Positions 1 to 64,000 of a stretch of DNA of 64,000 bases are shown piece by piece (the first letter of the stretch is position 1; the number at the start of each line of letters is the position of its first letter). This DNA is from Phycisphaeraceae bacterium. GTDB lineage: Bacteria > Planctomycetota > Phycisphaerae > Phycisphaerales > UBA1924. Position numbers and translations under genes: made by a program. The stretch covers positions 1 to 64,000 of the forward strand of contig JAHBWW010000003.1 of the NCBI GenBank assembly GCA_019636795.1, read 5' to 3'. The notes under the pieces were generated by a model. The model was not told where the DNA came from. It was given only the letters and a program-made list of their open reading frames with translations, and made no database searches.

Positions 1-1
1 T

Positions 2-856
2 TGGATCAGCGGGCCGCGCGACGAAGACGGGCCGGACAACGAAGTCGGCTACGCGGGGTATCGGTTCAACTGCGAGGAGCAGATCTACTGCGTGCGCTTC
101 AGACACTACAGCCCACGGCTGGGGCGGTGGCTGGAGAGAGATCCGGCGGGGTATGTGGATGGGGGGAGCCTGTATGAGTATGTACGGTCAAGCCCGGTTC
201 GTTACAACGACCCGTTCGGTCTAGAGTGTTGTGACTCTGTTCTCGACCGTATTTGTAATGCACAGGAGGCGGTACGCAACAATTGCGGTCCATTTATTGC
301 TGATGTTGATGACCTCCTTATGCAGATATCACTCGGCCTACTGGCGGCTGGAGTTGGCACTGAAGGAGGACGATACTTGGGCGACAAAATTGGGAAAGCG
401 GCGGCAGATAAGTCTGCAAGAGTTAGGCCTGATTTGAGGGAAGGAATGTCGTCCATCGAAAAATCTATTGCAGATGGTGATTTGAATGCAAAGGGAAAGT
501 CACTTCAGAAAGGTGCAAAGGCAGCCAAGGCAGCTGGCAATGCTATTGGGGCTGTTGGAGTTCTCCTTGATACCGCGATCGGTGTTGATGCAGTGATCGA
601 AGGTGACAATGAAGGAGCCACATCCGCCTTTTCATCTGCCGCGTTGGGCATCTTGGCATTTACGAACCCTGTTGCTGCCGCAGCTGCTGTGGGTGGTGCT
701 GCGGGACTTTACTGGATTGACCGAAATGTACTAGGTCCTGCAAGGAATGCAGATGAACAGTCAAGACGTAGAACGTGCGCTTTAAATTTACAGGGGCTCC
801 TGAATCTCCTCGGAGAGCATCCGGAATGCGCTGAAAAACTTGGAACCTGCCCATGA
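2..856 (+). CDS. RHS-repeat protein, C-terminal part with toxin tip (5' end outside window)
   Basis: The frame is open from base 2, so the gene begins upstream of the window. Residues 1-70 of the visible part are the conserved RHS core end: GYAGYRFN, then YCVRFRHYSPRLGRWLERDP, and the boundary motif DPFGL at 209-223. In this family the sequence after DPFGL is a variable toxin domain cut from the RHS shell. Here the tip is about 210 residues, with a Cys-rich start (ECCDS, NNCGPF) and two Gly/Ala-rich hydrophobic stretches (AIGAVGVLLDTAIG and an Ala-rich one ending AGLYWID). That is compatible with a pore-forming or membrane-acting toxin, but no enzymatic motif is recognised. Base composition drops clearly after DPFGL relative to the RHS core, the usual mark of an exchanged tip. 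The stop overlaps the next gene by four bases (ATGA), as toxin-immunity pairs often do. Confidence 0.85.
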   Translation, partial: WISGPRDEDGPDNEVGYAGYRFNCEEQIYCVRFRHYSPRLGRWLERDPAGYVDGGSLYEYVRSSPVRYNDPFGLECCDSVLDRICNAQEAVRNNCGPFIADVDDLLMQISLGLLAAGVGTEGGRYLGDKIGKAAADKSARVRPDLREGMSSIEKSIADGDLNAKGKSLQKGAKAAKAAGNAIGAVGVLLDTAIGVDAVIEGDNEGATSAFSSAALGILAFTNPVAAAAAVGGAAGLYWIDRNVLGPARNADEQSRRRTCALNLQGLLNLLGEHPECAEKLGTCP

Positions 857-1482
857 GCCTGTTCTTTTCCGACAATCATGATGAAACGGCTGCTTGGACT
901 GGCGATTTCGCAAAGATACCTCTGGGTTCTAATTTTGCGTTGAATTTCGACAGCGGTGCTCTTGGCACATATCACATAAAAACTCAAGGGCTGTACTACA
1001 CAATTATTTACGCAATCCCAGGCATTGTCCTCGTCGGGTTTGCGATTTATGCATTCTTGACGCGAAGTAACACCGAATCATTTTCTACTTTTTTATCGTT
1101 ATGCGCTTTGGGAATGGCAGGTGTAATCTATGGTGGCTTGCAGTATTTGTGCTATGATGATTTGGTCTTTGATTTTCAGGCAAACATTCTGACATGGAAA
1201 CGACGAACACTGAGAGGTCGTTCTGAATTTTTTAGTCAATTGGAAGATGTAGTCATATTCCCATGTCGATTCATAAATGTGAAATCTGGATTTAAGCCCA
1301 TTGTGGGAATGGCTGTGGTAGTATCAGGTCGGCCAAATTTGGCGCTGCTCTTTGCGACTCGGCGAAGTGACGCATTGAAAAGGTACTGCGATCATCTTCC
1401 GTCTGAGGTTCAGCCGTTAATTAAAAACGACGAGACGATGCCAGGGGTGTTTGTATCCAGAATGTGCGGCCTCTATTTTTAG
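853..1482 (+). CDS. Probable membrane immunity protein for the RHS toxin tip
   Basis: A 209-residue protein of no recognised family. After a roughly 45-residue soluble N-terminus it has two strong hydrophobic segments, about residues 47-69 (YYTIIYAIPGIVLVGFAIY) and 76-98 (a Leu/Ala/Gly-rich helix). A basic, soluble C-terminal domain follows, with a beta-rich look (DLVFDFQANILTWKRR). Its ATG overlaps the TGA of the RHS toxin by four bases, so the two are translationally coupled. It shares the lower GC of the toxin tip. Position, coupling and the shared foreign composition argue for an immunity protein. Two membrane helices would fit neutralisation of a membrane-acting toxin. The function is inference from context. 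Confidence 0.7.
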   Translation: MSLFFSDNHDETAAWTGDFAKIPLGSNFALNFDSGALGTYHIKTQGLYYTIIYAIPGIVLVGFAIYAFLTRSNTESFSTFLSLCALGMAGVIYGGLQYLCYDDLVFDFQANILTWKRRTLRGRSEFFSQLEDVVIFPCRFINVKSGFKPIVGMAVVVSGRPNLALLFATRRSDALKRYCDHLPSEVQPLIKNDETMPGVFVSRMCGLYF

Positions 1483-1485
1483 CGT

Positions 1486-1845
1486 ATTTCGTTGCCAGTC
1501 AGATTCCAGCCGCCGCTGGAGTATGTCCACGACGCCTGGAACCGGCTTGTGTCGATCACGCGGCAGCCGGGGTCGGTGCTGCGCGGGTCGTACGAATACA
1601 ACGGGCTCAACTGGCGGACGCTGCGACGCTACGACTCGGGCGCGACGCAGGCGACAGCGGTCGATGACGAGCGGATCTATTATTACTCGGCGGCTTGGCA
1701 GGTGCTCGAAGAACACGTCGATGAAGATTTCGGGACCTCAGCGGGAACGGACCGGATCGTCCAGCAGGTCTGGGGCGTGCGGTACATCGACGACGCGGTG
1801 CTGCGCCGCCTGGACCGCAACGCCGACGGCGACGGGATCGGCTGT
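1486..1845 (+). pseudogene. Displaced RHS core fragment (orphan)
   Basis: Frame 1 (the frame of base 1492) reads typical RHS/YD-repeat sequence: YVHDAWNRLVSITRQPG, then GSYEYNGLNWRTLRRYDS, then ERIYYYSAAWQVLEEH, then VWGVRYIDDAVLRR. This is core sequence that normally lies upstream of the hyperconserved end seen at base 50, so it is out of order after a toxin-immunity pair. It has no plausible start, and after RNADGDGIG at about 1845 it runs straight into transposase sequence. Its GC returns to the high level of the RHS core. It is best read as a remnant of a second RHS cassette, left by recombination and cut by the insertion sequence. Confidence 0.8.
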
Positions 1846-2292
1846 ACCAAGGCTATAAAAGGCGTCAAAATCATGGTGCTGGTCGATGCACGAGGCATGC
1901 CTGTTGCGGTCGATACCGCGTCAGCAATCCCCGTGAAAGCAAGCTCGTGCAAGGTCTGTTTGATTTCATCCTCACCCGGGTGACGCCCGATCGGCTCATC
2001 GGCGACAAGGCCTACGGCAGCGATGCGCTCGATGACCAACTCGCGGCTGAAGGCACCTATCTGTTTGTGCCGCACCGCAGGAATCGCAAGCCGGAGCATG
2101 TCACGCAGGACGGGAGAAGCCAGCGACGGTATAAACGCAGATGAACCGTGGAACGCACGATCGCGTGGTTCCAGATCTATCACCGACTCTGCACCCGAAA
2201 TGAGAAGTCTGCCACGCTGCTTCTTGGACTCCTCCACCTCGGATGCTCAATCATTCTCATCAAACAGGCTCACGGATGGGATTTAGTTACTG
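1846..2292 (+). pseudogene. Degenerate IS5-family transposase remnant
   Basis: Two frames together give the C-terminal half of an IS5-type DDE transposase. Frame 1 reads TKAIKGVKIMVLVDARGMPV to about 1930. Frame 3 continues QGLFDFILTRVTPDRLIGDK, then APHRRNRK-like FVPHRRNRKPEHVTQDG, then VERTIAWFQIYHRLC, and ends near GWDL. Two lesions are visible. One base is missing near 1927-1932, where the family would read ANPRESKLVQG. A TGA at 2142-2144 stands where the family has Trp (RRYKRR-W-TVERTIAWFQ). The N-terminal half is absent, and no terminal inverted repeats could be identified. The element cannot make an active transposase. Confidence 0.85.
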
Positions 2293-2604
2293 AGATCGAG
2301 CCTTGCCCGTTGACTGTCGACCGCCGATGGCTGCGTTGCTTCCTCCCGATGATCGATCATTCGCGATGAATAGCACCCGCTCCAGCAACCTAATTGCCTC
2401 CTTCACCGGAGGCCTTTGAGCATAGTTCCCATGCTTTCTGACACTGTGTCGCGTCCGCGAGCGGTTGTCTGGACAGCCGGGACCCAATGTATGCACCCTC
2501 ATTGCTAGCTGATTCGACATGCTGAGCGCCAAAATGCTGCATACTCTGGCGTGAAGTCACATGGACTCGCATCACGTCGCGTACGCGCAAGGAGGCACAC
2601 AGCC
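2293..2604. other. Gap between IS remnant and the integrated element; nothing recognised
   Basis: No convincing gene. The left end of the integrated element should lie here or further left. I looked for a copy of the tRNA-Gly 3' end (as at 8156-8180) and did not find one. A good ribosome binding site, AAGGAGG at about 2589-2595, precedes the next gene. Confidence 0.5.
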
Positions 2605-3546
2605 ATGAAGTTGGTCAATACGAACTCAATCGAAGCCACGTACAACGCCATGTTGGAGATGATGAGTCTCGCGGAGATCGTGGCGGCCGAGATCCATCAA
2701 TGGGAGCAATTGGCCGCAAGCGGCGCTGTCCCGACGGAGTTGCAAAGAGCATATCTGTTCGACTGGAGAAACCCTGAGGTCTATCAGCGCCAGTTTGAGC
2801 AGCTTCGGAACCGAGGCCTTCCAAATCCGGTGCTCAATCTGGCTGCTGTAGTGAAGTCGCTCCGAGGCAATGTACACGCACTCCTAGAGCAACTCAAGTA
2901 CGCAGCCAGCATGATGGACGATCCAGCCGACCCGCTGCCGAAGCGCTGGTCTGTCCGTGTTCGAGAGTGCTGCAGCGCACTGCTTGGGACCTTGCTCATC
3001 GGGCAGGAGCCGCAGTTTCCGCTGAACAATCTGCCATGGCCGGATCAGGGGATCAGCGAGAAACTGCAGAGGCTCATCTTTGAGCTTGACAGGCTTTGGC
3101 AACCGCTTAAGTCGTGTCGGAACCACCTGTCCGATGCGGAGCAGCTCGCTGAAGACGACTTCAATGGAGACCCTTCTGGCAGCGAGGGCGACGAAACTGA
3201 CGGACAGAGCCAGCGTCTTCCGACGCTTCCGCAACTCGGGCCGCACGACAGGCGCGCGTATTTGCTTTACATCACTGGCATGACGCAAACTCGAATTGCT
3301 CAGGAGCTTAACAAGGAGTACAAAACCAACTACACCCAGCCCAGAGTCTCCGAGATACTCACGCGAGTAAAGCTTCACGCGGAAGCAGGCGGCGTCTTGG
3401 ACGAACTCGAGAGTGTGCGTCCAAAATACGAACGCCTTCGAATGAACACCATGGACCCTCGAAACATCGATCAGGGAGGTCGATCAGATCGTCGTTCGCA
3501 GTATCTTCTCGTTCGGGAGAGACAGGGTGCCTTCGATAACAACTAG
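2605..3546 (+). CDS. Hypothetical protein with C-terminal helix-turn-helix
   Basis: A 313-residue protein. The ATG at 2605 is chosen because AAGGAGG lies ten bases upstream; an upstream in-frame ATG at 2551 has no such site. The N-terminal two thirds are predicted alpha-helical without a recognised family. Residues around 185-205 are an acidic, Ser/Gly-rich linker. Residues about 225-265 look like a sigma-region-4-type helix-turn-helix: RAYLLYITGMTQTRIAQELN followed by TQPRVSEILTRVK. It is the first gene of the block that ends with the integrase, so a role as regulator of the element, or as an initiator that binds its origin, is possible. Neither is shown by the sequence. Confidence 0.6.
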   Translation: MKLVNTNSIEATYNAMLEMMSLAEIVAAEIHQWEQLAASGAVPTELQRAYLFDWRNPEVYQRQFEQLRNRGLPNPVLNLAAVVKSLRGNVHALLEQLKYAASMMDDPADPLPKRWSVRVRECCSALLGTLLIGQEPQFPLNNLPWPDQGISEKLQRLIFELDRLWQPLKSCRNHLSDAEQLAEDDFNGDPSGSEGDETDGQSQRLPTLPQLGPHDRRAYLLYITGMTQTRIAQELNKEYKTNYTQPRVSEILTRVKLHAEAGGVLDELESVRPKYERLRMNTMDPRNIDQGGRSDRRSQYLLVRERQGAFDNN

Positions 3547-3860
3547 CAAAATGGGGCACTATCGGGCCAGAAAACACTGATTATCAAAGCATATCGGGCA
3601 GTATCGGAGGTGATTTTGGCGATACCGCGACGGGAATCCATGAGGGCATATTGCCCGATTTTGGAGTCCCGCCATGAGAGCACCAAGAGTCTTTGAGATC
3701 CCGTCACCTTCACCTCAGGTACAGCGCTGGCGACATCACGCTGCGAGCCGCTGGTCTGAGCGTGCATGCACGCTCGGTCCCATACCCAAGCCGGTGAGAG
3801 AGGACTGGACCGGCGACAAACCCGGCCCCTTCCAGGCTAATTGCCAGAAGGGGGTGGGCA
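3547..3860. promoter_or_regulatory. Regulatory region with repeated TATCGGG motifs and a perfect palindrome
   Basis: This 314-base gap has three related motifs: CACTATCGGGCC near 3557-3568, ATATCGGGCAGTATCGG at 3591-3607, and the perfect inverted repeat GGGCA-TAT-TGCCC at 3644-3656. They sit upstream of the excisionase-like gene and look like operator sites. The regulator is unknown; the HTH proteins on either side are candidates. Confidence 0.4.
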
Positions 3861-3868
3861 ATGCCTGA
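3674..3868 (+). CDS. Possible small ORF, 64 residues
   Basis: An ATG-started frame of 64 codons, rich in Pro, Arg and Trp, that ends eight bases into the excisionase-like gene. No domain is recognised. The overlap could provide translational coupling, but the composition is not clearly protein-like and there is no strong ribosome binding site. It may simply be the untranslated leader of the next gene. Confidence 0.2.
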   Translation: MRAPRVFEIPSPSPQVQRWRHHAASRWSERACTLGPIPKPVREDWTGDKPGPFQANCQKGVGNA

Positions 3869-4100
3869 TCAACTCCCCGCAATTCTGGTCAAGCCCAAGT
3901 ACATAGAAGACGCACTGAGCATGTGCTCACGCACTGTGTGGGCGCTGACTCGCTGCGGCGCGATCCCTTCTTATCGAGTTGGGCGCAGCATCAGGTACTC
4001 GCCCGATGAGGTCCAAGCGTGGGTCCGCGCTGGGTGTCCGACTGAGCCCGGCTCGGGAGCCAAGGTGCGGGCGGGCCTCCATCGGAAGGAGTCCAAATGA
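3861..4100 (+). CDS. Excisionase/AlpA-like helix-turn-helix protein
   Basis: A 79-residue protein with the layout of small DNA-binding excisionases (MerR-like winged helix): VKPKYIEDALSMCSRTVWAL as the helix-turn-helix, then the wing IPSYRVGRSIRYSPDEVQAW. The ATG follows the purine-rich AGAAGGGGG. It overlaps the primase gene by four bases (ATGA), so both are one transcription unit. In integrative elements such proteins direct excision with the integrase or activate element genes. The family assignment rests on length and motif. Whether it is the recombination directionality factor for the integrase 2.7 kb downstream is inference. Confidence 0.75.
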   Translation: MPDQLPAILVKPKYIEDALSMCSRTVWALTRCGAIPSYRVGRSIRYSPDEVQAWVRAGCPTEPGSGAKVRAGLHRKESK

Positions 4101-6601
4101 CAACGCCGACAACTGCCCAATCCTCGACCACGACGGAATCGAACAAGGCCGACGCCCCTGATGGCTCACACCTCACCTCCACGTCACGCTCATTCAACCC
4201 CGTCCAGAGAATCCTCGATGCCCTCCGAGCGGCCGGATCCGATCCAAAGCCAAGCGGCGATGGGTGGATTGCGAAGTGCCCAGCCCACGAAGACTCAACG
4301 CCTTCACTGAGCATTGCGACAGGCGATGACGGTAGAGCGCTCGTGTTCTGTCATGCGGGGTGCGAAACTGCGAGTGTGGTAGCTGCCATCAGCCTCACGG
4401 AGCGTGATCTCTTCCCAGAAGGATCACTCAAAAAGCCAAGCCACCGTCCTAGGACATTCTGGAAATCGCTCGACGATCTTCTAAATGCGGCCAAGCCAAC
4501 ACGGCACTGGGTGTACCGCACCGCAAATGGCGAAGCCTGCGGGCTTGTCCTCCGGTTCGACAGCGCCACAAAAAAGCGGATCCTCCCAGCAAGTGAGTCT
4601 GCACGCGGATGGTCCTTTGGAGCAATGCCCAAACCGCGACCGTTGTACAAACTGCCCGCCCTGCTCAATGCTGACCCCTGCGACACCATTATCGTCGTAG
4701 AAGGTGAAAAGGCGGCGGACGCTGCGGCGGCCTGCGGTTGGCTCAGTACAACGAGCGCGGGCGGCGCGAAGGCGGCGAAGCACAGTGACTGGTCCGCGCT
4801 GGCCGGTCGTGAGGTCGTGATTTTTCCAGACAACGACGAGTCCGGAGAGAACTACGCAACGATAGTCGCGAAGCTAGCGATGGCTGCGGGTGCACGATCG
4901 GTGCGCATCATGCGCCTAGTGGAACGCTGGACCCAGCTTGCCAAGGGTGGCGACATTGCTGACATTCTCGAAACCGAAGGCGGCGACGCTGAGAAGGTTC
5001 GGGTGATGGTGGACGAACTGATCGCCAAAACACCACCAATCCAACCGTCTGACGCATCGCTGGCTGGCGATGGCGAAGTGCACTTCGACCTCGAAGAATC
5101 CTCCGATCGCGAGGCTGCGAGGCTGCGCGTGGTCAGGCTGGCCATGCAGCGCTATCGATTCGGCCGCGACGAACGGGCTGAGCCCTTCGCCGTCGAGACT
5201 TCCGGACCAAATCTGGCTCTTCCACTCGACTCTTCTGCATTCCGAGACCGGCTCGCTCGCGCCTATTTCGAGGACTCGCGCATCAGGGGCAAGCCGGAAG
5301 CACTGAGCGTTTCAGTCTTGGCTGATTCGATGTTGACGCTCCGAGGCCTGGCATTGGATCATCCCGCTCAGCCGCTCGCACTTCGAGTCGCTGCTTTCGA
5401 ATCTGGGGTCGTGATTGACCTCGGCACCGCAAATGGCGCGGCTGTCCTCGTGCAACAGACGCAGTGGCGTGTTGTGCCGCGATCTCCAGTGCTGTTCCGC
5501 CGCACCGAACTCTCAGGGCAACTACCGATGCCTGAGCGCGGCTCAGGCATCACCCTGTTGCGTAACCTGCTCAACGTGAGCGAAGAGACGTGGCCACTGC
5601 TCTTGGGCTGGATGATCGCGTCCTTTCTCCCAGACATTCCGCACCCGATCTTGCTCGTCGGCGGCATGCAAGGTACCGGGAAGTCCACCGCGGCGAAGCT
5701 GGTCTTGCAGCTCATTGACCCCAGTCCGGCCCCATTGAGATCGCAGCCCTACAACCCCGAAGCATGGGCTGTCGCATGTGCAAACAGTTGGGCGTTCGCC
5801 GTTGACAACGTCAGCAAGATACCCGATTGGTGGTCCGATGCACTCTGCAAGTCATGCACTGGCGATGCCTGGGTGGGTCGAAAACTCTTCACCAACGACT
5901 CCGTGGCAGTGATGGCATTTCGGCGTGCCGTGGTACTGACTTCGATTGACACTGGTTCATTGCGTGGCGACCTCGCCGACCGACTCGTCATGGTCGATCT
6001 GGAGCCCATCTCAACCCATCGCCGACAGCCTGAGAAAGGGCTGATCGCGGACTACAACCGACTCCAGCCGAAAATCTTCGGAGCCCTGCTCGACCTCATA
6101 GCCACGGTGTTGGCTGCGTTGCCAAGCGTGGAACTCAAGGAACTGCCAAGAATGGCAGATTTTGCCCGCGTGTTGGCCGCCATGGATAGCGCGATCGGAA
6201 CGCGAGCGTGCGAGATCTACGCCCGACAGTCGGATCGCCTGGCTCAAGATGTCGTCGAGTCGAGCGAAGTCGCCATCGCCCTCCTGGAGTTCATGCGTGA
6301 ACGTACCGAATGGTCCGGCACCGCTGGTCTGTTGTTGGAAGAACTGGCATCAGACGATCGATCCAAAGACTGGCCTCGATCGGCTCGCGGCATGGCTGGC
6401 GCCTTAAAGCGTTTGGCACCCGCCCTGTCGGCCCATGAACTTGATGTGCATCCACCGTCCCCGACGGACAAGCAGCGCATCTGGCGGATTTCAAAACGAA
6501 CCGCCCGAGCCGCCCAACCGCCCGAGGAAGCACGAATTGACTCTGCCATCTCCATTCGAGAGTCGGGCGGTGAGTACCTTCCAACCGCCCAAGGAGCATA
6601 A
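4097..6601 (+). CDS. Mobile-element DNA primase-helicase (zinc finger, TOPRIM, P-loop ATPase)
   Basis: An 834-residue replication protein. Residues about 60-90 are a CHC2-type primase zinc finger (CPAHEDSTPSLSI, then CHAGC). Residues about 195-250 are a TOPRIM primer-synthesis domain (IIVVEGEKAADA, then VVIFPDNDESGENYA). Around residue 521 there is a Walker A motif, LLVGGMQGTGKST, followed by an SF3/DUF927-like ATPase region. Such fusions let phages, satellites and integrative plasmids start their own replication. The gene overlaps the excisionase-like gene upstream. Its last 100 bases carry the first iterons of a cluster that continues into the intergenic region, so the origin it acts on may overlap its own 3' end. 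That last point is inference. Confidence 0.88.
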   Translation: MTTPTTAQSSTTTESNKADAPDGSHLTSTSRSFNPVQRILDALRAAGSDPKPSGDGWIAKCPAHEDSTPSLSIATGDDGRALVFCHAGCETASVVAAISLTERDLFPEGSLKKPSHRPRTFWKSLDDLLNAAKPTRHWVYRTANGEACGLVLRFDSATKKRILPASESARGWSFGAMPKPRPLYKLPALLNADPCDTIIVVEGEKAADAAAACGWLSTTSAGGAKAAKHSDWSALAGREVVIFPDNDESGENYATIVAKLAMAAGARSVRIMRLVERWTQLAKGGDIADILETEGGDAEKVRVMVDELIAKTPPIQPSDASLAGDGEVHFDLEESSDREAARLRVVRLAMQRYRFGRDERAEPFAVETSGPNLALPLDSSAFRDRLARAYFEDSRIRGKPEALSVSVLADSMLTLRGLALDHPAQPLALRVAAFESGVVIDLGTANGAAVLVQQTQWRVVPRSPVLFRRTELSGQLPMPERGSGITLLRNLLNVSEETWPLLLGWMIASFLPDIPHPILLVGGMQGTGKSTAAKLVLQLIDPSPAPLRSQPYNPEAWAVACANSWAFAVDNVSKIPDWWSDALCKSCTGDAWVGRKLFTNDSVAVMAFRRAVVLTSIDTGSLRGDLADRLVMVDLEPISTHRRQPEKGLIADYNRLQPKIFGALLDLIATVLAALPSVELKELPRMADFARVLAAMDSAIGTRACEIYARQSDRLAQDVVESSEVAIALLEFMRERTEWSGTAGLLLEELASDDRSKDWPRSARGMAGALKRLAPALSAHELDVHPPSPTDKQRIWRISKRTARAAQPPEEARIDSAISIRESGGEYLPTAQGA

Positions 6602-6683
6602 CACCGCCCACGAACCGCCCCATCAACAAGCCGCCCAGACCCCTTGAAAGCGATGCCTTGGGCGATTGGGCGGTTCGGGCGAT
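6499..6683. repeat. Cluster of 11 GC-rich iterons, candidate replication origin of the element
   Basis: Consensus (A/G)(A/C)CCGCCC(A/G)A. Same-direction copies start at 6499, 6508, 6516, 6583, 6603, 6613 and 6629. Copies in reverse orientation start at 6563, 6658, 6666 and 6675. Two runs are packed with 8-9 base spacing (6499-6525 and 6658-6683), and copies in the second run share single bases at their edges. The cluster straddles the end of the primase gene and fills most of the gap to the integrase. Iterons beside a primase or initiator gene are typical of origins. No AT-rich unwinding element is obvious, which is a caution. Confidence 0.65.
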
Positions 6684-6761
6684 TGTCTCTCCACGCGTGT
6701 GAAACAAGCACAACAACTCCAGCATTCGGTATACTGGCCGAAGCGACGAAAGGACCCGACG

Positions 6762-8201
6762 ATGAGTAAAACGAAGCAATCTCGAAGGCAAAGAACCAAA
6801 GGAAGCGGCTCGCTCTTTCGCAAGACCGAGAACGGATCTTGGATCGCACGCTTTTGGGATCATCGAGGCCTGCGACGCGAGCACGCGACACGCACAAGCG
6901 ACAGACAAACCGCAGAGCGGATTCTGAACCGACTGATCGCTGAAGACCGACTCCGTCGAGACGGCGTGATCGACCCGCGGCACGACCGTTTCGCAGCCGA
7001 AGGTCGCAAGCCAATTACTGAGCACATCTCGGCGTACATCGCTCACTGTCGCCATGCTGGCCAATCTCCACATCACGTGGCCCAGAAAGAAACGCATCTC
7101 GAAGCCATCGTCGCAGGCAGCAAAGCCAACCGGCTGACCGAACTAACCGCTGACTCACTGGAAATGCACCTGTCTTCGCTCAAGGAAAGCGGGCGCTCTG
7201 CTCGGACGATCAACTTCGCCCGTCAGATCGCCGTCGCTTTCTATGCCTGGTGCGTCAAAACCGGCCGGGCGGAGGCGAACCCCCTCAAAGTGGTTCCGAA
7301 GCAAGATGAATCGCGTGATCGGCGAAGAGTCCGCCGTCCGCTCACAGTTGATGAACTGTCGCGGCTACTCGAGGTCGCACGCGTTCACGGGCGTGAAGCC
7401 TGGTACTTGGCGGCCGCACTGGCTGGATTGCGCAAGGGAGACATGCGGCGGCTGCAATGGAGAGACGTGGACTTCATCAACTCGACCTTGACAATCCGCC
7501 ATGGTAAAGCCAAACGACAAGACGTGATTCCGATGCACTCTCAACTCGCCGAGGCATTGCGTCAGCGCTTCAATGAACAACCTGCGCTCCCAACTGCTCA
7601 TGTGTGGTCAACCACGGTCACTGATCAGACTCGCCAAAAGGACTTCCTGCGAGCCGGTATCGCTCGTCGCGTGGTTGTGCTCGATAACGATGGGCAGCCG
7701 GTCAAAGTGGGCTCTGGAAGTCGAACTCGAGTGAAGACTCGCATAGTCGCTGAGGATGAAGAGGGCCGGGTAATCGACCTGCACGCACTACGAACAACAC
7801 TCGGCACCCAACTTGCCCGCGCGGGAGTGCCGCCACAGATCGCCCAGCGAATCATGCGTCACAGCGACTACCGCACAACGCAGAAGCACTACACGGTCCT
7901 GGGATTGACCGATACGGCTGCGGCTGTCGAACGGCTTCCTGCGATCTCAATCGGGCAGCCCACGATGCGAGCAACCGGCACTCTCGCAGCGGATCCAAGT
8001 ACCCCCCCACCATTCTGCCACCCTATGGGGTGCAAAACAGCGCCAAATGATGCGTCACGGTGCGACAAAGCCTCGCCGACTGCCGCTCGCTCAGGAAGCA
8101 CAAAACCCCTGCAAATGCAAGGGTTTTTTCGTGCAACTGCGGAGATTTGTGCAAAGCGGGCGAACGGACTCGAACCGTCAACATTCAGCTTGGAAGGCTG
8201 A
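6762..8201 (+). CDS. Tyrosine recombinase / integrase
   Basis: A 479-residue phage-type integrase. The ATG at 6762 follows GAAAGGACC; the earlier in-frame ATG at 6666 lies inside the iterons. The N-terminal part has an AP2-like arm (GSGSLFRKTENGSWIARFWD) and a core-binding domain (about residues 80-180). The catalytic domain shows Arg in LAGLRKGDMRRLQW (about 220), His-x-x-Arg in DLHALRTTLGTQLA (about 340), His in RIMRHSDYRTT (about 366) and the nucleophile Tyr in KHYTVLG (about 376). The last 100 residues are low in recognisable structure. They read through a hairpin terminator (8102-8130) and end inside tRNA-Gly, so the C-terminus depends on the integrated state. Confidence 0.9.
   Translation: MSKTKQSRRQRTKGSGSLFRKTENGSWIARFWDHRGLRREHATRTSDRQTAERILNRLIAEDRLRRDGVIDPRHDRFAAEGRKPITEHISAYIAHCRHAGQSPHHVAQKETHLEAIVAGSKANRLTELTADSLEMHLSSLKESGRSARTINFARQIAVAFYAWCVKTGRAEANPLKVVPKQDESRDRRRVRRPLTVDELSRLLEVARVHGREAWYLAAALAGLRKGDMRRLQWRDVDFINSTLTIRHGKAKRQDVIPMHSQLAEALRQRFNEQPALPTAHVWSTTVTDQTRQKDFLRAGIARRVVVLDNDGQPVKVGSGSRTRVKTRIVAEDEEGRVIDLHALRTTLGTQLARAGVPPQIAQRIMRHSDYRTTQKHYTVLGLTDTAAAVERLPAISIGQPTMRATGTLAADPSTPPPFCHPMGCKTAPNDASRCDKASPTAARSGSTKPLQMQGFFRATAEICAKRANGLEPSTFSLEG
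8102..8130. terminator. Bidirectional hairpin terminator between integrase and tRNA-Gly
   Basis: The stem AAAACCC...GGGTTTT is extended by TGC/GCA with one mismatch. It is followed by T residues on the + strand and by TTTT on the - strand. It can end transcription of tRNA-Gly (read on -) and of the integrase (read on +), although the integrase frame is still open across it. Confidence 0.75.
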
Positions 8202-8226
8202 CGCTCTACCATTGAGCTACGCCCGC
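8156..8226 (-). tRNA. tRNA-Gly (anticodon TCC)
   Basis: The reverse strand folds as a full cloverleaf of 71 bases: acceptor GCGGGCG pairing with CGCCCGC, D arm GCTCAATGGTAGAGC, anticodon stem TCAGC/GCTGA with loop CTTCCAA, and T arm with TTCGAGT. The anticodon is TCC, so the tRNA reads GGA (and GGG). CCA is not encoded. Its 3' half faces the integrase gene and is the likely attachment site of the element. Confidence 0.95.
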
Positions 8227-8238
8227 AAGGTCGGGTCC

Positions 8239-8267
8239 ATTGTATCCTGTTGCTTTCCCGTCGCCAA
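8239..8267 (-). promoter_or_regulatory. Sigma-70-type promoter of tRNA-Gly
   Basis: On the reverse strand, TTGGCG (8267-8262) and TACAAT (8244-8239) are separated by exactly 17 bases. The tRNA 5' end begins 13 bases beyond the -10 box. This is a near-consensus housekeeping promoter in the right place. Confidence 0.75.
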
Positions 8268-8306
8268 CCGGCGGCGATCACACGTGTTCGCGTCGAGGGC
8301 CGCACC

Positions 8307-11300
8307 ATGTTTCATCGAATAACCGCCCATGTCTTGGCTGTCCTGCTCACAGGTGTTCTCGGGGTCGCCGCCTCGGGTCGGACGGATGCGTCTGCCGTCG
8401 AACCGCCTGTGACGGTGGCCGAAACAAGCGACTTTGCCCGCACCGGTCGCTACGACGATGTGCAGGCCTTTCTCGCGGCGCTCTCCGAGCAGTCTCCTCT
8501 GATTCACCTCGACTCCATCGGCACGACCAACGAAGACCGTTTGATTCCGCTGGCGATTCTTGCCGATCCCCCTGTCACATCGCCCCAGGATGTCGGCAAC
8601 CGCCTCGTCGTCCTTCTCTTTGGCAACATCCACGCCGGAGAGGTCTGTGGCAAAGAAGCCCTGCAGATGCTCGCCCGCGATATCGCACTCGGCGACGAAG
8701 ACCGACGCGCCATCCTCAAAGATCTGGTGATCTGCTTCGTACCGATCTACAACGCCGACGGCAACGAACGATTCAGCCCGACCAACCGCCCCGGCCAGGT
8801 CGGACCCGAAGAAATGGGCATCCGCGCCAACGCACAAGGCCTCGACCTCAATCGCGACTATGTCAAACTCGAAGCGCCCGAGACCCGCGCTCTCGTCCGA
8901 TTCTTCAACACATGGGATCCCGCCGTTGTGGTCGATACGCACACGACCAATGGCTCGCGGCATCGCTACACACTGACCTATCAGGGCCCCAAGCACCCCG
9001 CAGGCGATGCAGCGATCATCGAGTATGTGCGCGACACGATGCTGCCCGCTGTCGACAAGGCATTTGAAGAGAAAACCGGATACCACGCGTTTTACTACGG
9101 CAACTTCGCCGAGCAGCACACGAAGTGGACGACCTACCCCGCCCAGCCTCGCTATGGTGAAGGCTACCTGGGCGTGCGCAACCGGCTCGCCATTCTCTCC
9201 GAAGCCTACTCCTACGCGCCCTTTGCCGACCGCGTCAAAGCAACATACGCCTTCTGCGACGAGATCCTGCGGTTCTCAGCCGTGAACGCCAGGCCGATCC
9301 GCGATCTCATTCGTGCTGCCGATCGACGCACCATTGATGCCGGTCGCCAGCCGGACGGCTCGTCCCTTGTCTCGCTCGATAACAAACCTGAGGCGTTCTC
9401 TGACAAAGTGACCGTTCTGGGCTATATCGAGCGCGATGAGAACGGCAATCGTATCGAATCGAATGAACCCTTCGACTACGAAGTCGAACTGATCAACAAC
9501 TTCGTCTCGACCCTCGATGTCGCCCGCCCGTGGGCGTACACGTTCCCGGCGGAATACGAATGGCTCGCGACGCTGCTTGGGCATCACGGCATCCGCGTCG
9601 AAGTGCTGCGCGAAGACATCGAAGTCGATATCGAAGCCTACTCGATCGACGAGCACCAGAAGGCGACTCGCGCCTTTGAAGGCCATCACATGGTCCGCAC
9701 TGTTTCTGTCAGTGCCGCTGCGCGCTCGCACAGGCTCATGGCCGACTCGTACATCGTCCGCACATCGCAGAAACTCGGCACGCTCGCGTCAATCCTGCTC
9801 GAACCGCAAAGCACCGATGGCCTGGTTGCCTGGAACTTCTTCGACGACGCGCTCGACTCAGGCTCGGAGTTTCCGGTCGTGCGCATCCCGAGTCGAGCGT
9901 ATCTGACGCTACGCGACGCCCGCCCGCTTGCTGAAGATCGCACCATGGGACGGCGATTGTCGTACGACGATGTGCACGGCTCTGCACGCCTGAACCTCAG
10001 CGGCTCGGCGGTCAGCGGGTTGAGTTGGCACGATGATGAGCACTTTCTGCAGCGCAAGGATGGGCAATTGCTCAAGGTCCACGCCGTCACCGGCCGCGCC
10101 GAACCACATGAACTCCCCCCCACGGACGCCGTCGCCGAATCTCTCGCTGCGCTGCCCACCATCGACTCCAGGACCGCTGCCGATCTGGCGCGGCGGCACT
10201 TTGCGCGCATCGACGACAGCGAGGCGGGTCAGGTTTTTGAGCATCAGGGTGATCTGTACTTCGCCAAGCGCGACGGCTCGCACGCCATCCGCCTCACGGC
10301 TTCGCCCGAGCGGGAAGACTTTGCGCAACTTTCGCCCGACGGGCAGTTCGTCGCCTTCGTACGAAGCAACAACCTCTGGGTTGTTGATGTCATGACCGCA
10401 ACAGAGCGAGCGATTACGACCGGTGGTTCAGACACGCTTCGGCATGGTCGCCACTGCTGGCTCTATTTCGAAGAACTCTACAGCCGCAACTGGCGAGCGT
10501 TCTGGTGGAGCCCCGACAGCCAGCACGTGGCGTACTTCATCACCGACACCGCCGCGCTGCCTGTCTTCACCATCGTCGATGACAACCCTCGTCCTCATCG
10601 CGTCGAGACGGAGCGCTGGTCTCGCCCCGGCGAACCGAACCCGCATGTCGAAGTCGCCATCGCATCGCGCGCGGGCGGCGAACCCCAGCGCGTCAATCTC
10701 TCCCACTATGACCATGGCTCGTATCTCGTCTCGTCGATACACTGGTCGAAATCTACGGGTCGCCTGCGACTCACCGTACAGGATCGCGTCCAGACATGGC
10801 TCGATCTGCTTGACGTGGCGCACTCCGGCGGCGAGCCGGTCACTCTGATGCGAGAAACCACCCAGGCATGGGTCGAGCCTCAGGGCGCACCGCACGAACT
10901 CAAGGACGGCTCATTTATCCTCCCCAGCGAACGCGACGGGTACAAGCATCTCTACCTCTTCAACAAGGATGCTTCACTCAAGCATCGCATCACTGAAGGC
11001 CCCTGGGAAGTGCGGCGCGTTGTGCATGTCGATGAGGACAACGCTGTTATCTACTTCGAAGGCACCGCCGACGCTTCGACCCAGATCCACTTCTACCGCG
11101 TGAATCTTGATGGCTCGGCGATGGAACGCCTCACGCCCGCTGGGGGGTCACACCGCGTGCAGATCAACCCCGCTGGCACGTACTTCATTGATACATGGTC
11201 CGACATCGACATCCCGACGCGCGTGACGCTTCGCGATGTGAGCGGCACTCTTGTCCGCACGCTCGACACCAACCCTGTCTATGAACTCGAAGAATGGGAC

Positions 11301-12140
11301 CTCGGCCGCATTGAACGTGTGCAGGTCGCTTCGGCCAAGGGTAATGATCTGGAAGTTCGCATCACATACCCGCCCGACTTTGACCCATCCCGCAGGTACC
11401 CGATCTGGTTCCAGACCTATGCTGGTCCCGGCGCTCCATCCGTCACCGATTCTTGGTCGGGCGGGCGTCTTTCGGATCGGCTGCTGGCTCAACTTGGCAT
11501 CATTGCTGTGCAAGGCGACCCGTACCCCGCCAGCGGCAAGGGTGCTGTGTCCGCATGGACCGCATACAAGCAACTCGGCGTGCGCGAACTTGAAGACATC
11601 ACTGAAATCATCACCTGGATCACCAGCCACCCCTGGGCCGACTCAACTCGAGTCGGCATCGCGGGGCATAGTTATGGCGGGTTCATGACTGCGTTTGCCA
11701 TGACCAATTCCACGCTGTTCTCGGCAGGGATCTCGGGCGCTCCCGTGACCGAGTGGTACGAATACGACTCCATCTACACCGAACGCTACATGCTCACGCC
11801 ACAGATGAACCCCGAGGGCTACCGCCGCACGAGTGCCGTGCGTGCTGCTGGCAATCTCAGCGGACGCCTTCTCCTGCTCCATGGCATGATGGATGATAAC
11901 GTGCACCTTCAGAATGCTGTGCGACTGACCGACGCTCTTGTGCGCGCCGACAAGCAGTTTGAGATGTTCTACTACCCCGGTCGGCGGCATGGCCTTTCCG
12001 GAAGGCACTATTCCCGCCTCGTCCACGATTTCATTCTGCGCACCATGACGCCCGAACTTATCGTGCCTGCTGAGTCATCGACGCATGAACGCGATTCAGA
12101 ATCAGGTCTTGTCGATGAACCATCGCCTCTGGGCCCCTGA
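8307..12140 (+). CDS. Secreted fusion peptidase: M14 carboxypeptidase + S9/DPP-IV prolyl peptidase
   Basis: A 1277-residue protein with an N-terminal signal peptide (MFHRITAHVLAVLLTGVLG, cleavage near residue 27). Residues about 40-330 are an M14 zinc carboxypeptidase: HxxE in GNIHAGEVCGKE (about 108-111), LNRDY, the third ligand in VVVDTHTTNG (about 210) and the catalytic Glu in ILSEAYSYAPF (about 297). Residues about 550-1050 are the beta-propeller of the DPP-IV family (S9B). The C-terminus is the alpha/beta hydrolase with Ser in GIAGHSYGGFM (about 1120), Asp in MMDDNVHLQ (about 1195) and His in GRRHGLSGRHY (about 1226). All catalytic residues of both enzymes are present. Families of each kind are common; the single-chain fusion is unusual. 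It probably degrades peptides outside the cytoplasm. Confidence 0.88.
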   Translation: MFHRITAHVLAVLLTGVLGVAASGRTDASAVEPPVTVAETSDFARTGRYDDVQAFLAALSEQSPLIHLDSIGTTNEDRLIPLAILADPPVTSPQDVGNRLVVLLFGNIHAGEVCGKEALQMLARDIALGDEDRRAILKDLVICFVPIYNADGNERFSPTNRPGQVGPEEMGIRANAQGLDLNRDYVKLEAPETRALVRFFNTWDPAVVVDTHTTNGSRHRYTLTYQGPKHPAGDAAIIEYVRDTMLPAVDKAFEEKTGYHAFYYGNFAEQHTKWTTYPAQPRYGEGYLGVRNRLAILSEAYSYAPFADRVKATYAFCDEILRFSAVNARPIRDLIRAADRRTIDAGRQPDGSSLVSLDNKPEAFSDKVTVLGYIERDENGNRIESNEPFDYEVELINNFVSTLDVARPWAYTFPAEYEWLATLLGHHGIRVEVLREDIEVDIEAYSIDEHQKATRAFEGHHMVRTVSVSAAARSHRLMADSYIVRTSQKLGTLASILLEPQSTDGLVAWNFFDDALDSGSEFPVVRIPSRAYLTLRDARPLAEDRTMGRRLSYDDVHGSARLNLSGSAVSGLSWHDDEHFLQRKDGQLLKVHAVTGRAEPHELPPTDAVAESLAALPTIDSRTAADLARRHFARIDDSEAGQVFEHQGDLYFAKRDGSHAIRLTASPEREDFAQLSPDGQFVAFVRSNNLWVVDVMTATERAITTGGSDTLRHGRHCWLYFEELYSRNWRAFWWSPDSQHVAYFITDTAALPVFTIVDDNPRPHRVETERWSRPGEPNPHVEVAIASRAGGEPQRVNLSHYDHGSYLVSSIHWSKSTGRLRLTVQDRVQTWLDLLDVAHSGGEPVTLMRETTQAWVEPQGAPHELKDGSFILPSERDGYKHLYLFNKDASLKHRITEGPWEVRRVVHVDEDNAVIYFEGTADASTQIHFYRVNLDGSAMERLTPAGGSHRVQINPAGTYFIDTWSDIDIPTRVTLRDVSGTLVRTLDTNPVYELEEWDLGRIERVQVASAKGNDLEVRITYPPDFDPSRRYPIWFQTYAGPGAPSVTDSWSGGRLSDRLLAQLGIIAVQGDPYPASGKGAVSAWTAYKQLGVRELEDITEIITWITSHPWADSTRVGIAGHSYGGFMTAFAMTNSTLFSAGISGAPVTEWYEYDSIYTERYMLTPQMNPEGYRRTSAVRAAGNLSGRLLLLHGMMDDNVHLQNAVRLTDALVRADKQFEMFYYPGRRHGLSGRHYSRLVHDFILRTMTPELIVPAESSTHERDSESGLVDEPSPLGP

Positions 12141-12143
12141 TGT

Positions 12144-13088
12144 TCATTCGAGCACCTGTGCCAACGCCTCGATATTCTCGCGCATCACGCTCAGGTAGTC
12201 CCCACGCTCCGGCCTCGATTCGCACGGGCGAAACACGACGCTTCTGGCTCCGAAGCGCTGTGCAAACCCCCGCGCATTGGCTTCGCTCGGTTCATCTTCC
12301 CACAGCACGATCAGATGCTTGTCAGAGGTTGCCGCCAGATCCTCTTCGACGTGCTCCCAGTCGTGCGATGTGAGCACATCATCGGGCTCGATGCCGAGAT
12401 TGATAACCTCCCAGCCGTAACGCCGACCAATGTAGTTGTACGACGGATGCGACGCAACGATGATCACCGAAGCCATCTTTGATGCGAGCGATTCAAGCGA
12501 CGCATTCAACTCGATGAGGTCGCGACGCAGTTCGCCGGCGTTGCGCCGAAACTCGGCATCGTGTTCCGGCCACGTATCGACCATCGCTTCAAGAATCGCC
12601 TGCGACTGCTCGATCGCATTGATCGGATCCAGCCATGTGTGTCCGTCGATTCCTTCATGCGAGTGCTCCCCGCCGGGTCCGTGGCTGTGAGTCACAGCGT
12701 TGGCATGCACAATCAAAGGCGAAGTCAGTCTTGCCGTCGTGTCCACGATGCGACTGCGCGGCAGCGGAGCCGTTCCCACCCACTCCTCAAATGACGCACC
12801 ATTCACAATGATGAGCGACGCTGACTGCATTGCCTCCATCGCGGAGCGATCGGGCCTCCACGACGCCGGATCTTCGTCATCGGGAAGGAAGCACCGCACT
12901 TCGACCTTGCCCCCCGCGATGCGTTCGGCCCAGTACTGCGTCGGATAGAACGTCGTCACCACTCCGGTCGAGGATGCGGCCGATTCAGGTTCCTTCTGCA
13001 CATCAGAAGGCGCAGGCTTTGAGCACGACAGCATCGCAAGCGATCCTGCAACCAGCAACCCGCTCAACACCGTACGACGATCAATCAT
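12144..13088 (-). CDS. ZnuA-like metal-binding lipoprotein (ABC substrate-binding protein)
   Basis: A 314-residue protein of the cluster A-I (ZnuA/TroA) substrate-binding family. The ATG at 13088 gives a lipoprotein signal with a lipobox ending LAMLSC at Cys22; longer frames have no signal. VVTTFYPTQYWAERIAGG begins the first lobe. Metal ligands are suggested by the His-rich loop THSHGPGGEHSHEG and by GHTWLDP (about 132-155), with VIIVASHPSYNYIGRRYG in the second lobe. The gene lies 37 bases after the FtsX-type permease and is the last of four genes read on -. It probably binds zinc or manganese at the membrane. The permease beside it is not of the usual ZnuB type, which makes the transport role uncertain. 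Confidence 0.8.
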   Translation of the reverse strand: MIDRRTVLSGLLVAGSLAMLSCSKPAPSDVQKEPESAASSTGVVTTFYPTQYWAERIAGGKVEVRCFLPDDEDPASWRPDRSAMEAMQSASLIIVNGASFEEWVGTAPLPRSRIVDTTARLTSPLIVHANAVTHSHGPGGEHSHEGIDGHTWLDPINAIEQSQAILEAMVDTWPEHDAEFRRNAGELRRDLIELNASLESLASKMASVIIVASHPSYNYIGRRYGWEVINLGIEPDDVLTSHDWEHVEEDLAATSDKHLIVLWEDEPSEANARGFAQRFGARSVVFRPCESRPERGDYLSVMRENIEALAQVLE

Positions 13089-13125
13089 GGCTACCCCCGA
13101 ACTGAAATTGTTTGCAATCCATTCG

Positions 13126-14295
13126 TCACAGCAGCGCAATAATATCCGGAGCTCGCAATGCCAGCCCCGCCGCGCACACAACCGCGAGCAGGAGCCCTGC
13201 TGCCACCAGGCTCGCAATCTCAAGCCCGAATGTCATCGGAACAAAGAATCTATCGCACCCGATGCGGTGCATCGTGAGCCATTCGCGCTCGCGCGACCGC
13301 ACCGAAAACATCACGATCAACCCCATCAAAAACACGCTCACAACAATCAGTACCACTGACACCGCATCAATCACCGACTTAATCCGAAGTACATATGACA
13401 ACAACTCGTCAATCACTCGGCTCGGCACCACCATTTGCTCTGTCCGAGACAGATTGACCTGAGTCGAAAGGATTGTCGCCGACTTGGCATCACGCGGCAC
13501 AACAATCACGCTCGTCAGTGGTAGATCCTTCGGATTCGCATGCAGGTGATACGCAGCAACTGTCTCCTCCGTCACTTCGTTGTACTCGATCATCGCTCCG
13601 CTCACAGCAACATGAGACCCATCACGTTGAAGAATCATTCGTGTATCCCGAATCTCTCGCGGATTGTCGTGCCCGTGAATGATGCCTGATAACAGCCACG
13701 ATGTCGCGATATCCACGATCACCGCGTCATCATCGGGTGTACCAGCGCGCTCAAGCACCCCCACCACGCGCAGTCTGATGGCTGGGGGCCTGGAAATATC
13801 GAAGGCTTCCATCTGATCTGAGTAGATCGTGTCGCCGACATCCAGTTTTTCGCGTGCTGCAACGGATGCCCCAAGTACAGCCTCGCCCAATGCAAGTGGC
13901 CACGTTCCCGCCGCCACACGCAGCCGCCGCAGTTCCCGGTATTCCGGACTCGTACCAACCACAGGATGCCCGCGTGCCGAGTACTCCGTGTTCATCGGGA
14001 TCGCGATTCCCAGTCGCATCGCGTTAATCTCGTCAATGACCCCAAATCGCACCTGCGGCACCGGGGCTCGCCGAAAGTGCGTTGTCGTCAGCACAAGATC
14101 AAACCGCGAACCCCGGGCGCCCATCACGAGTGGCGTATCGACCGCGCGCTGCCGCAAGGATTGCTCATATCGATCCAGCAACAAATTCGTTGCCAGCGGC
14201 AGCCCCGCTGTCAGCGCGAAGCACGCGATGAGAATCGCACTCTGAAGCAGATTCGCACGAATATGCCGAATCGCAATGAACAACGCGCCTCTCAT
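13126..14295 (-). CDS. ABC transporter permease, FtsX/MacB type
   Basis: A 389-residue permease. There is one N-terminal membrane helix (about residues 15-38, LLQSAILIACFALTAGLPLA), then a long periplasmic MacB-like domain of about 230 residues. At least two further helices lie near the end (VIDAVSVVLIVVSVFLMGLIV and ASLVAAGLLLAVVCAAGLAL), with the cytoplasmic SREREWLTMHRIG coupling loop between them. The visible topology is close to the FtsX-fold minimum and the fourth helix is not clear. The start overlaps the stop of the ATPase gene by four bases, so they form one transporter. FtsX-type systems mostly move lipoproteins or peptides, or transmit force; ion import is not typical. Confidence 0.8.
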   Translation of the reverse strand: MRGALFIAIRHIRANLLQSAILIACFALTAGLPLATNLLLDRYEQSLRQRAVDTPLVMGARGSRFDLVLTTTHFRRAPVPQVRFGVIDEINAMRLGIAIPMNTEYSARGHPVVGTSPEYRELRRLRVAAGTWPLALGEAVLGASVAAREKLDVGDTIYSDQMEAFDISRPPAIRLRVVGVLERAGTPDDDAVIVDIATSWLLSGIIHGHDNPREIRDTRMILQRDGSHVAVSGAMIEYNEVTEETVAAYHLHANPKDLPLTSVIVVPRDAKSATILSTQVNLSRTEQMVVPSRVIDELLSYVLRIKSVIDAVSVVLIVVSVFLMGLIVMFSVRSREREWLTMHRIGCDRFFVPMTFGLEIASLVAAGLLLAVVCAAGLALRAPDIIALL

Positions 14296-14969
14296 CGCGA
14301 CACCGCCTGAGCATGCTCACTCAGATCGATCACTCGGTCGAACTTCGAAAGCACGCTGTGATCGTGCGTCACGACAAACAGGGATGCGCCTACAGCCATG
14401 CTCGCCGAGATGAGCAAATCGAGCACGGCCTTGGCGTTCCTGGGGTCGAGACTGCCCGTCGGTTCGTCCCCGATGACCAGCACCGGCTTCATGATGAGCG
14501 ATCGACACACCGAAACTCTCTGCCGCTCACCCTGCGAGAGCCGGCGCGGAGGCCTTGCCAATAGACTCGATATTCCCAGCGACTGCGCAAGTTCGTGCGC
14601 GCGCTCGCGCACTTCCCGAGTCAATCTGAGTCCCCCGGACAATCTGAATGGGAGCAGGATGTTCTCAATCGCGCTCAAGTAGTCGAGCAGTTCGAACTCC
14701 TGAAACACCATCCCGATCTTTCGCAGCCGCGCCGCACGTCGAGCACTCTCTCCGAGATCCGAAATCCGTTCGCCATCGAGCTCAATCCATCCAGCGTCGG
14801 GTCGCAGAACCCCCGAAATAAGGTTGATCAGCGTCGTCTTCCCGCAACCGCTCGGCCCAACGCACGCCACACGCTCGCCGCGCGCGATCAACAATTCATC
14901 CAGCCTAAGCGCGAAATTCTCGCCGTACGCGAACTCGATCCCATGCGCCTCAATAACCGCTTGTCTCAT
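14292..14969 (-). CDS. ABC transporter ATP-binding protein, LolD/MacB type
   Basis: A 225-residue ATPase with Walker A GPSGCGKTTLINLISG (about 35-50), the Q-loop GMVFQEFELLDYLSA, the signature LSQGERQRVSV, Walker B LVIGDEPTGSLD and the H-loop VVTHDHSVL. The start at 14969 (MRQAVIEAHG) is preferred over the longer frame because it makes the ATGA overlap with the stop of the upstream gene, as at the next junction. The EFELLDYLSA segment after the Q-loop Gln is characteristic of the LolD/MacB/FtsE group and matches the FtsX-type permease that follows. Confidence 0.9.
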   Translation of the reverse strand: MRQAVIEAHGIEFAYGENFALRLDELLIARGERVACVGPSGCGKTTLINLISGVLRPDAGWIELDGERISDLGESARRAARLRKIGMVFQEFELLDYLSAIENILLPFRLSGGLRLTREVRERAHELAQSLGISSLLARPPRRLSQGERQRVSVCRSLIMKPVLVIGDEPTGSLDPRNAKAVLDLLISASMAVGASLFVVTHDHSVLSKFDRVIDLSEHAQAVSR

Positions 14970-16273
14970 ATTTCCCCATCCGGAAACCACAGAGGCCTGG
15001 CTGGACCGCGGTTCTCAGGCATCACCGGATCGATCCGGTTCTGCTCCAGCACGCGATGCGAAAGGATGCGCCAGCCTCGCTCGCGATGCGCCACCACATA
15101 TTCCGCAAGATACTCATTCGTTCTTCGGTGCGAGTGTCCAGCGTGATACACGACGCCATCGACCTGCCACCTCGCCCGCGCGGTGAACCCCGGCGTCGAC
15201 CCCGCGAGCATGCCAATTGACAGAATCTCAGTTTCCATCAGCCGCACCGCCGACACACGACTGACCGCGCCGCCTTCTTCATACATAATCAGGCTGCGAT
15301 AAATCTGGTCATACAGCGTTTCAAGCAGTTCGCCATCCACACTTCGCGCCAGGGCGTCGTAGATCTCGCTCTGCGTTTCATAATCAAACGCACGATAGAT
15401 ATTTCCATGTAGAGGCGTAAAGATCGCAACCGCTTCTGATTGCGTCGGCATCCCGTCGGAAGCGCCCGCGCCAAAATCCATCGATCCGCGACTGCCGATT
15501 ACTGGCGCAGACGCAAAGCACGCAAGGGCCAGCAACATCCAACCGCGTTTGCGCCCCTTGCTGGCAAGCCCGACGACAAGTCCCGCGCAACCCGCAACTG
15601 CCGCACCCAACGCCAGCACCGGGATTCGCCGCTCCACTGCCTCATCAAACTCGGGCACAGTCTCGAAACGTTCCTCCCGTGTCAATCCAGTGCCATGCCA
15701 TGTGCGCTCAGGCTCGTCCTGCGTGAACTCCAGAATGTCGACCAGCCCCTCGGCCGACAGTTGCATCTCCACCACAATCGGAGGAAGTGTTTCTCCGGGT
15801 TCCACATCCGCAAGCACATTGGGTGGATATCCGCTCCATTTGAATCGAACCGATCTCGGATGGCTCTTGGCGGGATAGGTCAACTCGATCCGCGCCCGTA
15901 GCAAGCCCCGCATGCCCGATCGCGGGAACAGTGGCAGGTTTTCCACCTCCGGCCTAAGCATCTCGAATCCCGCGATCACCGGCGACACTTCGACCCCGTC
16001 AATCTCCACGATTGTGCGATGCAGAAAGTGCTCGCTCAGCGAAAGTCGCAGGGCATCCTCTTCGACCTCGTGCACCGCGTCGGTCGATTCGCGATAGAAC
16101 GGCATTTCCTCGTCGATAAACGCCAGATTGATCATGACGCCAATCCGCACGCCATCTTCGTCGATCACGATCCGAATGTCCGCATGCGGCCCGTCCTGTG
16201 GGTGCAGCAATGCCGCCTGCACGGGCAACTGGCCGAAGCACAACATCGCTGCAATGGCAATCAAGAGACGCAC
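14966..16273 (-). CDS. Exported membrane protein of unknown function, first gene of the ABC operon
   Basis: About 435 residues from GTG 16273 (TTG 16279 is also possible). A signal peptide (LLIAIAAMLCFGQLPVQA) is followed by a beta-rich extracytoplasmic domain that starts HPQDGPHADIRIVIDEDG. Two membrane segments near residues 225-265 follow (IPVLALGAAVAGCAGLVVGL; GWMLLALACFASAP). A C-terminal domain of about 150 residues ends TARARWQVDGVVYHAGHSHR... and resembles the NTF2/SnoaL-like fold by pattern only. No family is recognised with confidence. It overlaps the ABC ATPase gene by four bases, so it is probably a subunit or accessory of this transporter. The scattered His residues would suit a metal theme, but that is weak. 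Confidence 0.6.
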   Translation of the reverse strand: MRLLIAIAAMLCFGQLPVQAALLHPQDGPHADIRIVIDEDGVRIGVMINLAFIDEEMPFYRESTDAVHEVEEDALRLSLSEHFLHRTIVEIDGVEVSPVIAGFEMLRPEVENLPLFPRSGMRGLLRARIELTYPAKSHPRSVRFKWSGYPPNVLADVEPGETLPPIVVEMQLSAEGLVDILEFTQDEPERTWHGTGLTREERFETVPEFDEAVERRIPVLALGAAVAGCAGLVVGLASKGRKRGWMLLALACFASAPVIGSRGSMDFGAGASDGMPTQSEAVAIFTPLHGNIYRAFDYETQSEIYDALARSVDGELLETLYDQIYRSLIMYEEGGAVSRVSAVRLMETEILSIGMLAGSTPGFTARARWQVDGVVYHAGHSHRRTNEYLAEYVVAHRERGWRILSHRVLEQNRIDPVMPENRGPARPLWFPDGEI

Positions 16274-16416
16274 AGGCAAAGTCTATGGCCGGGCAAAGTT
16301 CGGGGTGTCATTGAGGAGCACCTTCAGATTCCTGTACTTCCCAGTTGCGGAATGTGGTACACTTTGCCGTACGTTTATCGTCCGGTCAACCGCTGAGTGC
16401 AAGGAGTGCTCTTCCG

Positions 16417-18342
16417 ATGAGATTTTCTCGTGCCTTTTCATATGGTGTCGTCGCCCTGCTCGCCGTTCCCGCCTGCCTCGCAGCGGAAGAGAAGATCAGC
16501 GCCTCTCCGATTGCTGACGCTCTCCAGATGGTCTCTGAAGATGTCAGGATCTACAACGACCACCTGACGATTCTCGCCAGCCCGTACATGGAAGGCCGCG
16601 TCCCCGGTTCCAAAGGCATGGAACGCGCCATGGAGTATGTCGAGTACTACTTCAAGCAGTACGGCGTCGAGCCTGCCTTCCCCACCACCCGCACAGGAAG
16701 TGACGGCAGCGAGATTGTCACGCCGCGTTCGAGTTTCCGCCAACCCTTCCCGCTTGGCGGAACGACCGCCGTCACCAACCAGAGTCTCTCGATCAATGTC
16801 AACGGTCGCACGCTGACCTTCCGCGCCGATGAGGATTACTCCGTCACCGGGCTCGGCGCGTCGGGCGAGGTTGAGGCTCCGATGGTGTTCGTCGGGTACG
16901 CGATCAATGAAGGCCCGGATGGGTATTCGAGTTTTGCCGAGGGCGACGATCTGAGCGGCAAGATCGCGCTGGCCTTGCGGTTTGAGCCGGTCGATGCCGA
17001 AGGACGCAGCCGCTGGTCGGGCAATGCCGGCTGGAGCAATCGCGCCAACTTCGCGGCCAAGATGCGGGCGCTGGCCGCTCGCAATCCTGCCGGCGTGATC
17101 ATCATCAATCCGCCGGGCACCACCGATCCGCGTGCCGGTTCGCTGATGACCATCGAGCAGACTGGAGGCCGAGGCATCGAGGTTCCGGTCATGATGATGA
17201 CCATCGAAGCCGGGCAGCGTCTTGTTCAGGCTGCGGATTCTTCCGGGCGCACGCTCGATGACCTTCGCAAGCTTGCCGACGAGGGCCGCGCGATCATCGA
17301 CCTCAACGGCAAGGCCAGTATGGCTGCAACGATCGAGCGTCAGTCGCTCATGGCCGAGAATGTCGGCGGGCTCATCCCGGGCAAGGGCGATCTCGCAGAC
17401 GAGTACATCGTGGTCGGTGCGCACCTCGACCATATCGGCATGGGGTACTTCGGCTCGCGCTCGGGGCCGGGCGAAATGCATCCCGGTGCTGACGACAACG
17501 CTTCGGGTTCGGCGGCGATCATGATGATGGCCGACAAGATCAAGCGCGCATACGACGCCATGCCCCCCGATGCAAGTGCCCGTTCAATTCTCGTGATTGC
17601 GTTCAGCGGCGAGGAATCGGGGCTCAATGGCTCGCGTTTCTATGCCAACAACCCCATCGTCCCCATCGACGATCATGTGCTCATGATCAACTTCGACATG
17701 ATCGGGCGCATCGTCAACGGGCGCCTGAGCGTTACGGGCTATCACACAGGCGAAGGTATGAAAGAATGGCTCCAGCCTTTCTTTGCCGATACGCCTCTCA
17801 CCGTGGTTCAATCTGACCGCATGAGCGGCGCGAGCGATCACACGTCATTCGTCAATCGCCAGGTTCCGGTGCTCTTTGGCATCATCGCCGACTTCCATTC
17901 TGAGTATCACACCCCGCGCGATGTCAGTTCGATGATCAATCGCGTCGGGGCGGTTGATACGCTCAATCTCTTTACCAAGATCACTCTTGCCGCTGCGACC
18001 AGGCCCGAGCGGTTCTCGTTCGTCTCGACAAGCACCGCGCCGCGTGAGCGGCAGGGTGGCCAGGCGGCCGGCCCGCGTGTCCGTTTCGGCATCATGCCCG
18101 GCTATGTTGAGAATGACGAGATCGGAGGCGTGCTCATTGAGGATGTCACGGCCGATGGAACCGCCGACAAGGCCGGCATCAAGGCTGGCGACCGCCTCGT
18201 CCGCTGGGACGGGCAGAAGATCGCCGACATCTACGGCTGGATGGAATCGCTCGGCAAGCACAGCCCCGGCGACAAGGTCATGGTCGGCGTCCTTCGCGAC
18301 GGGACCGAAATCTCGGTCGAAGTCGAGTTGCAGGGCCGTTGA
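16417..18342 (+). CDS. Secreted M28-family aminopeptidase with PA and PDZ domains
   Basis: A 641-residue exported peptidase. AAGGAG sits at 16401-16406, eleven bases before the ATG, and a signal peptide follows (FSYGVVALLAVPACLAAEE). A PA-like insert spans about 120-270 (VFVGYAINEGPDGYSSF). The M28 domain (about 325-540) has all zinc and catalytic residues in place: VVGAHLDHIGMG, HPGADDNASGSA, FSGEESGLNGS, INFDMIGRIVNG and GASDHTSFV. Residues about 560-641 are a PDZ domain (GYVENDEIGGVLIEDV; AGIKAGDRLVRWDGQ), a known extension in this family. It likely trims peptides in the periplasm. The gene is monocistronic, with a strong terminator after it. Confidence 0.9.
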   Translation: MRFSRAFSYGVVALLAVPACLAAEEKISASPIADALQMVSEDVRIYNDHLTILASPYMEGRVPGSKGMERAMEYVEYYFKQYGVEPAFPTTRTGSDGSEIVTPRSSFRQPFPLGGTTAVTNQSLSINVNGRTLTFRADEDYSVTGLGASGEVEAPMVFVGYAINEGPDGYSSFAEGDDLSGKIALALRFEPVDAEGRSRWSGNAGWSNRANFAAKMRALAARNPAGVIIINPPGTTDPRAGSLMTIEQTGGRGIEVPVMMMTIEAGQRLVQAADSSGRTLDDLRKLADEGRAIIDLNGKASMAATIERQSLMAENVGGLIPGKGDLADEYIVVGAHLDHIGMGYFGSRSGPGEMHPGADDNASGSAAIMMMADKIKRAYDAMPPDASARSILVIAFSGEESGLNGSRFYANNPIVPIDDHVLMINFDMIGRIVNGRLSVTGYHTGEGMKEWLQPFFADTPLTVVQSDRMSGASDHTSFVNRQVPVLFGIIADFHSEYHTPRDVSSMINRVGAVDTLNLFTKITLAAATRPERFSFVSTSTAPRERQGGQAAGPRVRFGIMPGYVENDEIGGVLIEDVTADGTADKAGIKAGDRLVRWDGQKIADIYGWMESLGKHSPGDKVMVGVLRDGTEISVEVELQGR

Positions 18343-18365
18343 GCCGCGACCGCGAGTTTGACTCC

Positions 18366-18399
18366 AATGCCCAGGGACTTTGGTCCCTGGGCATTTTCG
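18366..18399 (+). terminator. Rho-independent terminator after the M28 peptidase gene
   Basis: A perfect 11-base stem TGCCCAGGGAC / GTCCCTGGGCA with loop TTTG, followed by TTTT. It begins 24 bases after the stop codon. Confidence 0.92.
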
Positions 18400-18477
18400 T
18401 TCTTGTGGCGCTGAAACCGAAGACCCTACACTCCAAAACACCTGCCGCCGGCTTGTCGGCATCGAAAGGGGGCAACC

Positions 18478-19590
18478 GTGGATATCTGGAAGAAACTGCG
18501 CGGCGAACTCGTCGACATTATTCAATGGCCCGAGGACAACCCGCAGACACTGGTCTGGAAGTTCCCTCGCTTCAACGACGAAATCAAGAACGGCGCGCAA
18601 CTCATCGTGCGGCCCGGGCAGGCAGCCGTCTTCGTCGATCAGGGATGCGTCGCCGACGTTTTCCAGAGCGGGCGCTACAAGCTCTCGACCGACAACCTCC
18701 CGATCCTTTCGACCCTGCGCGGCTGGGCGTACGGCTTTCAGAGCCCGTTCAAGGCCGACGTCTACTTCGTCGCCACGCGGCTCTTTACCGATCTCAAGTG
18801 GGGCACCATGAATCCGGTCATGCTCCGCGATCCCGAGTTCGGGCCTGTGCGGCTTCGCGCGTTCGGCACGTACTCGATGCGCTGCACGCACCCGAGCACA
18901 CTCATCGCCGAAGTCGCCGGCGCGGGCACGCAGTTCACCGTCGATGGCATTGTCGATCAGCTCCGCAACATGATTGTGTCGCGTTTCAGCAGCATCCTCG
19001 GCGAGAGCCGCATCCCGATTCTCGATCTGGCGGGCAACTACGACGCGCTGGGCCAGTTTCTGTCCGAGCGCATCGGGCCTTCGATCGCCGAGCTCGGGCT
19101 CGAGCTGCGCAACCTGCTCGTCGAGAACATCTCGCTTCCGCCGAATGTCGAAGAAGCGCTCGACAAGCGTTCGGGCATGGGCATCATCGGCGACCTGAAC
19201 AAGTACACGCAGTACCAGACCGCGCAGGCCATCGGTGACGCGGCCAAGAACCCCGGCGGCGGCATGGGCGACGCGATGGGGCTTGGCGCGGGCTTTGCCA
19301 TGGCCCAGCAGATGGCCCAGGCGCTGGCGCCCAAGGCCGACCAGGCTGCACCGCCTCCGATCCCCGGGGCTCTGCACTTCCACATTGTCCTCAACGGGCA
19401 ACAGGCCGGGCCGTTCAGTCTCGATGAACTGGGCGCTCATGCTGCGCGCGGCTCGCTCACGCCGGCGACACTTGTCTGGAAGCCCGGCCTCCCGCAGTGG
19501 ACGCCTGCTGCGCAGGTTCCGGCCGTGGCCGCTGTGATCGCCTCGCCCCCACCCGTTCCCGGTTCACCGCCGCCGGTTCCTGAAGCCTGA
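18478..19590 (+). CDS. SPFH-domain protein with C-terminal GYF_2 domain
   Basis: A 370-residue protein starting at GTG 18478 after AAAGGGGG. Residues about 30-235 are an SPFH (band 7-like) domain of the YdjI/virion-core-like type: QLIVRPGQAAVFVDQGCVAD, then FGTYSMRCTHPSTLI, and LGLELRNLLVENISLPPNV. Residues about 245-290 are a Gly/Met/Ala-rich linker. The C-terminal domain HFHIVLNGQQAGPFSLDELG...WKPGLPQWTPAAQVP is a GYF_2 domain, and the protein ends in a Pro-rich tail. In Bacillus, the related YdjI recruits a PspA homologue to the membrane with the zinc-ribbon protein YdjG. Here the next gene matches the zinc-ribbon partner, nine bases away. A membrane-stress scaffold is the likely role. Confidence 0.85.
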   Translation: MDIWKKLRGELVDIIQWPEDNPQTLVWKFPRFNDEIKNGAQLIVRPGQAAVFVDQGCVADVFQSGRYKLSTDNLPILSTLRGWAYGFQSPFKADVYFVATRLFTDLKWGTMNPVMLRDPEFGPVRLRAFGTYSMRCTHPSTLIAEVAGAGTQFTVDGIVDQLRNMIVSRFSSILGESRIPILDLAGNYDALGQFLSERIGPSIAELGLELRNLLVENISLPPNVEEALDKRSGMGIIGDLNKYTQYQTAQAIGDAAKNPGGGMGDAMGLGAGFAMAQQMAQALAPKADQAAPPPIPGALHFHIVLNGQQAGPFSLDELGAHAARGSLTPATLVWKPGLPQWTPAAQVPAVAAVIASPPPVPGSPPPVPEA

Positions 19591-19598
19591 ATCTGGCG

Positions 19599-20708
19599 AT
19601 GAGCACGGCCAGCGTTTCAACGCACGGTGAGCGACGCTTCCCTTGCACCAGTTGCGGGGCTGAGGTGTCGTTCGCGCCCGGCGTGTCGATGCTCGCCTGC
19701 CCGTACTGCGGCGAAACGACCGACATCCCGCTCGACGACGATGCGCGGGTCGAGGAGCTCTGCCTCGAACGCACGCTGCGAGAGCTCGATGAGTGCGCCG
19801 ACACGGTCGATCGCATCGTCTCGCACTGCGACACCTGCGGGGCCAATGTCGAGTTCCCGGCCAATGTCACGAGTCATGCCTGCCCGTTCTGCGGGTCGAA
19901 TGTGGTCGCGGTCGGCCGCTCGATCAAGCAGATCCTTCCCGGCGCGGTGCTGCCGTTCGGGATCGACCAGCCGCGGGCGATGGCGGCGTATGCGGCGTGG
20001 ATCCGCAAGCGGCGCTTTGCCCCGCGCGATCTCAAGACGATGGCGACGCTCAATGCGCGGCTCACCGGCATCTATCTCCCGTACTGGACCTTCGACGCCG
20101 ACGTCAACACCGACTATCGCGGCCAGCGCGGCGACGCCTACTACGTCACGCAGACCTACTCGACAATGGTGAACGGCAAGTCGGTGATGCGCACGCGGCA
20201 GGTCCGCAAGATCCGCTGGAGCAGTGTGCGCGGGCGGGTCTTTGATCGCTTCGACGATGTGCTCATCATTGCGGCCGATTCGGTGCCCCGGGCGACGCTT
20301 GAGAAACTCGGTCCCTGGCCGCTCAAGTCGCTTGTGCCCTACAACGATTCGTTCCTGGCCGGCTTCAGCGCCGAGAGTTACCAGGTGACGTTGCCGGTGG
20401 GCTTTGCGGCGGCGCGCACGCTGATGGAGCAGCAGATCCAGATCACGATCCGCCGCGACATCGGCGGCGACGAGCAGCGCATCACGCAGATGGTCCCGCA
20501 CTACGCGAACATGACGTTCAAGCACATTCTGCTGCCCGTCTGGATCATGGCGTACCGCTACCATGACAAGACGTTTCAGGTACTTGTCAACGGCCGCACC
20601 GGCGAGGTGATCGGCAAGCATCCGTATTCGTGGTTCAAGATCTCGTCGCTGGTGGTGGTGATGCTGATCGTCTTTGCTGTCATCATTCTCATCATGTCCA
20701 TGCGTTAG
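19599..20708 (+). CDS. Zinc-ribbon membrane protein, partner of the SPFH protein
   Basis: A 369-residue protein with two zinc ribbons at the N-terminus: FPCTSCGAEVSF with LACPYCGETTD (about 15-40), and HCDTCGANVEF with HACPFCGSN (about 75-100). A beta-rich domain with conserved-looking aromatic blocks follows (GIYLPYWTFDADVNTDYRGQ; LVPYNDSFLAGF). One C-terminal membrane helix ends the protein (SLVVVMLIVFAVIILIMSM). This architecture is often mislabelled as primosomal protein N' because of its zinc ribbon. It resembles YdjG of the Bacillus SPFH/PspA cluster. It is co-transcribed with the SPFH gene. Confidence 0.8.
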   Translation: MSTASVSTHGERRFPCTSCGAEVSFAPGVSMLACPYCGETTDIPLDDDARVEELCLERTLRELDECADTVDRIVSHCDTCGANVEFPANVTSHACPFCGSNVVAVGRSIKQILPGAVLPFGIDQPRAMAAYAAWIRKRRFAPRDLKTMATLNARLTGIYLPYWTFDADVNTDYRGQRGDAYYVTQTYSTMVNGKSVMRTRQVRKIRWSSVRGRVFDRFDDVLIIAADSVPRATLEKLGPWPLKSLVPYNDSFLAGFSAESYQVTLPVGFAAARTLMEQQIQITIRRDIGGDEQRITQMVPHYANMTFKHILLPVWIMAYRYHDKTFQVLVNGRTGEVIGKHPYSWFKISSLVVVMLIVFAVIILIMSMR

Positions 20709-20747
20709 CCCAGCACCGAGTCCCCCCACTGTTCACCGGAGACCGCC

Positions 20748-21047
20748 ATGACCCTTGCCCAGCTTCAGCAGCTCATCGCCGATCGCTACTCGGCCACCGA
20801 CGCCGCCCGCGGCACGCCGGGCACGTTCATGCACTTTGCCGAGGAGTTCGGCGAACTGGCGACGGCGTTGTATGCCTGCAACGTGCCGGGCAAGCCGCCG
20901 ACGGCGGCCGAGCGGGCGAACCTCGAGGAGGAGTTTGCCGACGTGCTGGCGTGGCTGGCGACGCTGGCCAACATCAACCGGGTGGATCTGACGGCGGCGA
21001 TGGGCAAGTACACCGAGCCGGGGCGTGTGACGGGCGTGAAGGACTGA
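20748..21047 (+). CDS. MazG-like nucleotide pyrophosphohydrolase
   Basis: A 99-residue all-alpha NTP-PPase of the MazG-like superfamily. The metal-binding acidic residues are visible as FAEEFGELATAL (about 30-40) and EEEFADVLAWL (about 63-73). CACCGGAGACC precedes the ATG. Such short proteins hydrolyse non-canonical or excess nucleoside triphosphates and are thought to act as house-cleaning or stress enzymes. It is probably the last gene of the SPFH operon, 39 bases after the zinc-ribbon gene. The substrate cannot be told from the sequence. Confidence 0.85.
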   Translation: MTLAQLQQLIADRYSATDAARGTPGTFMHFAEEFGELATALYACNVPGKPPTAAERANLEEEFADVLAWLATLANINRVDLTAAMGKYTEPGRVTGVKD

Positions 21048-21070
21048 GCAGCGAAGTGACAAAAGCAACA

Positions 21071-21092
21071 CGGCGGCCCCTCCGAGCCGCCG
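21071..21092. terminator. Strong GC hairpin in a convergent gap, possible terminator
   Basis: The stem CGGCGGC / GCCGCCG has an eight-base loop and lies between the convergent MazG-like and FnIII-like genes. There is no T-run on either side, so intrinsic termination is uncertain. Confidence 0.45.
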
Positions 21093-21125
21093 CGCTGTGA
21101 GTTCAGGTTTGTCGCCTGGTCACAC

Positions 21126-21803
21126 TCACGCCGCGATGGTCAGGCCGCCTTGTGCCTGCTGCTGCTGCGAAGGAGTTCCGAAGAGAACCTGCCCGGGTTC
21201 GCTGGCGATGCTCATGCCCCCGACGCGTTGGGCGCGGACGCGATAGAGAGCGGTGGACAGGCCCTGCGGAACGTTCTGGTCGATGAACCTGCGTTCTTCG
21301 ACGCTGGTCAGCAGGGTCCACGGCCCCTGAACCTGTCCAACGGGGGTGATGCTGCGTTCGATGATGAACGAGGTTCCGCCTTCGCGGCTGGCGTTCCAGC
21401 GGACTTCGACCTGCCCTTCATTGTTGATGGCGGCGGAGAGGTCGGTAGGCGTTGCGGGCGGTCCGAGCGGCGACGGTTCTTCGGGCAGAGGGATGGACGC
21501 TTCGGCGTAGATGTTGGGGTTGTTGGTGGCGGCGGCGTTGCCCTTGATGCGCAGGATGAGCGCGGCGCCATAGGCGGCGAGGGCATCGGCGGCGGTGTGG
21601 TAGGTGATCGTGCTGTCTTTCGCGCTGATGCGTGCAGAAAAGGCAGCGGACTGTGCCGTCTGTGCTGCGTTGATAAGTGTCGCCAGTTCCGAGACTTCGG
21701 CAACGGTTAAGCCGAGGGTCTGAGCACTGGCTGCCCAACTCGCTGCCCGCTGACTGAACCATTGAATCATTTCCTGCCGAGATTTCGGCACAACATTTGC
21801 CAT
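21126..21803 (-). CDS. Fibronectin-type-III-like domain protein
   Basis: A 225-residue protein. The ATG at 21803 is chosen because GGAGG lies just upstream on the reverse strand. The N-terminal 110 residues are helical (MANVVPKSRQEMIQWFSQRA; ATLINAAQTAQSAAF) with no signal peptide. After a Pro-rich hinge (PEEPSPLGPPATPTDLSAA), the C-terminus is a fibronectin type III domain: GQVEVRWNASREGGTSFIIE, then TALYRVRAQRVGGMS. No enzymatic motif is visible. Proteins of this helical-plus-FnIII layout occur in planctomycetes and Verrucomicrobia without a known role. It stands alone on the reverse strand, and the long gap upstream carries a copy of the palindromic repeat. Confidence 0.7.
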   Translation of the reverse strand: MANVVPKSRQEMIQWFSQRAASWAASAQTLGLTVAEVSELATLINAAQTAQSAAFSARISAKDSTITYHTAADALAAYGAALILRIKGNAAATNNPNIYAEASIPLPEEPSPLGPPATPTDLSAAINNEGQVEVRWNASREGGTSFIIERSITPVGQVQGPWTLLTSVEERRFIDQNVPQGLSTALYRVRAQRVGGMSIASEPGQVLFGTPSQQQQAQGGLTIAA

Positions 21804-22578
21804 TGTGGCCTCCAACTTTCTTCGGGCGTCTCTGCCCGCATTGATGATGCTGACGCGTGCCCCGCGCCCGTCCATAGGCGCGATCACACGGTCAGTGTCG
21901 TGTCCCATCGAACGATGCGGATGCAGATCTTTGAAAATGAGCGAGACGAAAAACTGAGGCCGCGAGCAGAAGGTTATCGGCGGGGCTCTCCGGCGGGTAG
22001 CACCGACCGCCACCGTTGATGCATGCTGCCCGTGCCACCGACCACGGCTTTGAGTGATCGGTGTGCCTTGGTTCCTATTGAACTGTACCACCGTTCAGGT
22101 GGCCTGATGGCACCGACCGCAATGTGTGGTCGGCCACGAACAACCGGGAGAAGATCGGCGATATGCACATGAACCCGATCGCACGGTGCGCGGCCCGAAG
22201 ACTGGTCTGGTCGAGCGCCCGGTCGTTCCGCAATCCTCAAGCAGGACCGATCCGCATGGATCGTGTGCAGATCCCATCACGGTCGGAGCGCTGTCCGTCA
22301 TGACCATGGAGAGCCATGGCCGGTACCCGGCACGGGGAAGAGCACGTCGGTATCGCTTGGATCGGAAGGCACGACCGACCACTCCGAGACGCGGATCGCT
22401 AGCATGGAGATATGAAACCTGCGATCATAGATGATGCCACCACGACGGTAAGCCACCGTCTGGGGCGAAGTGACACCCTGAGGCCCCATCCTACGGCCCA
22501 TTGCACTACCGGACTTTCCTTCAGCCGAAGGTCACTGAACGCGCTTATAGTCAAAAAAGCATCGGTCCGTGACTCTAA
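21804..22578. other. Long non-coding gap with palindromic repeat copy A and short hairpins
   Basis: No credible gene in 775 bases; the frames present have no family resemblance. It holds three loose copies of a (G)CACCGACC motif near 21996, 22040 and 22110. There are small hairpins at 22088-22102 (CCACC/GGTGG) and about 22114-22134 (CCGACC/GGTCGG), and palindromic repeat copy A at 22288-22330. Confidence 0.5.
22288..22330 (+). repeat. Palindromic repeat, copy A
   Basis: The most diverged copy of a dispersed repeat. It shares GTCATGACCATGGAGAGCC and then ATGGCCGGTACCCGG with copies C and D. It lies about 490 bases upstream of the FnIII-like gene read on the reverse strand. Confidence 0.65.
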
Positions 22579-23022
22579 CTAAATGCTCTGGCTTGCCGCT
22601 GCCAACTGTCTTGCGTATGCATCTGCGGCAACGCGCACCCAATCTGTGTGGATCCGCACGATCCAAAAAACAGTAAGCGCAGAACCCAGAACGACCGCAT
22701 AAGCGGCCGTCATAGTGACCGGCTCGTCACGGATGATCTCGAGAGTGAGTCGGCTGAGCCCGCCAGCGAACCCAAATGCTGCAAGCAAGATACCCGAGGG
22801 CTTCATGGCCCAGAGGTTCCGGCGATACCCGTAGTTGACATTCTCCTCAAACACCAAATTGAATTGCTCGCGGTCCCGTGTTCGGCTCAGCAGCAGTTCG
22901 TTGGCCGATTCGTACACAGCGTGCGCTCGGCCGGGATTCTCTGCCTCCTGCTCTGCGGTTTCAGGAAAACCGAGTGCCGGATCGAACTCCCTGAGCCGGG
23001 TGCCGTGGTCATGGCTCTGCAT
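22579..23022 (-). CDS. Hypothetical protein with two membrane helices
   Basis: A 147-residue protein if it starts at ATG 23022 (MQSHDHGTRLREFDPALGF). A longer frame exists upstream, but it runs through the palindromic repeat and the 21-bp array and is Arg/Pro junk. Residues 1-75 are soluble and acidic (NELLLSRTRDREQFNLVFEE), followed by two membrane segments (about 80-100, PSGILLAAFGFAGGLSRLTL; about 107-127, AAYAVVLGSALTVFWIVRI). No family is recognised. The start codon lies inside palindromic repeat copy B, so the first residues come from the repeat. It follows the LRR-Roc-COR gene on the same strand, after a 547-base gap. Confidence 0.6.
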   Translation of the reverse strand: MQSHDHGTRLREFDPALGFPETAEQEAENPGRAHAVYESANELLLSRTRDREQFNLVFEENVNYGYRRNLWAMKPSGILLAAFGFAGGLSRLTLEIIRDEPVTMTAAYAVVLGSALTVFWIVRIHTDWVRVAADAYARQLAAASQSI

Positions 23023-23036
23023 GGCCACGATCAGTG
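22998..23036 (-). repeat. Palindromic repeat, copy B (overlaps a start codon)
   Basis: On the reverse strand it reads ATCGTGGCCATGCAGAGCC followed by ATGACCACGGCACCC. It matches the core GGCCATGCAGAGCCATG of copies C and D and contains the start of the 2-TM protein gene. Confidence 0.7.
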
Positions 23037-23130
23037 ACCCAGACCGCCCATCCCCCACTGCCCACTCCGCGACGCTACGCAAAGTCGAGGCTCGGACACC
23101 CGGCCTTGACCTGGCCGCGATCCTGCCGCA

Positions 23131-23183
23131 GCCGTAGCGATCTCCGTCATGGCCATGCAGAGCCATGGCCATGGTACCCAGCG
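23131..23183 (+). repeat. Palindromic repeat, copy C
   Basis: Contains a perfect 9-base inverted repeat, ATGGCCATG (23149-23157) and CATGGCCAT (23164-23172), around CAGAGC. Outside the palindrome it shares GCCGTAG-GAT-TC-GTCAT and GGTACCC/GGCACCC with copy D. It lies just upstream of the 2-TM protein gene. Confidence 0.8.
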
Positions 23184-23309
23184 GCGTGTTTGACCGGATT
23201 ATGGAAGGTATTTTTGCAAATGTCGCGATCGTGTGGCGATCTGCGTCGATCGTGTCGGCATGTCTGGGGGGTGCCGGTGAAACCGGTCTTCGGGAAGCCC
23301 GTCGAGGTC

Positions 23310-23470
23310 TTCTCGCAGGCCTCCGCGATCGTCTCGCAGCCCTCCGCGGTCCTCTCGCAGCCCTCCTTGATCGTCTCGCAGGCCTCCGCGGTCTTCTCAC
23401 AGGCCTCCGCGATCGTCTCGCAGGCCGTCGCGGTTGTCCCGCAGGCCGTCGACAGTTTCTCGCAGCCCTC
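23310..23470. repeat. 21-bp tandem array 1 (about 7.5 units)
   Basis: Units start at 23310, 23331, 23352, 23373, 23394, 23415, 23436 and 23457 (last one decayed). The consensus is GTCTCGCAGGCCTCCGCG followed by RTC. The period is exactly 21 bases. All frames stay open, giving heptad repeats: on the reverse strand [AG]CE[TKR][TI]xE (for example EACEKTAEACETIKE), on the forward strand VSQASAV. The longest reverse frame (23147-23536, 129 residues) ends inside repeat copy C. Whether it is translated is unknown. Confidence 0.85.
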
Positions 23471-23569
23471 CGTTTCAACCCGGGTGGCTGGTGGCACCCG
23501 GCAGAGGAAGACTCGCGATGACGTACTCGCCCCCACCCCCGCTGGCCTGCGGGCCTCACTGCGGAATCA

Positions 23570-25966
23570 TCACTCAGACTTGGTCGCTTCGATCGCCCCG
23601 CGCACGCCGCCGCGCACTGTCACTTCCCAGAAAGTGAGTAAGCCGCCGTACAAGCCGCGCCTGCCCTTGGGTTCGTACTCTGCCTCGGCCAGTTTGCGTA
23701 GCGTGGCCAGTGCTCCCTCGTGCTCCTGTCGCACGCTCTGCGCCGGGCGAATCGCGTTCAGGCCGCCCATGATGCTGCCGAAGACCCGCTCGCGGCGCGA
23801 GGTGTCGCCGTCGATCCAGACGTCGATCTTCCGCTGGTCGAGGCTGATGCGCACGGTCGCGCGGCAGTCCTGTTCGCTGAGCGTGAACTGATCGCGGAAG
23901 AGTTGCGTCTGCGGGTCGAGGATGTCGCGGTAGCGCCGCCCGATGAAGCGCAGCACCATCCACTCGGGCAGGTGCTCATACTTCGCGGCCCAGCATGTCG
24001 CGCCGTCGGGCTTGACAAACGGCGCGCGGCGGCGCTCCAGCAGATCGGGCACGAGCACCGCCCCCGACGGCCTGCCGCCCTCGCCTTCGATGTCGAAGAT
24101 CAGTTCGCAGGCTTTCATGAGCTCGAGCACGCGGCGACGATCCGGCTGAGAAAAGGACAGACGCTGCCAGAGTTCGTCGGCATCTGCGTTGCCCGTGTCG
24201 CGCACAGGCAGCAGGTGATTGAGTTGCGCCGCCGTGATGACGCCGTACTCGTGGTCGCCCGTACCCGCGCGCACGAGTGTGTAGGCCGGACCCTTGACCC
24301 AGCGCGGATTGAACAGCAGGTCGGCCAGTTCGCTCGAGTTCCGCACCGTCGGGTCATCGCCGACGTAGTGCAGCACACCGAGGTTGCGCAGATCGTGCAG
24401 GCAGACGTCGCGCAGCGACGAGTGGAGGCCGTACTCTTCGCAGGTTCGCTTGTAGGCCTGCGTCGTGACGTACTTCTGACTCTTGCCGCTGTCCTGGCCG
24501 TGCGTGCCCTCGGGCGGGAACTCATCGTCGAGCCAGGCGGCCACCTCGTGAAAGGCTTCGGGATAGGGCGTGCTGACGCCGGGCAGGTGCGCGATGTGCC
24601 CGTCGATGATCGCGCGCAGCCGCGTGATCGCGTCCCGGTGCTCGCGCTCGCGCGCGGCTCGCTCGCCGCGCGAAAGTTGGTCATTCCATCCCATGCCATC
24701 GACGACCGCCAGGATGTTCAGGCCGGTCTGCTCTCGCAGCGCGCCGGCGGTCAGGGCTTCGAGCGGGCGCGGCTGTCCGGCCGGCACGCGATCGCAGCCG
24801 GCGATGACGACGATCACGGGCGGGCCGCCTGCGTTCCCGCTGCCGTCGCCGCGCCGCCCGGCTTCTTCGGCGATGGTGCGCAGCCAGTAGTCGAGATGAT
24901 TCCCGGCGCGGCTGCGGGCCGCATCGACGACGACGAGGAACAGGTTGCGTCGGTCCGAGAGAAAGAAGCGGTGGGCGCTGTGCAGTTCGCTCTGGCCGCC
25001 GAAATCCCAGACCAGCAGCGTGACCCGTTGCGTGCCGCCCTCCCACTGCGCCTCCGTGGGCACGCGCAGGTGGGCGATATTGTGCGTGCTGGGTTCGTGT
25101 GCGTTGTAATACAGGGGATCGTCGCCAAACACACGCTCGCGCAGGTGCGTTTTGCCGAGGCGGCCATCGCCCAGAATGACGACCTTGGCCGCCCACAACG
25201 GTTCGCCAGCCTGCTCAAGCCAGCGCCGCATGAGGGCAGGGTCGTTGGTATCAACCACTTCGTCCGAGAGAATGGTGATGGGATTGGAAAACAGAAACAG
25301 TCGTTGAAGTGTGGCCAGCGGTCGGCCGGGCTGTGTCAGCGCGAGCAGGGCGCGGGCCGCATCGTCATCGAGGCCGTTGTTGCGCAGATCGAGTAAAGTC
25401 AGGCTTGTCAGACGCTCAAGCGCCAACGCGAGTGCAGACGCACCCTCCGGGCCCATGCAGTTATTCCCCAGATCGAGTACGTTCAGTCTTGTCAGATGTT
25501 TGAGCCCCGAAGCCAGCACTGCCATGCCTCTGGGGCCGAAGTCGTTGTAACTCAGGTAGAACCCGGTCAGGCTTGTCAGGCGTTCAAGCGCCGACGCGAG
25601 TGAAGCAGCACCACCCGGGCCAATACCGTTCTCAGTCAAATCGAGATCGATCAGGTTCGTGAGGCGTGCAATCGTTGGCGCGAGTTCGGCAACACCATCT
25701 GGACCGAGGCTGTTGGCACCCAGATTGAACCATTTCAGGCTCGTCAACTGTTCGAGCGCTGGCGCGAGCACAGTGGCACCCTCTGCGCCGAGTCGGTTGT
25801 CCCACACGTTGAGTGTGGTCAGGTGTTCGGCCAGCGCGGGCAGGCGAGAGGCGAGAATGGAAGCCTGTCTTCCCTCGAGTGTCCTACGCAGGTCAAGTTC
25901 CGTCGCCCGGTCCCGGGCGGCTTTGTCGAGCAGGGCGATGAGTTCGGCGTCGGTCAGTCTGGCCAT
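23570..25966 (-). CDS. LRR-Roc-COR GTPase
   Basis: A 798-residue protein. The ATG at 25966 is preferred to GTG 25972. Residues about 20-235 are seven to eight ribonuclease-inhibitor-type leucine-rich repeats of 28 residues (LTSLKWFNLGANSLGPDGVA and variants). Residues about 255-440 are a Roc GTPase: G1 ILGDGRLGKTHLRE (about 265), G3 LLVWDFGGQSELHSAH (about 320) and G4 as VIAGCDRV instead of NKxD. The COR dimerisation region follows (ELADLLFNPRWVKG; VLRFIGRRYRD). The C-terminal 100 residues are basic and unassigned. Bacterial Roc-COR proteins are nucleotide-regulated dimers of largely unknown function. Its setting among repeats suggests an accessory role, perhaps sensing or conflict. That role is inference. 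Confidence 0.88.
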   Translation of the reverse strand: MARLTDAELIALLDKAARDRATELDLRRTLEGRQASILASRLPALAEHLTTLNVWDNRLGAEGATVLAPALEQLTSLKWFNLGANSLGPDGVAELAPTIARLTNLIDLDLTENGIGPGGAASLASALERLTSLTGFYLSYNDFGPRGMAVLASGLKHLTRLNVLDLGNNCMGPEGASALALALERLTSLTLLDLRNNGLDDDAARALLALTQPGRPLATLQRLFLFSNPITILSDEVVDTNDPALMRRWLEQAGEPLWAAKVVILGDGRLGKTHLRERVFGDDPLYYNAHEPSTHNIAHLRVPTEAQWEGGTQRVTLLVWDFGGQSELHSAHRFFLSDRRNLFLVVVDAARSRAGNHLDYWLRTIAEEAGRRGDGSGNAGGPPVIVVIAGCDRVPAGQPRPLEALTAGALREQTGLNILAVVDGMGWNDQLSRGERAAREREHRDAITRLRAIIDGHIAHLPGVSTPYPEAFHEVAAWLDDEFPPEGTHGQDSGKSQKYVTTQAYKRTCEEYGLHSSLRDVCLHDLRNLGVLHYVGDDPTVRNSSELADLLFNPRWVKGPAYTLVRAGTGDHEYGVITAAQLNHLLPVRDTGNADADELWQRLSFSQPDRRRVLELMKACELIFDIEGEGGRPSGAVLVPDLLERRRAPFVKPDGATCWAAKYEHLPEWMVLRFIGRRYRDILDPQTQLFRDQFTLSEQDCRATVRISLDQRKIDVWIDGDTSRRERVFGSIMGGLNAIRPAQSVRQEHEGALATLRKLAEAEYEPKGRRGLYGGLLTFWEVTVRGGVRGAIEATKSE

Positions 25967-26078
25967 GAGCACAGGATACCCGCAGTGTCAAGACCCCGGT
26001 GCGGCACGCTGGCCGGGAGGCGGAGCGCACGCATGGCCGGACGCGGACGCGGGGCGCGGTTGACCACATTGCTCCGTG

Positions 26079-26129
26079 GCCGTAGTGATGTCTGTCATAG
26101 CCATGCAGAGTCATGGCCATGGCACCCGG
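26079..26129 (+). repeat. Palindromic repeat, copy D
   Basis: GCCGTAGTGATGTCTGTCAT, then AGCCATGCAGAGTCATGGCC, then ATGGCACCCGG. It differs from copy C at scattered positions, some of them paired changes within the stem (AGCCATG/CATGGC kept). It lies about 115 bases upstream of the LRR-Roc-COR start. Confidence 0.8.
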
Positions 26130-26239
26130 TCACGATTTCGGTGTCGGCGGGCGTCAACTTCAGCCGGATGGGTCTTCACCCCGCGTTGCGGGCCTCAACA
26201 ACGCGGATTTTCGGCCCGTCAACCAATATCGGGGGGGGC

Positions 26240-26428
26240 GTAACCGAAAGCCCGACTCATGAGCCCGAAGGCTGCGCTCATGACTCCCGGAGCCGGGCGC
26301 TTGAGTCCGAAGACTGCGCTCAAGAGTCGCAAAGCCGGACTCATGAGACCGAAGGCTGCGCTCACGACTCCAGGTCTGGGACACCTGACGCCGAACATCG
26401 AGAGCATGCGTTCAGGAGCCGGGATCAT
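26240..26428. repeat. 21-bp tandem array 2 (nine units)
   Basis: Units of exactly 21 bases start at 26240, 26261, 26282, 26303, 26324, 26345, 26366, 26387 and 26408. Alternate units are more alike, such as GAGCCCGAAGGCTGCGCTCA and GAGACCGAAGGCTGCGCTCA, so the higher period is 42. It is unrelated in sequence to array 1. Heptad peptides are open in several frames (forward EPEGCAHDSRSRAL; reverse MSAAFGLMSRAFG). No ribosome binding site or clear start favours a gene. Confidence 0.85.
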
Positions 26429-26510
26429 GACCCGCTCCGTTTCGCCGCACGCGCACGTCCTCCCTGCCCTCGTCGTGATTGCTGCTGACTCACGGTTCGA
26501 GCGTCATCAA

Positions 26511-26614
26511 GGCACGCCGACCGCTGCGCGTCGTTCCGATCGAGGACCTGGTTGACTGGTGAGAGGCAGGAAAGGCACACCGACCGCTCAGAGCTGTTCC
26601 GATCGGGGACATGG
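26511..26614 (+). repeat. Direct repeat pair, about 41 bases, 63 bases apart
   Basis: GGCACGCCGACCGCT...GTTCCGATCGAGGACCTGG at 26511-26551 recurs as GGCACACCGACCGCT...GTTCCGATCGGGGACATGG at 26574-26614. The offset is 63 bases, three times 21. The pair lies in the non-coding gap between array 2 and the rsmG stop. Confidence 0.7.
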
Positions 26615-26653
26615 ATCGAACGGCACGGGCGGTGCTGCTCGCTGCCGCTCTCG

Positions 26654-27448
26654 TCAGCCCAGCGGCTTGCGTTTCGGTTCGCCGCTGGCTCTTGGGTACT
26701 TGCCCGGCGTCGGGCGGGACTTGTCGAGCACCACGATGCGGCCGGTCGGGGTTTGAATGACGCCGCCGACGCTTACGCATAGCGCGTGCAGCGCTTTGCG
26801 GGCCTCGGCCAGTTCTTCTTCGGCCCGCTCGCCCTTGGTCAGCAGCACCTGCCCGCCCACCGCCGCCAGCGGCACCGTCAGTTCGGCCAGCATCGCCACT
26901 TTCCCCACCGCGCGGGCCAGCACCGCATCGAACGCCGCCCGCCCCGCTCCCGCGCCGCCGGGCCCGTTTGATTGCCCATACGTCTCGGCCCGATCGTGGA
27001 CCACGCTCACGTTGGCCAGCCCGAGTTCGGCCGCCGCGTGCCGCAGGAACGCTGCCTTCTTGCCGGTGGCGTCGAGCAGCGTGAACCGAAGATGCGGCAG
27101 GACGATCGCCAGCGGCACACCGGGCAGCCCGCCGCCCGAGCCGACATCGATCACCCGCGCACCATCGGGCAGTTCGGCCAGCAGCGGCAGCAGCGTCAGC
27201 GCATCAAAGATCAGTTTCTCCCACGCCTCGGCCGGGTCGCGCACCGCCGTCAGGTTCACCATCGCGCTGGCCGCCAGCAGCAGCCCCAGGTATTGCCCGA
27301 GGCGTTCGACCTCGCCCGGCTCGAAGACAATGCCCGCCTCGGCCGCAAGCTGGACGAACCGCTCGGTAGGCACCAGCGGCCGGGCCGCCGGCGGAAACAC
27401 GATCTCAGCGCGTAAGGGCCCGCCCGCTGAATCCGGCGCTGCGTCCAT
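26654..27448 (-). CDS. rsmG: 16S rRNA (guanine-N7) methyltransferase RsmG/GidB
   Basis: A protein of 264 residues if started at ATG 27448; GTG 27401, six bases beyond the rodA stop, would give 249, nearer the family length. It methylates G527 of 16S rRNA using S-adenosylmethionine. Visible motifs are the SAM-binding loop ARVIDVGSGGGLPGVPLAI (about 108-126), RFTLLDATGKKAAFLRHAA and the conserved VLARAVGKVAML. The gene follows rodA on the reverse strand, and its probable start overlaps the rodA end, so it is read in the PBP2-RodA unit. Confidence 0.9.
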   Translation of the reverse strand: MDAAPDSAGGPLRAEIVFPPAARPLVPTERFVQLAAEAGIVFEPGEVERLGQYLGLLLAASAMVNLTAVRDPAEAWEKLIFDALTLLPLLAELPDGARVIDVGSGGGLPGVPLAIVLPHLRFTLLDATGKKAAFLRHAAAELGLANVSVVHDRAETYGQSNGPGGAGAGRAAFDAVLARAVGKVAMLAELTVPLAAVGGQVLLTKGERAEEELAEARKALHALCVSVGGVIQTPTGRIVVLDKSRPTPGKYPRASGEPKRKPLG

Positions 27449-28715
27449 AGGGCCGCGTGGCGTAGAAGAGTTCTTCATCATCATCAGCGTATTCAAACGA
27501 ATCGCGGTACGGCGGACGCGGGCGGTGCAGCGCCACATTGACGATCAGCCCCGTCATCAGCCAGGTCGTGACCATGCTCGACCCGCCGTAACTCACAAAC
27601 GGTAGGGTGATGCCGATGATCGGCAGCAGGCCGACGTTCATGCCGATGTTGATGATCATCTGCGCCGTGATGAAGCCCGCAAAGCCCACGCACACAATCC
27701 GCCCGAACGGCTCGCGGCACGAAGCCGAGACCAGCAGCGCCCCCGCGATCCAGAGCAGGTACAGCCCGATCACCGCGGCCCCGCCGACGAGCCCGAAGCG
27801 CGCCACGATCACCGCGTAGATCATGTCGTTGTGCCGCTCGGGCAGACGGTTGTAATGCACGATCGCCCGCGCCTGCGACTCGCCCAGCCCGCTGGCCTGC
27901 CCGGCCCCGATGAGCGTCTGGGCGCGGAAACTCTGGAAGTTGATGTCCTGCTCGCTCGAACGGTCGCCGCTGACCTGCTGAGCCATCGCGATCAGCCGCG
28001 TCTTCTGGTGCGGCTGAAGCAGCGGATACAGCAGCGGCGCCGTCGCCACCGTCAGCACCAGAATGAGCACCAGATGCCGCAGCCTCGCGCCCGCCGCGAT
28101 CAGCATGCCCGCCAGCGACGGCACAAACAGAATCGCCGTGCCCAGGTCGGGCTGAAGCGTGATGAGCCCCGCAGGCGGGATCGTCAGCAGCCCCGGCACG
28201 ATCAGCCCGCGAAACTGCCGATGCTGCGTGCGAAAGCGAAGATAGCGAGCAACCACCAGCACATACGCGATCTTGGCCAGTTCCGCCGGCTGAAAGTCGG
28301 TAAAGCCCAGGTTGATCCAGCCGCGGGCCCCGTTGCGCGGCGTGACGATCGACGCGGGCACGAACGGCAGCAGCAGAAACACCAGCAGGCCCAGCACCAC
28401 CGCCATGCCCACCCACGACAGCAGACCCAGCACGCGATAGTGCGGAAGCGCGACCACCGTCGCAGCGAGCATGCCGATCGTGACGAAGACAATCTGCCGC
28501 CACGCCTCGCTGGCCAGATCCGCCCCGCCCGAAAGATTCTGCGCTACATCGATCGACGCCACCCCAAGCATCGACAGCGCCACACCCGCAAGCACGCACA
28601 GCCACGACGCATTGATCAGCCGCACACTCTGAATCACCGTGTCACGCGATGACGATGAGCCCTTGATCAGACTCGTCAGCGCGTGCAGGCCGTGCTCGGC
28701 GTCGAGCCGCACCAT
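27405..28715 (-). CDS. rodA: Rod-shape peptidoglycan polymerase RodA (SEDS family)
   Basis: A 436-residue integral membrane protein with about ten helices. It is a SEDS glycosyltransferase that polymerises lipid II during wall elongation with the transpeptidase encoded just upstream. Family motifs are present: GARGWINLGFTDFQPAELAK, LQPDLGTAILFVPSL, GQASGLGESQARAIVHYNRL, PERHNDMIYAVIVARFGLVG and the terminal ITLPFVSYGGSSM. The ATG at 28715 shares one base with the TAA of the PBP2 gene, which fixes the start. The upstream extension of the frame lies inside PBP2. A C-terminal hydrophilic tail of about 45 residues (YADDDEELFYATRPYG) is longer than usual. Confidence 0.93.
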   Translation of the reverse strand: MVRLDAEHGLHALTSLIKGSSSSRDTVIQSVRLINASWLCVLAGVALSMLGVASIDVAQNLSGGADLASEAWRQIVFVTIGMLAATVVALPHYRVLGLLSWVGMAVVLGLLVFLLLPFVPASIVTPRNGARGWINLGFTDFQPAELAKIAYVLVVARYLRFRTQHRQFRGLIVPGLLTIPPAGLITLQPDLGTAILFVPSLAGMLIAAGARLRHLVLILVLTVATAPLLYPLLQPHQKTRLIAMAQQVSGDRSSEQDINFQSFRAQTLIGAGQASGLGESQARAIVHYNRLPERHNDMIYAVIVARFGLVGGAAVIGLYLLWIAGALLVSASCREPFGRIVCVGFAGFITAQMIINIGMNVGLLPIIGITLPFVSYGGSSMVTTWLMTGLIVNVALHRPRPPYRDSFEYADDDEELFYATRPYGRSAGFSGRALTR

Positions 28716-31075
28716 TACAGATACCCCTCGGCCCGCAGAGCCCACAGGATCTGGTTCGTGATCGGCCCGCTCACCCGCCCGCCGCTGCCCGCGTAATCCA
28801 TCACCACCGCGATCGCATAGCGCGGCCCCTGACCCTTCGGGCCCACCAGCACCACGAACCACGAATGATCGCCCGTGCGCACAATCTCGGCGGGCATCGG
28901 CCCGTCGCCATCGGGGTCGTAGCGCACGTCGGGTGCCGTCGCCGTGCCCGTCTTGCCCCAGACATCGACGCCGGGCATGTTGAAGATCGGCTCGCGGCGA
29001 CTGATGCCGTTGGCCACGTACGTCAGATGATGCCCGGTGCCGTTCTGATGATTCACCGACAGCGACAGGCCTTCGAGAGCCTCGGCCACACTGCGCCGGT
29101 TCAGCCCCAGATCCACCGGATCGGACGAACCTTCATTGGCAATCAGCCTCGGCGCAATGCGGTAGCCCGCCCGCGCCAGGGTCGCGTACGCATCGGCCGC
29201 GTGCAGCGGCGTCCATGTCACAGGCCCCTGCCCGATGCCCATCAGGATCGCGTCCTGAATCCCAAGCCTCGACGCATCGACCGACCCGCCGCCCGCCGAC
29301 ATCGTGCCGATGCTCCCCGGCCACTCGGGCCCGGCACCCAGTCCCGGCGCCGTGCCCACGCCGAACTGCTCATACACGCTCGTCACCCCCCGAGGCCCCA
29401 TCCGCTGGCCCAGCGTGTAGAAATAGATATTGCACGACCGCTGCAAGGCTTCGGGTGCCTTGAGCCCATGGCCGTCGGGGCTGTGCGTCGCGTTGTAGTG
29501 CTTGTAGATCCAGCAGCGAAACAGCGTCGGCTGATTGGGCAGCAGGTGGCCTGTGCAGGCGATGCCATGATCCAGATCCGCCCGCCCCATCGTGCTCGCC
29601 CCCACCAGCATCATCGCCTTGGCGATCGAACCCGGAGGATACGGCTTGGCAATCGCACGGTTCACATACGGCGCGTTGATCGCGATAAATCGCTCGTTGG
29701 CCGCCGCATCATCGAACCACATCCCCTCGCGCGGCACGTGCGGCGTGGACACCATCGCCAGCACCTCGGCCCGATCAATGTCAAGCACCACCGCCGCGCC
29801 ATACAGCGGCGTCCCGATCGGTAACTCGGTGTTGGCGTGCCACGGCTGCACCTGCGCCAGCCCCACCGCCGGATCCATCAGCGCCTGAATCCGCGCCTGG
29901 AGCATCACATCGATCGTCAGATACACATCATCACCTGGCGATGGCGCCAGTTCATCGACCAGCCCTGTGTCCAGATGAATCGTCCGCAGGCCCCGCAGCC
30001 CGCGCAGCCGATGCTCGCGCGCACTTTCGATGCCCGCGATGCCCACCGCGTCGTTCGGGAAGTAACGCCCGCGATCAACCCCCCCGCTCGTCACCGACTG
30101 GGCACGCAGCGACAGATCGGAACTCAACGCCGCCTCCCGAGCCGCGATCTCCTCACGCGTCGGCTTAGCTCGCACCCGCCCCAGAAGATGCCATCCGACC
30201 CCGGTCGCGTCAATACTCACGCTGCCATCGCCTCGGATCGGCTCGGGCAGTGTCGAAAGCCCGATGTCCACCGCCACGCGATCAAACGGGTACGTCCGAT
30301 CCGAGACATCGATCACCTCGAGCCCGGGTAGTCGAGGCACACGGCGCTCCTGCGTTCCGTTGCGGCTGAGCACCGGCACATCCTGCTCGGCCAGCCGCAG
30401 AAACCGAAAGCCAAGGTCGTCGGGAAGATCGCGCACGATCACATGCGCCGACTTCTGCTCGGCGATCGGTGCCAGGGCCCGCCGCCGGATGTCCGCGACA
30501 GCACGCTCATCGAGCACCCGGCCGCTCACGCGGTATTCATCGACCGCGCTGGCGATGCGACCCTCGACCAGTTGCTCATGCATGCGATCGACCCGTGCGA
30601 CCGCCGCCGCCGCCGCCGCGTCGAGCACGCTCCGCTCGATCCCGCACTGGGCCGCGATGTCGTTCCACATCGCCGACACATGCTGCTCGAACTGGGCCTG
30701 GGCTGCATCGGTCAAACGCTCGCGCTCGCTGGCGCCGAGCAGATCCCACCGATCCACATTGTCGATGCGCGCCTGCGCCACCGCCTGCGACCGCGCCCAC
30801 TCGCCGCTGAGGACCGCATACGACACCGCCAGAGCGTAACTCGGGCGATCGGCCGCCAGCACGCGACCCGTTCGATCGAGAATGCGCCCGCGCGTCGTCG
30901 GAATCCACGAGTGCTTGAGCAGCCTCGACTTGGCCTCGGCCCGCAATTCTTCGCCCTTGACCAGCGTCAGCCTCGCCGTCTGAGCACTCAGCACCGTCGC
31001 CGCACCGATCGAGGCCATGAACAGCAACGCCAGGCGACGGTGAAACATGCTCGGGATGAATCCTGTATTCGCCAT
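28715..31075 (-). CDS. mrdA: Penicillin-binding protein 2 (transpeptidase)
   Basis: A 786-residue class B PBP that cross-links peptidoglycan. There is one N-terminal membrane helix (LALLFMASIGAATVLSA). The PBP dimer-like domain begins TTRGRILDRTGRVLAADRPS. The transpeptidase domain has the active Ser in PPGSIAKAMML (SxxK), the SxN motif as LQRSCNIYFYTLG and the KTG box as VWGKTGTATAP. It is longer than the roughly 630 residues of Escherichia coli PBP2 because of an Ala/Arg-rich insertion at about 100-230 (AAAAAAVARVDRMHEQLVEG). The ATG 31075 is chosen over the GTG 18 bases earlier. It is followed by rodA with a one-base overlap, the classical elongasome pair. Confidence 0.92.
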   Translation of the reverse strand: MANTGFIPSMFHRRLALLFMASIGAATVLSAQTARLTLVKGEELRAEAKSRLLKHSWIPTTRGRILDRTGRVLAADRPSYALAVSYAVLSGEWARSQAVAQARIDNVDRWDLLGASERERLTDAAQAQFEQHVSAMWNDIAAQCGIERSVLDAAAAAAVARVDRMHEQLVEGRIASAVDEYRVSGRVLDERAVADIRRRALAPIAEQKSAHVIVRDLPDDLGFRFLRLAEQDVPVLSRNGTQERRVPRLPGLEVIDVSDRTYPFDRVAVDIGLSTLPEPIRGDGSVSIDATGVGWHLLGRVRAKPTREEIAAREAALSSDLSLRAQSVTSGGVDRGRYFPNDAVGIAGIESAREHRLRGLRGLRTIHLDTGLVDELAPSPGDDVYLTIDVMLQARIQALMDPAVGLAQVQPWHANTELPIGTPLYGAAVVLDIDRAEVLAMVSTPHVPREGMWFDDAAANERFIAINAPYVNRAIAKPYPPGSIAKAMMLVGASTMGRADLDHGIACTGHLLPNQPTLFRCWIYKHYNATHSPDGHGLKAPEALQRSCNIYFYTLGQRMGPRGVTSVYEQFGVGTAPGLGAGPEWPGSIGTMSAGGGSVDASRLGIQDAILMGIGQGPVTWTPLHAADAYATLARAGYRIAPRLIANEGSSDPVDLGLNRRSVAEALEGLSLSVNHQNGTGHHLTYVANGISRREPIFNMPGVDVWGKTGTATAPDVRYDPDGDGPMPAEIVRTGDHSWFVVLVGPKGQGPRYAIAVVMDYAGSGGRVSGPITNQILWALRAEGYL

Positions 31076-31238
31076 GATGCCCCGGACTGGCACAACCTGT
31101 GCCCGATTCCCAACAACTCTAGAGACTCAATCGGTACGAACGTCGCGTTCTCCACAACTCCCGCGTCGAGTCGCCGCACCCCGTGAGCGCATGGTCTACC
31201 ATGCCGTGAGCCGGCTTTCCCCGAGGCACCCCAGGTCG

Positions 31239-32768
31239 ATGAACGTCGCAAACTTCTTCAACCACTGGAACCTCACCGAAAACCCCTTCAGGGGAGAGGA
31301 AGCACGCCACGACTCCGTCTTTGCCCGCATTGGGTTCGAGACTGCCGGAGCCCCGCCATCCACCCACTCCGACTTCGAGAAGATTCTCGGGGAACTTTCC
31401 CGACCCAGTACGTCCATCGTCTTTGGTGAAAAAGGCAGCGGCAAAACCGCGATCCGCCTCCAGATCGTCCACCGCGTCCGCGCCCAGAACGCCCAGCACC
31501 CCAGCCACCAGACCTTTCTTGTCTCCTACGACGATCTCAACCCGTTCCTCGAACAAATCCACTCCAGAATGGGGGGGAATGATCCCGCAGCCTCCCTCCG
31601 CGCCGTTCGCCTGATCGACCACCTTGACGCGATACTTGCTCTGGCCGTCACGGAACTGACCGACACGCTGACTGGAGCCGCGCGCACAGAATCGATCAAC
31701 GCCCTTGGCCCCGAAGTCGCACGCACCGCACGGTCGTTTCCCCCTGCGGTAAAGAACGAGTTCCGCATTCTCCAGGCCCTGTACGACCAGAGAGACACGG
31801 ACGGGCACCGCACCAGCCGCCTGCGTCGCGCGCTCAGAGTTGGCGGGGCCATGAGCAGTGTACTTCGGACCACCATCCTCCTGTTTGGGTGGGTGCCGAG
31901 TGTGGCGCTCGCTGGAGCCGTGCTCTTTGCCGAACTGGATGAGCAACTCAAGACGATTGCCGCGTATGCCGCGCTCGGGTTCGGGGTGCTGTATCTCCTG
32001 GCTGCGCTCAAACTGCTGTTCTGGAACCGGTTTCGGGTTCTGAGGCTCGCGCGACGGGTGCGTAAACACCGTCGGGCACTGCCCCGCGAAGAGTCTTCGT
32101 ATGCGGCGAGTCTGGCGCAACTGCCGCTTGCTGTGCGCGCGCAGATTTCCCATGATGACAACGAAGCGTCACGCTACGCCCTGCTCGCCTCGTTGCATCG
32201 GGCGCTCGAATCGCTGGGTTTCTCGGGGATTCTGGTGCTGGTCGATCGGGTGGACGAGCCGACGCTGATCAATGGCGACACGCAGCGCATGCAGTCGATC
32301 ATCTGGCCCATGCTCAACAACAAGTTCCTCCAGCAGGAGCGCATGGGGCTCAAGATGCTCCTGCCGATCGAGCTGCGCTACGCGCTGTTCAAAGAGTCGA
32401 GCGCGTTCTTTCAGGAAGCCCGGCTCGACAAGCAGAGTTTCATCGAGCGGCTCTCGTGGACCGGGGCGATGCTCTACGACCTGTGCAACGCCCGCCTCAA
32501 CGCCTGCCGCCCGACCGACCTGCCCCCGATTTCGCTCCTGGATCTGTTCGCGGAAGATGTGACGCGGCAGGATCTGGTAGACGCCCTCGATCAGATGCAC
32601 CAGCCCCGCGATGCGCTCAAGTTCCTGTACCGCTGCCTGAACGAACATTGTTCGAACGTGACGGCGGAGGACGGTTCGTGGCGAATCCCTAAACTGGTGC
32701 TTGACAACTGCCGCAGGCAGGAAGTCGAGCGGGTTCAGCAGTTGTATCGTGGGATCCGTCCGGCGTAG
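31239..32768 (+). CDS. Membrane-associated P-loop ATPase of unknown function
   Basis: 509 residues from ATG 31239; further ATGs upstream at 31191 and 31047 have no better support. It opens NVANFFNHWNLTENPFRGEE, a pattern seen in ExeA-like AAA ATPases. Walker A is SIVFGEKGSGKTAIRLQ (about 62-75). Two membrane helices interrupt the ATPase at about 210-232 (TILLFGWVPSVALAGAVLF) and 240-262 (YAALGFGVLYLLAALKLL). A Walker-B-like GILVLVDRVDEPTLING follows at about 330. The insertion of membrane helices into a P-loop domain recalls KAP-type NTPases, but the assignment is uncertain. It is divergent from the PBP2 gene and stands alone. Confidence 0.75.
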   Translation: MNVANFFNHWNLTENPFRGEEARHDSVFARIGFETAGAPPSTHSDFEKILGELSRPSTSIVFGEKGSGKTAIRLQIVHRVRAQNAQHPSHQTFLVSYDDLNPFLEQIHSRMGGNDPAASLRAVRLIDHLDAILALAVTELTDTLTGAARTESINALGPEVARTARSFPPAVKNEFRILQALYDQRDTDGHRTSRLRRALRVGGAMSSVLRTTILLFGWVPSVALAGAVLFAELDEQLKTIAAYAALGFGVLYLLAALKLLFWNRFRVLRLARRVRKHRRALPREESSYAASLAQLPLAVRAQISHDDNEASRYALLASLHRALESLGFSGILVLVDRVDEPTLINGDTQRMQSIIWPMLNNKFLQQERMGLKMLLPIELRYALFKESSAFFQEARLDKQSFIERLSWTGAMLYDLCNARLNACRPTDLPPISLLDLFAEDVTRQDLVDALDQMHQPRDALKFLYRCLNEHCSNVTAEDGSWRIPKLVLDNCRRQEVERVQQLYRGIRPA

Positions 32769-32781
32769 GTCTGGTTTGTCA

Positions 32782-32809
32782 AAGTTCGGCTTGCCTTTGG
32801 GCCGAACTT
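32782..32809. terminator. Hairpin after the P-loop ATPase gene
   Basis: A perfect 9-base stem AAGTTCGGC / GCCGAACTT with a 10-base loop, 14 bases after the stop codon. No T-run follows, so it may be an RNA-stabilising or attenuator structure, not an intrinsic terminator. Confidence 0.5.
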
Positions 32810-33121
32810 GAGGTAGATTGAATGGGCGGGGTGTATGATCCCCCAAGGTTCCGCTCTGACGGACCTTACGGATTTTCAGGCGGCCGAGTGATCGGCGAAT
32901 CGAGCACCGGCTTCAACGCACGTATGAACACCGATCATTGGACATCACCGCACGAGCACCGCACCGACGAGAGTCGGGCTTTCGGCGGCAGCAACCCCTC
33001 GGCATGCCCATGATCGCGTGCTTCCCGATCCAGAATGGAGTTCAAGTCCGCGCAGGAGTGTTTCCTGTAGCGGTTGTTTTCGGCGCTTGCGGCGCCGTCG
33101 TGTCCTGAACAAGGAGATTTC
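32810..33121 (+). promoter_or_regulatory. infC leader region
   Basis: About 310 bases without a gene before infC. No clean -35/-10 pair is visible; a TATGAT at 32834-32839 could be a -10 box but has no well-placed partner. Near the end, a GGCGCTTGCGGCGCC hairpin (about 33082-33096) precedes the Shine-Dalgarno AAGGAG at 33111-33116. A long leader suits the known autoregulation of infC. Confidence 0.4.
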
Positions 33122-33904
33122 ATCATCAACGGCAGAAAGTTCTTCCGACCGGCCGGTCCCGTGCAGCGGACCCGCATGAACCACATGATCCGGATCAGCC
33201 CGGTGCGTGTGATCGGGCCCGACAACGAACAGATCGGGGTGCTCGAAACTCACGAAGCGCTCAAGATGGCGCAGGAGCAGGGGCTTGATCTCGTGGAGAT
33301 CTCGCCCGATGTGCGTCCGCCCGTCTGCAAGATCATGGATTACGGCAAGCACAAGTACGAGCTGTCGAAGAAGCAGCAGAAGAGCCGCGCGTCGTCCAAG
33401 ACGACCGAGATGAAGGAAATCCGCCTCGGGCGTTCGGTCAAGATTGACCCGCACGACGTGCAGATCCGCGTGGATCAGTCGCGCCGATTCCTGATGGCCG
33501 GGCACAAAGTGCAGATCACGCAGCGCTTCCGCGGGCGCGAGATGGCGCACAAGGAGATCGGCATCCAGCGACTGGCGGCGATCTGTCAGGACCTGTCGGA
33601 CGTGGCCAAGATCGAGGTCGCGCCGCGCTGGATGGGCAAGCAGGCGAGCATCATCCTCGCGCCCGACAAGCACAAGGTCGAGGCGGTCAGGCGCAAAATG
33701 ACCAAGGAGCAGCTGGCCAAGGAAGAGGAAGAACTGCGTGCCCTCGAGGCGCAGCACCAGGCCGAGCTCGATGCCGAACTCGAAGCCGACGCTCGCGACG
33801 AGGAGGACGATCAGGATCAGCCTCGCAAGAAGAAAGGCCCGGCCGACGATCGCTCGTTCAATCCCGTCGATGAGGAGATTTCAGATCTGCTCGGCGAATC
33901 ATGA
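33122..33904 (+). CDS. infC: Translation initiation factor IF-3, probable AUC start
   Basis: IF-3 binds the 30S subunit, checks the initiator tRNA-start codon pairing and prevents premature joining of 50S. The body is clear: RISPVRVIGPDNEQIGVLET (N domain), LDLVEISPDVRPPVCKIMDY, then EIRLGRSVKIDPHDVQIRV and QRFRGREMAHKEIG (C domain). AAGGAG at 33111-33116 points to ATC 33122 (or ATC 33125), giving INGRKFF, and not to the first ATG at 33176, which lacks a site and would cut the N-terminus. Non-AUG starts (AUU, AUC) are a known infC hallmark used for autoregulation. About 70 residues of charged tail (AELDAELEADARDEEDDQD) extend it to 260, longer than the usual 180. A terminator follows. Confidence 0.88.
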   Translation: MINGRKFFRPAGPVQRTRMNHMIRISPVRVIGPDNEQIGVLETHEALKMAQEQGLDLVEISPDVRPPVCKIMDYGKHKYELSKKQQKSRASSKTTEMKEIRLGRSVKIDPHDVQIRVDQSRRFLMAGHKVQITQRFRGREMAHKEIGIQRLAAICQDLSDVAKIEVAPRWMGKQASIILAPDKHKVEAVRRKMTKEQLAKEEEELRALEAQHQAELDAELEADARDEEDDQDQPRKKKGPADDRSFNPVDEEISDLLGES

Positions 33905-33967
33905 GCGCATGAGAATGCTGTGGCCCTGGTGCCGAGCGCTTCATCAACAACGCCAGCCCCACCCAGA

Positions 33968-33992
33968 GGAAGCCCGAGCGGGCTTCCTTTTT
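33968..33992 (+). terminator. Rho-independent terminator of infC
   Basis: The stem GGAAGCCC / GGGCTTCC with loop GAGC, followed by TTTTT, 64 bases after the infC stop. Confidence 0.92.
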
Positions 33993-34041
33993 CGTGTCGA
34001 TCGTTTTCAGGGCGACCTGATGCGTCCGTCGTGATGCGACT

Positions 34042-34830
34042 TCAGCGCCGACGGCGTGCGACCAGACCCAGAGCGACAACGCACGCCCCAGCCGATCCCG
34101 GTGCGGGGACCTTTGTGAGCGAGAGGTTGATCAGCAGAGTCGCCGACGTATTGCCCAGGACGGTGGGCGAGTTGTCCCATCCGCCGTGCTGGGCCCAGCT
34201 GCGGTAGTCGTAGGTGTAGAGTCCCGGCGCGAGCACGCCTCCGTAACTGAAGTTGTCGGTGTAGTTTCCGACGCCATTGAGCGCGAGCGTGCTGGTGTTG
34301 AGGAGGTAGGAGTTGTTGAACCAGTCGTAGAGCCTGATATGGTGGAAGGCTTCGCTCCAGCCGCTGGAGGCGGCATTGGTCGTGCCGACGGCCGTGCCGG
34401 AAATGGACCACGCGGTGGGCTGGCTGACGCTGAACTGGACCCAGCCGTAGGTTGCAGCACCGGCGTACTCGGCCCACGGACTTGCGGTGCCGGTGACATT
34501 CACGAAGTTGATGTTGACGGCGGTGTGCCCGAAGAAGACGCCGCTCAGGCCGGGGTTGGCAGGTGTGTAGGAGGTGTTGTGCAGCGATGTCCCCTGACCG
34601 ACCCAGCCGCCGTAGGAGAGCGACGAGGTGATGCTGGCGTTCTGGTTGAGCCCGGTGTTGAGAGAAGTGAAGATCTGGTTGTCGTTGGTGAAGGTGGAAT
34701 CGAAATCGAGCACCTGACTCCAGGTGTCGATGGCGACAGCATCGCTATGAAGGACCGGATTGCCCGACGCTGCCGACACGAGCATCGTTCCGCACACACT
34801 GATCGCGCCAACCGCAAGTTTGATCTGCAC
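34042..34830 (-). CDS. Secreted protein with PEP-CTERM-like sorting tail
   Basis: 262 residues from GTG 34830, which follows AAGGAAAACAGCT on the reverse strand. The signal peptide is IKLAVGAISVCGTMLVSAAS. The body is rich in Asn, Ser, Thr and Gly and predicted beta-sandwich (TNDNQIFTSLNTGLNQNAS; GWVQFSVSQPTAWSISG; LYTYDYRSWAQHGG). The C-terminus is VPAPGSAGACVVALGLVARR plus RR. That is the PEP-CTERM layout: a VPxPG motif, a hydrophobic helix and a terminal Arg cluster, recognised by an exosortase. Such proteins are exported and anchored or processed at the surface. No exosortase gene is in the window. Confidence 0.75.
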   Translation of the reverse strand: MQIKLAVGAISVCGTMLVSAASGNPVLHSDAVAIDTWSQVLDFDSTFTNDNQIFTSLNTGLNQNASITSSLSYGGWVGQGTSLHNTSYTPANPGLSGVFFGHTAVNINFVNVTGTASPWAEYAGAATYGWVQFSVSQPTAWSISGTAVGTTNAASSGWSEAFHHIRLYDWFNNSYLLNTSTLALNGVGNYTDNFSYGGVLAPGLYTYDYRSWAQHGGWDNSPTVLGNTSATLLINLSLTKVPAPGSAGACVVALGLVARRRR

Positions 34831-35217
34831 AGCTGTTTTCCTTTTGTCTGAACTGGCTCGGTGTTTCCGTTCGTTCGTCCGGCCGCAACGATCGCGCAAA
34901 CGCCTGCGCTGTGCTCACGAACCACTGTTGAACGAGCGAAAAGTCCGACGCGTTGTCTGCTCCGGGTCTCGAACGAGATCGAGACCACTCCTATGGCGCG
35001 CACGGTACCAGAAACTTACCCTCGTGTCAATACCCTTGATGCGCGTTCGCATGGCGTGCGGGAGTTATGGCCCAAGGACCCGTCGGACCGGCAAATCCTC
35101 GTGCTGCGCACCGGCGAGCCTGTGACTGGTCGGGGAAATGGAGTAGTAAGCATTTCGGTGCCGAACGGAAATTCGAGTTTCACACGAGCCCTACCCGCGA
35201 CCTACCGTATTCAACCT
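34831..35217. other. Divergent intergenic region with an inverted repeat
   Basis: 387 bases between the PEP-CTERM-like gene (-) and the KAP-LRR gene (+). An open frame crosses it from 34861 in phase with the KAP gene, but its residues have no domain character. It holds a perfect 8-base inverted repeat, GGTCTCGA (34965-34972) and TCGAGACC (34979-34986), with a 6-base spacer, a candidate operator for either gene. Confidence 0.45.
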
Positions 35218-37482
35218 ATGTCCGATCGCCTCGATCCCCTGCTGCTGCTCAGCGATGAACCGATCGAGGGCACCGGTCCCGATGACCTTGGGCGCGATGC
35301 CGACGCCCGACTGCTGGCCGAACTGGCCCTGGGCACACGCGGTCCGTTCACCGTCGGGGTGTATGGCAACTGGGGCACGGGCAAGACCAGCCTGCTGCAT
35401 CGCGTGCGTGCGATGCTCGAAGCCCGCAGCGGCGAAGGTCACAACGGCCCGCGCCTCTACCCGCTGATCGTCACCGTCTTCTTCAATGCCTGGCAGTATG
35501 AACGCGAGGCCGAGCCTCTGGCGCACCTGACCGAGGCGATTCACGACGCGGTATCTCTGCGGCTCAAAGAACTCCAGACCATGCGCGGTGCCATGAAGGA
35601 GATGAGCATCGGCTGGCTGCGGTCGCTGCACACCGCCACCCGTGCCGCGGCCCGTTCGGCGGCGCACGGCCTGTCGGTCGGAGTAGCGGGGACTCAGATC
35701 AAAATCGGCGACGTGCTCGACCGATACGAGAAACTCATCAGCGAGCAGCAGAACACCGACAGCCGGGCGTGGAAGAAGCATGTGAGCGAATCGGCGACCA
35801 TGGCCGCGCTGCGATCGCTGCGCGCCGAGGAGACGCTGCTGGGCACGGTGCAGCGCAGTACCGTGAGCGAAGTGCCGCGTGTGGTCGTGTTCATCGACGA
35901 TATGGATCGGTGTGCCGCTGCTGATGCCTTCGGCGTGCTGCGCGGCATCAAGCTCGCGCTGGCTCAGCCCGGGTTCGTGTTCTTTCTTTCGCTCAACCCC
36001 GACACTCTGCGGCCATACATCGTCGAACAGACACGCAGCATCCGGGGGGGCGACGACGACGGCGTACCTCACGCAGCGGAGAAGATTTATCTCGACAAGC
36101 TGGTGCAGTTGCCGTACCCGCTGCGGCTGCGCGACGAGCAGTTCCAGCGTTTCGCCCACGCGGTGATCCATGAGCGTCTGGCCGACGTGGTGTCGACGGC
36201 CGAGCACGACGTGTTCAAGCGACTCTACGCGGCGCTGCGAGACAGCAGCGACCGCAACCCGAGAACGCTCAAGCGGCGGATCAACGCGGTGATCGTCGAA
36301 TCGCGACTGGCTCCGCCGGCGCTGCTCGAACTGCTCTCGCCGGAAACGGAAAAGGCCCGAGGCCTGTTCATGGGCTTGTGCCTTCTCGAACAGACCGCCC
36401 GACACCTGGGCAAGCCGGACCTGCTTGATCGGCTGGCGCAGGATCCGCCACTGCGCGGACGCATCGCTGCCGAGGGCGTTCGGAGACTGTATCTTCTGCT
36501 GCGCAAGCTCGACAAGCGCCAGGCCGACACTGACGAGTTCGGCAGGCCAAGGGATGGATCGACGATCGATACGCACGATCAGGTGCTGCTCGCCGGGGCC
36601 GAAATGATCGAGGATCTCAATGCGGTGCCGCCGCTCGATCGGCTATTACGCGAGGAGTTTGGACGCAAGTGGTTGCTCGATGACCGCGTGCGAAAGGGGT
36701 TTGCCGAGTTTCTGGCGCTGCGGCCTGAGGGATATGGTCAGGAAGAAGACATCGGCATTGATGCGGCATCGACGCGCGACGAAGTGCAGGACGATGTGAG
36801 CGATGACGAGGCGTTTGAAGAAGATACCGGGAGCGATGAACCCGGGGGCGAAGCGCCCGAGAGTGATGCCGAAGACGACGAGGCCGACCTTCCAGCCCCG
36901 CGCCCCGGCCGCCAGCGCAAGCACAGTTTTCGCCGCGCGAGGATGGCGATTATGGACGCCGACCGCGCGATCATCGAACGCGCGGTACGCGAGTCGCTGG
37001 AGATTCTTGAAGATGAGGATCTGATGCCAGATGATTGGGCGCGCGTGGAACGGCTCAATCTGCAGAGCGAAACGATCAGCAGCGCAGGTCTTTCATGGTT
37101 GGCCTGGGGCGACACCGGTTTGACATCGCTCAGCGAACTCGACTTGAGTCATACCGAAGCATCGGATGACACGTTGGAGAGCTTTGCGAGCCGTTCGAGT
37201 GCGCTCACTGGGCTCAAAGTACTTCATCTGCGCTCATGCGCGATCGGGGACGCAGGACTCAGGAGTATCGCTGACCCCGATTCCTCACTGAAATCCTTGC
37301 GAGTCCTCGATCTCCATGGAACTCAGATGACCGACGCCGGCATTGATGCGCTGGTCAGTCCGAAGTGCCCGATCATGAGACTGGAAATTATCAATCTCAC
37401 TGACACACAGGTATCGAGCGCGGGTGTCTTAAAGTTGAAGCGACGCTGGAAAGATCTTCAGGTCATCGATCTGATTGCGTGA
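35218..37482 (+). CDS. KAP-family P-loop NTPase with C-terminal leucine-rich repeats
   Basis: 754 residues from ATG 35218 (MSDRLDPLLLLSDEPIEG). The KAP NTPase occupies about 20-400: Walker A FTVGVYGNWGTGKTSLLHR (about 50), IVTVFFNAWQYEREAEPLAH (the KAP FNAWxYE signature) and Walker B RVVVFIDDMDRCAAADA (about 221). The membrane helices often inserted in KAP proteins are not evident; the corresponding region is an amphipathic Ala/Arg-rich stretch. Residues about 515-570 are a highly acidic linker (DEVQDDVSDDEAFEEDTGSD). Residues about 610-754 are five to six leucine-rich repeats of GALA/RNI type (LSELDLSHTEASDDTLESFA; LRVLDLHGTQMTDAGIDALV). Some KAP NTPases act in phage exclusion; a sensor role for the LRR is inference. 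Confidence 0.87.
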   Translation: MSDRLDPLLLLSDEPIEGTGPDDLGRDADARLLAELALGTRGPFTVGVYGNWGTGKTSLLHRVRAMLEARSGEGHNGPRLYPLIVTVFFNAWQYEREAEPLAHLTEAIHDAVSLRLKELQTMRGAMKEMSIGWLRSLHTATRAAARSAAHGLSVGVAGTQIKIGDVLDRYEKLISEQQNTDSRAWKKHVSESATMAALRSLRAEETLLGTVQRSTVSEVPRVVVFIDDMDRCAAADAFGVLRGIKLALAQPGFVFFLSLNPDTLRPYIVEQTRSIRGGDDDGVPHAAEKIYLDKLVQLPYPLRLRDEQFQRFAHAVIHERLADVVSTAEHDVFKRLYAALRDSSDRNPRTLKRRINAVIVESRLAPPALLELLSPETEKARGLFMGLCLLEQTARHLGKPDLLDRLAQDPPLRGRIAAEGVRRLYLLLRKLDKRQADTDEFGRPRDGSTIDTHDQVLLAGAEMIEDLNAVPPLDRLLREEFGRKWLLDDRVRKGFAEFLALRPEGYGQEEDIGIDAASTRDEVQDDVSDDEAFEEDTGSDEPGGEAPESDAEDDEADLPAPRPGRQRKHSFRRARMAIMDADRAIIERAVRESLEILEDEDLMPDDWARVERLNLQSETISSAGLSWLAWGDTGLTSLSELDLSHTEASDDTLESFASRSSALTGLKVLHLRSCAIGDAGLRSIADPDSSLKSLRVLDLHGTQMTDAGIDALVSPKCPIMRLEIINLTDTQVSSAGVLKLKRRWKDLQVIDLIA

Positions 37483-37497
37483 TTCTTCCCGTGAACC

Positions 37498-38781
37498 TCA
37501 CTCACACCCCTGGCTGTACGCATTCAGATACGCCTGTACGTCGAAGAAGTCGATGAGGCCGTCGCCGTTGATGTCGGCGGTGCAGGCGGGCTTGCGATAG
37601 ATCAGCAGGTCGGTCAGGATCAGGTCCTGCGGCGCGCCGTCGAGATCGGCAACGATGTCCAGTCGGCCCGTCGTCAGACCGTAGCGGAAGACGTGGCTGT
37701 CGCCGAAGACGTTGACCAGCCCGATGTCGAAGTCGCCGACAGGCTTGATGCCGGTCGCGTCGTCAAAGAACACGGTCTGTGCGTTGGTCGGCAATCGAGT
37801 CAGCACGGTATCGGCCAGCCCGTTGTCATCAAACGCGCGGCCGACGATGAGCCTGCGGTCGCCGCTGAGTGGGTCGATCTCCATGATGCCGCCGTCGTAG
37901 GCATCAGGCCCCAACTGAATCGAATAGCCGACGAGGATGCGCCCGCCCAGCACCATCACGCTGCGGCAGTTGGTGGTCATCACGGGCCCGCTGCCGCCGC
38001 CGAAGTCGCCGTTGCCGTCGCCAAAGACCTGCGAACCCTGATTGACCCCATCTACCCAGACCTGCCGCGTGAACGGCTTGGCAGAGAGGCGACTGAGGAA
38101 CGCGCGGTCGCCGGTGTCGAGGTTGATCGAGAAGAGCCCGCGTCCGGTGCTGACGCCGTCGCCCAGGCCGCTCTCAGCGACGACGAGCGTGCTGGGCCCG
38201 ATGAGCGCCCCGCCGCGGGCCTTGCGGATGTTGGGCCCGCTGCCGACAGTCTGGCTGGCGAGAACCGTTGTCTGGCCCGTCGTGACGTTGTAGCGGATGA
38301 CGCGCGACATCGAGCCGCCGAGCGCGTTGAAGTTGTCGCTCAGCGCGATGAGCGTGGTGGCCGATTCGGGGATCATGACGCCGATCTCCGACCACGAATT
38401 GCCGACAGTGCCCGGAAGCAGCGTGCGGTTACCCGAGTCAATGTCGATGCGGTACAGGCCGAAGGTCGATGGAGAAGTCACCGCGCGGACGAGAAGGTCG
38501 CGACTGCCGGGCAGTTGCAGTAGTCGCGTCTCGAATGAGCCTGCGATCGAAGGTCCATCGCCCACGACGCCGCCCTCCGGGTCGAACAGGTCCGGCCCCG
38601 AGATCGTCGAACGGACGAGCCCCGTAGCCGGATCCACCGCGATGATGGAGCCGAAGTTGCGAGCGACCACGATCCAATCGCCATCTTCGGGCGGAGCAGC
38701 AGTCACCGGTGCCGACAGAATACAAGCAAATGCAAGCAGCACCCCACCCACACGATCAAAAAATCCCCGGAACCTGTGCAT
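37498..38781 (-). CDS. Secreted beta-propeller-like protein with dockerin-like C-terminus
   Basis: 427 residues from ATG 38781, which has GGAG seven bases upstream. A signal peptide (RVGGVLLAFACILSAPVTA) leads into a repetitive beta domain with propeller-like blades: VARNFGSIIAVDPATGLVRS, GLYRIDIDSGNRTLL, VIRYNVTTGQTTVLA, GLFSINLDTGDRAFL and HVFRYGLTTGRLDIVA. The last 30 residues, CTADINGDGLIDFFDVQAYL plus NAYSQGC, are one calcium-loop repeat of the planctomycete dockerin-like type. A partner or anchor for this tail is unknown. The protein is probably exported; no catalytic motif is seen. Confidence 0.78.
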   Translation of the reverse strand: MHRFRGFFDRVGGVLLAFACILSAPVTAAPPEDGDWIVVARNFGSIIAVDPATGLVRSTISGPDLFDPEGGVVGDGPSIAGSFETRLLQLPGSRDLLVRAVTSPSTFGLYRIDIDSGNRTLLPGTVGNSWSEIGVMIPESATTLIALSDNFNALGGSMSRVIRYNVTTGQTTVLASQTVGSGPNIRKARGGALIGPSTLVVAESGLGDGVSTGRGLFSINLDTGDRAFLSRLSAKPFTRQVWVDGVNQGSQVFGDGNGDFGGGSGPVMTTNCRSVMVLGGRILVGYSIQLGPDAYDGGIMEIDPLSGDRRLIVGRAFDDNGLADTVLTRLPTNAQTVFFDDATGIKPVGDFDIGLVNVFGDSHVFRYGLTTGRLDIVADLDGAPQDLILTDLLIYRKPACTADINGDGLIDFFDVQAYLNAYSQGCE

Positions 38782-38969
38782 CAATATCTCCATCTCTTCG
38801 TGAATCTTTGTGAACATCGATTGCGAACGACACAGCGTAAACGCAGGCAGATTCTACCATGACAGCCTCTACTGGTTCGCTTCTTCGATAGGGGAGTTGA
38901 TCGATCACCGACCTGAATCGGCTTCCGACGCGACATCACTCGCCAGCCGGATGATTCGTGCGAGCCAAC

Positions 38970-39626
38970 CTATCTATCCCCTTTCAACTGATCAAACAAG
39001 GGCGGACGTACATCAGCCCGAACGTATTTGTAGTGTTTCCGTGTAACGAGTGCTCGCAAATCATGAGCCAGAGAGTCGGCCGCTTGCTGCGAATTGCAGA
39101 GAATCGTACTGCGTAATGTGAACCAGGGCTCGGGCATGTTCAAGTCCCGGCGCAGATCTTCGGTCCATCCCGTCATGGAGTCGAAGAGTGCATAGTGCTT
39201 TGCAATCGTTTGCGTCACGGCCAGCACAATGCCGGAGCAATCGCGCGTAAACAGAGTCAGGTCAACATTCCATGCCTGCGAAACCGCCTTGGGAAGAGGA
39301 AGTTTGAGCAGTTTCTGTCGCTCTCGGTTTTGTGTGCTGAACAACAGGCGGGCGTTGTGGTCCTTATTGACGATAAACTGCTTAATTGCCATGAGTGTGC
39401 GTGGCTGTGGGTGAAAGAGAACCAGATCGATTCCAATTTCAGGGTTGGAAAGACTATGAATGGCATAGCCCCTCAACTCCCGAAAAAACAATCCCGGATA
39501 GTTGTCGCAGAGATTGGCGACGGTGTTCGCGATGAGGCCGTAGCACGCATGAGTCTTGGCTTCGACATACAGCGCATCTCCGACCATACGGGCGTTGTAC
39601 AAGCGTGGGCGAGAGATCATCACCAT
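38970..39626 (-). CDS. Hypothetical ACT-like protein, paralogous in style to its neighbour
   Basis: 218 residues from ATG 39626, which has GGAGG eight bases upstream on the reverse strand; the longer frame starts at TTG 39707 without a site. No family is recognised with certainty. The stretch VDLTLFTRDCSGIVLAVTQT followed by IAKHYALFDSMT has the beta-alpha-beta look of an ACT domain (D-x-x-GI-V). An N-terminal second copy may be present (VEAKTHACYGLIANTVANLC). Base composition is lower in GC than the flanking genes, suggesting transfer. It follows the next gene on the same strand and is probably co-transcribed with it. Confidence 0.55.
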   Translation of the reverse strand: MVMISRPRLYNARMVGDALYVEAKTHACYGLIANTVANLCDNYPGLFFRELRGYAIHSLSNPEIGIDLVLFHPQPRTLMAIKQFIVNKDHNARLLFSTQNRERQKLLKLPLPKAVSQAWNVDLTLFTRDCSGIVLAVTQTIAKHYALFDSMTGWTEDLRRDLNMPEPWFTLRSTILCNSQQAADSLAHDLRALVTRKHYKYVRADVRPPLFDQLKGDR

Positions 39627-39713
39627 GGCACATACCTCCAGCAAAGCAGAGTGAGGGAGGGAATCGAAACTGAATGCGCCCAGCCACGGTTTTGCAGCCG
39701 AGCGCAAGAAGGA

Positions 39714-40349
39714 TTAAAATTCACCAAAGTTACCGCGCGATGGGTCGGCAAAGAGCGGTGCCGCGAACACTTCGCGATACGGCAGGAGTTTGATACGGTC
39801 GATCGCCATCAAGGCCGATTCCGCATCGGCGAACGCAGCGACGCTGCGCAGGAAGAAGTCGGGAGTTCCCGGATAGAGCCCCGAATTGGCCGTGTCGCAG
39901 TGAATGGAATGCAGCGTGCCCTGCTCGGCGAGAACTTCGCGGCAGAATTCTCGGACAATTCCAGCCTGATCTTCGGTGCGAATCGTCGCACAAATGCACT
40001 TGTGCTCGCGAGGTTGCATCCGAACCACTTTCATCGATGCGCCGATGACGCCAAGAATCTCGGGGTCTTCGTGCGTCAGGAGTTGGCGCAGGCGAATCAA
40101 TCTAGCCATCTCCTGGAGGTCGCGCTTGGTCCCTCGCATCTCGAAGTCGAACCCGAAGTAGTTACTCGATCCGTCGCGACGCACGGACCCATCAAAGGTA
40201 TGGAAATACAGCCCGTTGCTGATTTCCTCGGCATTCAATGCCAAAGCGAGAACGATGCCAGGAATCTGGGGAACGCAACCCGAACCCATCAAACGTGGAA
40301 CCGGATCAAGGAGGAGTTTGCTGTAGGGTTTAAGAAATACGTTCGGCAT
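39714..40349 (-). CDS. Hypothetical ACT-like protein
   Basis: 211 residues from ATG 40349. The upstream extension of the frame is Arg/Pro-rich and not protein-like. The C-terminal part, HKCICATIRTEDQAGIVREF followed by CREVLAEQGTLHSIHCDT, has the signature of an ACT regulatory domain (E-D-x-x-GIV, then a helix and G-x-L-x-x-I). The middle (NYFGFDFEMRGTKRDLQEMA) may be another such unit. No catalytic domain is attached. ACT-only proteins usually bind small molecules such as amino acids or regulate partners; here neither is known. Lower GC than neighbours. Confidence 0.55.
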   Translation of the reverse strand: MPNVFLKPYSKLLLDPVPRLMGSGCVPQIPGIVLALALNAEEISNGLYFHTFDGSVRRDGSSNYFGFDFEMRGTKRDLQEMARLIRLRQLLTHEDPEILGVIGASMKVVRMQPREHKCICATIRTEDQAGIVREFCREVLAEQGTLHSIHCDTANSGLYPGTPDFFLRSVAAFADAESALMAIDRIKLLPYREVFAAPLFADPSRGNFGEF

Positions 40350-40723
40350 GATGGAAACAGCCTTTCTGTCGGCAAACTTGCGCAGAACACAAGTGGAAGC
40401 GACAACTACAAAGAAAATGTGCAGGTGAATGGTGCTCTTTCTGACGGGGGGCCAGCCCGTGAGGCCCACACATGGGGCCAGAACATCCGAAAAGAGGCCA
40501 CGTCGGGAAAGCGGTTGATCGTTCCCACGACGCCAGTGCCGAGAACCGGCACCATGAGTTATACAGCCAGAATTCGAGCGCGGTTGCAGAGACTTTTTCA
40601 GAATCTTCCGCAGACTTGGCAACATAAAGAAAACGCGAAGGGCAGGACAGTCGGCATCCTGATCGATAATGGGTTTGACGCCTGCCCGCTTCGCACGCCG
40701 GGGTTGGCGATACCCTCTGCCGC
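40350..40723. other. Divergent intergenic region, nothing recognised
   Basis: 374 bases between the ACT-like pair (-) and the flavin monooxygenase (+). No credible gene, tRNA, terminator or clear promoter. The promoters of both units should be here. Confidence 0.4.
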
Positions 40724-41935
40724 ATGAGAATCGCGGTGATCGGAAGTGGACCAGCCGGGCAGGCCGGTGCCGCGCTGCTGGCACGCAGCGGGCATGACGT
40801 CACGCTCTTCGAGCGGGCCGAAGCGCTGCGACCTGTCGGGGCGGGCCTGCTCCTGAGCCTCCCGGGACAGTCGGTGCTGCGGACGCTCGGCTGCACCGAC
40901 ACCTTTGAACAACTCTCAACGCCGATCCGCAGCCTCCGGGGCACGAATCATCGCGGCAAAGTTGTTCTCGACCTGCGCAGCGACGACTTGAACGCGGGCT
41001 CGGTCGGACGCGGCGTGCACCGCGCAGCCCTCGCGGCATTGCTCGATCAAGCCGTCGCTGCATCGGGCGCAGCGCAGCGGCTGGGCGTCGAGATCACCCG
41101 CTGCATGTCAAGCCCGCAGGGCGTCACGCTCCTTGATGCAGTCGATCAGGACTGCGGGTGCTTCGATCTCGTGGTCGCGGCCGATGGGGCGCGCAGTCGC
41201 ACACGAACCTCAAGCGGCGCAGCGATCGTGCGCCGAAACCGGGAGCAAGCGTGGGGTGCTCTGTGGTTTGTCGGGCCTGCCGCCGGAGACATGCCGACGG
41301 ATCAGTTGTGCCAGGTGTATCGCGGCACCGAAACAATGATCGGCTTCCTGCCTTCAGGGCGACTGACAGCGGATGGATTGCCGCTGGTGAGCATGTTCTG
41401 GAGCATCCGTCGGCGCGACTGGAATGGCCCGGCCGCGTTCGACTTTGCGCGGTGGCGCCTGGACGCTGAACGTCTCGCGCCGTTTGCACAGGAATTTCTG
41501 TCGCAGATCAGCGGGCCCGAGCAACTGATTTACGCATCGTACTGCGACGTGGTGCTGCGGAGGCCCTGGACAGGACGCATCGTGTTCATCGGCGATGCCG
41601 CACATGCGATGAGCCCGCAACTCGGACAGGGAGCCAGTCTCGGGCTGCTCGACGCGGCAACACTGGCCCGCGCGATCGAGCGTCATCCGCAACCGGAGCG
41701 GGCGTTTGTCGAATATGCCGCGGCACGGGCGCGGCATGTCCGCTTTTATCAGTTCGCATCGCGACACCTGACGATCGCGTTCCAGAGTGACTGGCCCTTG
41801 ATCGGTGCTGCGCGCGATGCGCTGCTCGGGCCGCTGTGCCGCCTGGGGCCGACTCGCGCCATCGGCATGGCGTCGCTTCTGGGTGTGGCGACGGGCGCGC
41901 TGGGCAGAATCAGTCTCGAACCTGCCGATGGCTGA
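40724..41935 (+). CDS. FAD-dependent monooxygenase (UbiH/PHBH type)
   Basis: A 403-residue flavoprotein of the aromatic-ring hydroxylase family. The N-terminal Rossmann motif RIAVIGSGPAGQAGAALLAR binds the FAD ADP moiety. The DG motif LVVAADGARSRTR lies at about 150-160, and the second FAD motif IVFIGDAAHAMSPQLGQGAS at about 285-305. The C-terminus is hydrophobic. The substrate cannot be read from the sequence. The gene is 50 bases upstream of nadC and is followed by birA, so a role in cofactor-related metabolism is possible but not shown. Confidence 0.88.
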   Translation: MRIAVIGSGPAGQAGAALLARSGHDVTLFERAEALRPVGAGLLLSLPGQSVLRTLGCTDTFEQLSTPIRSLRGTNHRGKVVLDLRSDDLNAGSVGRGVHRAALAALLDQAVAASGAAQRLGVEITRCMSSPQGVTLLDAVDQDCGCFDLVVAADGARSRTRTSSGAAIVRRNREQAWGALWFVGPAAGDMPTDQLCQVYRGTETMIGFLPSGRLTADGLPLVSMFWSIRRRDWNGPAAFDFARWRLDAERLAPFAQEFLSQISGPEQLIYASYCDVVLRRPWTGRIVFIGDAAHAMSPQLGQGASLGLLDAATLARAIERHPQPERAFVEYAAARARHVRFYQFASRHLTIAFQSDWPLIGAARDALLGPLCRLGPTRAIGMASLLGVATGALGRISLEPADG

Positions 41936-41988
41936 TTCCTGGCGGTTCGCGACGCTGCCCGGCGCTATGCGACCGCAACGCCTCTACC

Positions 41989-42909
41989 ATGCTCAGCATG
42001 AACCCCATCGCATGGAATCGTGCGCATGACACGCTTGCCCGGCGGCTGCTCGAACTGGCCCGCGATGAAGATCTCGGCCCGCAGGGTACAGACCTGACTG
42101 GATCTATCTTTCTCGATCCGCTCTCGCATGGACGAGCAGCCGTGGTCGCGCGAGAGAGCGGAGTTGCAGCGGGGCTGGCCCTTGTGCCGATGCTGCTCGA
42201 AGTCTTTGACGCGCGCGATGTGATCGTTCGGACGCCGATCAGCGATGGACAGGAGTTCGGCACCGGAGCCGCGCTGCTCACGCTCGAAGGCCCGCAGCAG
42301 ACGCTGGCCCGCATCGAACGCACGCTGCTCAACCTGGTCGGGCGGATGTGTGGCGTGGCAAGCCTGACGGCGGCGTACGTTGCACAAGCTGGCGGCGGCG
42401 CAAAGATCTACGACACGCGCAAGACCACGCCGGGGCTGCGTGTGTTCGAGAAGTACGCGGTACGCTGTGGCGGCGGGCACAACCATCGCATGAGCCTGGC
42501 CTCGGCGGTGCTCATCAAGGACAACCATCTGGCCGGTGCTGCGATTGCGGCCGGGTTCGATCTGAGCGAGGCGGTCGCGGACGCATCGCGCCGCGCGCGG
42601 GCCGAAGCACGCCGCGGGCCGGACTGGTTCTTCGAAATCGAGGTTGACACGCTCGAACAGTTCGAGCGCGTGCTTGCGGTCGAGCCGGGGCTGATCGATG
42701 TCGTGCTGCTCGACAACTTTTCGCTCGATGGGCTCGCGGCCGCCGCAGCACTGCGCCGCGCGCATCAGCCTGAGCTGGTGCTCGAAGCCTCGGGCGGTGT
42801 GCGACTGGCCACGGTGCCGGGCATCGCGCGCTCGGGCGTTGATCGCATCAGCGTCGGGGCGCTGACGCACAGCGCGATCAGCACCGACCTCGGGCTTGAC
42901 GCCACATGA
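41989..42909 (+). CDS. nadC: Nicotinate-nucleotide pyrophosphorylase (carboxylating), QPRTase
   Basis: About 306 residues from ATG 41989 (ATG 41998 is also possible). It converts quinolinate and PRPP to nicotinate mononucleotide, CO2 and diphosphate in NAD synthesis. Motifs: LEGPQQTLARIERTLLNLVG, KIYDTRKTTPGLRVFEKYAV, CGGGHNHRMSLASAVLIKDN and the C-terminal LEASGGVRLATVPGIARSGV. The catalytic Lys and Arg residues lie in TRKTTPGLR. It ends with a four-base overlap with birA. NAD metabolism recurs in the nearby nadK. Confidence 0.95.
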   Translation: MLSMNPIAWNRAHDTLARRLLELARDEDLGPQGTDLTGSIFLDPLSHGRAAVVARESGVAAGLALVPMLLEVFDARDVIVRTPISDGQEFGTGAALLTLEGPQQTLARIERTLLNLVGRMCGVASLTAAYVAQAGGGAKIYDTRKTTPGLRVFEKYAVRCGGGHNHRMSLASAVLIKDNHLAGAAIAAGFDLSEAVADASRRARAEARRGPDWFFEIEVDTLEQFERVLAVEPGLIDVVLLDNFSLDGLAAAAALRRAHQPELVLEASGGVRLATVPGIARSGVDRISVGALTHSAISTDLGLDAT

Positions 42910-43673
42910 ACGACCAGACACTGCATAACTGGCACGACGCGATCGAGGCCGCGCTCGATGGCCATGTGCTACGGCGCGTGCGGGTGCTGACCGAAACCGG
43001 CAGCACACAGGACGCCGCCTTTGCCGCCGCCACCGAACCTGGTCTGGTGGTTGTGGCCGGTCGGCAGACTTGCGGACGCGGGCGGCTGGGGCGCGCGTGG
43101 CAGAGCGATGACAGCGGCGTGGCCATGTCGTGCGTGATCAGCGTACCGCACGACGCACGCCAGGCGTGGCGTTTGCCTATCGCTGCAGGCCTGGCGGCCG
43201 CGTCGGCGTGCGATGAAGCCCTCGGCAGGCGGCGATGCCGCGTGCGCTGGCCAAACGATGTCATCGAACCGGATGCTCAGCGCAAACTCGCGGGCGCGCT
43301 CGTCGAGGTGCGCAGCAATCTGGCATGCATCGGCATCGGCATCAACGTGCTCGAACGCGAATGGCCCCAGGACCTGCAAGGCCTGGCGGTTTCGCTGGAG
43401 GCTCTGGGCTCAACGAGCAGCCGCCTTGATGTGATGTGCAGCCTTGCCCGGCATCTCCCACGCTGCCTTCAGACTCCCGATCACGATTTGATCAAATACT
43501 GGCGCGAGCGCGAGATGCTGATCGGCCGCAGAGCAACCTTTGCTCAGGGCACGCGGCGTGTGTCGGGCATCGTGCGCGAGATTGACCCGACCGGAGCGAT
43601 TGTCATCGCGCTCGATGACGGGCAGATCGAAGTACTTAATGCAGCAGTCGCGACGCTGATCGAATGGGACTGA
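42906..43673 (+). CDS. birA: Biotin-[acetyl-CoA-carboxylase] ligase
   Basis: 255 residues. It attaches biotin to the carboxyl carrier protein of acetyl-CoA carboxylase using ATP. The biotinyl-AMP binding loop is CGRGRLGRAWQSDDSGVAMS. RVRWPNDVIEPDAQRKLAGA contains the RWPND motif and the catalytic Lys. ACIGIGINVLE and a C-terminal SH3-like domain (ATFAQGTRRVSGIVREIDPT) complete the enzyme. There is no N-terminal winged helix, so this is a monofunctional ligase and not a repressor. ATG overlaps the nadC stop (ATGA). Confidence 0.94.
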   Translation: MNDQTLHNWHDAIEAALDGHVLRRVRVLTETGSTQDAAFAAATEPGLVVVAGRQTCGRGRLGRAWQSDDSGVAMSCVISVPHDARQAWRLPIAAGLAAASACDEALGRRRCRVRWPNDVIEPDAQRKLAGALVEVRSNLACIGIGINVLEREWPQDLQGLAVSLEALGSTSSRLDVMCSLARHLPRCLQTPDHDLIKYWREREMLIGRRATFAQGTRRVSGIVREIDPTGAIVIALDDGQIEVLNAAVATLIEWD

Positions 43674-43679
43674 TGCGCG

Positions 43680-44591
43680 TCACGCCCGTGAAGCGGCGCT
43701 CGGGCCGACGAGCCCCATCATGCGACCGAGCGTGCGGACGGATTCCTTGACGGTCATCGGAGGCGGATTGGCAGCGTTGTGATGCAGGACGATGAGCGTG
43801 TTGTCGTCACCGATGGGCTCATCATCCGCGTGAGCCCTCGCTCCTTCGATGAGGCGGCGACCGAAGTTCTCGCTGCGCGACCCATCGGCCTCGGCAGCGA
43901 CGCGCAGCAGCCCCTCTACGCCCAGTTGCCGCCCCCTGCGATCACGTGCTTCCATCAGCGCGTCGGTGTGCAGCACCACGAGATCGTGAGGGTCAAGATG
44001 AACCGCAAACTGGTCGTATCCGGTGGGCTCGATGATGCCCAGTGGCAGATTGCGCACCCCCACCGCCGAGGCATCGCTCGTCACGACGCCCGGGGTTGCA
44101 GCCGTCAACGCCATCCATGCTCCCTGGTCAGCGCGATACAGAAGCGGCGGCGGGTGACCGGCGTTGACAAGGATCAAGTGATCGGTCGGCGCCCAATAGG
44201 TCGCAAGCACGGCTGTGGCAAAGACGCCCGAGTCTGAGATGCGCCCGAACTGTTCATTGAGTGATTGCGCAAAGCGGGCCTGATTCGGCGTGTTGATGTG
44301 CTTGCGCATCATCGAGCGGAGCCTGGTTGCAATCTCGCCGACGGCCGAACCATGGCCCGAAACGTCGGCAAGGGCCATGCGCGCGATGTTCCCAGAGCCG
44401 CACAGCGAGAGGTAATACACGTCTCCACCCTCGGCATCCCCCTTGTACGGCTCGCTGAGCACATGCACATCGAGCCCGGGCGTCGAAAACTGTTGGTCAG
44501 CCGCATCAACACCACCCCAGATATCCATGCAACTGAGCGTGAGCGGGCCGGCGTCGCATCGAAGGCAGTCCTGCGGAATGTTGTCCTTCAT
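43680..44591 (-). CDS. PP2C-type phosphatase (SpoIIE/RsbU family)
   Basis: 303 residues. The single catalytic domain has the manganese-binding and core motifs GDAEGGDVYYLSLC, RMALADVSGHGSAVGEIA, LILVNAGHPPPLLYR, VVLHTDALMEARDRRG and GDDNTLIVL. Such phosphatases act on anti-anti-sigma factors or similar phosphoproteins. No sensory domain is attached; the N-terminal 30 residues are Cys-rich (CLRCDAGPLTLSC). Its ATG overlaps the nadK stop by four bases, so it is the last gene of the polyprenyl-dxs-nadK unit. An anti-sigma partner is not in the window. Confidence 0.88.
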   Translation of the reverse strand: MKDNIPQDCLRCDAGPLTLSCMDIWGGVDAADQQFSTPGLDVHVLSEPYKGDAEGGDVYYLSLCGSGNIARMALADVSGHGSAVGEIATRLRSMMRKHINTPNQARFAQSLNEQFGRISDSGVFATAVLATYWAPTDHLILVNAGHPPPLLYRADQGAWMALTAATPGVVTSDASAVGVRNLPLGIIEPTGYDQFAVHLDPHDLVVLHTDALMEARDRRGRQLGVEGLLRVAAEADGSRSENFGRRLIEGARAHADDEPIGDDNTLIVLHHNAANPPPMTVKESVRTLGRMMGLVGPSAASRA

Positions 44592-45460
44592 CGCGTGCGC
44601 TCCTTGGGCGCGGCGGCCCAGTGCATTTTGCCAAGCAGGGTCTGCCAGTAACTTACGTCAGGGTCGATGACAAGCTGAACCTGCTGATGCGTGCTGCGAA
44701 ACTCGACGCGATCGCCAGCGTGAATGCGGTGCGGCCTCTGACCATCGGCGACCAGTGTTGTGCCGCCTTCGTCGCTGTCGTTGACGCGATCCATGCGCAG
44801 TTCGATGCGGCTGGAGGTCGGAACGACGATCGGACGGAATGAAAGCGAATGTGCAGCGATCGGGGTGATGCATACACCTTCGACGCCGGGGACCACGATC
44901 GGGCCGCCCGCACTGACGTTGTACGCGGTCGAACCCATCGGCGAGGAAACAATGAGCCCGTCACCACTGACGGCCGGTCCAGGCTCGCCGTCGATCGACA
45001 AGGCCAGAGAGATCATGCGAAACGGCGGACCGGCGGTGACCACGAACTCATTGGCTGCAATGGCTTCGAAGCGGGGTTCGCGCTCGCCCGCGCTGGTCAC
45101 GCTCGCACCGAGCATCGGGAGTTGCCGAAGCGGCAGAGGCGCATCGCCAAAGAGCGAAGCCGCGTGCTGGCTCAGCGTAGTCATCTCAAATCCGGCCATG
45201 AAACCGACGCGGCCAAGATTCACCCCCAGCATCGGTTTGCCCAGCGGCAGGCATCGTCGCACCGCCGACAGCAACGAGCCATCACCACCGAGCACAACGA
45301 CCAGATCAACCTCGCTTGACGATGGCAGTGGTTCATCGGAACCTGTAGCCAGCACGCTGGCCACCCGGCCGTGAGCGCGCACGAGCGCAAGCACGCTCTC
45401 GAGCGCTGCGGCAGCGTCCGGCTTGGTTCGGTTCACGATCACCAGTACCGAGCGGGACAT
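44588..45460 (-). CDS. nadK: NAD kinase
   Basis: 290 residues from ATG 45460, which follows CCTAGGAGCG on the reverse strand. It phosphorylates NAD to NADP. Motifs: the ATP-binding VVVLGGDGSLLSAVRRC (GGDG), LGVNLGRVGFMAGF, ISGDG-type AVSGDGLIVSSPMGSTAYNV (GSTAY) and GPIVVPGVEGVCITPIAAH. The gene lies ten bases after the dxs stop. NADPH is needed by the reductase that follows Dxs in the MEP pathway, so co-expression with dxs makes metabolic sense (inference). Confidence 0.95.
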   Translation of the reverse strand: MSRSVLVIVNRTKPDAAAALESVLALVRAHGRVASVLATGSDEPLPSSSEVDLVVVLGGDGSLLSAVRRCLPLGKPMLGVNLGRVGFMAGFEMTTLSQHAASLFGDAPLPLRQLPMLGASVTSAGEREPRFEAIAANEFVVTAGPPFRMISLALSIDGEPGPAVSGDGLIVSSPMGSTAYNVSAGGPIVVPGVEGVCITPIAAHSLSFRPIVVPTSSRIELRMDRVNDSDEGGTTLVADGQRPHRIHAGDRVEFRSTHQQVQLVIDPDVSYWQTLLGKMHWAAAPKERTR

Positions 45461-45470
45461 CGGAACGCTC

Positions 45471-47471
45471 CTAGGAACGAGTCTGGCTTGGGGTTCCCGC
45501 GGGGCGGGTCTGGACGATCGACGCTGGTGGTTTGCCCATTGGATGCCGGTCAATGGCCTCGCGGATCGCGCGAGCGATGCCTGCGACATCGATCCCCGCT
45601 TCGGCCAACTGAGAAGAACGCGAATCGTGGTGAATCCACGAGTCGGGCAGGCCCAGTCGCGTGCACAGAGCAGCACTCAGCCCCATCTCGGTCGCGGCCT
45701 CGATGACGGCCGACCCGAAGCCCCCCACCGTGCTGTGGTCCTCGACGGTGATGACCGGTCGTCCGCTCGCGACTGCAGCGTGCACGAGGTCCGCATCAAC
45801 AGGTTTGGCAAAGCGTGCGTCGTAGACCGCTACTGCGTACTCAGGACCGACTTCGGCAGCCGCCCGCAGCGCGTCGAGCGCCGGTGTGCCGAAGCCGAGC
45901 ACAATGACATCGGGCTTGGCGCCGTTGCGTACATCGAGTGCTGGCGTAAGGCATCGAGCCTTTCCAAGTTCGAAGGGCGGGCAGACATGCGTCGAGAGCA
46001 TCGCGCTGACATCATCGCGCGGATAGCGCACAGCTGTCAAGCCCTCGTCATACTCGCGCATGAACTCGAGCGAAGCGCACAGGCTCGGCTCGTCGATCGC
46101 CGCCATCAGCACTGCGCCCGGCAAAGTGCGCAGCAGGGCAATGTCGCAAAAGCCATGATGTACCGCCCCGTCGCCTCCGACCAGACCTGCACGATCGAGG
46201 CACAGACGCACCGCCAGGCCCTGGAGCGCGACCTCCTGAAACGCCTGATCAAATGCGCGTTGAAGAAACGTCGAATACACGGCAAAGAAGGGACGCATGC
46301 CGGTCTTGGCAAGCCCTGCCATCATGTCCATGCCGTGCGATTCGCAGATGCCTACGTCCCAAGTCCGATCGGGGAACTGTTCTATGGCTTTGGTTACACC
46401 GGTGCCGTCAGGCATCGCTGCGGTGCAGGCCACCACGCGATCATCGCGACTCATGATGTCGATCAGCGCGTCGCCGAACGCACTGGTGAACGATCGCCCG
46501 GAGGATCGGATCTCGATACGACATCCGAGAGATTCGGCCCGCTCGACACGGAACGGGCTGGGCGAGTGGAACATCGTCGCGTCCTCTTCCGCAACATCCA
46601 ATCCTCGCCCCTTGATCGTCTTGACGTGCAGCACCATCGGACGATCCATATCACGGGCTTCGGTCAGAAACTCGATCAGCGTCGGCAGGTCGTGCCCGTC
46701 GATCGGGCCCACCGTCAGTAGCCCGAACTTTTCAAACCACGCATCTTCGCTCACCAGCGCCTTGGTCGCTTCTCCAGCGCGGTGGTAGGCTTCTCCGAGC
46801 ACGGACCCACCCGGGATATGCCGAAGAATCTGCCTGGCACCCTTCTTGAAGTCGCCATAGGTGTGGCTGACGCGGACGCGATCAAAATAGCCCGCGATCG
46901 CGCCCTGCGGCTTCGAGATCGACATGCCGTTGTCATTGAGAATGACGAGGAACTGCCGCTTGAGTGTCCCGGCGTTGTTCAGGCCTTCCATCGCCACGCC
47001 ATTGACGATCGACGCATCGCCGATGAGCGTCACGACGCAGCGCCCGCTCGCGTTGGTTTTCGGATGGAAGGATTCATTGCGAAGTTGATCGCCACGCGCC
47101 ATCCCAACGGCGGTGGAGATGCCGGTTCCAGCGTGCCCGACGCGGAACAGATCGTAAATCGATTCCGAAGGCTCGGGGAACCCCGCCATGCCTTCGCGCG
47201 TCCGTAACTTCCCGAGCATGCCTGCCCGACCGGTGAGCAGTTTGTGCGGGTAGCACTGGTGCCCGACATCGAAGAGCAGGCGGTCGTGAGCGAAGTCGAA
47301 GACCCGGTGCATGGCGATCGTGAGTTCGACCACGCCCAGATTGGGAGCCAGGTGTCCCCCGGTCTGTTGCACCTGAGAGATAATCGCTTCGCGAATCTCC
47401 TGAGCGAGTCGATCAAGATCCGCCAGCGACATAGTGCGCAGGTCAGCCGGGCTTGTGAGTGTTGAGAGCAT
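45471..47471 (-). CDS. dxs: 1-deoxy-D-xylulose-5-phosphate synthase
   Basis: 666 residues from ATG 47471 (GTG 47477 is the alternative). It condenses pyruvate and glyceraldehyde-3-phosphate with thiamine diphosphate, the first step of the MEP isoprenoid pathway. Motifs: TGGHLAPNLGVVELTIAMHR, FDVGHQCYPHKLLTGR, GHAGTGISTAVGMA, the ThDP-binding VTLIGDASIVNGVAMEGLNN, NDNGMSIS, FGLLTVGPIDGHD, the catalytic ICESHGMDMMAGLAKTG, and RAGLVGGDGAVHHG in the second domain. The FAEQHAV of the family is CESHGMD here, but the catalytic Glu is kept. It follows the polyprenyl synthase gene. Confidence 0.94.
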   Translation of the reverse strand: MLSTLTSPADLRTMSLADLDRLAQEIREAIISQVQQTGGHLAPNLGVVELTIAMHRVFDFAHDRLLFDVGHQCYPHKLLTGRAGMLGKLRTREGMAGFPEPSESIYDLFRVGHAGTGISTAVGMARGDQLRNESFHPKTNASGRCVVTLIGDASIVNGVAMEGLNNAGTLKRQFLVILNDNGMSISKPQGAIAGYFDRVRVSHTYGDFKKGARQILRHIPGGSVLGEAYHRAGEATKALVSEDAWFEKFGLLTVGPIDGHDLPTLIEFLTEARDMDRPMVLHVKTIKGRGLDVAEEDATMFHSPSPFRVERAESLGCRIEIRSSGRSFTSAFGDALIDIMSRDDRVVACTAAMPDGTGVTKAIEQFPDRTWDVGICESHGMDMMAGLAKTGMRPFFAVYSTFLQRAFDQAFQEVALQGLAVRLCLDRAGLVGGDGAVHHGFCDIALLRTLPGAVLMAAIDEPSLCASLEFMREYDEGLTAVRYPRDDVSAMLSTHVCPPFELGKARCLTPALDVRNGAKPDVIVLGFGTPALDALRAAAEVGPEYAVAVYDARFAKPVDADLVHAAVASGRPVITVEDHSTVGGFGSAVIEAATEMGLSAALCTRLGLPDSWIHHDSRSSQLAEAGIDVAGIARAIREAIDRHPMGKPPASIVQTRPAGTPSQTRS

Positions 47472-47548
47472 ATTCACGCCTGTATTGTTCGCACGACGGT
47501 GTTCGGTTTCAGAGATTCCTGAAACTTTTATGTTGATCGGTCACGGTC

Positions 47549-48445
47549 CTATCGAGTCCGCCCGCCAAGATACTCCAAAAGGCTGATGAGGGTCGAGGTC
47601 GAAGGCCCCAGCGACCGGGCGAACGCGGCTGCTTCATCGGTCAGTCTTTGGATTTCCACCCTCGATTCTTCCACTCCAAGCACTCCGGGATAGGTCAGTT
47701 TGCCAGCCTGCCCATCCTTACCAGTGCGCTTGCCCGTGTGTTCAGTCGGCTGTTCAACATCGAGCAGATCGTCAACAATCTGGTACATCAGCCCGATTGA
47801 TTCGGCGTACCCGGTCACAGCCTCAAGCGCGTTCTCGGTCCCACCGACCGCGATGACCCCCATCCTGCACGAAGCCCGAATCAGGGCTCCGGTCTTCTGC
47901 CAGTGAATCTGCCGGAGCCTTTCGAGTTCGGACTGGTCAGGCCCGAACCCGCCGAGCGTGTCATGCACCTGCCCCGCGATCATGCCCATGGTGCCATCCG
48001 CAAGTTCGCCGATCAATCGAGCCCGGGTTGCGTCCGGAAGCGATGACTTGCGGATGACATCGAACGCCAGAGCAAGCATCGCATCCCCTGCCAGTATGGC
48101 CAGGGCTTCGCCTGCATGAATATGCAGCGTCGGTTTACCTCGGCGCAGTGTGTCATTGTCCATCGCAGGCAGGTCGTCATGCACCAGGCTGAACGCGTGA
48201 ATCAGTTCAACAGCCGCTCCGGCGGGCAGCGTCTGAGCGCCATCGCCACCCGCTGCCTCCCCACAGACGTACGCGAGGATCGGGCGCAGACGCTTGCCGC
48301 CATCAAGCAGCGCATAGGCGATCGCATCGGTCAGAATCGCAGGCAAGGACAGACCCTCGACGATCGCCGCGAGGAATCGGTCGATCTCGTCGCGCGGAGC
48401 CGCGAGCAGTTCATGGACGAAATCCACATCTCGACTTTTCGACAT
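47549..48445 (-). CDS. Polyprenyl synthetase (farnesyl/geranylgeranyl diphosphate synthase)
   Basis: 298 residues from ATG 48445, preceded by GGAGG. It adds isopentenyl diphosphate units to allylic diphosphates. The first Asp-rich motif is FSLVHDDLPAMDNDTLRRGK and the second is LMYQIVDDLLDVEQPTEHTG. LLDGGKRLRPILAY binds the substrate diphosphate. KLTYPGVLGVEES is typical of the IspA group of C15/C20 synthases; chain length cannot be fixed by eye. First gene of the isoprenoid unit with dxs 77 bases downstream. Confidence 0.93.
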   Translation of the reverse strand: MSKSRDVDFVHELLAAPRDEIDRFLAAIVEGLSLPAILTDAIAYALLDGGKRLRPILAYVCGEAAGGDGAQTLPAGAAVELIHAFSLVHDDLPAMDNDTLRRGKPTLHIHAGEALAILAGDAMLALAFDVIRKSSLPDATRARLIGELADGTMGMIAGQVHDTLGGFGPDQSELERLRQIHWQKTGALIRASCRMGVIAVGGTENALEAVTGYAESIGLMYQIVDDLLDVEQPTEHTGKRTGKDGQAGKLTYPGVLGVEESRVEIQRLTDEAAAFARSLGPSTSTLISLLEYLGGRTR

Positions 48446-48543
48446 TGATCCTCCATGACCTGCAAGCCTGCCCTCGAAGATCCTCTCAAAAGCGAGTATA
48501 TGGTTCGGACGCATCGCATGCCCAAGCAAGATACTATCTCGCC

Positions 48544-49206
48544 ATGAACTGGTTGCAGCAGACGGGGTTGCTTTTCGAAACCGGCGGGTGGGCGATGTAT
48601 CCGCTGCTGGCGCTGAGCGTCATTTCGCTGTCTTTGTCGTTTGAGCGCGGAATCTTCTGGCTCATCACGCACGGGCGAGCGGGCCTGAGCCGACTGGCAC
48701 GCGTTCTCACCATTCTGCGCGACCAACCCGCATCCAGGCAGGCAGCCTCGCTTGTGCCAGAACGCGGGGTGTACGCCATGTTCGCGCGTGATCTTGTCGC
48801 AACACTTGGCAGCACGCCTCGTGAGGAGGCTTATGTCGCGGCTGTGGCACACGAAATGATCGACCGCTACCGTTCAACGATCGAACGCTTTTCCAACACT
48901 CTTTCAACCATCATCACCGCAGCCCCCATGCTCGGCATTCTCGGGACGGTCACGGGCATCATCGACAGTTTTCGCCTGCTCGGTGCCGAAGGACCAGTCA
49001 CCGATCCGGCTGCGGTCGCGGGAGGCATCGCAGAAGCGCTGCTGACAACTGCGTTCGGATTGCTGGTCGCGCTGATGACGCTCTTTCCGTATGTATGGGC
49101 GCGGAGCCAAGCCGAACGGTGCCTGAGTCGCCTCGAAGCCATCACCGCTGCTGCCGCCCTCCGTGGGGAGACGAACTCCCCGCCGGCCTCAGACCATCGC
49201 GACTAA
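48544..49206 (+). CDS. MotA/TolQ/ExbB proton channel family protein
   Basis: 220 residues from ATG 48544. Three membrane helices: about 13-33 (GGWAMYPLLALSVISLSLSF), about 120-140 (ITAAPMLGILGTVTGIIDSF) and about 160-185 (GIAEALLTTAFGLLVALMTL). The family motif APMLGILGTVTGIIDSF and the GGIAEALLTTAFGL block mark it as ExbB/TolQ-like, the proton channel half that energises TonB or Tol systems. No ExbD/TolR partner is adjacent, so it must work with one encoded elsewhere. The ECF sigma gene begins 22 bases after its stop. Confidence 0.88.
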   Translation: MNWLQQTGLLFETGGWAMYPLLALSVISLSLSFERGIFWLITHGRAGLSRLARVLTILRDQPASRQAASLVPERGVYAMFARDLVATLGSTPREEAYVAAVAHEMIDRYRSTIERFSNTLSTIITAAPMLGILGTVTGIIDSFRLLGAEGPVTDPAAVAGGIAEALLTTAFGLLVALMTLFPYVWARSQAERCLSRLEAITAAAALRGETNSPPASDHRD

Positions 49207-49228
49207 TTGCCCTGCTACCATCGCCTCC

Positions 49229-49807
49229 ATGACCGGAGACATCACCAGACTCTTGGAGCGTGCCCGCGAAGGCGACGCTGTTGCAGCCGACGAACTCTTC
49301 GAGATCGTCCAGTCGGAACTGCGAACAATCGCAGCCCGACAGATGCGCAGCGAACGCTCGGATCACACCCTTCAGGCAACCGCTCTAGTCAACGAGGCCT
49401 ACATGCGTCTGGCAGGCAAAGACGCGTTGCAGTTCGAGAATCGTGCACACTTTCTTCGCGTTGTGGCGCAGGTCATGCGCCGATTGCTCGTGGACCACGC
49501 TCGCACCAAGGGGCGTGTCAAACGTGGTGGAGACTTCAAACGCGATCAGCACGAACCACTCGATGCCATGATCGATCGCAGCGGTATCGACCTCGTCGAA
49601 CTCAACGACGCCCTCGAACGACTTGCATTGCTCAGCCCTCGACAGGCACAACTGGTCGAACTTCGATTTTTTGCCGGCCTCACCGCACAGGAGGCCGCAG
49701 ACGTGCTGAGCATTTCAAAACGCACTGCCGATGGTGACTGGCTCATGGCGCGGGCATGGCTCGCCGCTCAGTTGCGCGACAACTCCGATCCGAACGCAAC
49801 GCTCTGA
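49229..49807 (+). CDS. ECF-type RNA polymerase sigma factor (planctomycete type)
   Basis: 192 residues from ATG 49229. It has region 2 (DITRLLERAREGDAVAADEL to HFLRVVAQVMRRLLVDHART) and region 4 with helix-turn-helix (LSPRQAQLVELRFFAGLTAQ, then EAADVLSISKRTADGDW). The layout RLLVDHARTKGRVKRGGDF is typical of the ECF subgroup abundant in planctomycetes that is usually encoded next to large Ser/Thr kinases. Here a kinase gene lies 4 kb away on the opposite strand behind a dockerin protein. No anti-sigma gene is adjacent. It is convergent with that protein, 31 bases from stop to stop. Confidence 0.92.
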   Translation: MTGDITRLLERAREGDAVAADELFEIVQSELRTIAARQMRSERSDHTLQATALVNEAYMRLAGKDALQFENRAHFLRVVAQVMRRLLVDHARTKGRVKRGGDFKRDQHEPLDAMIDRSGIDLVELNDALERLALLSPRQAQLVELRFFAGLTAQEAADVLSISKRTADGDWLMARAWLAAQLRDNSDPNATL

Positions 49808-49838
49808 ACCCCGTTCTATCGGCTCTTGCCACACCCAC

Positions 49839-52800
49839 TCAAGGGCATCCGGCGCTGTACAAGCCCAGGAAGAACTGAAGGTCAAAGAAGTCGATAAATC
49901 CATCTCCATTGAGATTGGCACGCGGATCTTGCGCCGCAAGCCACTGCAGAAACAACTGTACATCAAAGAAATCGAGCACCCCGTCCTCATTCACATCCGC
50001 AGGGCATGGTGGCAGGCCCTTCGAAAGCGACGGCAGAAGCGTTATGTCCGGCAGCCCACCACGCGGCACAGGCAGCCCCCCCGGAGGCAATGGGTCGTTG
50101 ATGATGATCAGGTCCGCACCACCGATGTTGTCAACGTCACCGGCAAACAGATACAGCGGGATCCCGCTTGAAGTCGGCGCATCCGCCACGGTGAACGCCA
50201 ATTGCCTTTCAACCGTATCGAAATCATTGCGCAAAATTTGCACAATGCGCCCCCTATCAGGATCATCGACGATCACCGCAGCGTCAAGATCGTCATCTGA
50301 ATCAAGATTGGCAATGACAAGTGCGTCGACCGGCCCACCAAACGAGATCAGCGCTGGAGGTCCGAAGGTCCCGTTGCCATTGCTGATCAACGTGGCAACC
50401 ACACCCTCTCCATCATTGCTTCCGGCAAACATGAGATCGAGCGACTGAGCCAGGATCTTGTCGTTATCCAGATCACCAGTGTCGGCCGCCAGAGCCAGGA
50501 AGTTCAGATCGATGCGTGATTCGATCTGGAATCCGCTCCACGATGCCAACTGTCCACCTTGCAGATTGCGCATGATGACGACTTCGCTGTTGCCGTCGTC
50601 GTTTTGCAGCCCCCACATCCAGAACGGCAGCCGCTTGTCATTGTCGAGGTCGCCGGTATCCGCACGCACAAATGAGCCTGTTGTGCTCGGAAGCGATCGG
50701 CTGAAGCCAAGCCCGTTCCAAACTGTCCCCGTAGAACCCAGATTGAGCATGGTAAAAATACGCGCTGTGCCGTTGTTGTCGCCTCCAACCATCACATCGA
50801 ACCGTCCGTTGTTGTCAAAGTCGCCGACCGCAACGCTTTGAGGGTTTGACATCCCGGCGTCAAACGTTCGCCGGCTGAACGTCGGGAGCTCACCATCGAT
50901 GTTGATGCTGTGCAAAATCTGAATGAGTCGACGGGCCCGATCAATCACGACAATGTCATCGACTCCATCGCCATTGAAATCTGCCACAGCAATGGCAATC
51001 GGATCGCTCTCGATTGCGATGTTCACAGCCTGCCCGAAGCGCTGATCCTCCGCGCCTGTCGCACCGGTATTCGGGCAAATAAACAGATAACCGCCAAGGT
51101 CGATGTCGGACGAAGCCCCAGGCGCTGTGGCTGCAAGATCAGGCAGTCCTCCCCCGCGATCTACACCAAATCGCCCAAGCGCGCCAGCAGTGACTGCATC
51201 GTCAAACGTGTACCCTTGCCAAGAGCCGAAACTCGTGTCTGCATTCGGGGCCAACGCATCGACCAGCAAGTCCACTCGCTTGGTGATTTCGTCATATCGA
51301 AGTCGCAAGTACTTCTGCCCGGGCAGAGCTGGAAAACTCGCAACCATGAATCGATCTGAAGGAAGCGAACCGGCCTGGATAATGTTGATGACCGAATCGA
51401 GAGGTGGATCGAATCCAGGCTCGGCCTTGATGATCAGCCCCCCACGCAGACGCGCATTGTCACGCACCCAGAGCGAATCATGCGGTTGACCACCGCCTGC
51501 ACCCAGATTCAGTTCCAGCCGCCCGAGCCTTGCTGCCTGACCGAAACCTTCTACTTGCTGATACGCGCCCTCAATTCGAATCTGACCGATCGTATTCAAA
51601 CGCCTCAGCCGACCGAAATTGAAAACATCGGATTGCAATGTCGCGTCTGTCCGCACGACGCCGTCACGTTCAATGTTCGTTCTAGGGCTTACGAATACTG
51701 CACGATTCTCCAGTTCGAGCGTGCCGCGTGCAACCGTAGCGATGGCCTCGACCGTAAGCACCGACGCAGGGGTGTTGACATCGTCCGGATTCGGAAGCGC
51801 AACCACCCCAGACCCGCCAGCGAACTCGAGTGATCCGATCTCGAGATACCGTGGCTGAGCGTGCGCGCCACGCGCAATGCTGACGGACGCGGGGCCCTTC
51901 TCTCCAACGCGCCAGACGTTGCTGACGTTCAATTGCGTGCTCGGCTCACTCAGTCGCATGGACGCCGACGATCCCACCACCGGCGCAAGCACAAGCGAAC
52001 CTGGGTCCACCGGGGTGCCAACTTCGAGTTGGCCCGCGAAGAGGTCCAGCCTCGCATGCTCCGGAGTTGTGGCCACGAGCACCGGCCGCCCGTTGAAGAA
52101 CGCATTGTTCTGGTCAATCACGCGGAGTTTGCTTCCCGCAACCGAGATCAGCATGGGCTCGGCCTTGCGCACATTGATCGAACGAACCGTCGCAGAAGTA
52201 ATCGTGATGAACTCAGTTGGCAGCCCGTCAGGCGTCGGATGCCTGAAGATCACCTTGTGCGACGGAGTCGGTATATCTGCACACCAGCTGTTCGGATCCG
52301 AGAACACTCCCTTGTATTCCGCTGTCCAGACCGCAATCGGAGGCTCGCCAGCTTCCAGCGCGCAACCGTCAGGAATTCCATCCCCATCGCAGTCGATTGC
52401 TGTACCTTGAGCGATCTCGCACAAATCCCACACTGTGTCGTCATCGCAGCTCGGCATGTCACGGGCAGCGAGGAATCCGTTGACTGCGCCGCGGCCACCC
52501 TCGCGCGCAAACGCTCCGCCAACAACAAATGGCGTACGCACTGCTAGCGACGTCCCGAACTCCTCATTATCCTGAGGATTCGACTTCGTCAGGGTGACTC
52601 GATAGGTCCATTGCTGAGACTGAGCCTCGCGTGCATACAGAAAGACCGCCCCACGCTTTGGACCGGTATTGAATGTCGGACCTCCAGGAAACCGATTCGC
52701 CGCCACATGCAGCAGATCATCCTTGATCGATACCGAAACGCCGAACTGACTGAAACTACCTACCGACGCAGGCGGCGCGATTCGAACTGGACTCCCCGTC

Positions 52801-53780
52801 ATCCACGCGCCAGTCCCCGGTAGATTGCGACGATACACATAGACAACACCGGTCTGCGTCGACAGGCCCGTGAATGTCTCACGCTGCGCCCCGACAGCGA
52901 GGGAAATGTCATCGGTAAACACCGATACACCAAAGCCGGAGGTGCTCGTCGGTGTCGCAGGGACCAACTTTGCCACAAAATCCCACTGCTTCGGATTGAC
53001 CGAGTTGCGCGTATAGAGATACGCAGCACCAGATGTCCCGCCACTGACCGCATTGTCACCGGGCGCGCCAACAATCAGCGTATTGCCCTTGATCGAGACG
53101 CTTGAACCAAAACGAGATGTCTGCACCAGCCCCGCGGGGCTGATCGATTGCGACTCGACCCAATGATCGGTCGAACCTTCCGCCAGTTCGTAGACTACCA
53201 CTCGTCCGCCATTGGTAACGCCGTTCGGTTGGTTGTAGTTGTCCGATCCGACTGCGATTGTGGTACCATCGATGGCAACTGCATGTCCGTGACGCTCGTT
53301 CTGCTGTGGAGTCAGGGGCACCGGCAGGTCGCTGAGCACCCACAATCCCTGTTGATTGCGCTTGTATATGTAGATGCGCCCCGTGTTGCTGTTACTTGGC
53401 GATGGAAGAAGATCGCCGCGACGGGCGCCAACCACGAGAACCTCATCGTTCGCAGCCACGGACCAGCCAAACTCCTCGTTGTCATTGATGCTGTTGACGG
53501 TGATCGTCTGGCTCAGGCTCCAGTTCCAAGGCTCATCTGCCACGCCCGAGTACACATACACCGCACCAGTCGATCGGCCTGAAATCAGGTTGAGCGGCGA
53601 ACCCACAGCCATGAAAGTCTGTGCAACCGCCACGCCGCGACCGAACTCGCTGGCTTCAGGTCGAAACGAATCCAGACTCGTGATCTCGCACTGAGCTTGG
53701 ACATCTTGTGCAAACGTCCAAATCCCCGCGACGCTCGCGGTGAGCGCAAGTGCACCAACCTTGGTCCAGAATGATCGCAT
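49839..53780 (-). CDS. Large secreted FG-GAP/VCBS-repeat protein with dockerin-like repeats
   Basis: 1313 residues from ATG 53780 (GGAGAG upstream on the reverse strand), with a signal peptide (VGALALTASVAGIWTFAQ). Residues about 35-430 hold seven FG-GAP-type blades (EFGRGVAVAQTFMAVGSPLN; RFGSSVSIKGNTLIVGAPGD; EFGTSLAVRTPFVVGGAFAR), each with the IVGAP-like turn. Residues about 450-850 form a beta-rich region with passenger-like features (GRPVLVATTPEHARLDLFAG). VCBS/FG-GAP calcium-type repeats follow at about 930-1240 (IAVADFNGDGVDDIVVID; VAVGDFDNNGRFDVMVGG). The end carries two dockerin-like loops (DVNEDGVLDFFDVQLFLQWL and NLNGDGFIDFFDLQFFLGLY). It is probably an exported surface protein that binds calcium; no catalytic site is seen. 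Confidence 0.85.
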   Translation of the reverse strand: MRSFWTKVGALALTASVAGIWTFAQDVQAQCEITSLDSFRPEASEFGRGVAVAQTFMAVGSPLNLISGRSTGAVYVYSGVADEPWNWSLSQTITVNSINDNEEFGWSVAANDEVLVVGARRGDLLPSPSNSNTGRIYIYKRNQQGLWVLSDLPVPLTPQQNERHGHAVAIDGTTIAVGSDNYNQPNGVTNGGRVVVYELAEGSTDHWVESQSISPAGLVQTSRFGSSVSIKGNTLIVGAPGDNAVSGGTSGAAYLYTRNSVNPKQWDFVAKLVPATPTSTSGFGVSVFTDDISLAVGAQRETFTGLSTQTGVVYVYRRNLPGTGAWMTGSPVRIAPPASVGSFSQFGVSVSIKDDLLHVAANRFPGGPTFNTGPKRGAVFLYAREAQSQQWTYRVTLTKSNPQDNEEFGTSLAVRTPFVVGGAFAREGGRGAVNGFLAARDMPSCDDDTVWDLCEIAQGTAIDCDGDGIPDGCALEAGEPPIAVWTAEYKGVFSDPNSWCADIPTPSHKVIFRHPTPDGLPTEFITITSATVRSINVRKAEPMLISVAGSKLRVIDQNNAFFNGRPVLVATTPEHARLDLFAGQLEVGTPVDPGSLVLAPVVGSSASMRLSEPSTQLNVSNVWRVGEKGPASVSIARGAHAQPRYLEIGSLEFAGGSGVVALPNPDDVNTPASVLTVEAIATVARGTLELENRAVFVSPRTNIERDGVVRTDATLQSDVFNFGRLRRLNTIGQIRIEGAYQQVEGFGQAARLGRLELNLGAGGGQPHDSLWVRDNARLRGGLIIKAEPGFDPPLDSVINIIQAGSLPSDRFMVASFPALPGQKYLRLRYDEITKRVDLLVDALAPNADTSFGSWQGYTFDDAVTAGALGRFGVDRGGGLPDLAATAPGASSDIDLGGYLFICPNTGATGAEDQRFGQAVNIAIESDPIAIAVADFNGDGVDDIVVIDRARRLIQILHSINIDGELPTFSRRTFDAGMSNPQSVAVGDFDNNGRFDVMVGGDNNGTARIFTMLNLGSTGTVWNGLGFSRSLPSTTGSFVRADTGDLDNDKRLPFWMWGLQNDDGNSEVVIMRNLQGGQLASWSGFQIESRIDLNFLALAADTGDLDNDKILAQSLDLMFAGSNDGEGVVATLISNGNGTFGPPALISFGGPVDALVIANLDSDDDLDAAVIVDDPDRGRIVQILRNDFDTVERQLAFTVADAPTSSGIPLYLFAGDVDNIGGADLIIINDPLPPGGLPVPRGGLPDITLLPSLSKGLPPCPADVNEDGVLDFFDVQLFLQWLAAQDPRANLNGDGFIDFFDLQFFLGLYSAGCP

Positions 53781-53904
53781 TGTGTTCTCTCCGTTTCCCC
53801 TAAAGCGTTGAGCAGTAGGAGAGTAACAGACGGATCGGTTCATTGCAAGAAACATCGCGCCAGCGACTTGCATGAATGAACACACAAGCGACACAGGCGA
53901 CAAC

Positions 53905-56781
<2,877 letters not shown>

Positions 56782-57097
56782 AAGGCTCTCCAGCATACTG
56801 AGTGTGCCTGCATTGGACTCGCCATTTTTCCCGATTCAAGATTCTTGCGTGGCAACGTCAGTGGCCTCACCCGTCATATCAGAAATGCTCAATCCCAACG
56901 CCTTGTATCATGATGCATTGCGGGGGATCCTCGCGCCTCGCATCACTCGGCTTAAGAGAAAGAGCACGTCCTACAGGTAAAAGCGGCATTCTCGACTATC
57001 TTGTGCAAACGGGCAAAAGAACTCAAGAAAAAGTTCATGCACGCTCGCCTTTGAGCTTCACAACCTGCAGTAACCCGGCCTCACAACGCAATGGCAC
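56782..57097. other. Gap between the kinase gene and the tRNA-Val terminator; nothing recognised
   Basis: About 316 bases without a credible gene or RNA. The promoter of the kinase gene (read on -) should be here, but no convincing hexamers were found. Confidence 0.4.
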
Positions 57098-57132
57098 AAA
57101 AATAAAAAGGGCGGCTTTTGACCAGCCGCCCT
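57098..57132 (-). terminator. Rho-independent terminator of tRNA-Val
   Basis: On the reverse strand, AGGGCGGCT / AGCCGCCCT form a 9-base stem with a 7-base loop, followed by TTTTTATTTTT. It lies 13 bases beyond the tRNA 3' end. Confidence 0.92.
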
Positions 57133-57145
57133 AACGCAATGCTAA

Positions 57146-57219
57146 TGGGCGATACAGGACTCGAACCTGTGACCTCCTGCGTGTCATGCAGGCGCGCTAG
57201 CCAACTGCGCCAATCGCCC
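57146..57219 (-). tRNA. tRNA-Val (anticodon GAC)
   Basis: The reverse strand forms a 74-base cloverleaf: acceptor GGGCGAT / ATCGCCC with discriminator A, D arm GGCGCAGTTGGCTAGCGCG, anticodon stem CCTGC/GCAGG with loop ATGACAC, and T arm CACAGGTTCGAGTCCTGT. The anticodon is GAC, which reads GUC/GUU. CCA is not encoded. Confidence 0.95.
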
Positions 57220-57249
57220 GACTCGTCAGTCTCTGCGAAACCGACGATC

Positions 57250-57255
57250 AATATA
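57250..57255 (-). promoter_or_regulatory. Possible -10 box of tRNA-Val
   Basis: TATATT on the reverse strand, 30 bases before the tRNA 5' end. The -35 region (GGTCGA at 17-base spacing) is poor, so the call is tentative. Confidence 0.3.
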
Positions 57256-57315
57256 GCCCTGTTCCGGGCTGTTCGACCACTTACAGACGCCATTTAGGCG
57301 CCTGTTATGTCAGTT

Positions 57316-57939
57316 TCAGTTCGCCAGGATCACGATCTCGACCCTGCGACTCGCAGCCTTGGTCCCTTTAGGCTTCGACGCCCCGAATGCCGCCGAGTAG
57401 ATCCGGTTGTTGTCAACCCCCTTCGAAACCAGATATTTCTCGATCTCCAAAGCCCGCATCGCGCTCAGGTGTTCATTGGATTGCCAGCCACTCTTGCGGA
57501 TCGGGTCTGTGTCCGTGTATCCCTCGACCCGAATCGTCCGCCCCGCGTACTGCGAGTTCAGATTCGAGGCAATGCGATCGAGTTGCCGCCTGCCCTCTGC
57601 CGTGATCGTCACCTGGCCGGACGTGAACAGCACATCGCCAGCAATCGAAATCACGACCTCGCGCCCGCCTCCTGTAGCACCGAAATCAGTTCCGCCACGC
57701 CCCTCATCCATGATTCGACGGTTGTCGCCCAGCAACTGCTGATTGGCCGACGTCAACTCGCGGTTGCGCTCATTCACTTCCGTAAGCGAAGCCTGCGCCT
57801 CGCCGAGTCTCTCGCGCAACTCGGTATTCTCGGCCACGGCGGCGTCATAGTCCGCTTGCCGCACCTTTTTGCACCCCGTCATGCCCATCGCCATGGCTAC
57901 ACCCAGCGCCAGGCACGCCACCCGACCGACTCGCTTCAT
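57316..57939 (-). CDS. OmpA-family (Pal-like) peptidoglycan-binding lipoprotein
   Basis: 207 residues from ATG 57939 (GGAAGG upstream; ATG 57966 is alternative). A lipoprotein signal ends AMGMTGC. A coiled-coil of about 50 residues follows (AVAENTELRERLGEAQASLT; NERNRELTSANQQLLGDN). The C-terminal OmpA/MotB domain binds peptidoglycan: DVLFTSGQVTITAEGRRQLD, RTIRVEGYTDTDPI, LSAMRALEIEKYLVSKGVDN and SKPKGTKAASRRVEIVI. The NEHLSAMRA block contains the conserved residues for meso-DAP binding. It probably ties the outer membrane to the wall. Confidence 0.9.
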   Translation of the reverse strand: MKRVGRVACLALGVAMAMGMTGCKKVRQADYDAAVAENTELRERLGEAQASLTEVNERNRELTSANQQLLGDNRRIMDEGRGGTDFGATGGGREVVISIAGDVLFTSGQVTITAEGRRQLDRIASNLNSQYAGRTIRVEGYTDTDPIRKSGWQSNEHLSAMRALEIEKYLVSKGVDNNRIYSAAFGASKPKGTKAASRRVEIVILAN

Positions 57940-58044
57940 GACTCGTTCCTTCCGCTTGTTCATCATCGATCCGACCTCCGTGCCTTTCCAGAAAATGTGC
58001 AGGGACTGACTGTATCACCGTGTGAGTTCGCCCGCCTCACCTAA

Positions 58045-59478
58045 TTACGGCAGATTGATCGTCATTCCAGCAAGTTTACTCAAAAACCATTCGACGCCCG
58101 GTTTCCCAAGCAGCACCATCACGCTCGCAATCGCAATGTACGGCCCATACGGCAGCGTCCTCGCCACGCGCCCGCCCATCGCCCATCCTGCAATCGTCCA
58201 AGCCAATCCAACAAAAGCCGCTCCAAAAAAACCGAGTACCCCATCAATCCATCCCAGGCACGCACCGATCGCTGCCACCAGGTGGACGTCTCCGAGCCCC
58301 AAGGCTTCTTTTCCAAAAGCCAGTGAGCCAAGGATGCGTACCGCCCAGACCACTCCCCCCCCGATCAGGTACCCCATCGCCACCCCACTGGCCACCGCGA
58401 GCCAGAGCGGGACATCGATCGGTGGCACCATCATCGGGGAGAACACGTTCGCCTGTTTCCAAGGCCCATGCATCTGCTCGATCAATCGCGGCATGAGCGA
58501 CATCCCCAGCACCCCCAGCGCGACGGGCGGGGCAACAAATGCCACTTCCTTAAGCATCTCCCGGCGAGCGTACGGATACTGAATCCACAAATCCGCGTCC
58601 TGTGCACTGGGTTGATCTTCTCCCCCAGATTCTGTGACTGATTCGGTGTCGCTCTCCACGCCTTCTTTCGCTTGCGCATCGGCAAGGGCCTTGGTTTCCC
58701 ACTCTTCGTAGTCGGCAAAACTCCGCCGGATCAGCCCAATCTTGAGCAGCACAAGCGCAAGCCCGAGTCCGATGGTTCCACCAGCCGCTGCACCCACAAA
58801 CCCCCAGCCGTGCACGCCGGATGATGCGATCGACCACACCTCGCCGGGCGATGTCACCCACCGAACGCCATCCTCAAGCCGCCACCCCATGCCGCTGGAC
58901 AGGCGCGAACCCGGATTGCCGTGCTTGACCTGAATCCAGACCGCGTGCCCGACATGGAGCACAAGGGCTGTGGCTGCCGGCACCCAGACGAGTACCAGCG
59001 GGATCTGGGCTGTACGCGCGTCGATCAGCGTGATCGCCACCAGGCACCCGAGCAGCACAAGAATCGTCACGAACATCGGCCATGTCCAGAGCAGCCCATT
59101 TTCCGCCCACTCCGGCTGAAGCACGCTGAACGTCAATCCGAAAAGATTTCCCGAAGGCAGCGCATAAAACAGCAGATACACGACACAAAACAACAACCCG
59201 ACAAACCCTTCCACAAGCGGATACTCAGGAGAGATTCGGTTTTTGCAGAACCTGCACCGTCCACGAAGCAGAATCCACCCCAGGACCGGGATGTTCTCAC
59301 GCCACGTCAGTTTCGTCTGGCACGACGGACACCGCGAGGCGGGCCTGACCACGCTGAGCCCCCGAGGCAGGCGATACACCAGCACGTTGGCCAGCGACCC
59401 GACGCACGCCCCGTACACAAAGATAAACACCAGTGCCGTCGCTGTCGGAAGCAATGTCATCAGGCTCAACTGGTCCAT
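58045..59478 (-). CDS. Prepilin peptidase / type IV leader peptidase with large insertion
   Basis: 477 residues, much longer than the roughly 290 of PilD. The N-terminal domain has the zinc-type cysteines (ASRCPSCQTKLTWREN and LRGRCRFCKNRISPEYPL). The two catalytic Asp residues of the A24 aspartic peptidase are in AITLIDARTAQIP and ALGLGDVHLVAAIG. Between them lies an unusual insertion of about 200 residues with extra helices and an acidic linker (AKEGVESDTESVTESGGED). The enzyme cleaves and N-methylates prepilin-like signal peptides. No pilin gene is nearby. Its start follows the xseB stop by nine bases. Confidence 0.9.
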   Translation of the reverse strand: MDQLSLMTLLPTATALVFIFVYGACVGSLANVLVYRLPRGLSVVRPASRCPSCQTKLTWRENIPVLGWILLRGRCRFCKNRISPEYPLVEGFVGLLFCVVYLLFYALPSGNLFGLTFSVLQPEWAENGLLWTWPMFVTILVLLGCLVAITLIDARTAQIPLVLVWVPAATALVLHVGHAVWIQVKHGNPGSRLSSGMGWRLEDGVRWVTSPGEVWSIASSGVHGWGFVGAAAGGTIGLGLALVLLKIGLIRRSFADYEEWETKALADAQAKEGVESDTESVTESGGEDQPSAQDADLWIQYPYARREMLKEVAFVAPPVALGVLGMSLMPRLIEQMHGPWKQANVFSPMMVPPIDVPLWLAVASGVAMGYLIGGGVVWAVRILGSLAFGKEALGLGDVHLVAAIGACLGWIDGVLGFFGAAFVGLAWTIAGWAMGGRVARTLPYGPYIAIASVMVLLGKPGVEWFLSKLAGMTINLP

Positions 59479-59487
59479 TGCGTGTTC

Positions 59488-59724
59488 TTACTCCGGGTCT
59501 ACATCCAGCAGCGACTTGTCCAACTCTTCCAGACGCTGCTCCGCGACGCCGAGAATCGCCCGGCAGCGTTTGAGGAGTTTCGTCCCCCGCTCGTACAACT
59601 TGATCGACGCTTCGAGCCCGATCTCTCCGGTCTCGATTTCCTGGACGATGGATTCCAACTCCGCGACTGCCGCTTCGTAGGCCATCGTCTCAACATCGGT
59701 TTGCGCCTGCTCTTTTCTGGACAT
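59488..59724 (-). CDS. xseB: Exodeoxyribonuclease VII small subunit
   Basis: 78 residues from ATG 59724, ten bases after the xseA stop. A helical hairpin with the family signature MAYEAAVAELESIVQEIETG, then EIGLEASIKLYERGTKLLKR and AEQRLEEL. It wraps around the XseA helices and is needed for activity of the nuclease, which digests single-stranded DNA from both ends. The ORF extended upstream of 59724 lies inside xseA. Confidence 0.93.
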   Translation of the reverse strand: MSRKEQAQTDVETMAYEAAVAELESIVQEIETGEIGLEASIKLYERGTKLLKRCRAILGVAEQRLEELDKSLLDVDPE

Positions 59725-59734
59725 GGGACTCACC

Positions 59735-61189
59735 TTACTCCGGCGTGGCAAACAGGTCCATCTGAGGCCCCTCATCTTCTTGCGACTTGGCCCGACTGAC
59801 CGCCTTTGCCGGCCCCGGCCCACGGACAACCGAATGCACTGACCCGTCACCTAAACGCGTCTCGATGATCTGCCCGCGGGTGATCTGCGCGACCGACCGA
59901 ACCACTCTTCCCTGCTCATCGAGCGTCAGAGAATACCCGCGGTCGAGCACCCGCACCGGCGACACCGCCTCCAGCAGCAATCCCAACCCTTCAACCCTCT
60001 GCTGTTCAGACGCCAGATTCATCCCACGCTGCAACTGACGATACAGGTACTTCAATCGATCGACCTGTCGCGCGCGGGCAGCCTCGGGCATCGCCCGGGC
60101 CAGCACCCTCTCCTTGTTGTCAAGCACGCGTGCTTGCTGCATGACCATCGCTCGTGCTGCCCCGACAAGCCGCCCCGAAAGTGCGTTCAGATCGCGCCGG
60201 CGAAGGGCCACAATCCCGGCCCCAGACGCCAGCACAGGCCGCGTCGCCAGTGATTCCACATGCCTGCGGCTGAACGCAACCCGCCGTGACAAATCCGTGC
60301 GCACACGCCTCGACAGTGCGTCCACCTGCCGAAGGAGTTCCACCCGGTCCGGAATGAGTCGCATGGCGGCCTGAGTAGGCGTCGCGCAGCGTTCGTCGGC
60401 AGCAAGTTCCGCAATTGTGGTGTCCGTCTCGTGACCGATCGCAGCAACCACAGGAATCGGACACTCCACGATGGCCAGTGCGACCACCCGCTCGTTGAAC
60501 GCCCAGAGGTCTTCCATCGATCCGCCGCCACGGGTGACCAGTATTGCATCAATACCCAGGCGGGTGGCGTTGCGCCCGACACTGCGAATCGCGGCTGCGA
60601 CTTCCTCGGCCGCTCCCGCCCCCTGCACCCGCACATCGACGAGCACAAGTTCCACCGCAGGCATGCGCTTGCGAGCGGTATCCAGAACGTCGGCCAGCGC
60701 GGCCGCGCTGCGGCTTGTCACCACCGCAATCCGACGCGGAAACAACGGCAGTTTCCGTTTTCGATCCGGCGCGAACCACCCAAGCCCGCGCAGTTCCTCG
60801 CACAGTTGCCGGAATCGGAGTTCGAGTTCCCCCGCCCCGAGGCGGTGGAGCGACGTTGCGATCAGCGAGACCTTGCCTTGTGGGGCGTAGAAGTCGATGC
60901 GGCCTCCGATGACGACTTCCTGACCGTTTTGCGGTTTGTCCCCGGTCTTGGCGGCTGCGGATGCAAACATGACGACACTGACCACGGCATCGGCATCCTT
61001 GAGGTCGAAGTACCAATGGGTGCGCTCACGAAACCCGCTGATCTCGCCTCGAACTCGGACCGTAGATGGAATCCCTTGTTTGAGTGCAGTGTCGATCCGC
61101 TGGGCCAAAGCCGAGACGGACAGCACATCGTCCTTCGGCGGGCGAGGCCTGGCCATCTTGTCGGGATCAAAAGGCAATCGGCCGGTCAT
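59735..61189 (-). CDS. xseA: Exodeoxyribonuclease VII large subunit
   Basis: 484 residues from ATG 61189 (ATG 61156 also possible). The OB-fold spans about 20-125 (VRVRGEISGFRERTHWYFDL and QNGQEVVIGGRIDFYAPQGK). The catalytic domain carries RRIAVVTSRSAAALADVLDT, DAILVTRGGGSMEDLWAFNE and the motif CPIPVVAAIGHETDTTIAEL. AADERCATPTQAA follows, and a coiled-coil tail binds XseB. A further C-terminal piece (SLTLDEQGRVVRSVAQITRG) is the usual end. It heads the operon xseA-xseB-prepilin peptidase. Confidence 0.95.
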   Translation of the reverse strand: MTGRLPFDPDKMARPRPPKDDVLSVSALAQRIDTALKQGIPSTVRVRGEISGFRERTHWYFDLKDADAVVSVVMFASAAAKTGDKPQNGQEVVIGGRIDFYAPQGKVSLIATSLHRLGAGELELRFRQLCEELRGLGWFAPDRKRKLPLFPRRIAVVTSRSAAALADVLDTARKRMPAVELVLVDVRVQGAGAAEEVAAAIRSVGRNATRLGIDAILVTRGGGSMEDLWAFNERVVALAIVECPIPVVAAIGHETDTTIAELAADERCATPTQAAMRLIPDRVELLRQVDALSRRVRTDLSRRVAFSRRHVESLATRPVLASGAGIVALRRRDLNALSGRLVGAARAMVMQQARVLDNKERVLARAMPEAARARQVDRLKYLYRQLQRGMNLASEQQRVEGLGLLLEAVSPVRVLDRGYSLTLDEQGRVVRSVAQITRGQIIETRLGDGSVHSVVRGPGPAKAVSRAKSQEDEGPQMDLFATPE

Positions 61190-61267
61190 TGGTGTGCAGT
61201 ATCGCACACCGACCGGCCGACGTCTCGCTCGTGCTGCCGCGAGATGGCGAAATGGGGAGAATCTGGG

Positions 61268-62041
61268 TTACTCGACCGTCTGGTCTGTCTTCTTCTGGGC
61301 CACAGCCTGCTTCTGGGTCTCAGCCTGCTTGGCAGCGCGTTCGTTGCGGGCGGCCACGCGGTCGCGGGTTTCGGCCGAGATCCCCAAATCAGGGAGGGAA
61401 ATCTTCACGGGCTCGTCGCCGCTGAGCACGATCGACCTGGAAGTCGACTTCTCCACACTCTCCATCGGCTTGGTGCGGGGCTTGTCGTCGGGCACCGGGA
61501 TGATCATGCGGGGCTGGGGAAGTTCGGTCGAGGCCTCAGTCTTGGCAGGATCCCCCGAGAATGAGCGCACGCTGCCGATGTATCCGCTTTTCTTGAGCCA
61601 GAGCACGCGAGCGGTTTCGAGGGCGCGGAAGAGTTCTTCGGTCCGCTCGGTTCGACGCCAGCCATAGAGCGATTGATCGGTGTCAAGAGTAACGGTGGGC
61701 CCAGTGGTGCCATATTTGACAGGCTTGAAGATCTGCCGCATGGTGTTGTTGTCGATTCTGGTCGGGAGGGCCGTGAACGGGTCGATCCCGAAGAGTCCGT
61801 CGCGATGGCGGACGATGAGCCATTGTGGCGCTTTGCCTTCGGGGTCGAGGCGAACGCGCTCGGGGTTGACATGACGGCCTGGGAATGTCGCAACCACAGC
61901 GTCATCGACCTTCGGGTCCCATTGCTCATAGAGCGCGGGCGTGATGTAGGTCACCTGCTCGGGCAGGACAATCGCCGAGTTGTCATTGGGCATCGCAGCG
62001 GGGATCGCGGTCATGGCGGTCAAAAGTGCAAGAGTCAGCAT
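61268..62041 (-). CDS. Hypothetical exported protein
   Basis: 257 residues with a signal peptide (MLTLALLTAMTAIPAAMPND). The body has no recognised family (VTYITPALYEQWDPKVDDAV; HVNPERVRLDPEGKAPQWLI; TVTLDTDQSLYGWRRTERTE). The last 70 residues are charged and end in a helical Gln/Ala/Lys tail (RVAARNERAAKQAETQKQAV). The reading frame and codon pattern are consistent with a real gene. It lies 78 bases upstream of xseA on the same strand, so it could belong to the same unit. Confidence 0.65.
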   Translation of the reverse strand: MLTLALLTAMTAIPAAMPNDNSAIVLPEQVTYITPALYEQWDPKVDDAVVATFPGRHVNPERVRLDPEGKAPQWLIVRHRDGLFGIDPFTALPTRIDNNTMRQIFKPVKYGTTGPTVTLDTDQSLYGWRRTERTEELFRALETARVLWLKKSGYIGSVRSFSGDPAKTEASTELPQPRMIIPVPDDKPRTKPMESVEKSTSRSIVLSGDEPVKISLPDLGISAETRDRVAARNERAAKQAETQKQAVAQKKTDQTVE

Positions 62042-62216
62042 CGTATTTTCTCCCTATTTCTGATCTGTGTCCGGTTGGCACACAGGCAACCCGGTTTGGG
62101 TGCCTTCCTTGACAGCATACCGCGCGCTCCAGTCTGTTCTGAAGACAATTTGTGTGCAAGGAGGTCCGTCGGCGTCCGCGGCGCGTTACAGACCGACGGA
62201 GTTTGAAGTATCGGAC

Positions 62217-63338
62217 TCAGCGGGCCGTTTCGCGGAACGCGACAGCGTCCGAAGTCGTGAGCCATTCGTATCCGTCAAGGACACTTCGCACATGGTTCGT
62301 GGCCCGATAGTCGGTGCGGATGCGCTCGCGAGCCGACAAACCGAGGGCTCGCGCCTCGTTCGGAAGTTTGAGCGTGCGGCGGAGTTCAGCGGACCAGATT
62401 TCTTCTGACGGGTCGTTGAGCACGCGTGCGGTCTGATCGGGGATCAGGCAAGTTACCAAGGGGTCGGCGTGTGCGATGACGCACATGCCGGCGGCCATGG
62501 CATCGAGGAGGAGCGTGCGTTGCTCGCCTCGGTGATCCGGGTAGAGGAGGATGTCGTTGCGGACGACGAGGTCGCGGCGTTCCTCGACGGCATCGATGAG
62601 CGAAACGCGATCGAGCAAGCCTGCAGCCTGAGCGAGCTTCCAGATACCGGCCCGGCGTGCGGCGTCGGCGTCGACGAAGAGCATGGCGTCAGGAAATTCG
62701 TCGAGTGTGAGGCATGCTCCTCTGAACGCCGCCAAGAATGAAGAGGTATTGCGCCCGCTTCCTGCAAGGACGATGGCTGGCGGCCTCCCAGGTCGCAGCA
62801 CCGGATTCGGGCGACTGGGTGCGTGAACCCCCCAAGGCGTCAGACGCACGACAAGCCCAGCACCTTCGCGCAGCAGTGTGCGTTCGATCCCTGGCGAAGA
62901 GGTGAAGAACGCCACACGATGATCGCCCGCGACGCGCATGGCACGAGAGCGATCGCTCAGGCCCGCTCGCCAGACCTCAAAGACGACGATGGAGCGCAAG
63001 CGACGGGCGACATCGGATGCCAGCCCCCAGGCAGACCCTCCCATGACATGCACGACGTCTACGGGAACATCGGGGGCACTGGCCAGAATTGAGTCGGCGA
63101 GGCGCTGTGCACGCAACTGTCGCGAGAGCCATGTCCCGCGGCACTCGAACGGAATGACCGGTCCGACAACGTCGAGTTCGACAGCGTGTGCGACTTCTAC
63201 AGGAACTGCCACCTGCGCTCTGACGCCTTCATCGGCCAGCCCTACAAGCAAACGACGGATGAGCGTTCGCTCGCGGCTGACAAAGGGTTCATCGGTGACG
63301 ATCACGACACGCACAGCGCAATGGTATCGGCATGACAT
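62217..63338 (-). CDS. Glycosyltransferase, GT4-like
   Basis: 373 residues from ATG 63338; GTG 63314 (VRVVIVTDEPFV) would give the more typical start of the fold. The N-terminal Rossmann domain has VDVVHVMGGSAWGLASDVAR. The C-terminal domain has AIVLAGSGRNTSSFLAAFRG and the late motif NDILLYPDHRGEQRTLLLDA followed by MAAGMCVIAHADP, which corresponds to the E-x7-E region of GT4 enzymes. The acceptor and donor are unknown. It stands alone upstream of the hypothetical exported gene. Confidence 0.8.
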   Translation of the reverse strand: MSCRYHCAVRVVIVTDEPFVSRERTLIRRLLVGLADEGVRAQVAVPVEVAHAVELDVVGPVIPFECRGTWLSRQLRAQRLADSILASAPDVPVDVVHVMGGSAWGLASDVARRLRSIVVFEVWRAGLSDRSRAMRVAGDHRVAFFTSSPGIERTLLREGAGLVVRLTPWGVHAPSRPNPVLRPGRPPAIVLAGSGRNTSSFLAAFRGACLTLDEFPDAMLFVDADAARRAGIWKLAQAAGLLDRVSLIDAVEERRDLVVRNDILLYPDHRGEQRTLLLDAMAAGMCVIAHADPLVTCLIPDQTARVLNDPSEEIWSAELRRTLKLPNEARALGLSARERIRTDYRATNHVRSVLDGYEWLTTSDAVAFRETAR

Positions 63339-63349
63339 GCGAGCGGACG

Positions 63350-64000
63350 TCAGTTTCGAGGCTGAATGTCGACGGGGGCAATATCGGGAAAACTGCCTTC
63401 ATTCATGTTTGGATCGGCCCAGACACCGACCCAATGCTGTGGCTCAACCTCGAGAAGTGCGGGCGCATTCAAGCCCTCGGGCGGGGTATGCCAGGGCCAC
63501 CAGGGAAGGAATGAACGTCCCTGGTATTCAATCTGCCCGAAGCTTTCTTTATCAGCAATGGTCTGGGCAATGGTTTCGAGGCGGTCGCGCTGCTCGCCGA
63601 GACGAGGGATGCAGGCGAGCAGCCCGCGTGTGTACGGGTGCATGGGTTTATCGAAGAGCACGCGAACGGGTGCGTATTCGACCACCCGACCGGCATACAT
63701 GACACAGACAACATCGGCACGTTCTGCGACAACGCCGAGATCGTGCGTGATAAGCATGATCGCCAAGTCTCGGGATTGCTTGAGGGCACCAAGCAGATCG
63801 AGGATTTGTGCCTGAATGGTGACATCGAGCGCGGTGGTCGGTTCGTCGGCCAGCAATACGCGTGGCTCGCAGGCCAGAGCCATGGCGATCATGACGCGTT
63901 GTCGCATTCCGCCGCTGAACTCGTGCGGGTAAGCCCGAAGTCGTGCCTTTGGATTGGTGATGCCGACATCGGTCAGTGCCTGCGCCGCGACCTCGATCGC
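63350..64000 (-). CDS. Oligopeptide/dipeptide ABC transporter ATPase, C-terminal part (5' end outside window)
   Basis: The frame is open to the right edge, so the first part of the gene is missing, including Walker A. The visible 216 residues show the signature [20 protein letters not shown], Walker [21 protein letters not shown], the H-loop [20 protein letters not shown] and the C-terminal oligo_HPY domain ([20 protein letters not shown]). These define the OppD/DppD type. The tail of about 60 residues is somewhat shortened and diverged (CxxxCP cluster-like residues of the family are missing). Confidence 0.92.

Follow-up and report, generated by a model that had tools for sequence, protein, structure and literature searches.

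Converging iteron arrays at the 3' end of a primase-helicase gene: a candidate replication origin in a Phycisphaeraceae mobile element

The gene for an 834-residue primase-helicase in a Phycisphaeraceae bacterium ends in a dense group of short repeats, part of which lies within the coding sequence, and the question is what these repeats are for. An initial annotation, made from the letters of the sequence, had proposed a replication origin beside the gene. We analysed the repeats in the whole stretch of DNA at hand (64,000 nucleotides, hereafter the window) and at the corresponding place in relatives of the gene, here called rep. An iteron origin is the best-supported reading, resting on the density of the repeats, their layout and the relatives. 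Judged from sequence comparisons, the cluster is highly likely to be the replication origin of an element integrated at tRNA-Gly, bound by the element's own primase-helicase, Rep.

The repeat cluster and the element that carries it

The window contains part of a mobile element that adjoins a tRNA-Gly gene and carries genes for an excisionase-like HTH protein, the primase-helicase and a tyrosine integrase (Table 1). The Toprim and Zn_ribbon Pfam matches in the primase half of Rep are weak and below cut-off, and no Pfam or NCBIfam model reaches its cut-off in the helicase half. The HTH protein of 313 residues mentioned in the initial annotation is probably the 331-aa protein. The 3' end of the integrase gene falls within the tRNA-Gly gene of the opposite strand, which is presumed to be the attachment site of the element. 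A repeat search revealed no second copy of the tRNA-Gly 3' end in positions 1-9000, and none was present elsewhere in the window with up to three mismatches allowed. A 58-bp copy of the tRNA-Gly end (93%), without a full tRNA, lies at G000:C4:430053-430110; since the window starts at a contig end, this copy could be the far end of the element, or it could be the scar of another element.

Table 1. Features of the element and of the repeat cluster, in window positions
Feature	Position	Strand	Evidence or remark
331-aa protein, weak HTH match	2551..3546	+	Sigma70_r4_2 E 0.036, Recombinase E 0.068, both below cut-off
Small HTH protein, excisionase-like	3861..4100	+	Pfam HTH_17 2.5e-7; PHROGs excisionase and regulator 1.7e-5
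rep, 834-aa primase-helicase	4097..6601	+	PHROGs DNA primase 2.3e-29
Domains of Rep			zinc-finger/TOPRIM primase half, AAA+ helicase, C-terminal winged helix, tail predicted to be disordered
Codons of the last beta strand of the winged helix (residues 796-800)	6482..6496	+	DSSP of the model
Upstream iteron triplet	6500-6506, 6509-6515, 6517-6523	+	inside the coding sequence; steps 9, 8
Internal iterons	6565-6571 (-), 6584-6590 (+), 6603-6609 (+), 6614-6620 (+), 6630-6636 (+)
Downstream inverted iteron triplet	6660-6666, 6668-6674, 6677-6683	-	after the stop codon; steps 8, 9
Tyrosine integrase	6762..8201	+	Pfam PF00589 3.9e-20; PHROGs integrase 5e-46
tRNA-Gly(tcc)	8155..8226	-	ARAGORN and Rfam

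The degenerate word RYCGCCC has 11 sites within 6500-6683, seven on the + strand and four on the - strand. The eleven copies in both orientations that had been reported are thus recovered for the degenerate word, while only six sites fit ACCGCCC(A/G), the form in which it had been written. The layout is that of two converging triplets with steps of 8-9 bp and five sites in between, and the triplets are the two tight runs described earlier; the words, 7 bp long at 8-9 bp steps in the runs, do not overlap, contrary to that description. The cluster spans the rep stop codon with five sites (6500 to 6584) in the gene and six beyond it, which bears out its reported position partly within the coding sequence.

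The whole window contains 94 RYCGCCC sites, and equal density elsewhere would have spoken against an origin. The density proved far lower across the window, with a maximum of 4 sites per 185 bp outside 6300-6800 against 11 in the cluster, and 200 Markov-1 resamplings of the window never gave more than 5. Three closely spaced CCGCCC words occur once in the 3.49-Mb assembly, in the cluster itself; a reversed control pattern also occurs once.

Strand 452-456 of the model fragment assigned by DSSP corresponds to Rep residues 796-800, the last strand of the winged helix, and the first iteron (6500) begins three bases past the codon of residue 800. The A+T content between the arrays is 0.412, compared with 0.387 in the whole window, and no AT-rich unwinding stretch of the kind present in SaPI/PICI origins was found between them. 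It is not the GC-richness, which had been singled out as unusual, but the converging 9-bp triplets right behind the winged-helix codons that set this cluster apart.

Layout among relatives of Rep

Searching 298 genomes of the class at the protein level gave relatives in 101, and 41 DNA stretches were taken. A further 136 loci comprised 56 from viral contigs, obtained with an alignment query (a single-protein query gave no viral relatives), and the best 80 of 212 from species genomes. L041 and two loci in which the gene runs off the contig were dropped before counting. Removal of 15 near-duplicates from 155 helicase loci left 140 non-redundant ones, 117 of which were kept in the protein set (the rest had an incomplete helicase match, a frame problem or an internal stop).

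A first look indicated that many relatives of the helicase half carry a cluster at the gene end made of another word, among others ACCGTCAC, ATCGTCAC, ATCGTCAT, ATCGTCCGCA, AGCGTCGC and CGCTGTCA. In 89 of the 155 helicase loci, the best 300-bp scanning segment of the 10 kb around the stop codon, or of the part present in the locus, had its centre no more than 300 bp from the stop. Binned by their centres in the helicase loci, segments scoring at least 6 amounted to 25.6% in the last 300 bp before the stop, 3.7% and 4.8% in the neighbouring bins and at most 2.2% elsewhere. Strong word clusters were present in 70 of the 140 relatives; three control stretches gave 1/139, 6/127 and 3/107.

When arrays were sought by their geometry and nothing else (a minimum of 2+2 sites, steps of 8-10 bp, converging within 260 bp), 83 of 140 loci, namely the window and 82 others, had converging arrays near the gene end. 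Control stretches elsewhere in these loci gave 1/133, 0/139, 5/127, 0/114 and 2/98, and the 20 loci related to the primase half only served as a further control. It should be noted that the density detector was fixed after inspection of the first 18 loci. The geometry detector was fixed once the 70 dense loci had been viewed as diagrams, so that its count of 83 is not blind; it is the controls, not the detector setting, that carry the weight. Both detectors tolerate no more than one mismatch per word and overlook degenerate arrays.

Overall, 92 of 140 loci are positive by density or by geometry, and 48 helicase relatives are positive by neither near the gene end. Relatives with the same helicase and no array, which had been named as a reason for doubt, therefore exist, and they weaken the origin reading without overturning it. 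The 48 include L039, which at 50% is closer than any other of the 59 aligned. Some of the 48 hold CGTC-type clusters farther off, at +193 to +437 in L097 and near +700 in L105.

Within the 70 dense loci, same-strand spacings peak sharply at 9 bp (214 pairs), with 11 pairs at 8 bp, 16 at 10 bp and 86 at 18 bp. Arrays of both strands are found in 57 of the 70, and in 51 of the 57 they are cleanly separated and converging; since the leftmost array is + by definition, the finding here is that the second has the opposite polarity. Without that convention, word polarity places the GTC-bearing array upstream in 40 and downstream in 7 of 47 loci, 12 of the 70 words being ambiguous and left out.

With the winged-helix end taken as residue 798 of the window protein, the first iteron lies -15 to +60 nt from it in 60 of 65 loci (median 22). 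The arrays are wholly in the gene in 61 of 83 loci, straddle the stop codon in 12 (the window included) and follow it in 10; therefore, it is the distance to the winged helix, not to the stop codon, that is most constant. Mean A+T between the arrays of 39 loci was 0.423, compared with 0.381 and 0.395 in the flanks, and an AT-rich melting site was not found across the array loci.

The tie is to the helicase half. The 20 relatives of the primase half only have no converging arrays at the gene end (0/20), and no scanning segment with its centre 600 bp or less from their stop reaches a score of 6. The association of the origin with the primase-helicase thus stands for the helicase/initiator half and fails for the primase half. 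The second primase gene of the same genome is one of these 20 loci. In L056, also among the 20, an 8-mer occurs five times at 94-192 bp before the stop.

Array-bearing loci include ones labelled as Bythopirellula (L130), Nitrobacter (L187), Deltaproteobacteria (L136), Myxococcales (L159), Acidobacteriota (L173), Chloroflexi (L206), Rubrobacter (L183) and Fervidicola (L162), labels that can be wrong; by these labels, L130 would fall in Planctomycetota and L187 in Alphaproteobacteria.

Conservation of the motif among relatives, an obvious expectation for an origin word, did not hold for the word itself: the layout is kept, with another word in most. A profile of the words of 73 aligned elements is strongest at G (0.78), T (0.73) and C (0.73), followed by the C just before the G (0.62) and an A three before it (0.56), and the other positions vary widely; since the alignment was seeded from CGTC, the CGTC core is favoured. 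The window word ACCGCCC is a version of this profile with C for T in the core. We also considered a co-evolution of the word with the winged helix in particular and rejected it, because similarity of the words followed protein identity in the winged helix (rho 0.387) no better than in the first part of the fragment (0.420).

Codon constraint was weighed against constraint on the motif in three groups. In two of them (12 and 6 sequences), third codon positions inside the iterons were as conserved as first and second positions, which supports constraint at the DNA level; the test ran the opposite way in the third, four sequences mixing two words. Because iteron columns were picked by matching the word, identity inside iterons is inflated at every position, and only the comparison between codon positions inside the iterons is free of that inflation.

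Fold of Rep and comparison with known origins

An AlphaFold2 model of Rep residues 345-834, built with 60 sequences, has a pLDDT of 90.2 and a pTM of 0.88. Residues 812-834 fall below a pLDDT of 50, and this tail is predicted to be disordered. The best solved match is the SaPI5 primase-helicase 7ola_B (VIA Z 19.7, rmsd 5.7 over 359 residues), and the poxvirus D5/E5 helicases reach Z 18.2. The identity of Rep to the SaPI5 chains is about 10%, and a sequence search of the PDB with Rep gave nothing better than E 0.013, at the P-loop. The model thus predicts that Rep is an AAA+ helicase-primase initiator of the SaPI Rep / D5 fold.

According to PMC6092414, the origins of PICIs, the phage-inducible chromosomal islands of staphylococci and Gram-negative bacteria, lie immediately 3' of rep, where an AT-rich region separates two sets of iterons; a cloned rep-ori of an E. 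coli PICI replicates. The SaPI Rep is described in PMC7581432 as reading an iteron origin downstream of its gene through its C-terminal domain, apparently as two hexamers. As far as these descriptions go, the window element is alike in having an AAA+ primase-helicase with a putative C-terminal DNA-recognition domain and in carrying two iteron sets at the 3' end of its rep gene. It also carries the PICI-type pair of integrase and excisionase-like genes, and its closest solved fold is the SaPI5 one. It differs in that the PICI sets are described as lying 3' of rep, whereas the window arrays begin inside rep behind the winged helix, and in that the AT-rich region described between the PICI sets is absent from the window; partly because of this absence, we did not file the element as a PICI. 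Iteron words also differ between PICI islands.

The second comparison is with Streptomyces theta plasmids (pFP11, pFP1 and pWTY27), above all with pFP11, whose AAA+ protein, a candidate Rep, is a homologue of the helicase half (40.5% over query residues 352-809, E 6e-91). Thirteen GCGTCCCT-type sites, including converging pairs, lie 553-808 bp after the homologue gene. These iterons are of the CGTC type and downstream, as in the window, where the word has C for T; unlike the window, pFP11 has a separate primase-polymerase gene in place of the fused TOPRIM primase, places its iterons 0.5 kb after the gene and is a free plasmid. The Rep proteins of pFP11 and pFP1 are said in PMC3583192 to bind their iterons, and the same paper gives a DNase I footprint of the pWTY27 RepA on a long inverted repeat of its own iterons.

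Clear CGTC-core clusters lie near the rep homologue in five of nine plasmid and phage records. Streptomyces coelicoflavus plasmid unnamed3 has two full converging triplets of CTGCGTCA at +107 to +233, and Stanieria pSTA7437.01 (L215) has no dense cluster and converging ATCGTCAG pairs at -1 to +72. No cluster was found near the gene end in pM44602 (L212), and phage Zeta1847 (L213) scores higher elsewhere in the locus than near the gene end. In the archaeal pH6Ac (L211), the best cluster (ATCGCCTC, 8 sites) begins where the homologous region ends; two other segments score nearly as high, and the geometry search found nothing. For these records that search spanned -1000 to about +2500, so single 2+2 hits can be chance.

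More distant parallels exist. In lambda, the origin iterons lie inside the gene of the initiator O, which, unlike Rep, is not a helicase; the alpha protein of P4 is a primase-helicase that reads origin iterons, and the P4 origin lies away from the gene. The helicase Cch2 of SCCmec binds short direct repeats, a putative origin, through its C-terminal domain; its three 5-nt AAGTG iterons lie between genes, just downstream of its operon, and the available portion of that paper mentions no converging triplets (PMC7581432). Among the literature matches listed for intragenic, planctomycete and SaPI or iteron origins, no title or abstract start describes the layout reported here, which does not prove that a description is absent.

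Other explanations and a proposed mechanism

Converging arrays could act as RNA or as a cruciform, with a hairpin at the rep 3' end serving as a terminator, a stabiliser of the mRNA or a control of integrase expression. The arms 6499-6527 and 6656-6684 are 86% complementary, and the RNA of 6490-6700 folds better than 200 of 200 shuffles (z -4.68), as converging arrays tend to. However, units in hairpin register pair no better (0.818, n=112) than units out of register (0.805, n=184; p 0.146). Moreover, 39 of 83 loci have unequal numbers of sites in the two arrays, 60 of 83 also have internal copies of their word, and a hairpin does not predict 9-bp direct repeats. None of the four terminator-like sites of 6300-6900 lies inside 6500-6683, and Rfam matches nothing in 6000-8300 except the tRNA. 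We therefore regard a hairpin function as very improbable. Hardly more plausible is a use of the repeats as operators or recombination sites through which the integrase, the excisionase-like protein or the 331-aa protein would control excision or integrase transcription. The cluster ends only 78 bp before the integrase start, and integrase arm sites and excisionase sites are often repeated. Against this, the presumed attachment core is 1.5 kb away, a relative of this integrase was found in only 10 of 83 array loci (tblastn E <=1e-4; the search was for this integrase), and the layout goes with the helicase half, Streptomyces plasmids that carry the homologue having such clusters too.

The remaining alternative, that the repeats merely encode a repetitive protein tail shaped by protein-level selection or slippage, would fit the 61 of 83 arrays lying entirely in coding sequence, the frame-preserving step of 9 bp and the enrichment of the tails in D and S. 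It is contradicted by the arrays wholly after the stop codon (10/83) or across it (12/83) and by the 9-bp peak, which persists outside coding sequence (21 pairs, compared with 2 at 8 bp and 3 at 10 bp). The word also occurs on both strands, iteron phases differ within the window cluster, and wobble positions inside iterons are not relaxed in two of the three groups. This makes a protein-level origin of the repeats extremely unlikely.

We thus return to a replication origin. The pattern of sites, its tie to the helicase family, its place behind the winged-helix codons and the predicted fold of Rep are what we observe here. From the sequence, the cluster is very probably an iteron origin specific to Rep and a variant of the origins of SaPI/PICI elements and pFP11, and by analogy it very probably shares a common working principle with them. 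We infer Rep binding, two rings, melting and bidirectional replication. The C-terminal winged helices of Rep would recognise the 7-bp words, and each 9-bp-spaced triplet would nucleate one Rep ring. The opposed triplets would load two rings head to head, which would melt the intervening DNA and then move apart, the fused primase half laying primers as they travel.

Origin DNA could sit inside rep because what follows the winged helix is a tail that, for the window protein, is predicted to be disordered. Tail codons could then drift with the iterons, and the arrays may precede, contain or follow the stop codon. The best reading is that such origins are usually embedded in the disordered tail of rep.

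Taken together, these data raise an even chance that the cluster represents a widespread, so far undescribed class of origins in integrative elements, plasmids and probably phages of at least six bacterial phyla. Its members would have two converging 9-bp-spaced triplets right behind the winged-helix codons, with a fixed layout and a changing word that gives each its own replication specificity; one helicase ring would form per triplet, the sequence prescribing a head-to-head double hexamer. Converging 9-bp arrays behind the winged-helix codons of D5/SaPI-like Rep genes would then provide a testable rule for locating the origins of many mostly unannotated elements. Dozens of natural pairs of Rep and word may tell how helicases read DNA and how origin specificity shifts, and the defined geometry would allow one to ask whether sequence alone loads two rings head to head, in a stretch that would double as gene tail and origin.

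tRNA-Gly gene and contig start

The final 47 bases of the integrase reading frame (window 6762-8201) lie inside the tRNA-Gly gene, which is on the opposite strand. A 58-bp copy of the 3' part of this gene, 93% identical, is located on a different contig of the same assembly (G000:C4:430053-430110), with no full tRNA at that site, and is perhaps the far attachment site of the window element or a scar left by another element. It should be noted that the sequence adjoining the copy resembles, by eye, the end of an integrase gene. Visual inspection also indicated an apparent Rhs-type repeat protein fragment at the contig start (window 92-856), which may be why the assembly broke off there.

Second primase and distant repeat clusters

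The genome encodes a second primase (G000:C2:584839-585717; loci L002 and L032), whose 44% identity to rep is confined to the primase half, the helicase half being different; the iteron array is absent at the end of this gene. Three related loci carry dense clusters of short repeats well away from the end of rep; these clusters are possibly displaced origins or pieces of other modules.

Positions of distant repeat clusters and the tRNA-Gly gene
Feature	Position	Sequence or remark
L047 dense short-repeat cluster	+3785 to +3975 from rep stop	ACTGCGGA
L051 dense short-repeat cluster	about -6500 from rep stop	ACGTTCAC
L099 dense short-repeat cluster	about -1870 from rep stop	CGTCCGCA, 12 sites
tRNA-Gly	window 8155-8226	58-bp partial copy on other contig

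Compact arrays

In loci L144, L152, L154, L157 (five sites detected), and L196, titled Brevirhabdus, Loktanella, Palleronia, and Puniceibacterium, the array takes a compact form of two opposed triplets with 9-10 bp steps and 32-36 bp between them, extending from +1 to about +82 past the rep stop, entirely within non-coding DNA. This form is well suited as a minimal candidate origin for bench work.
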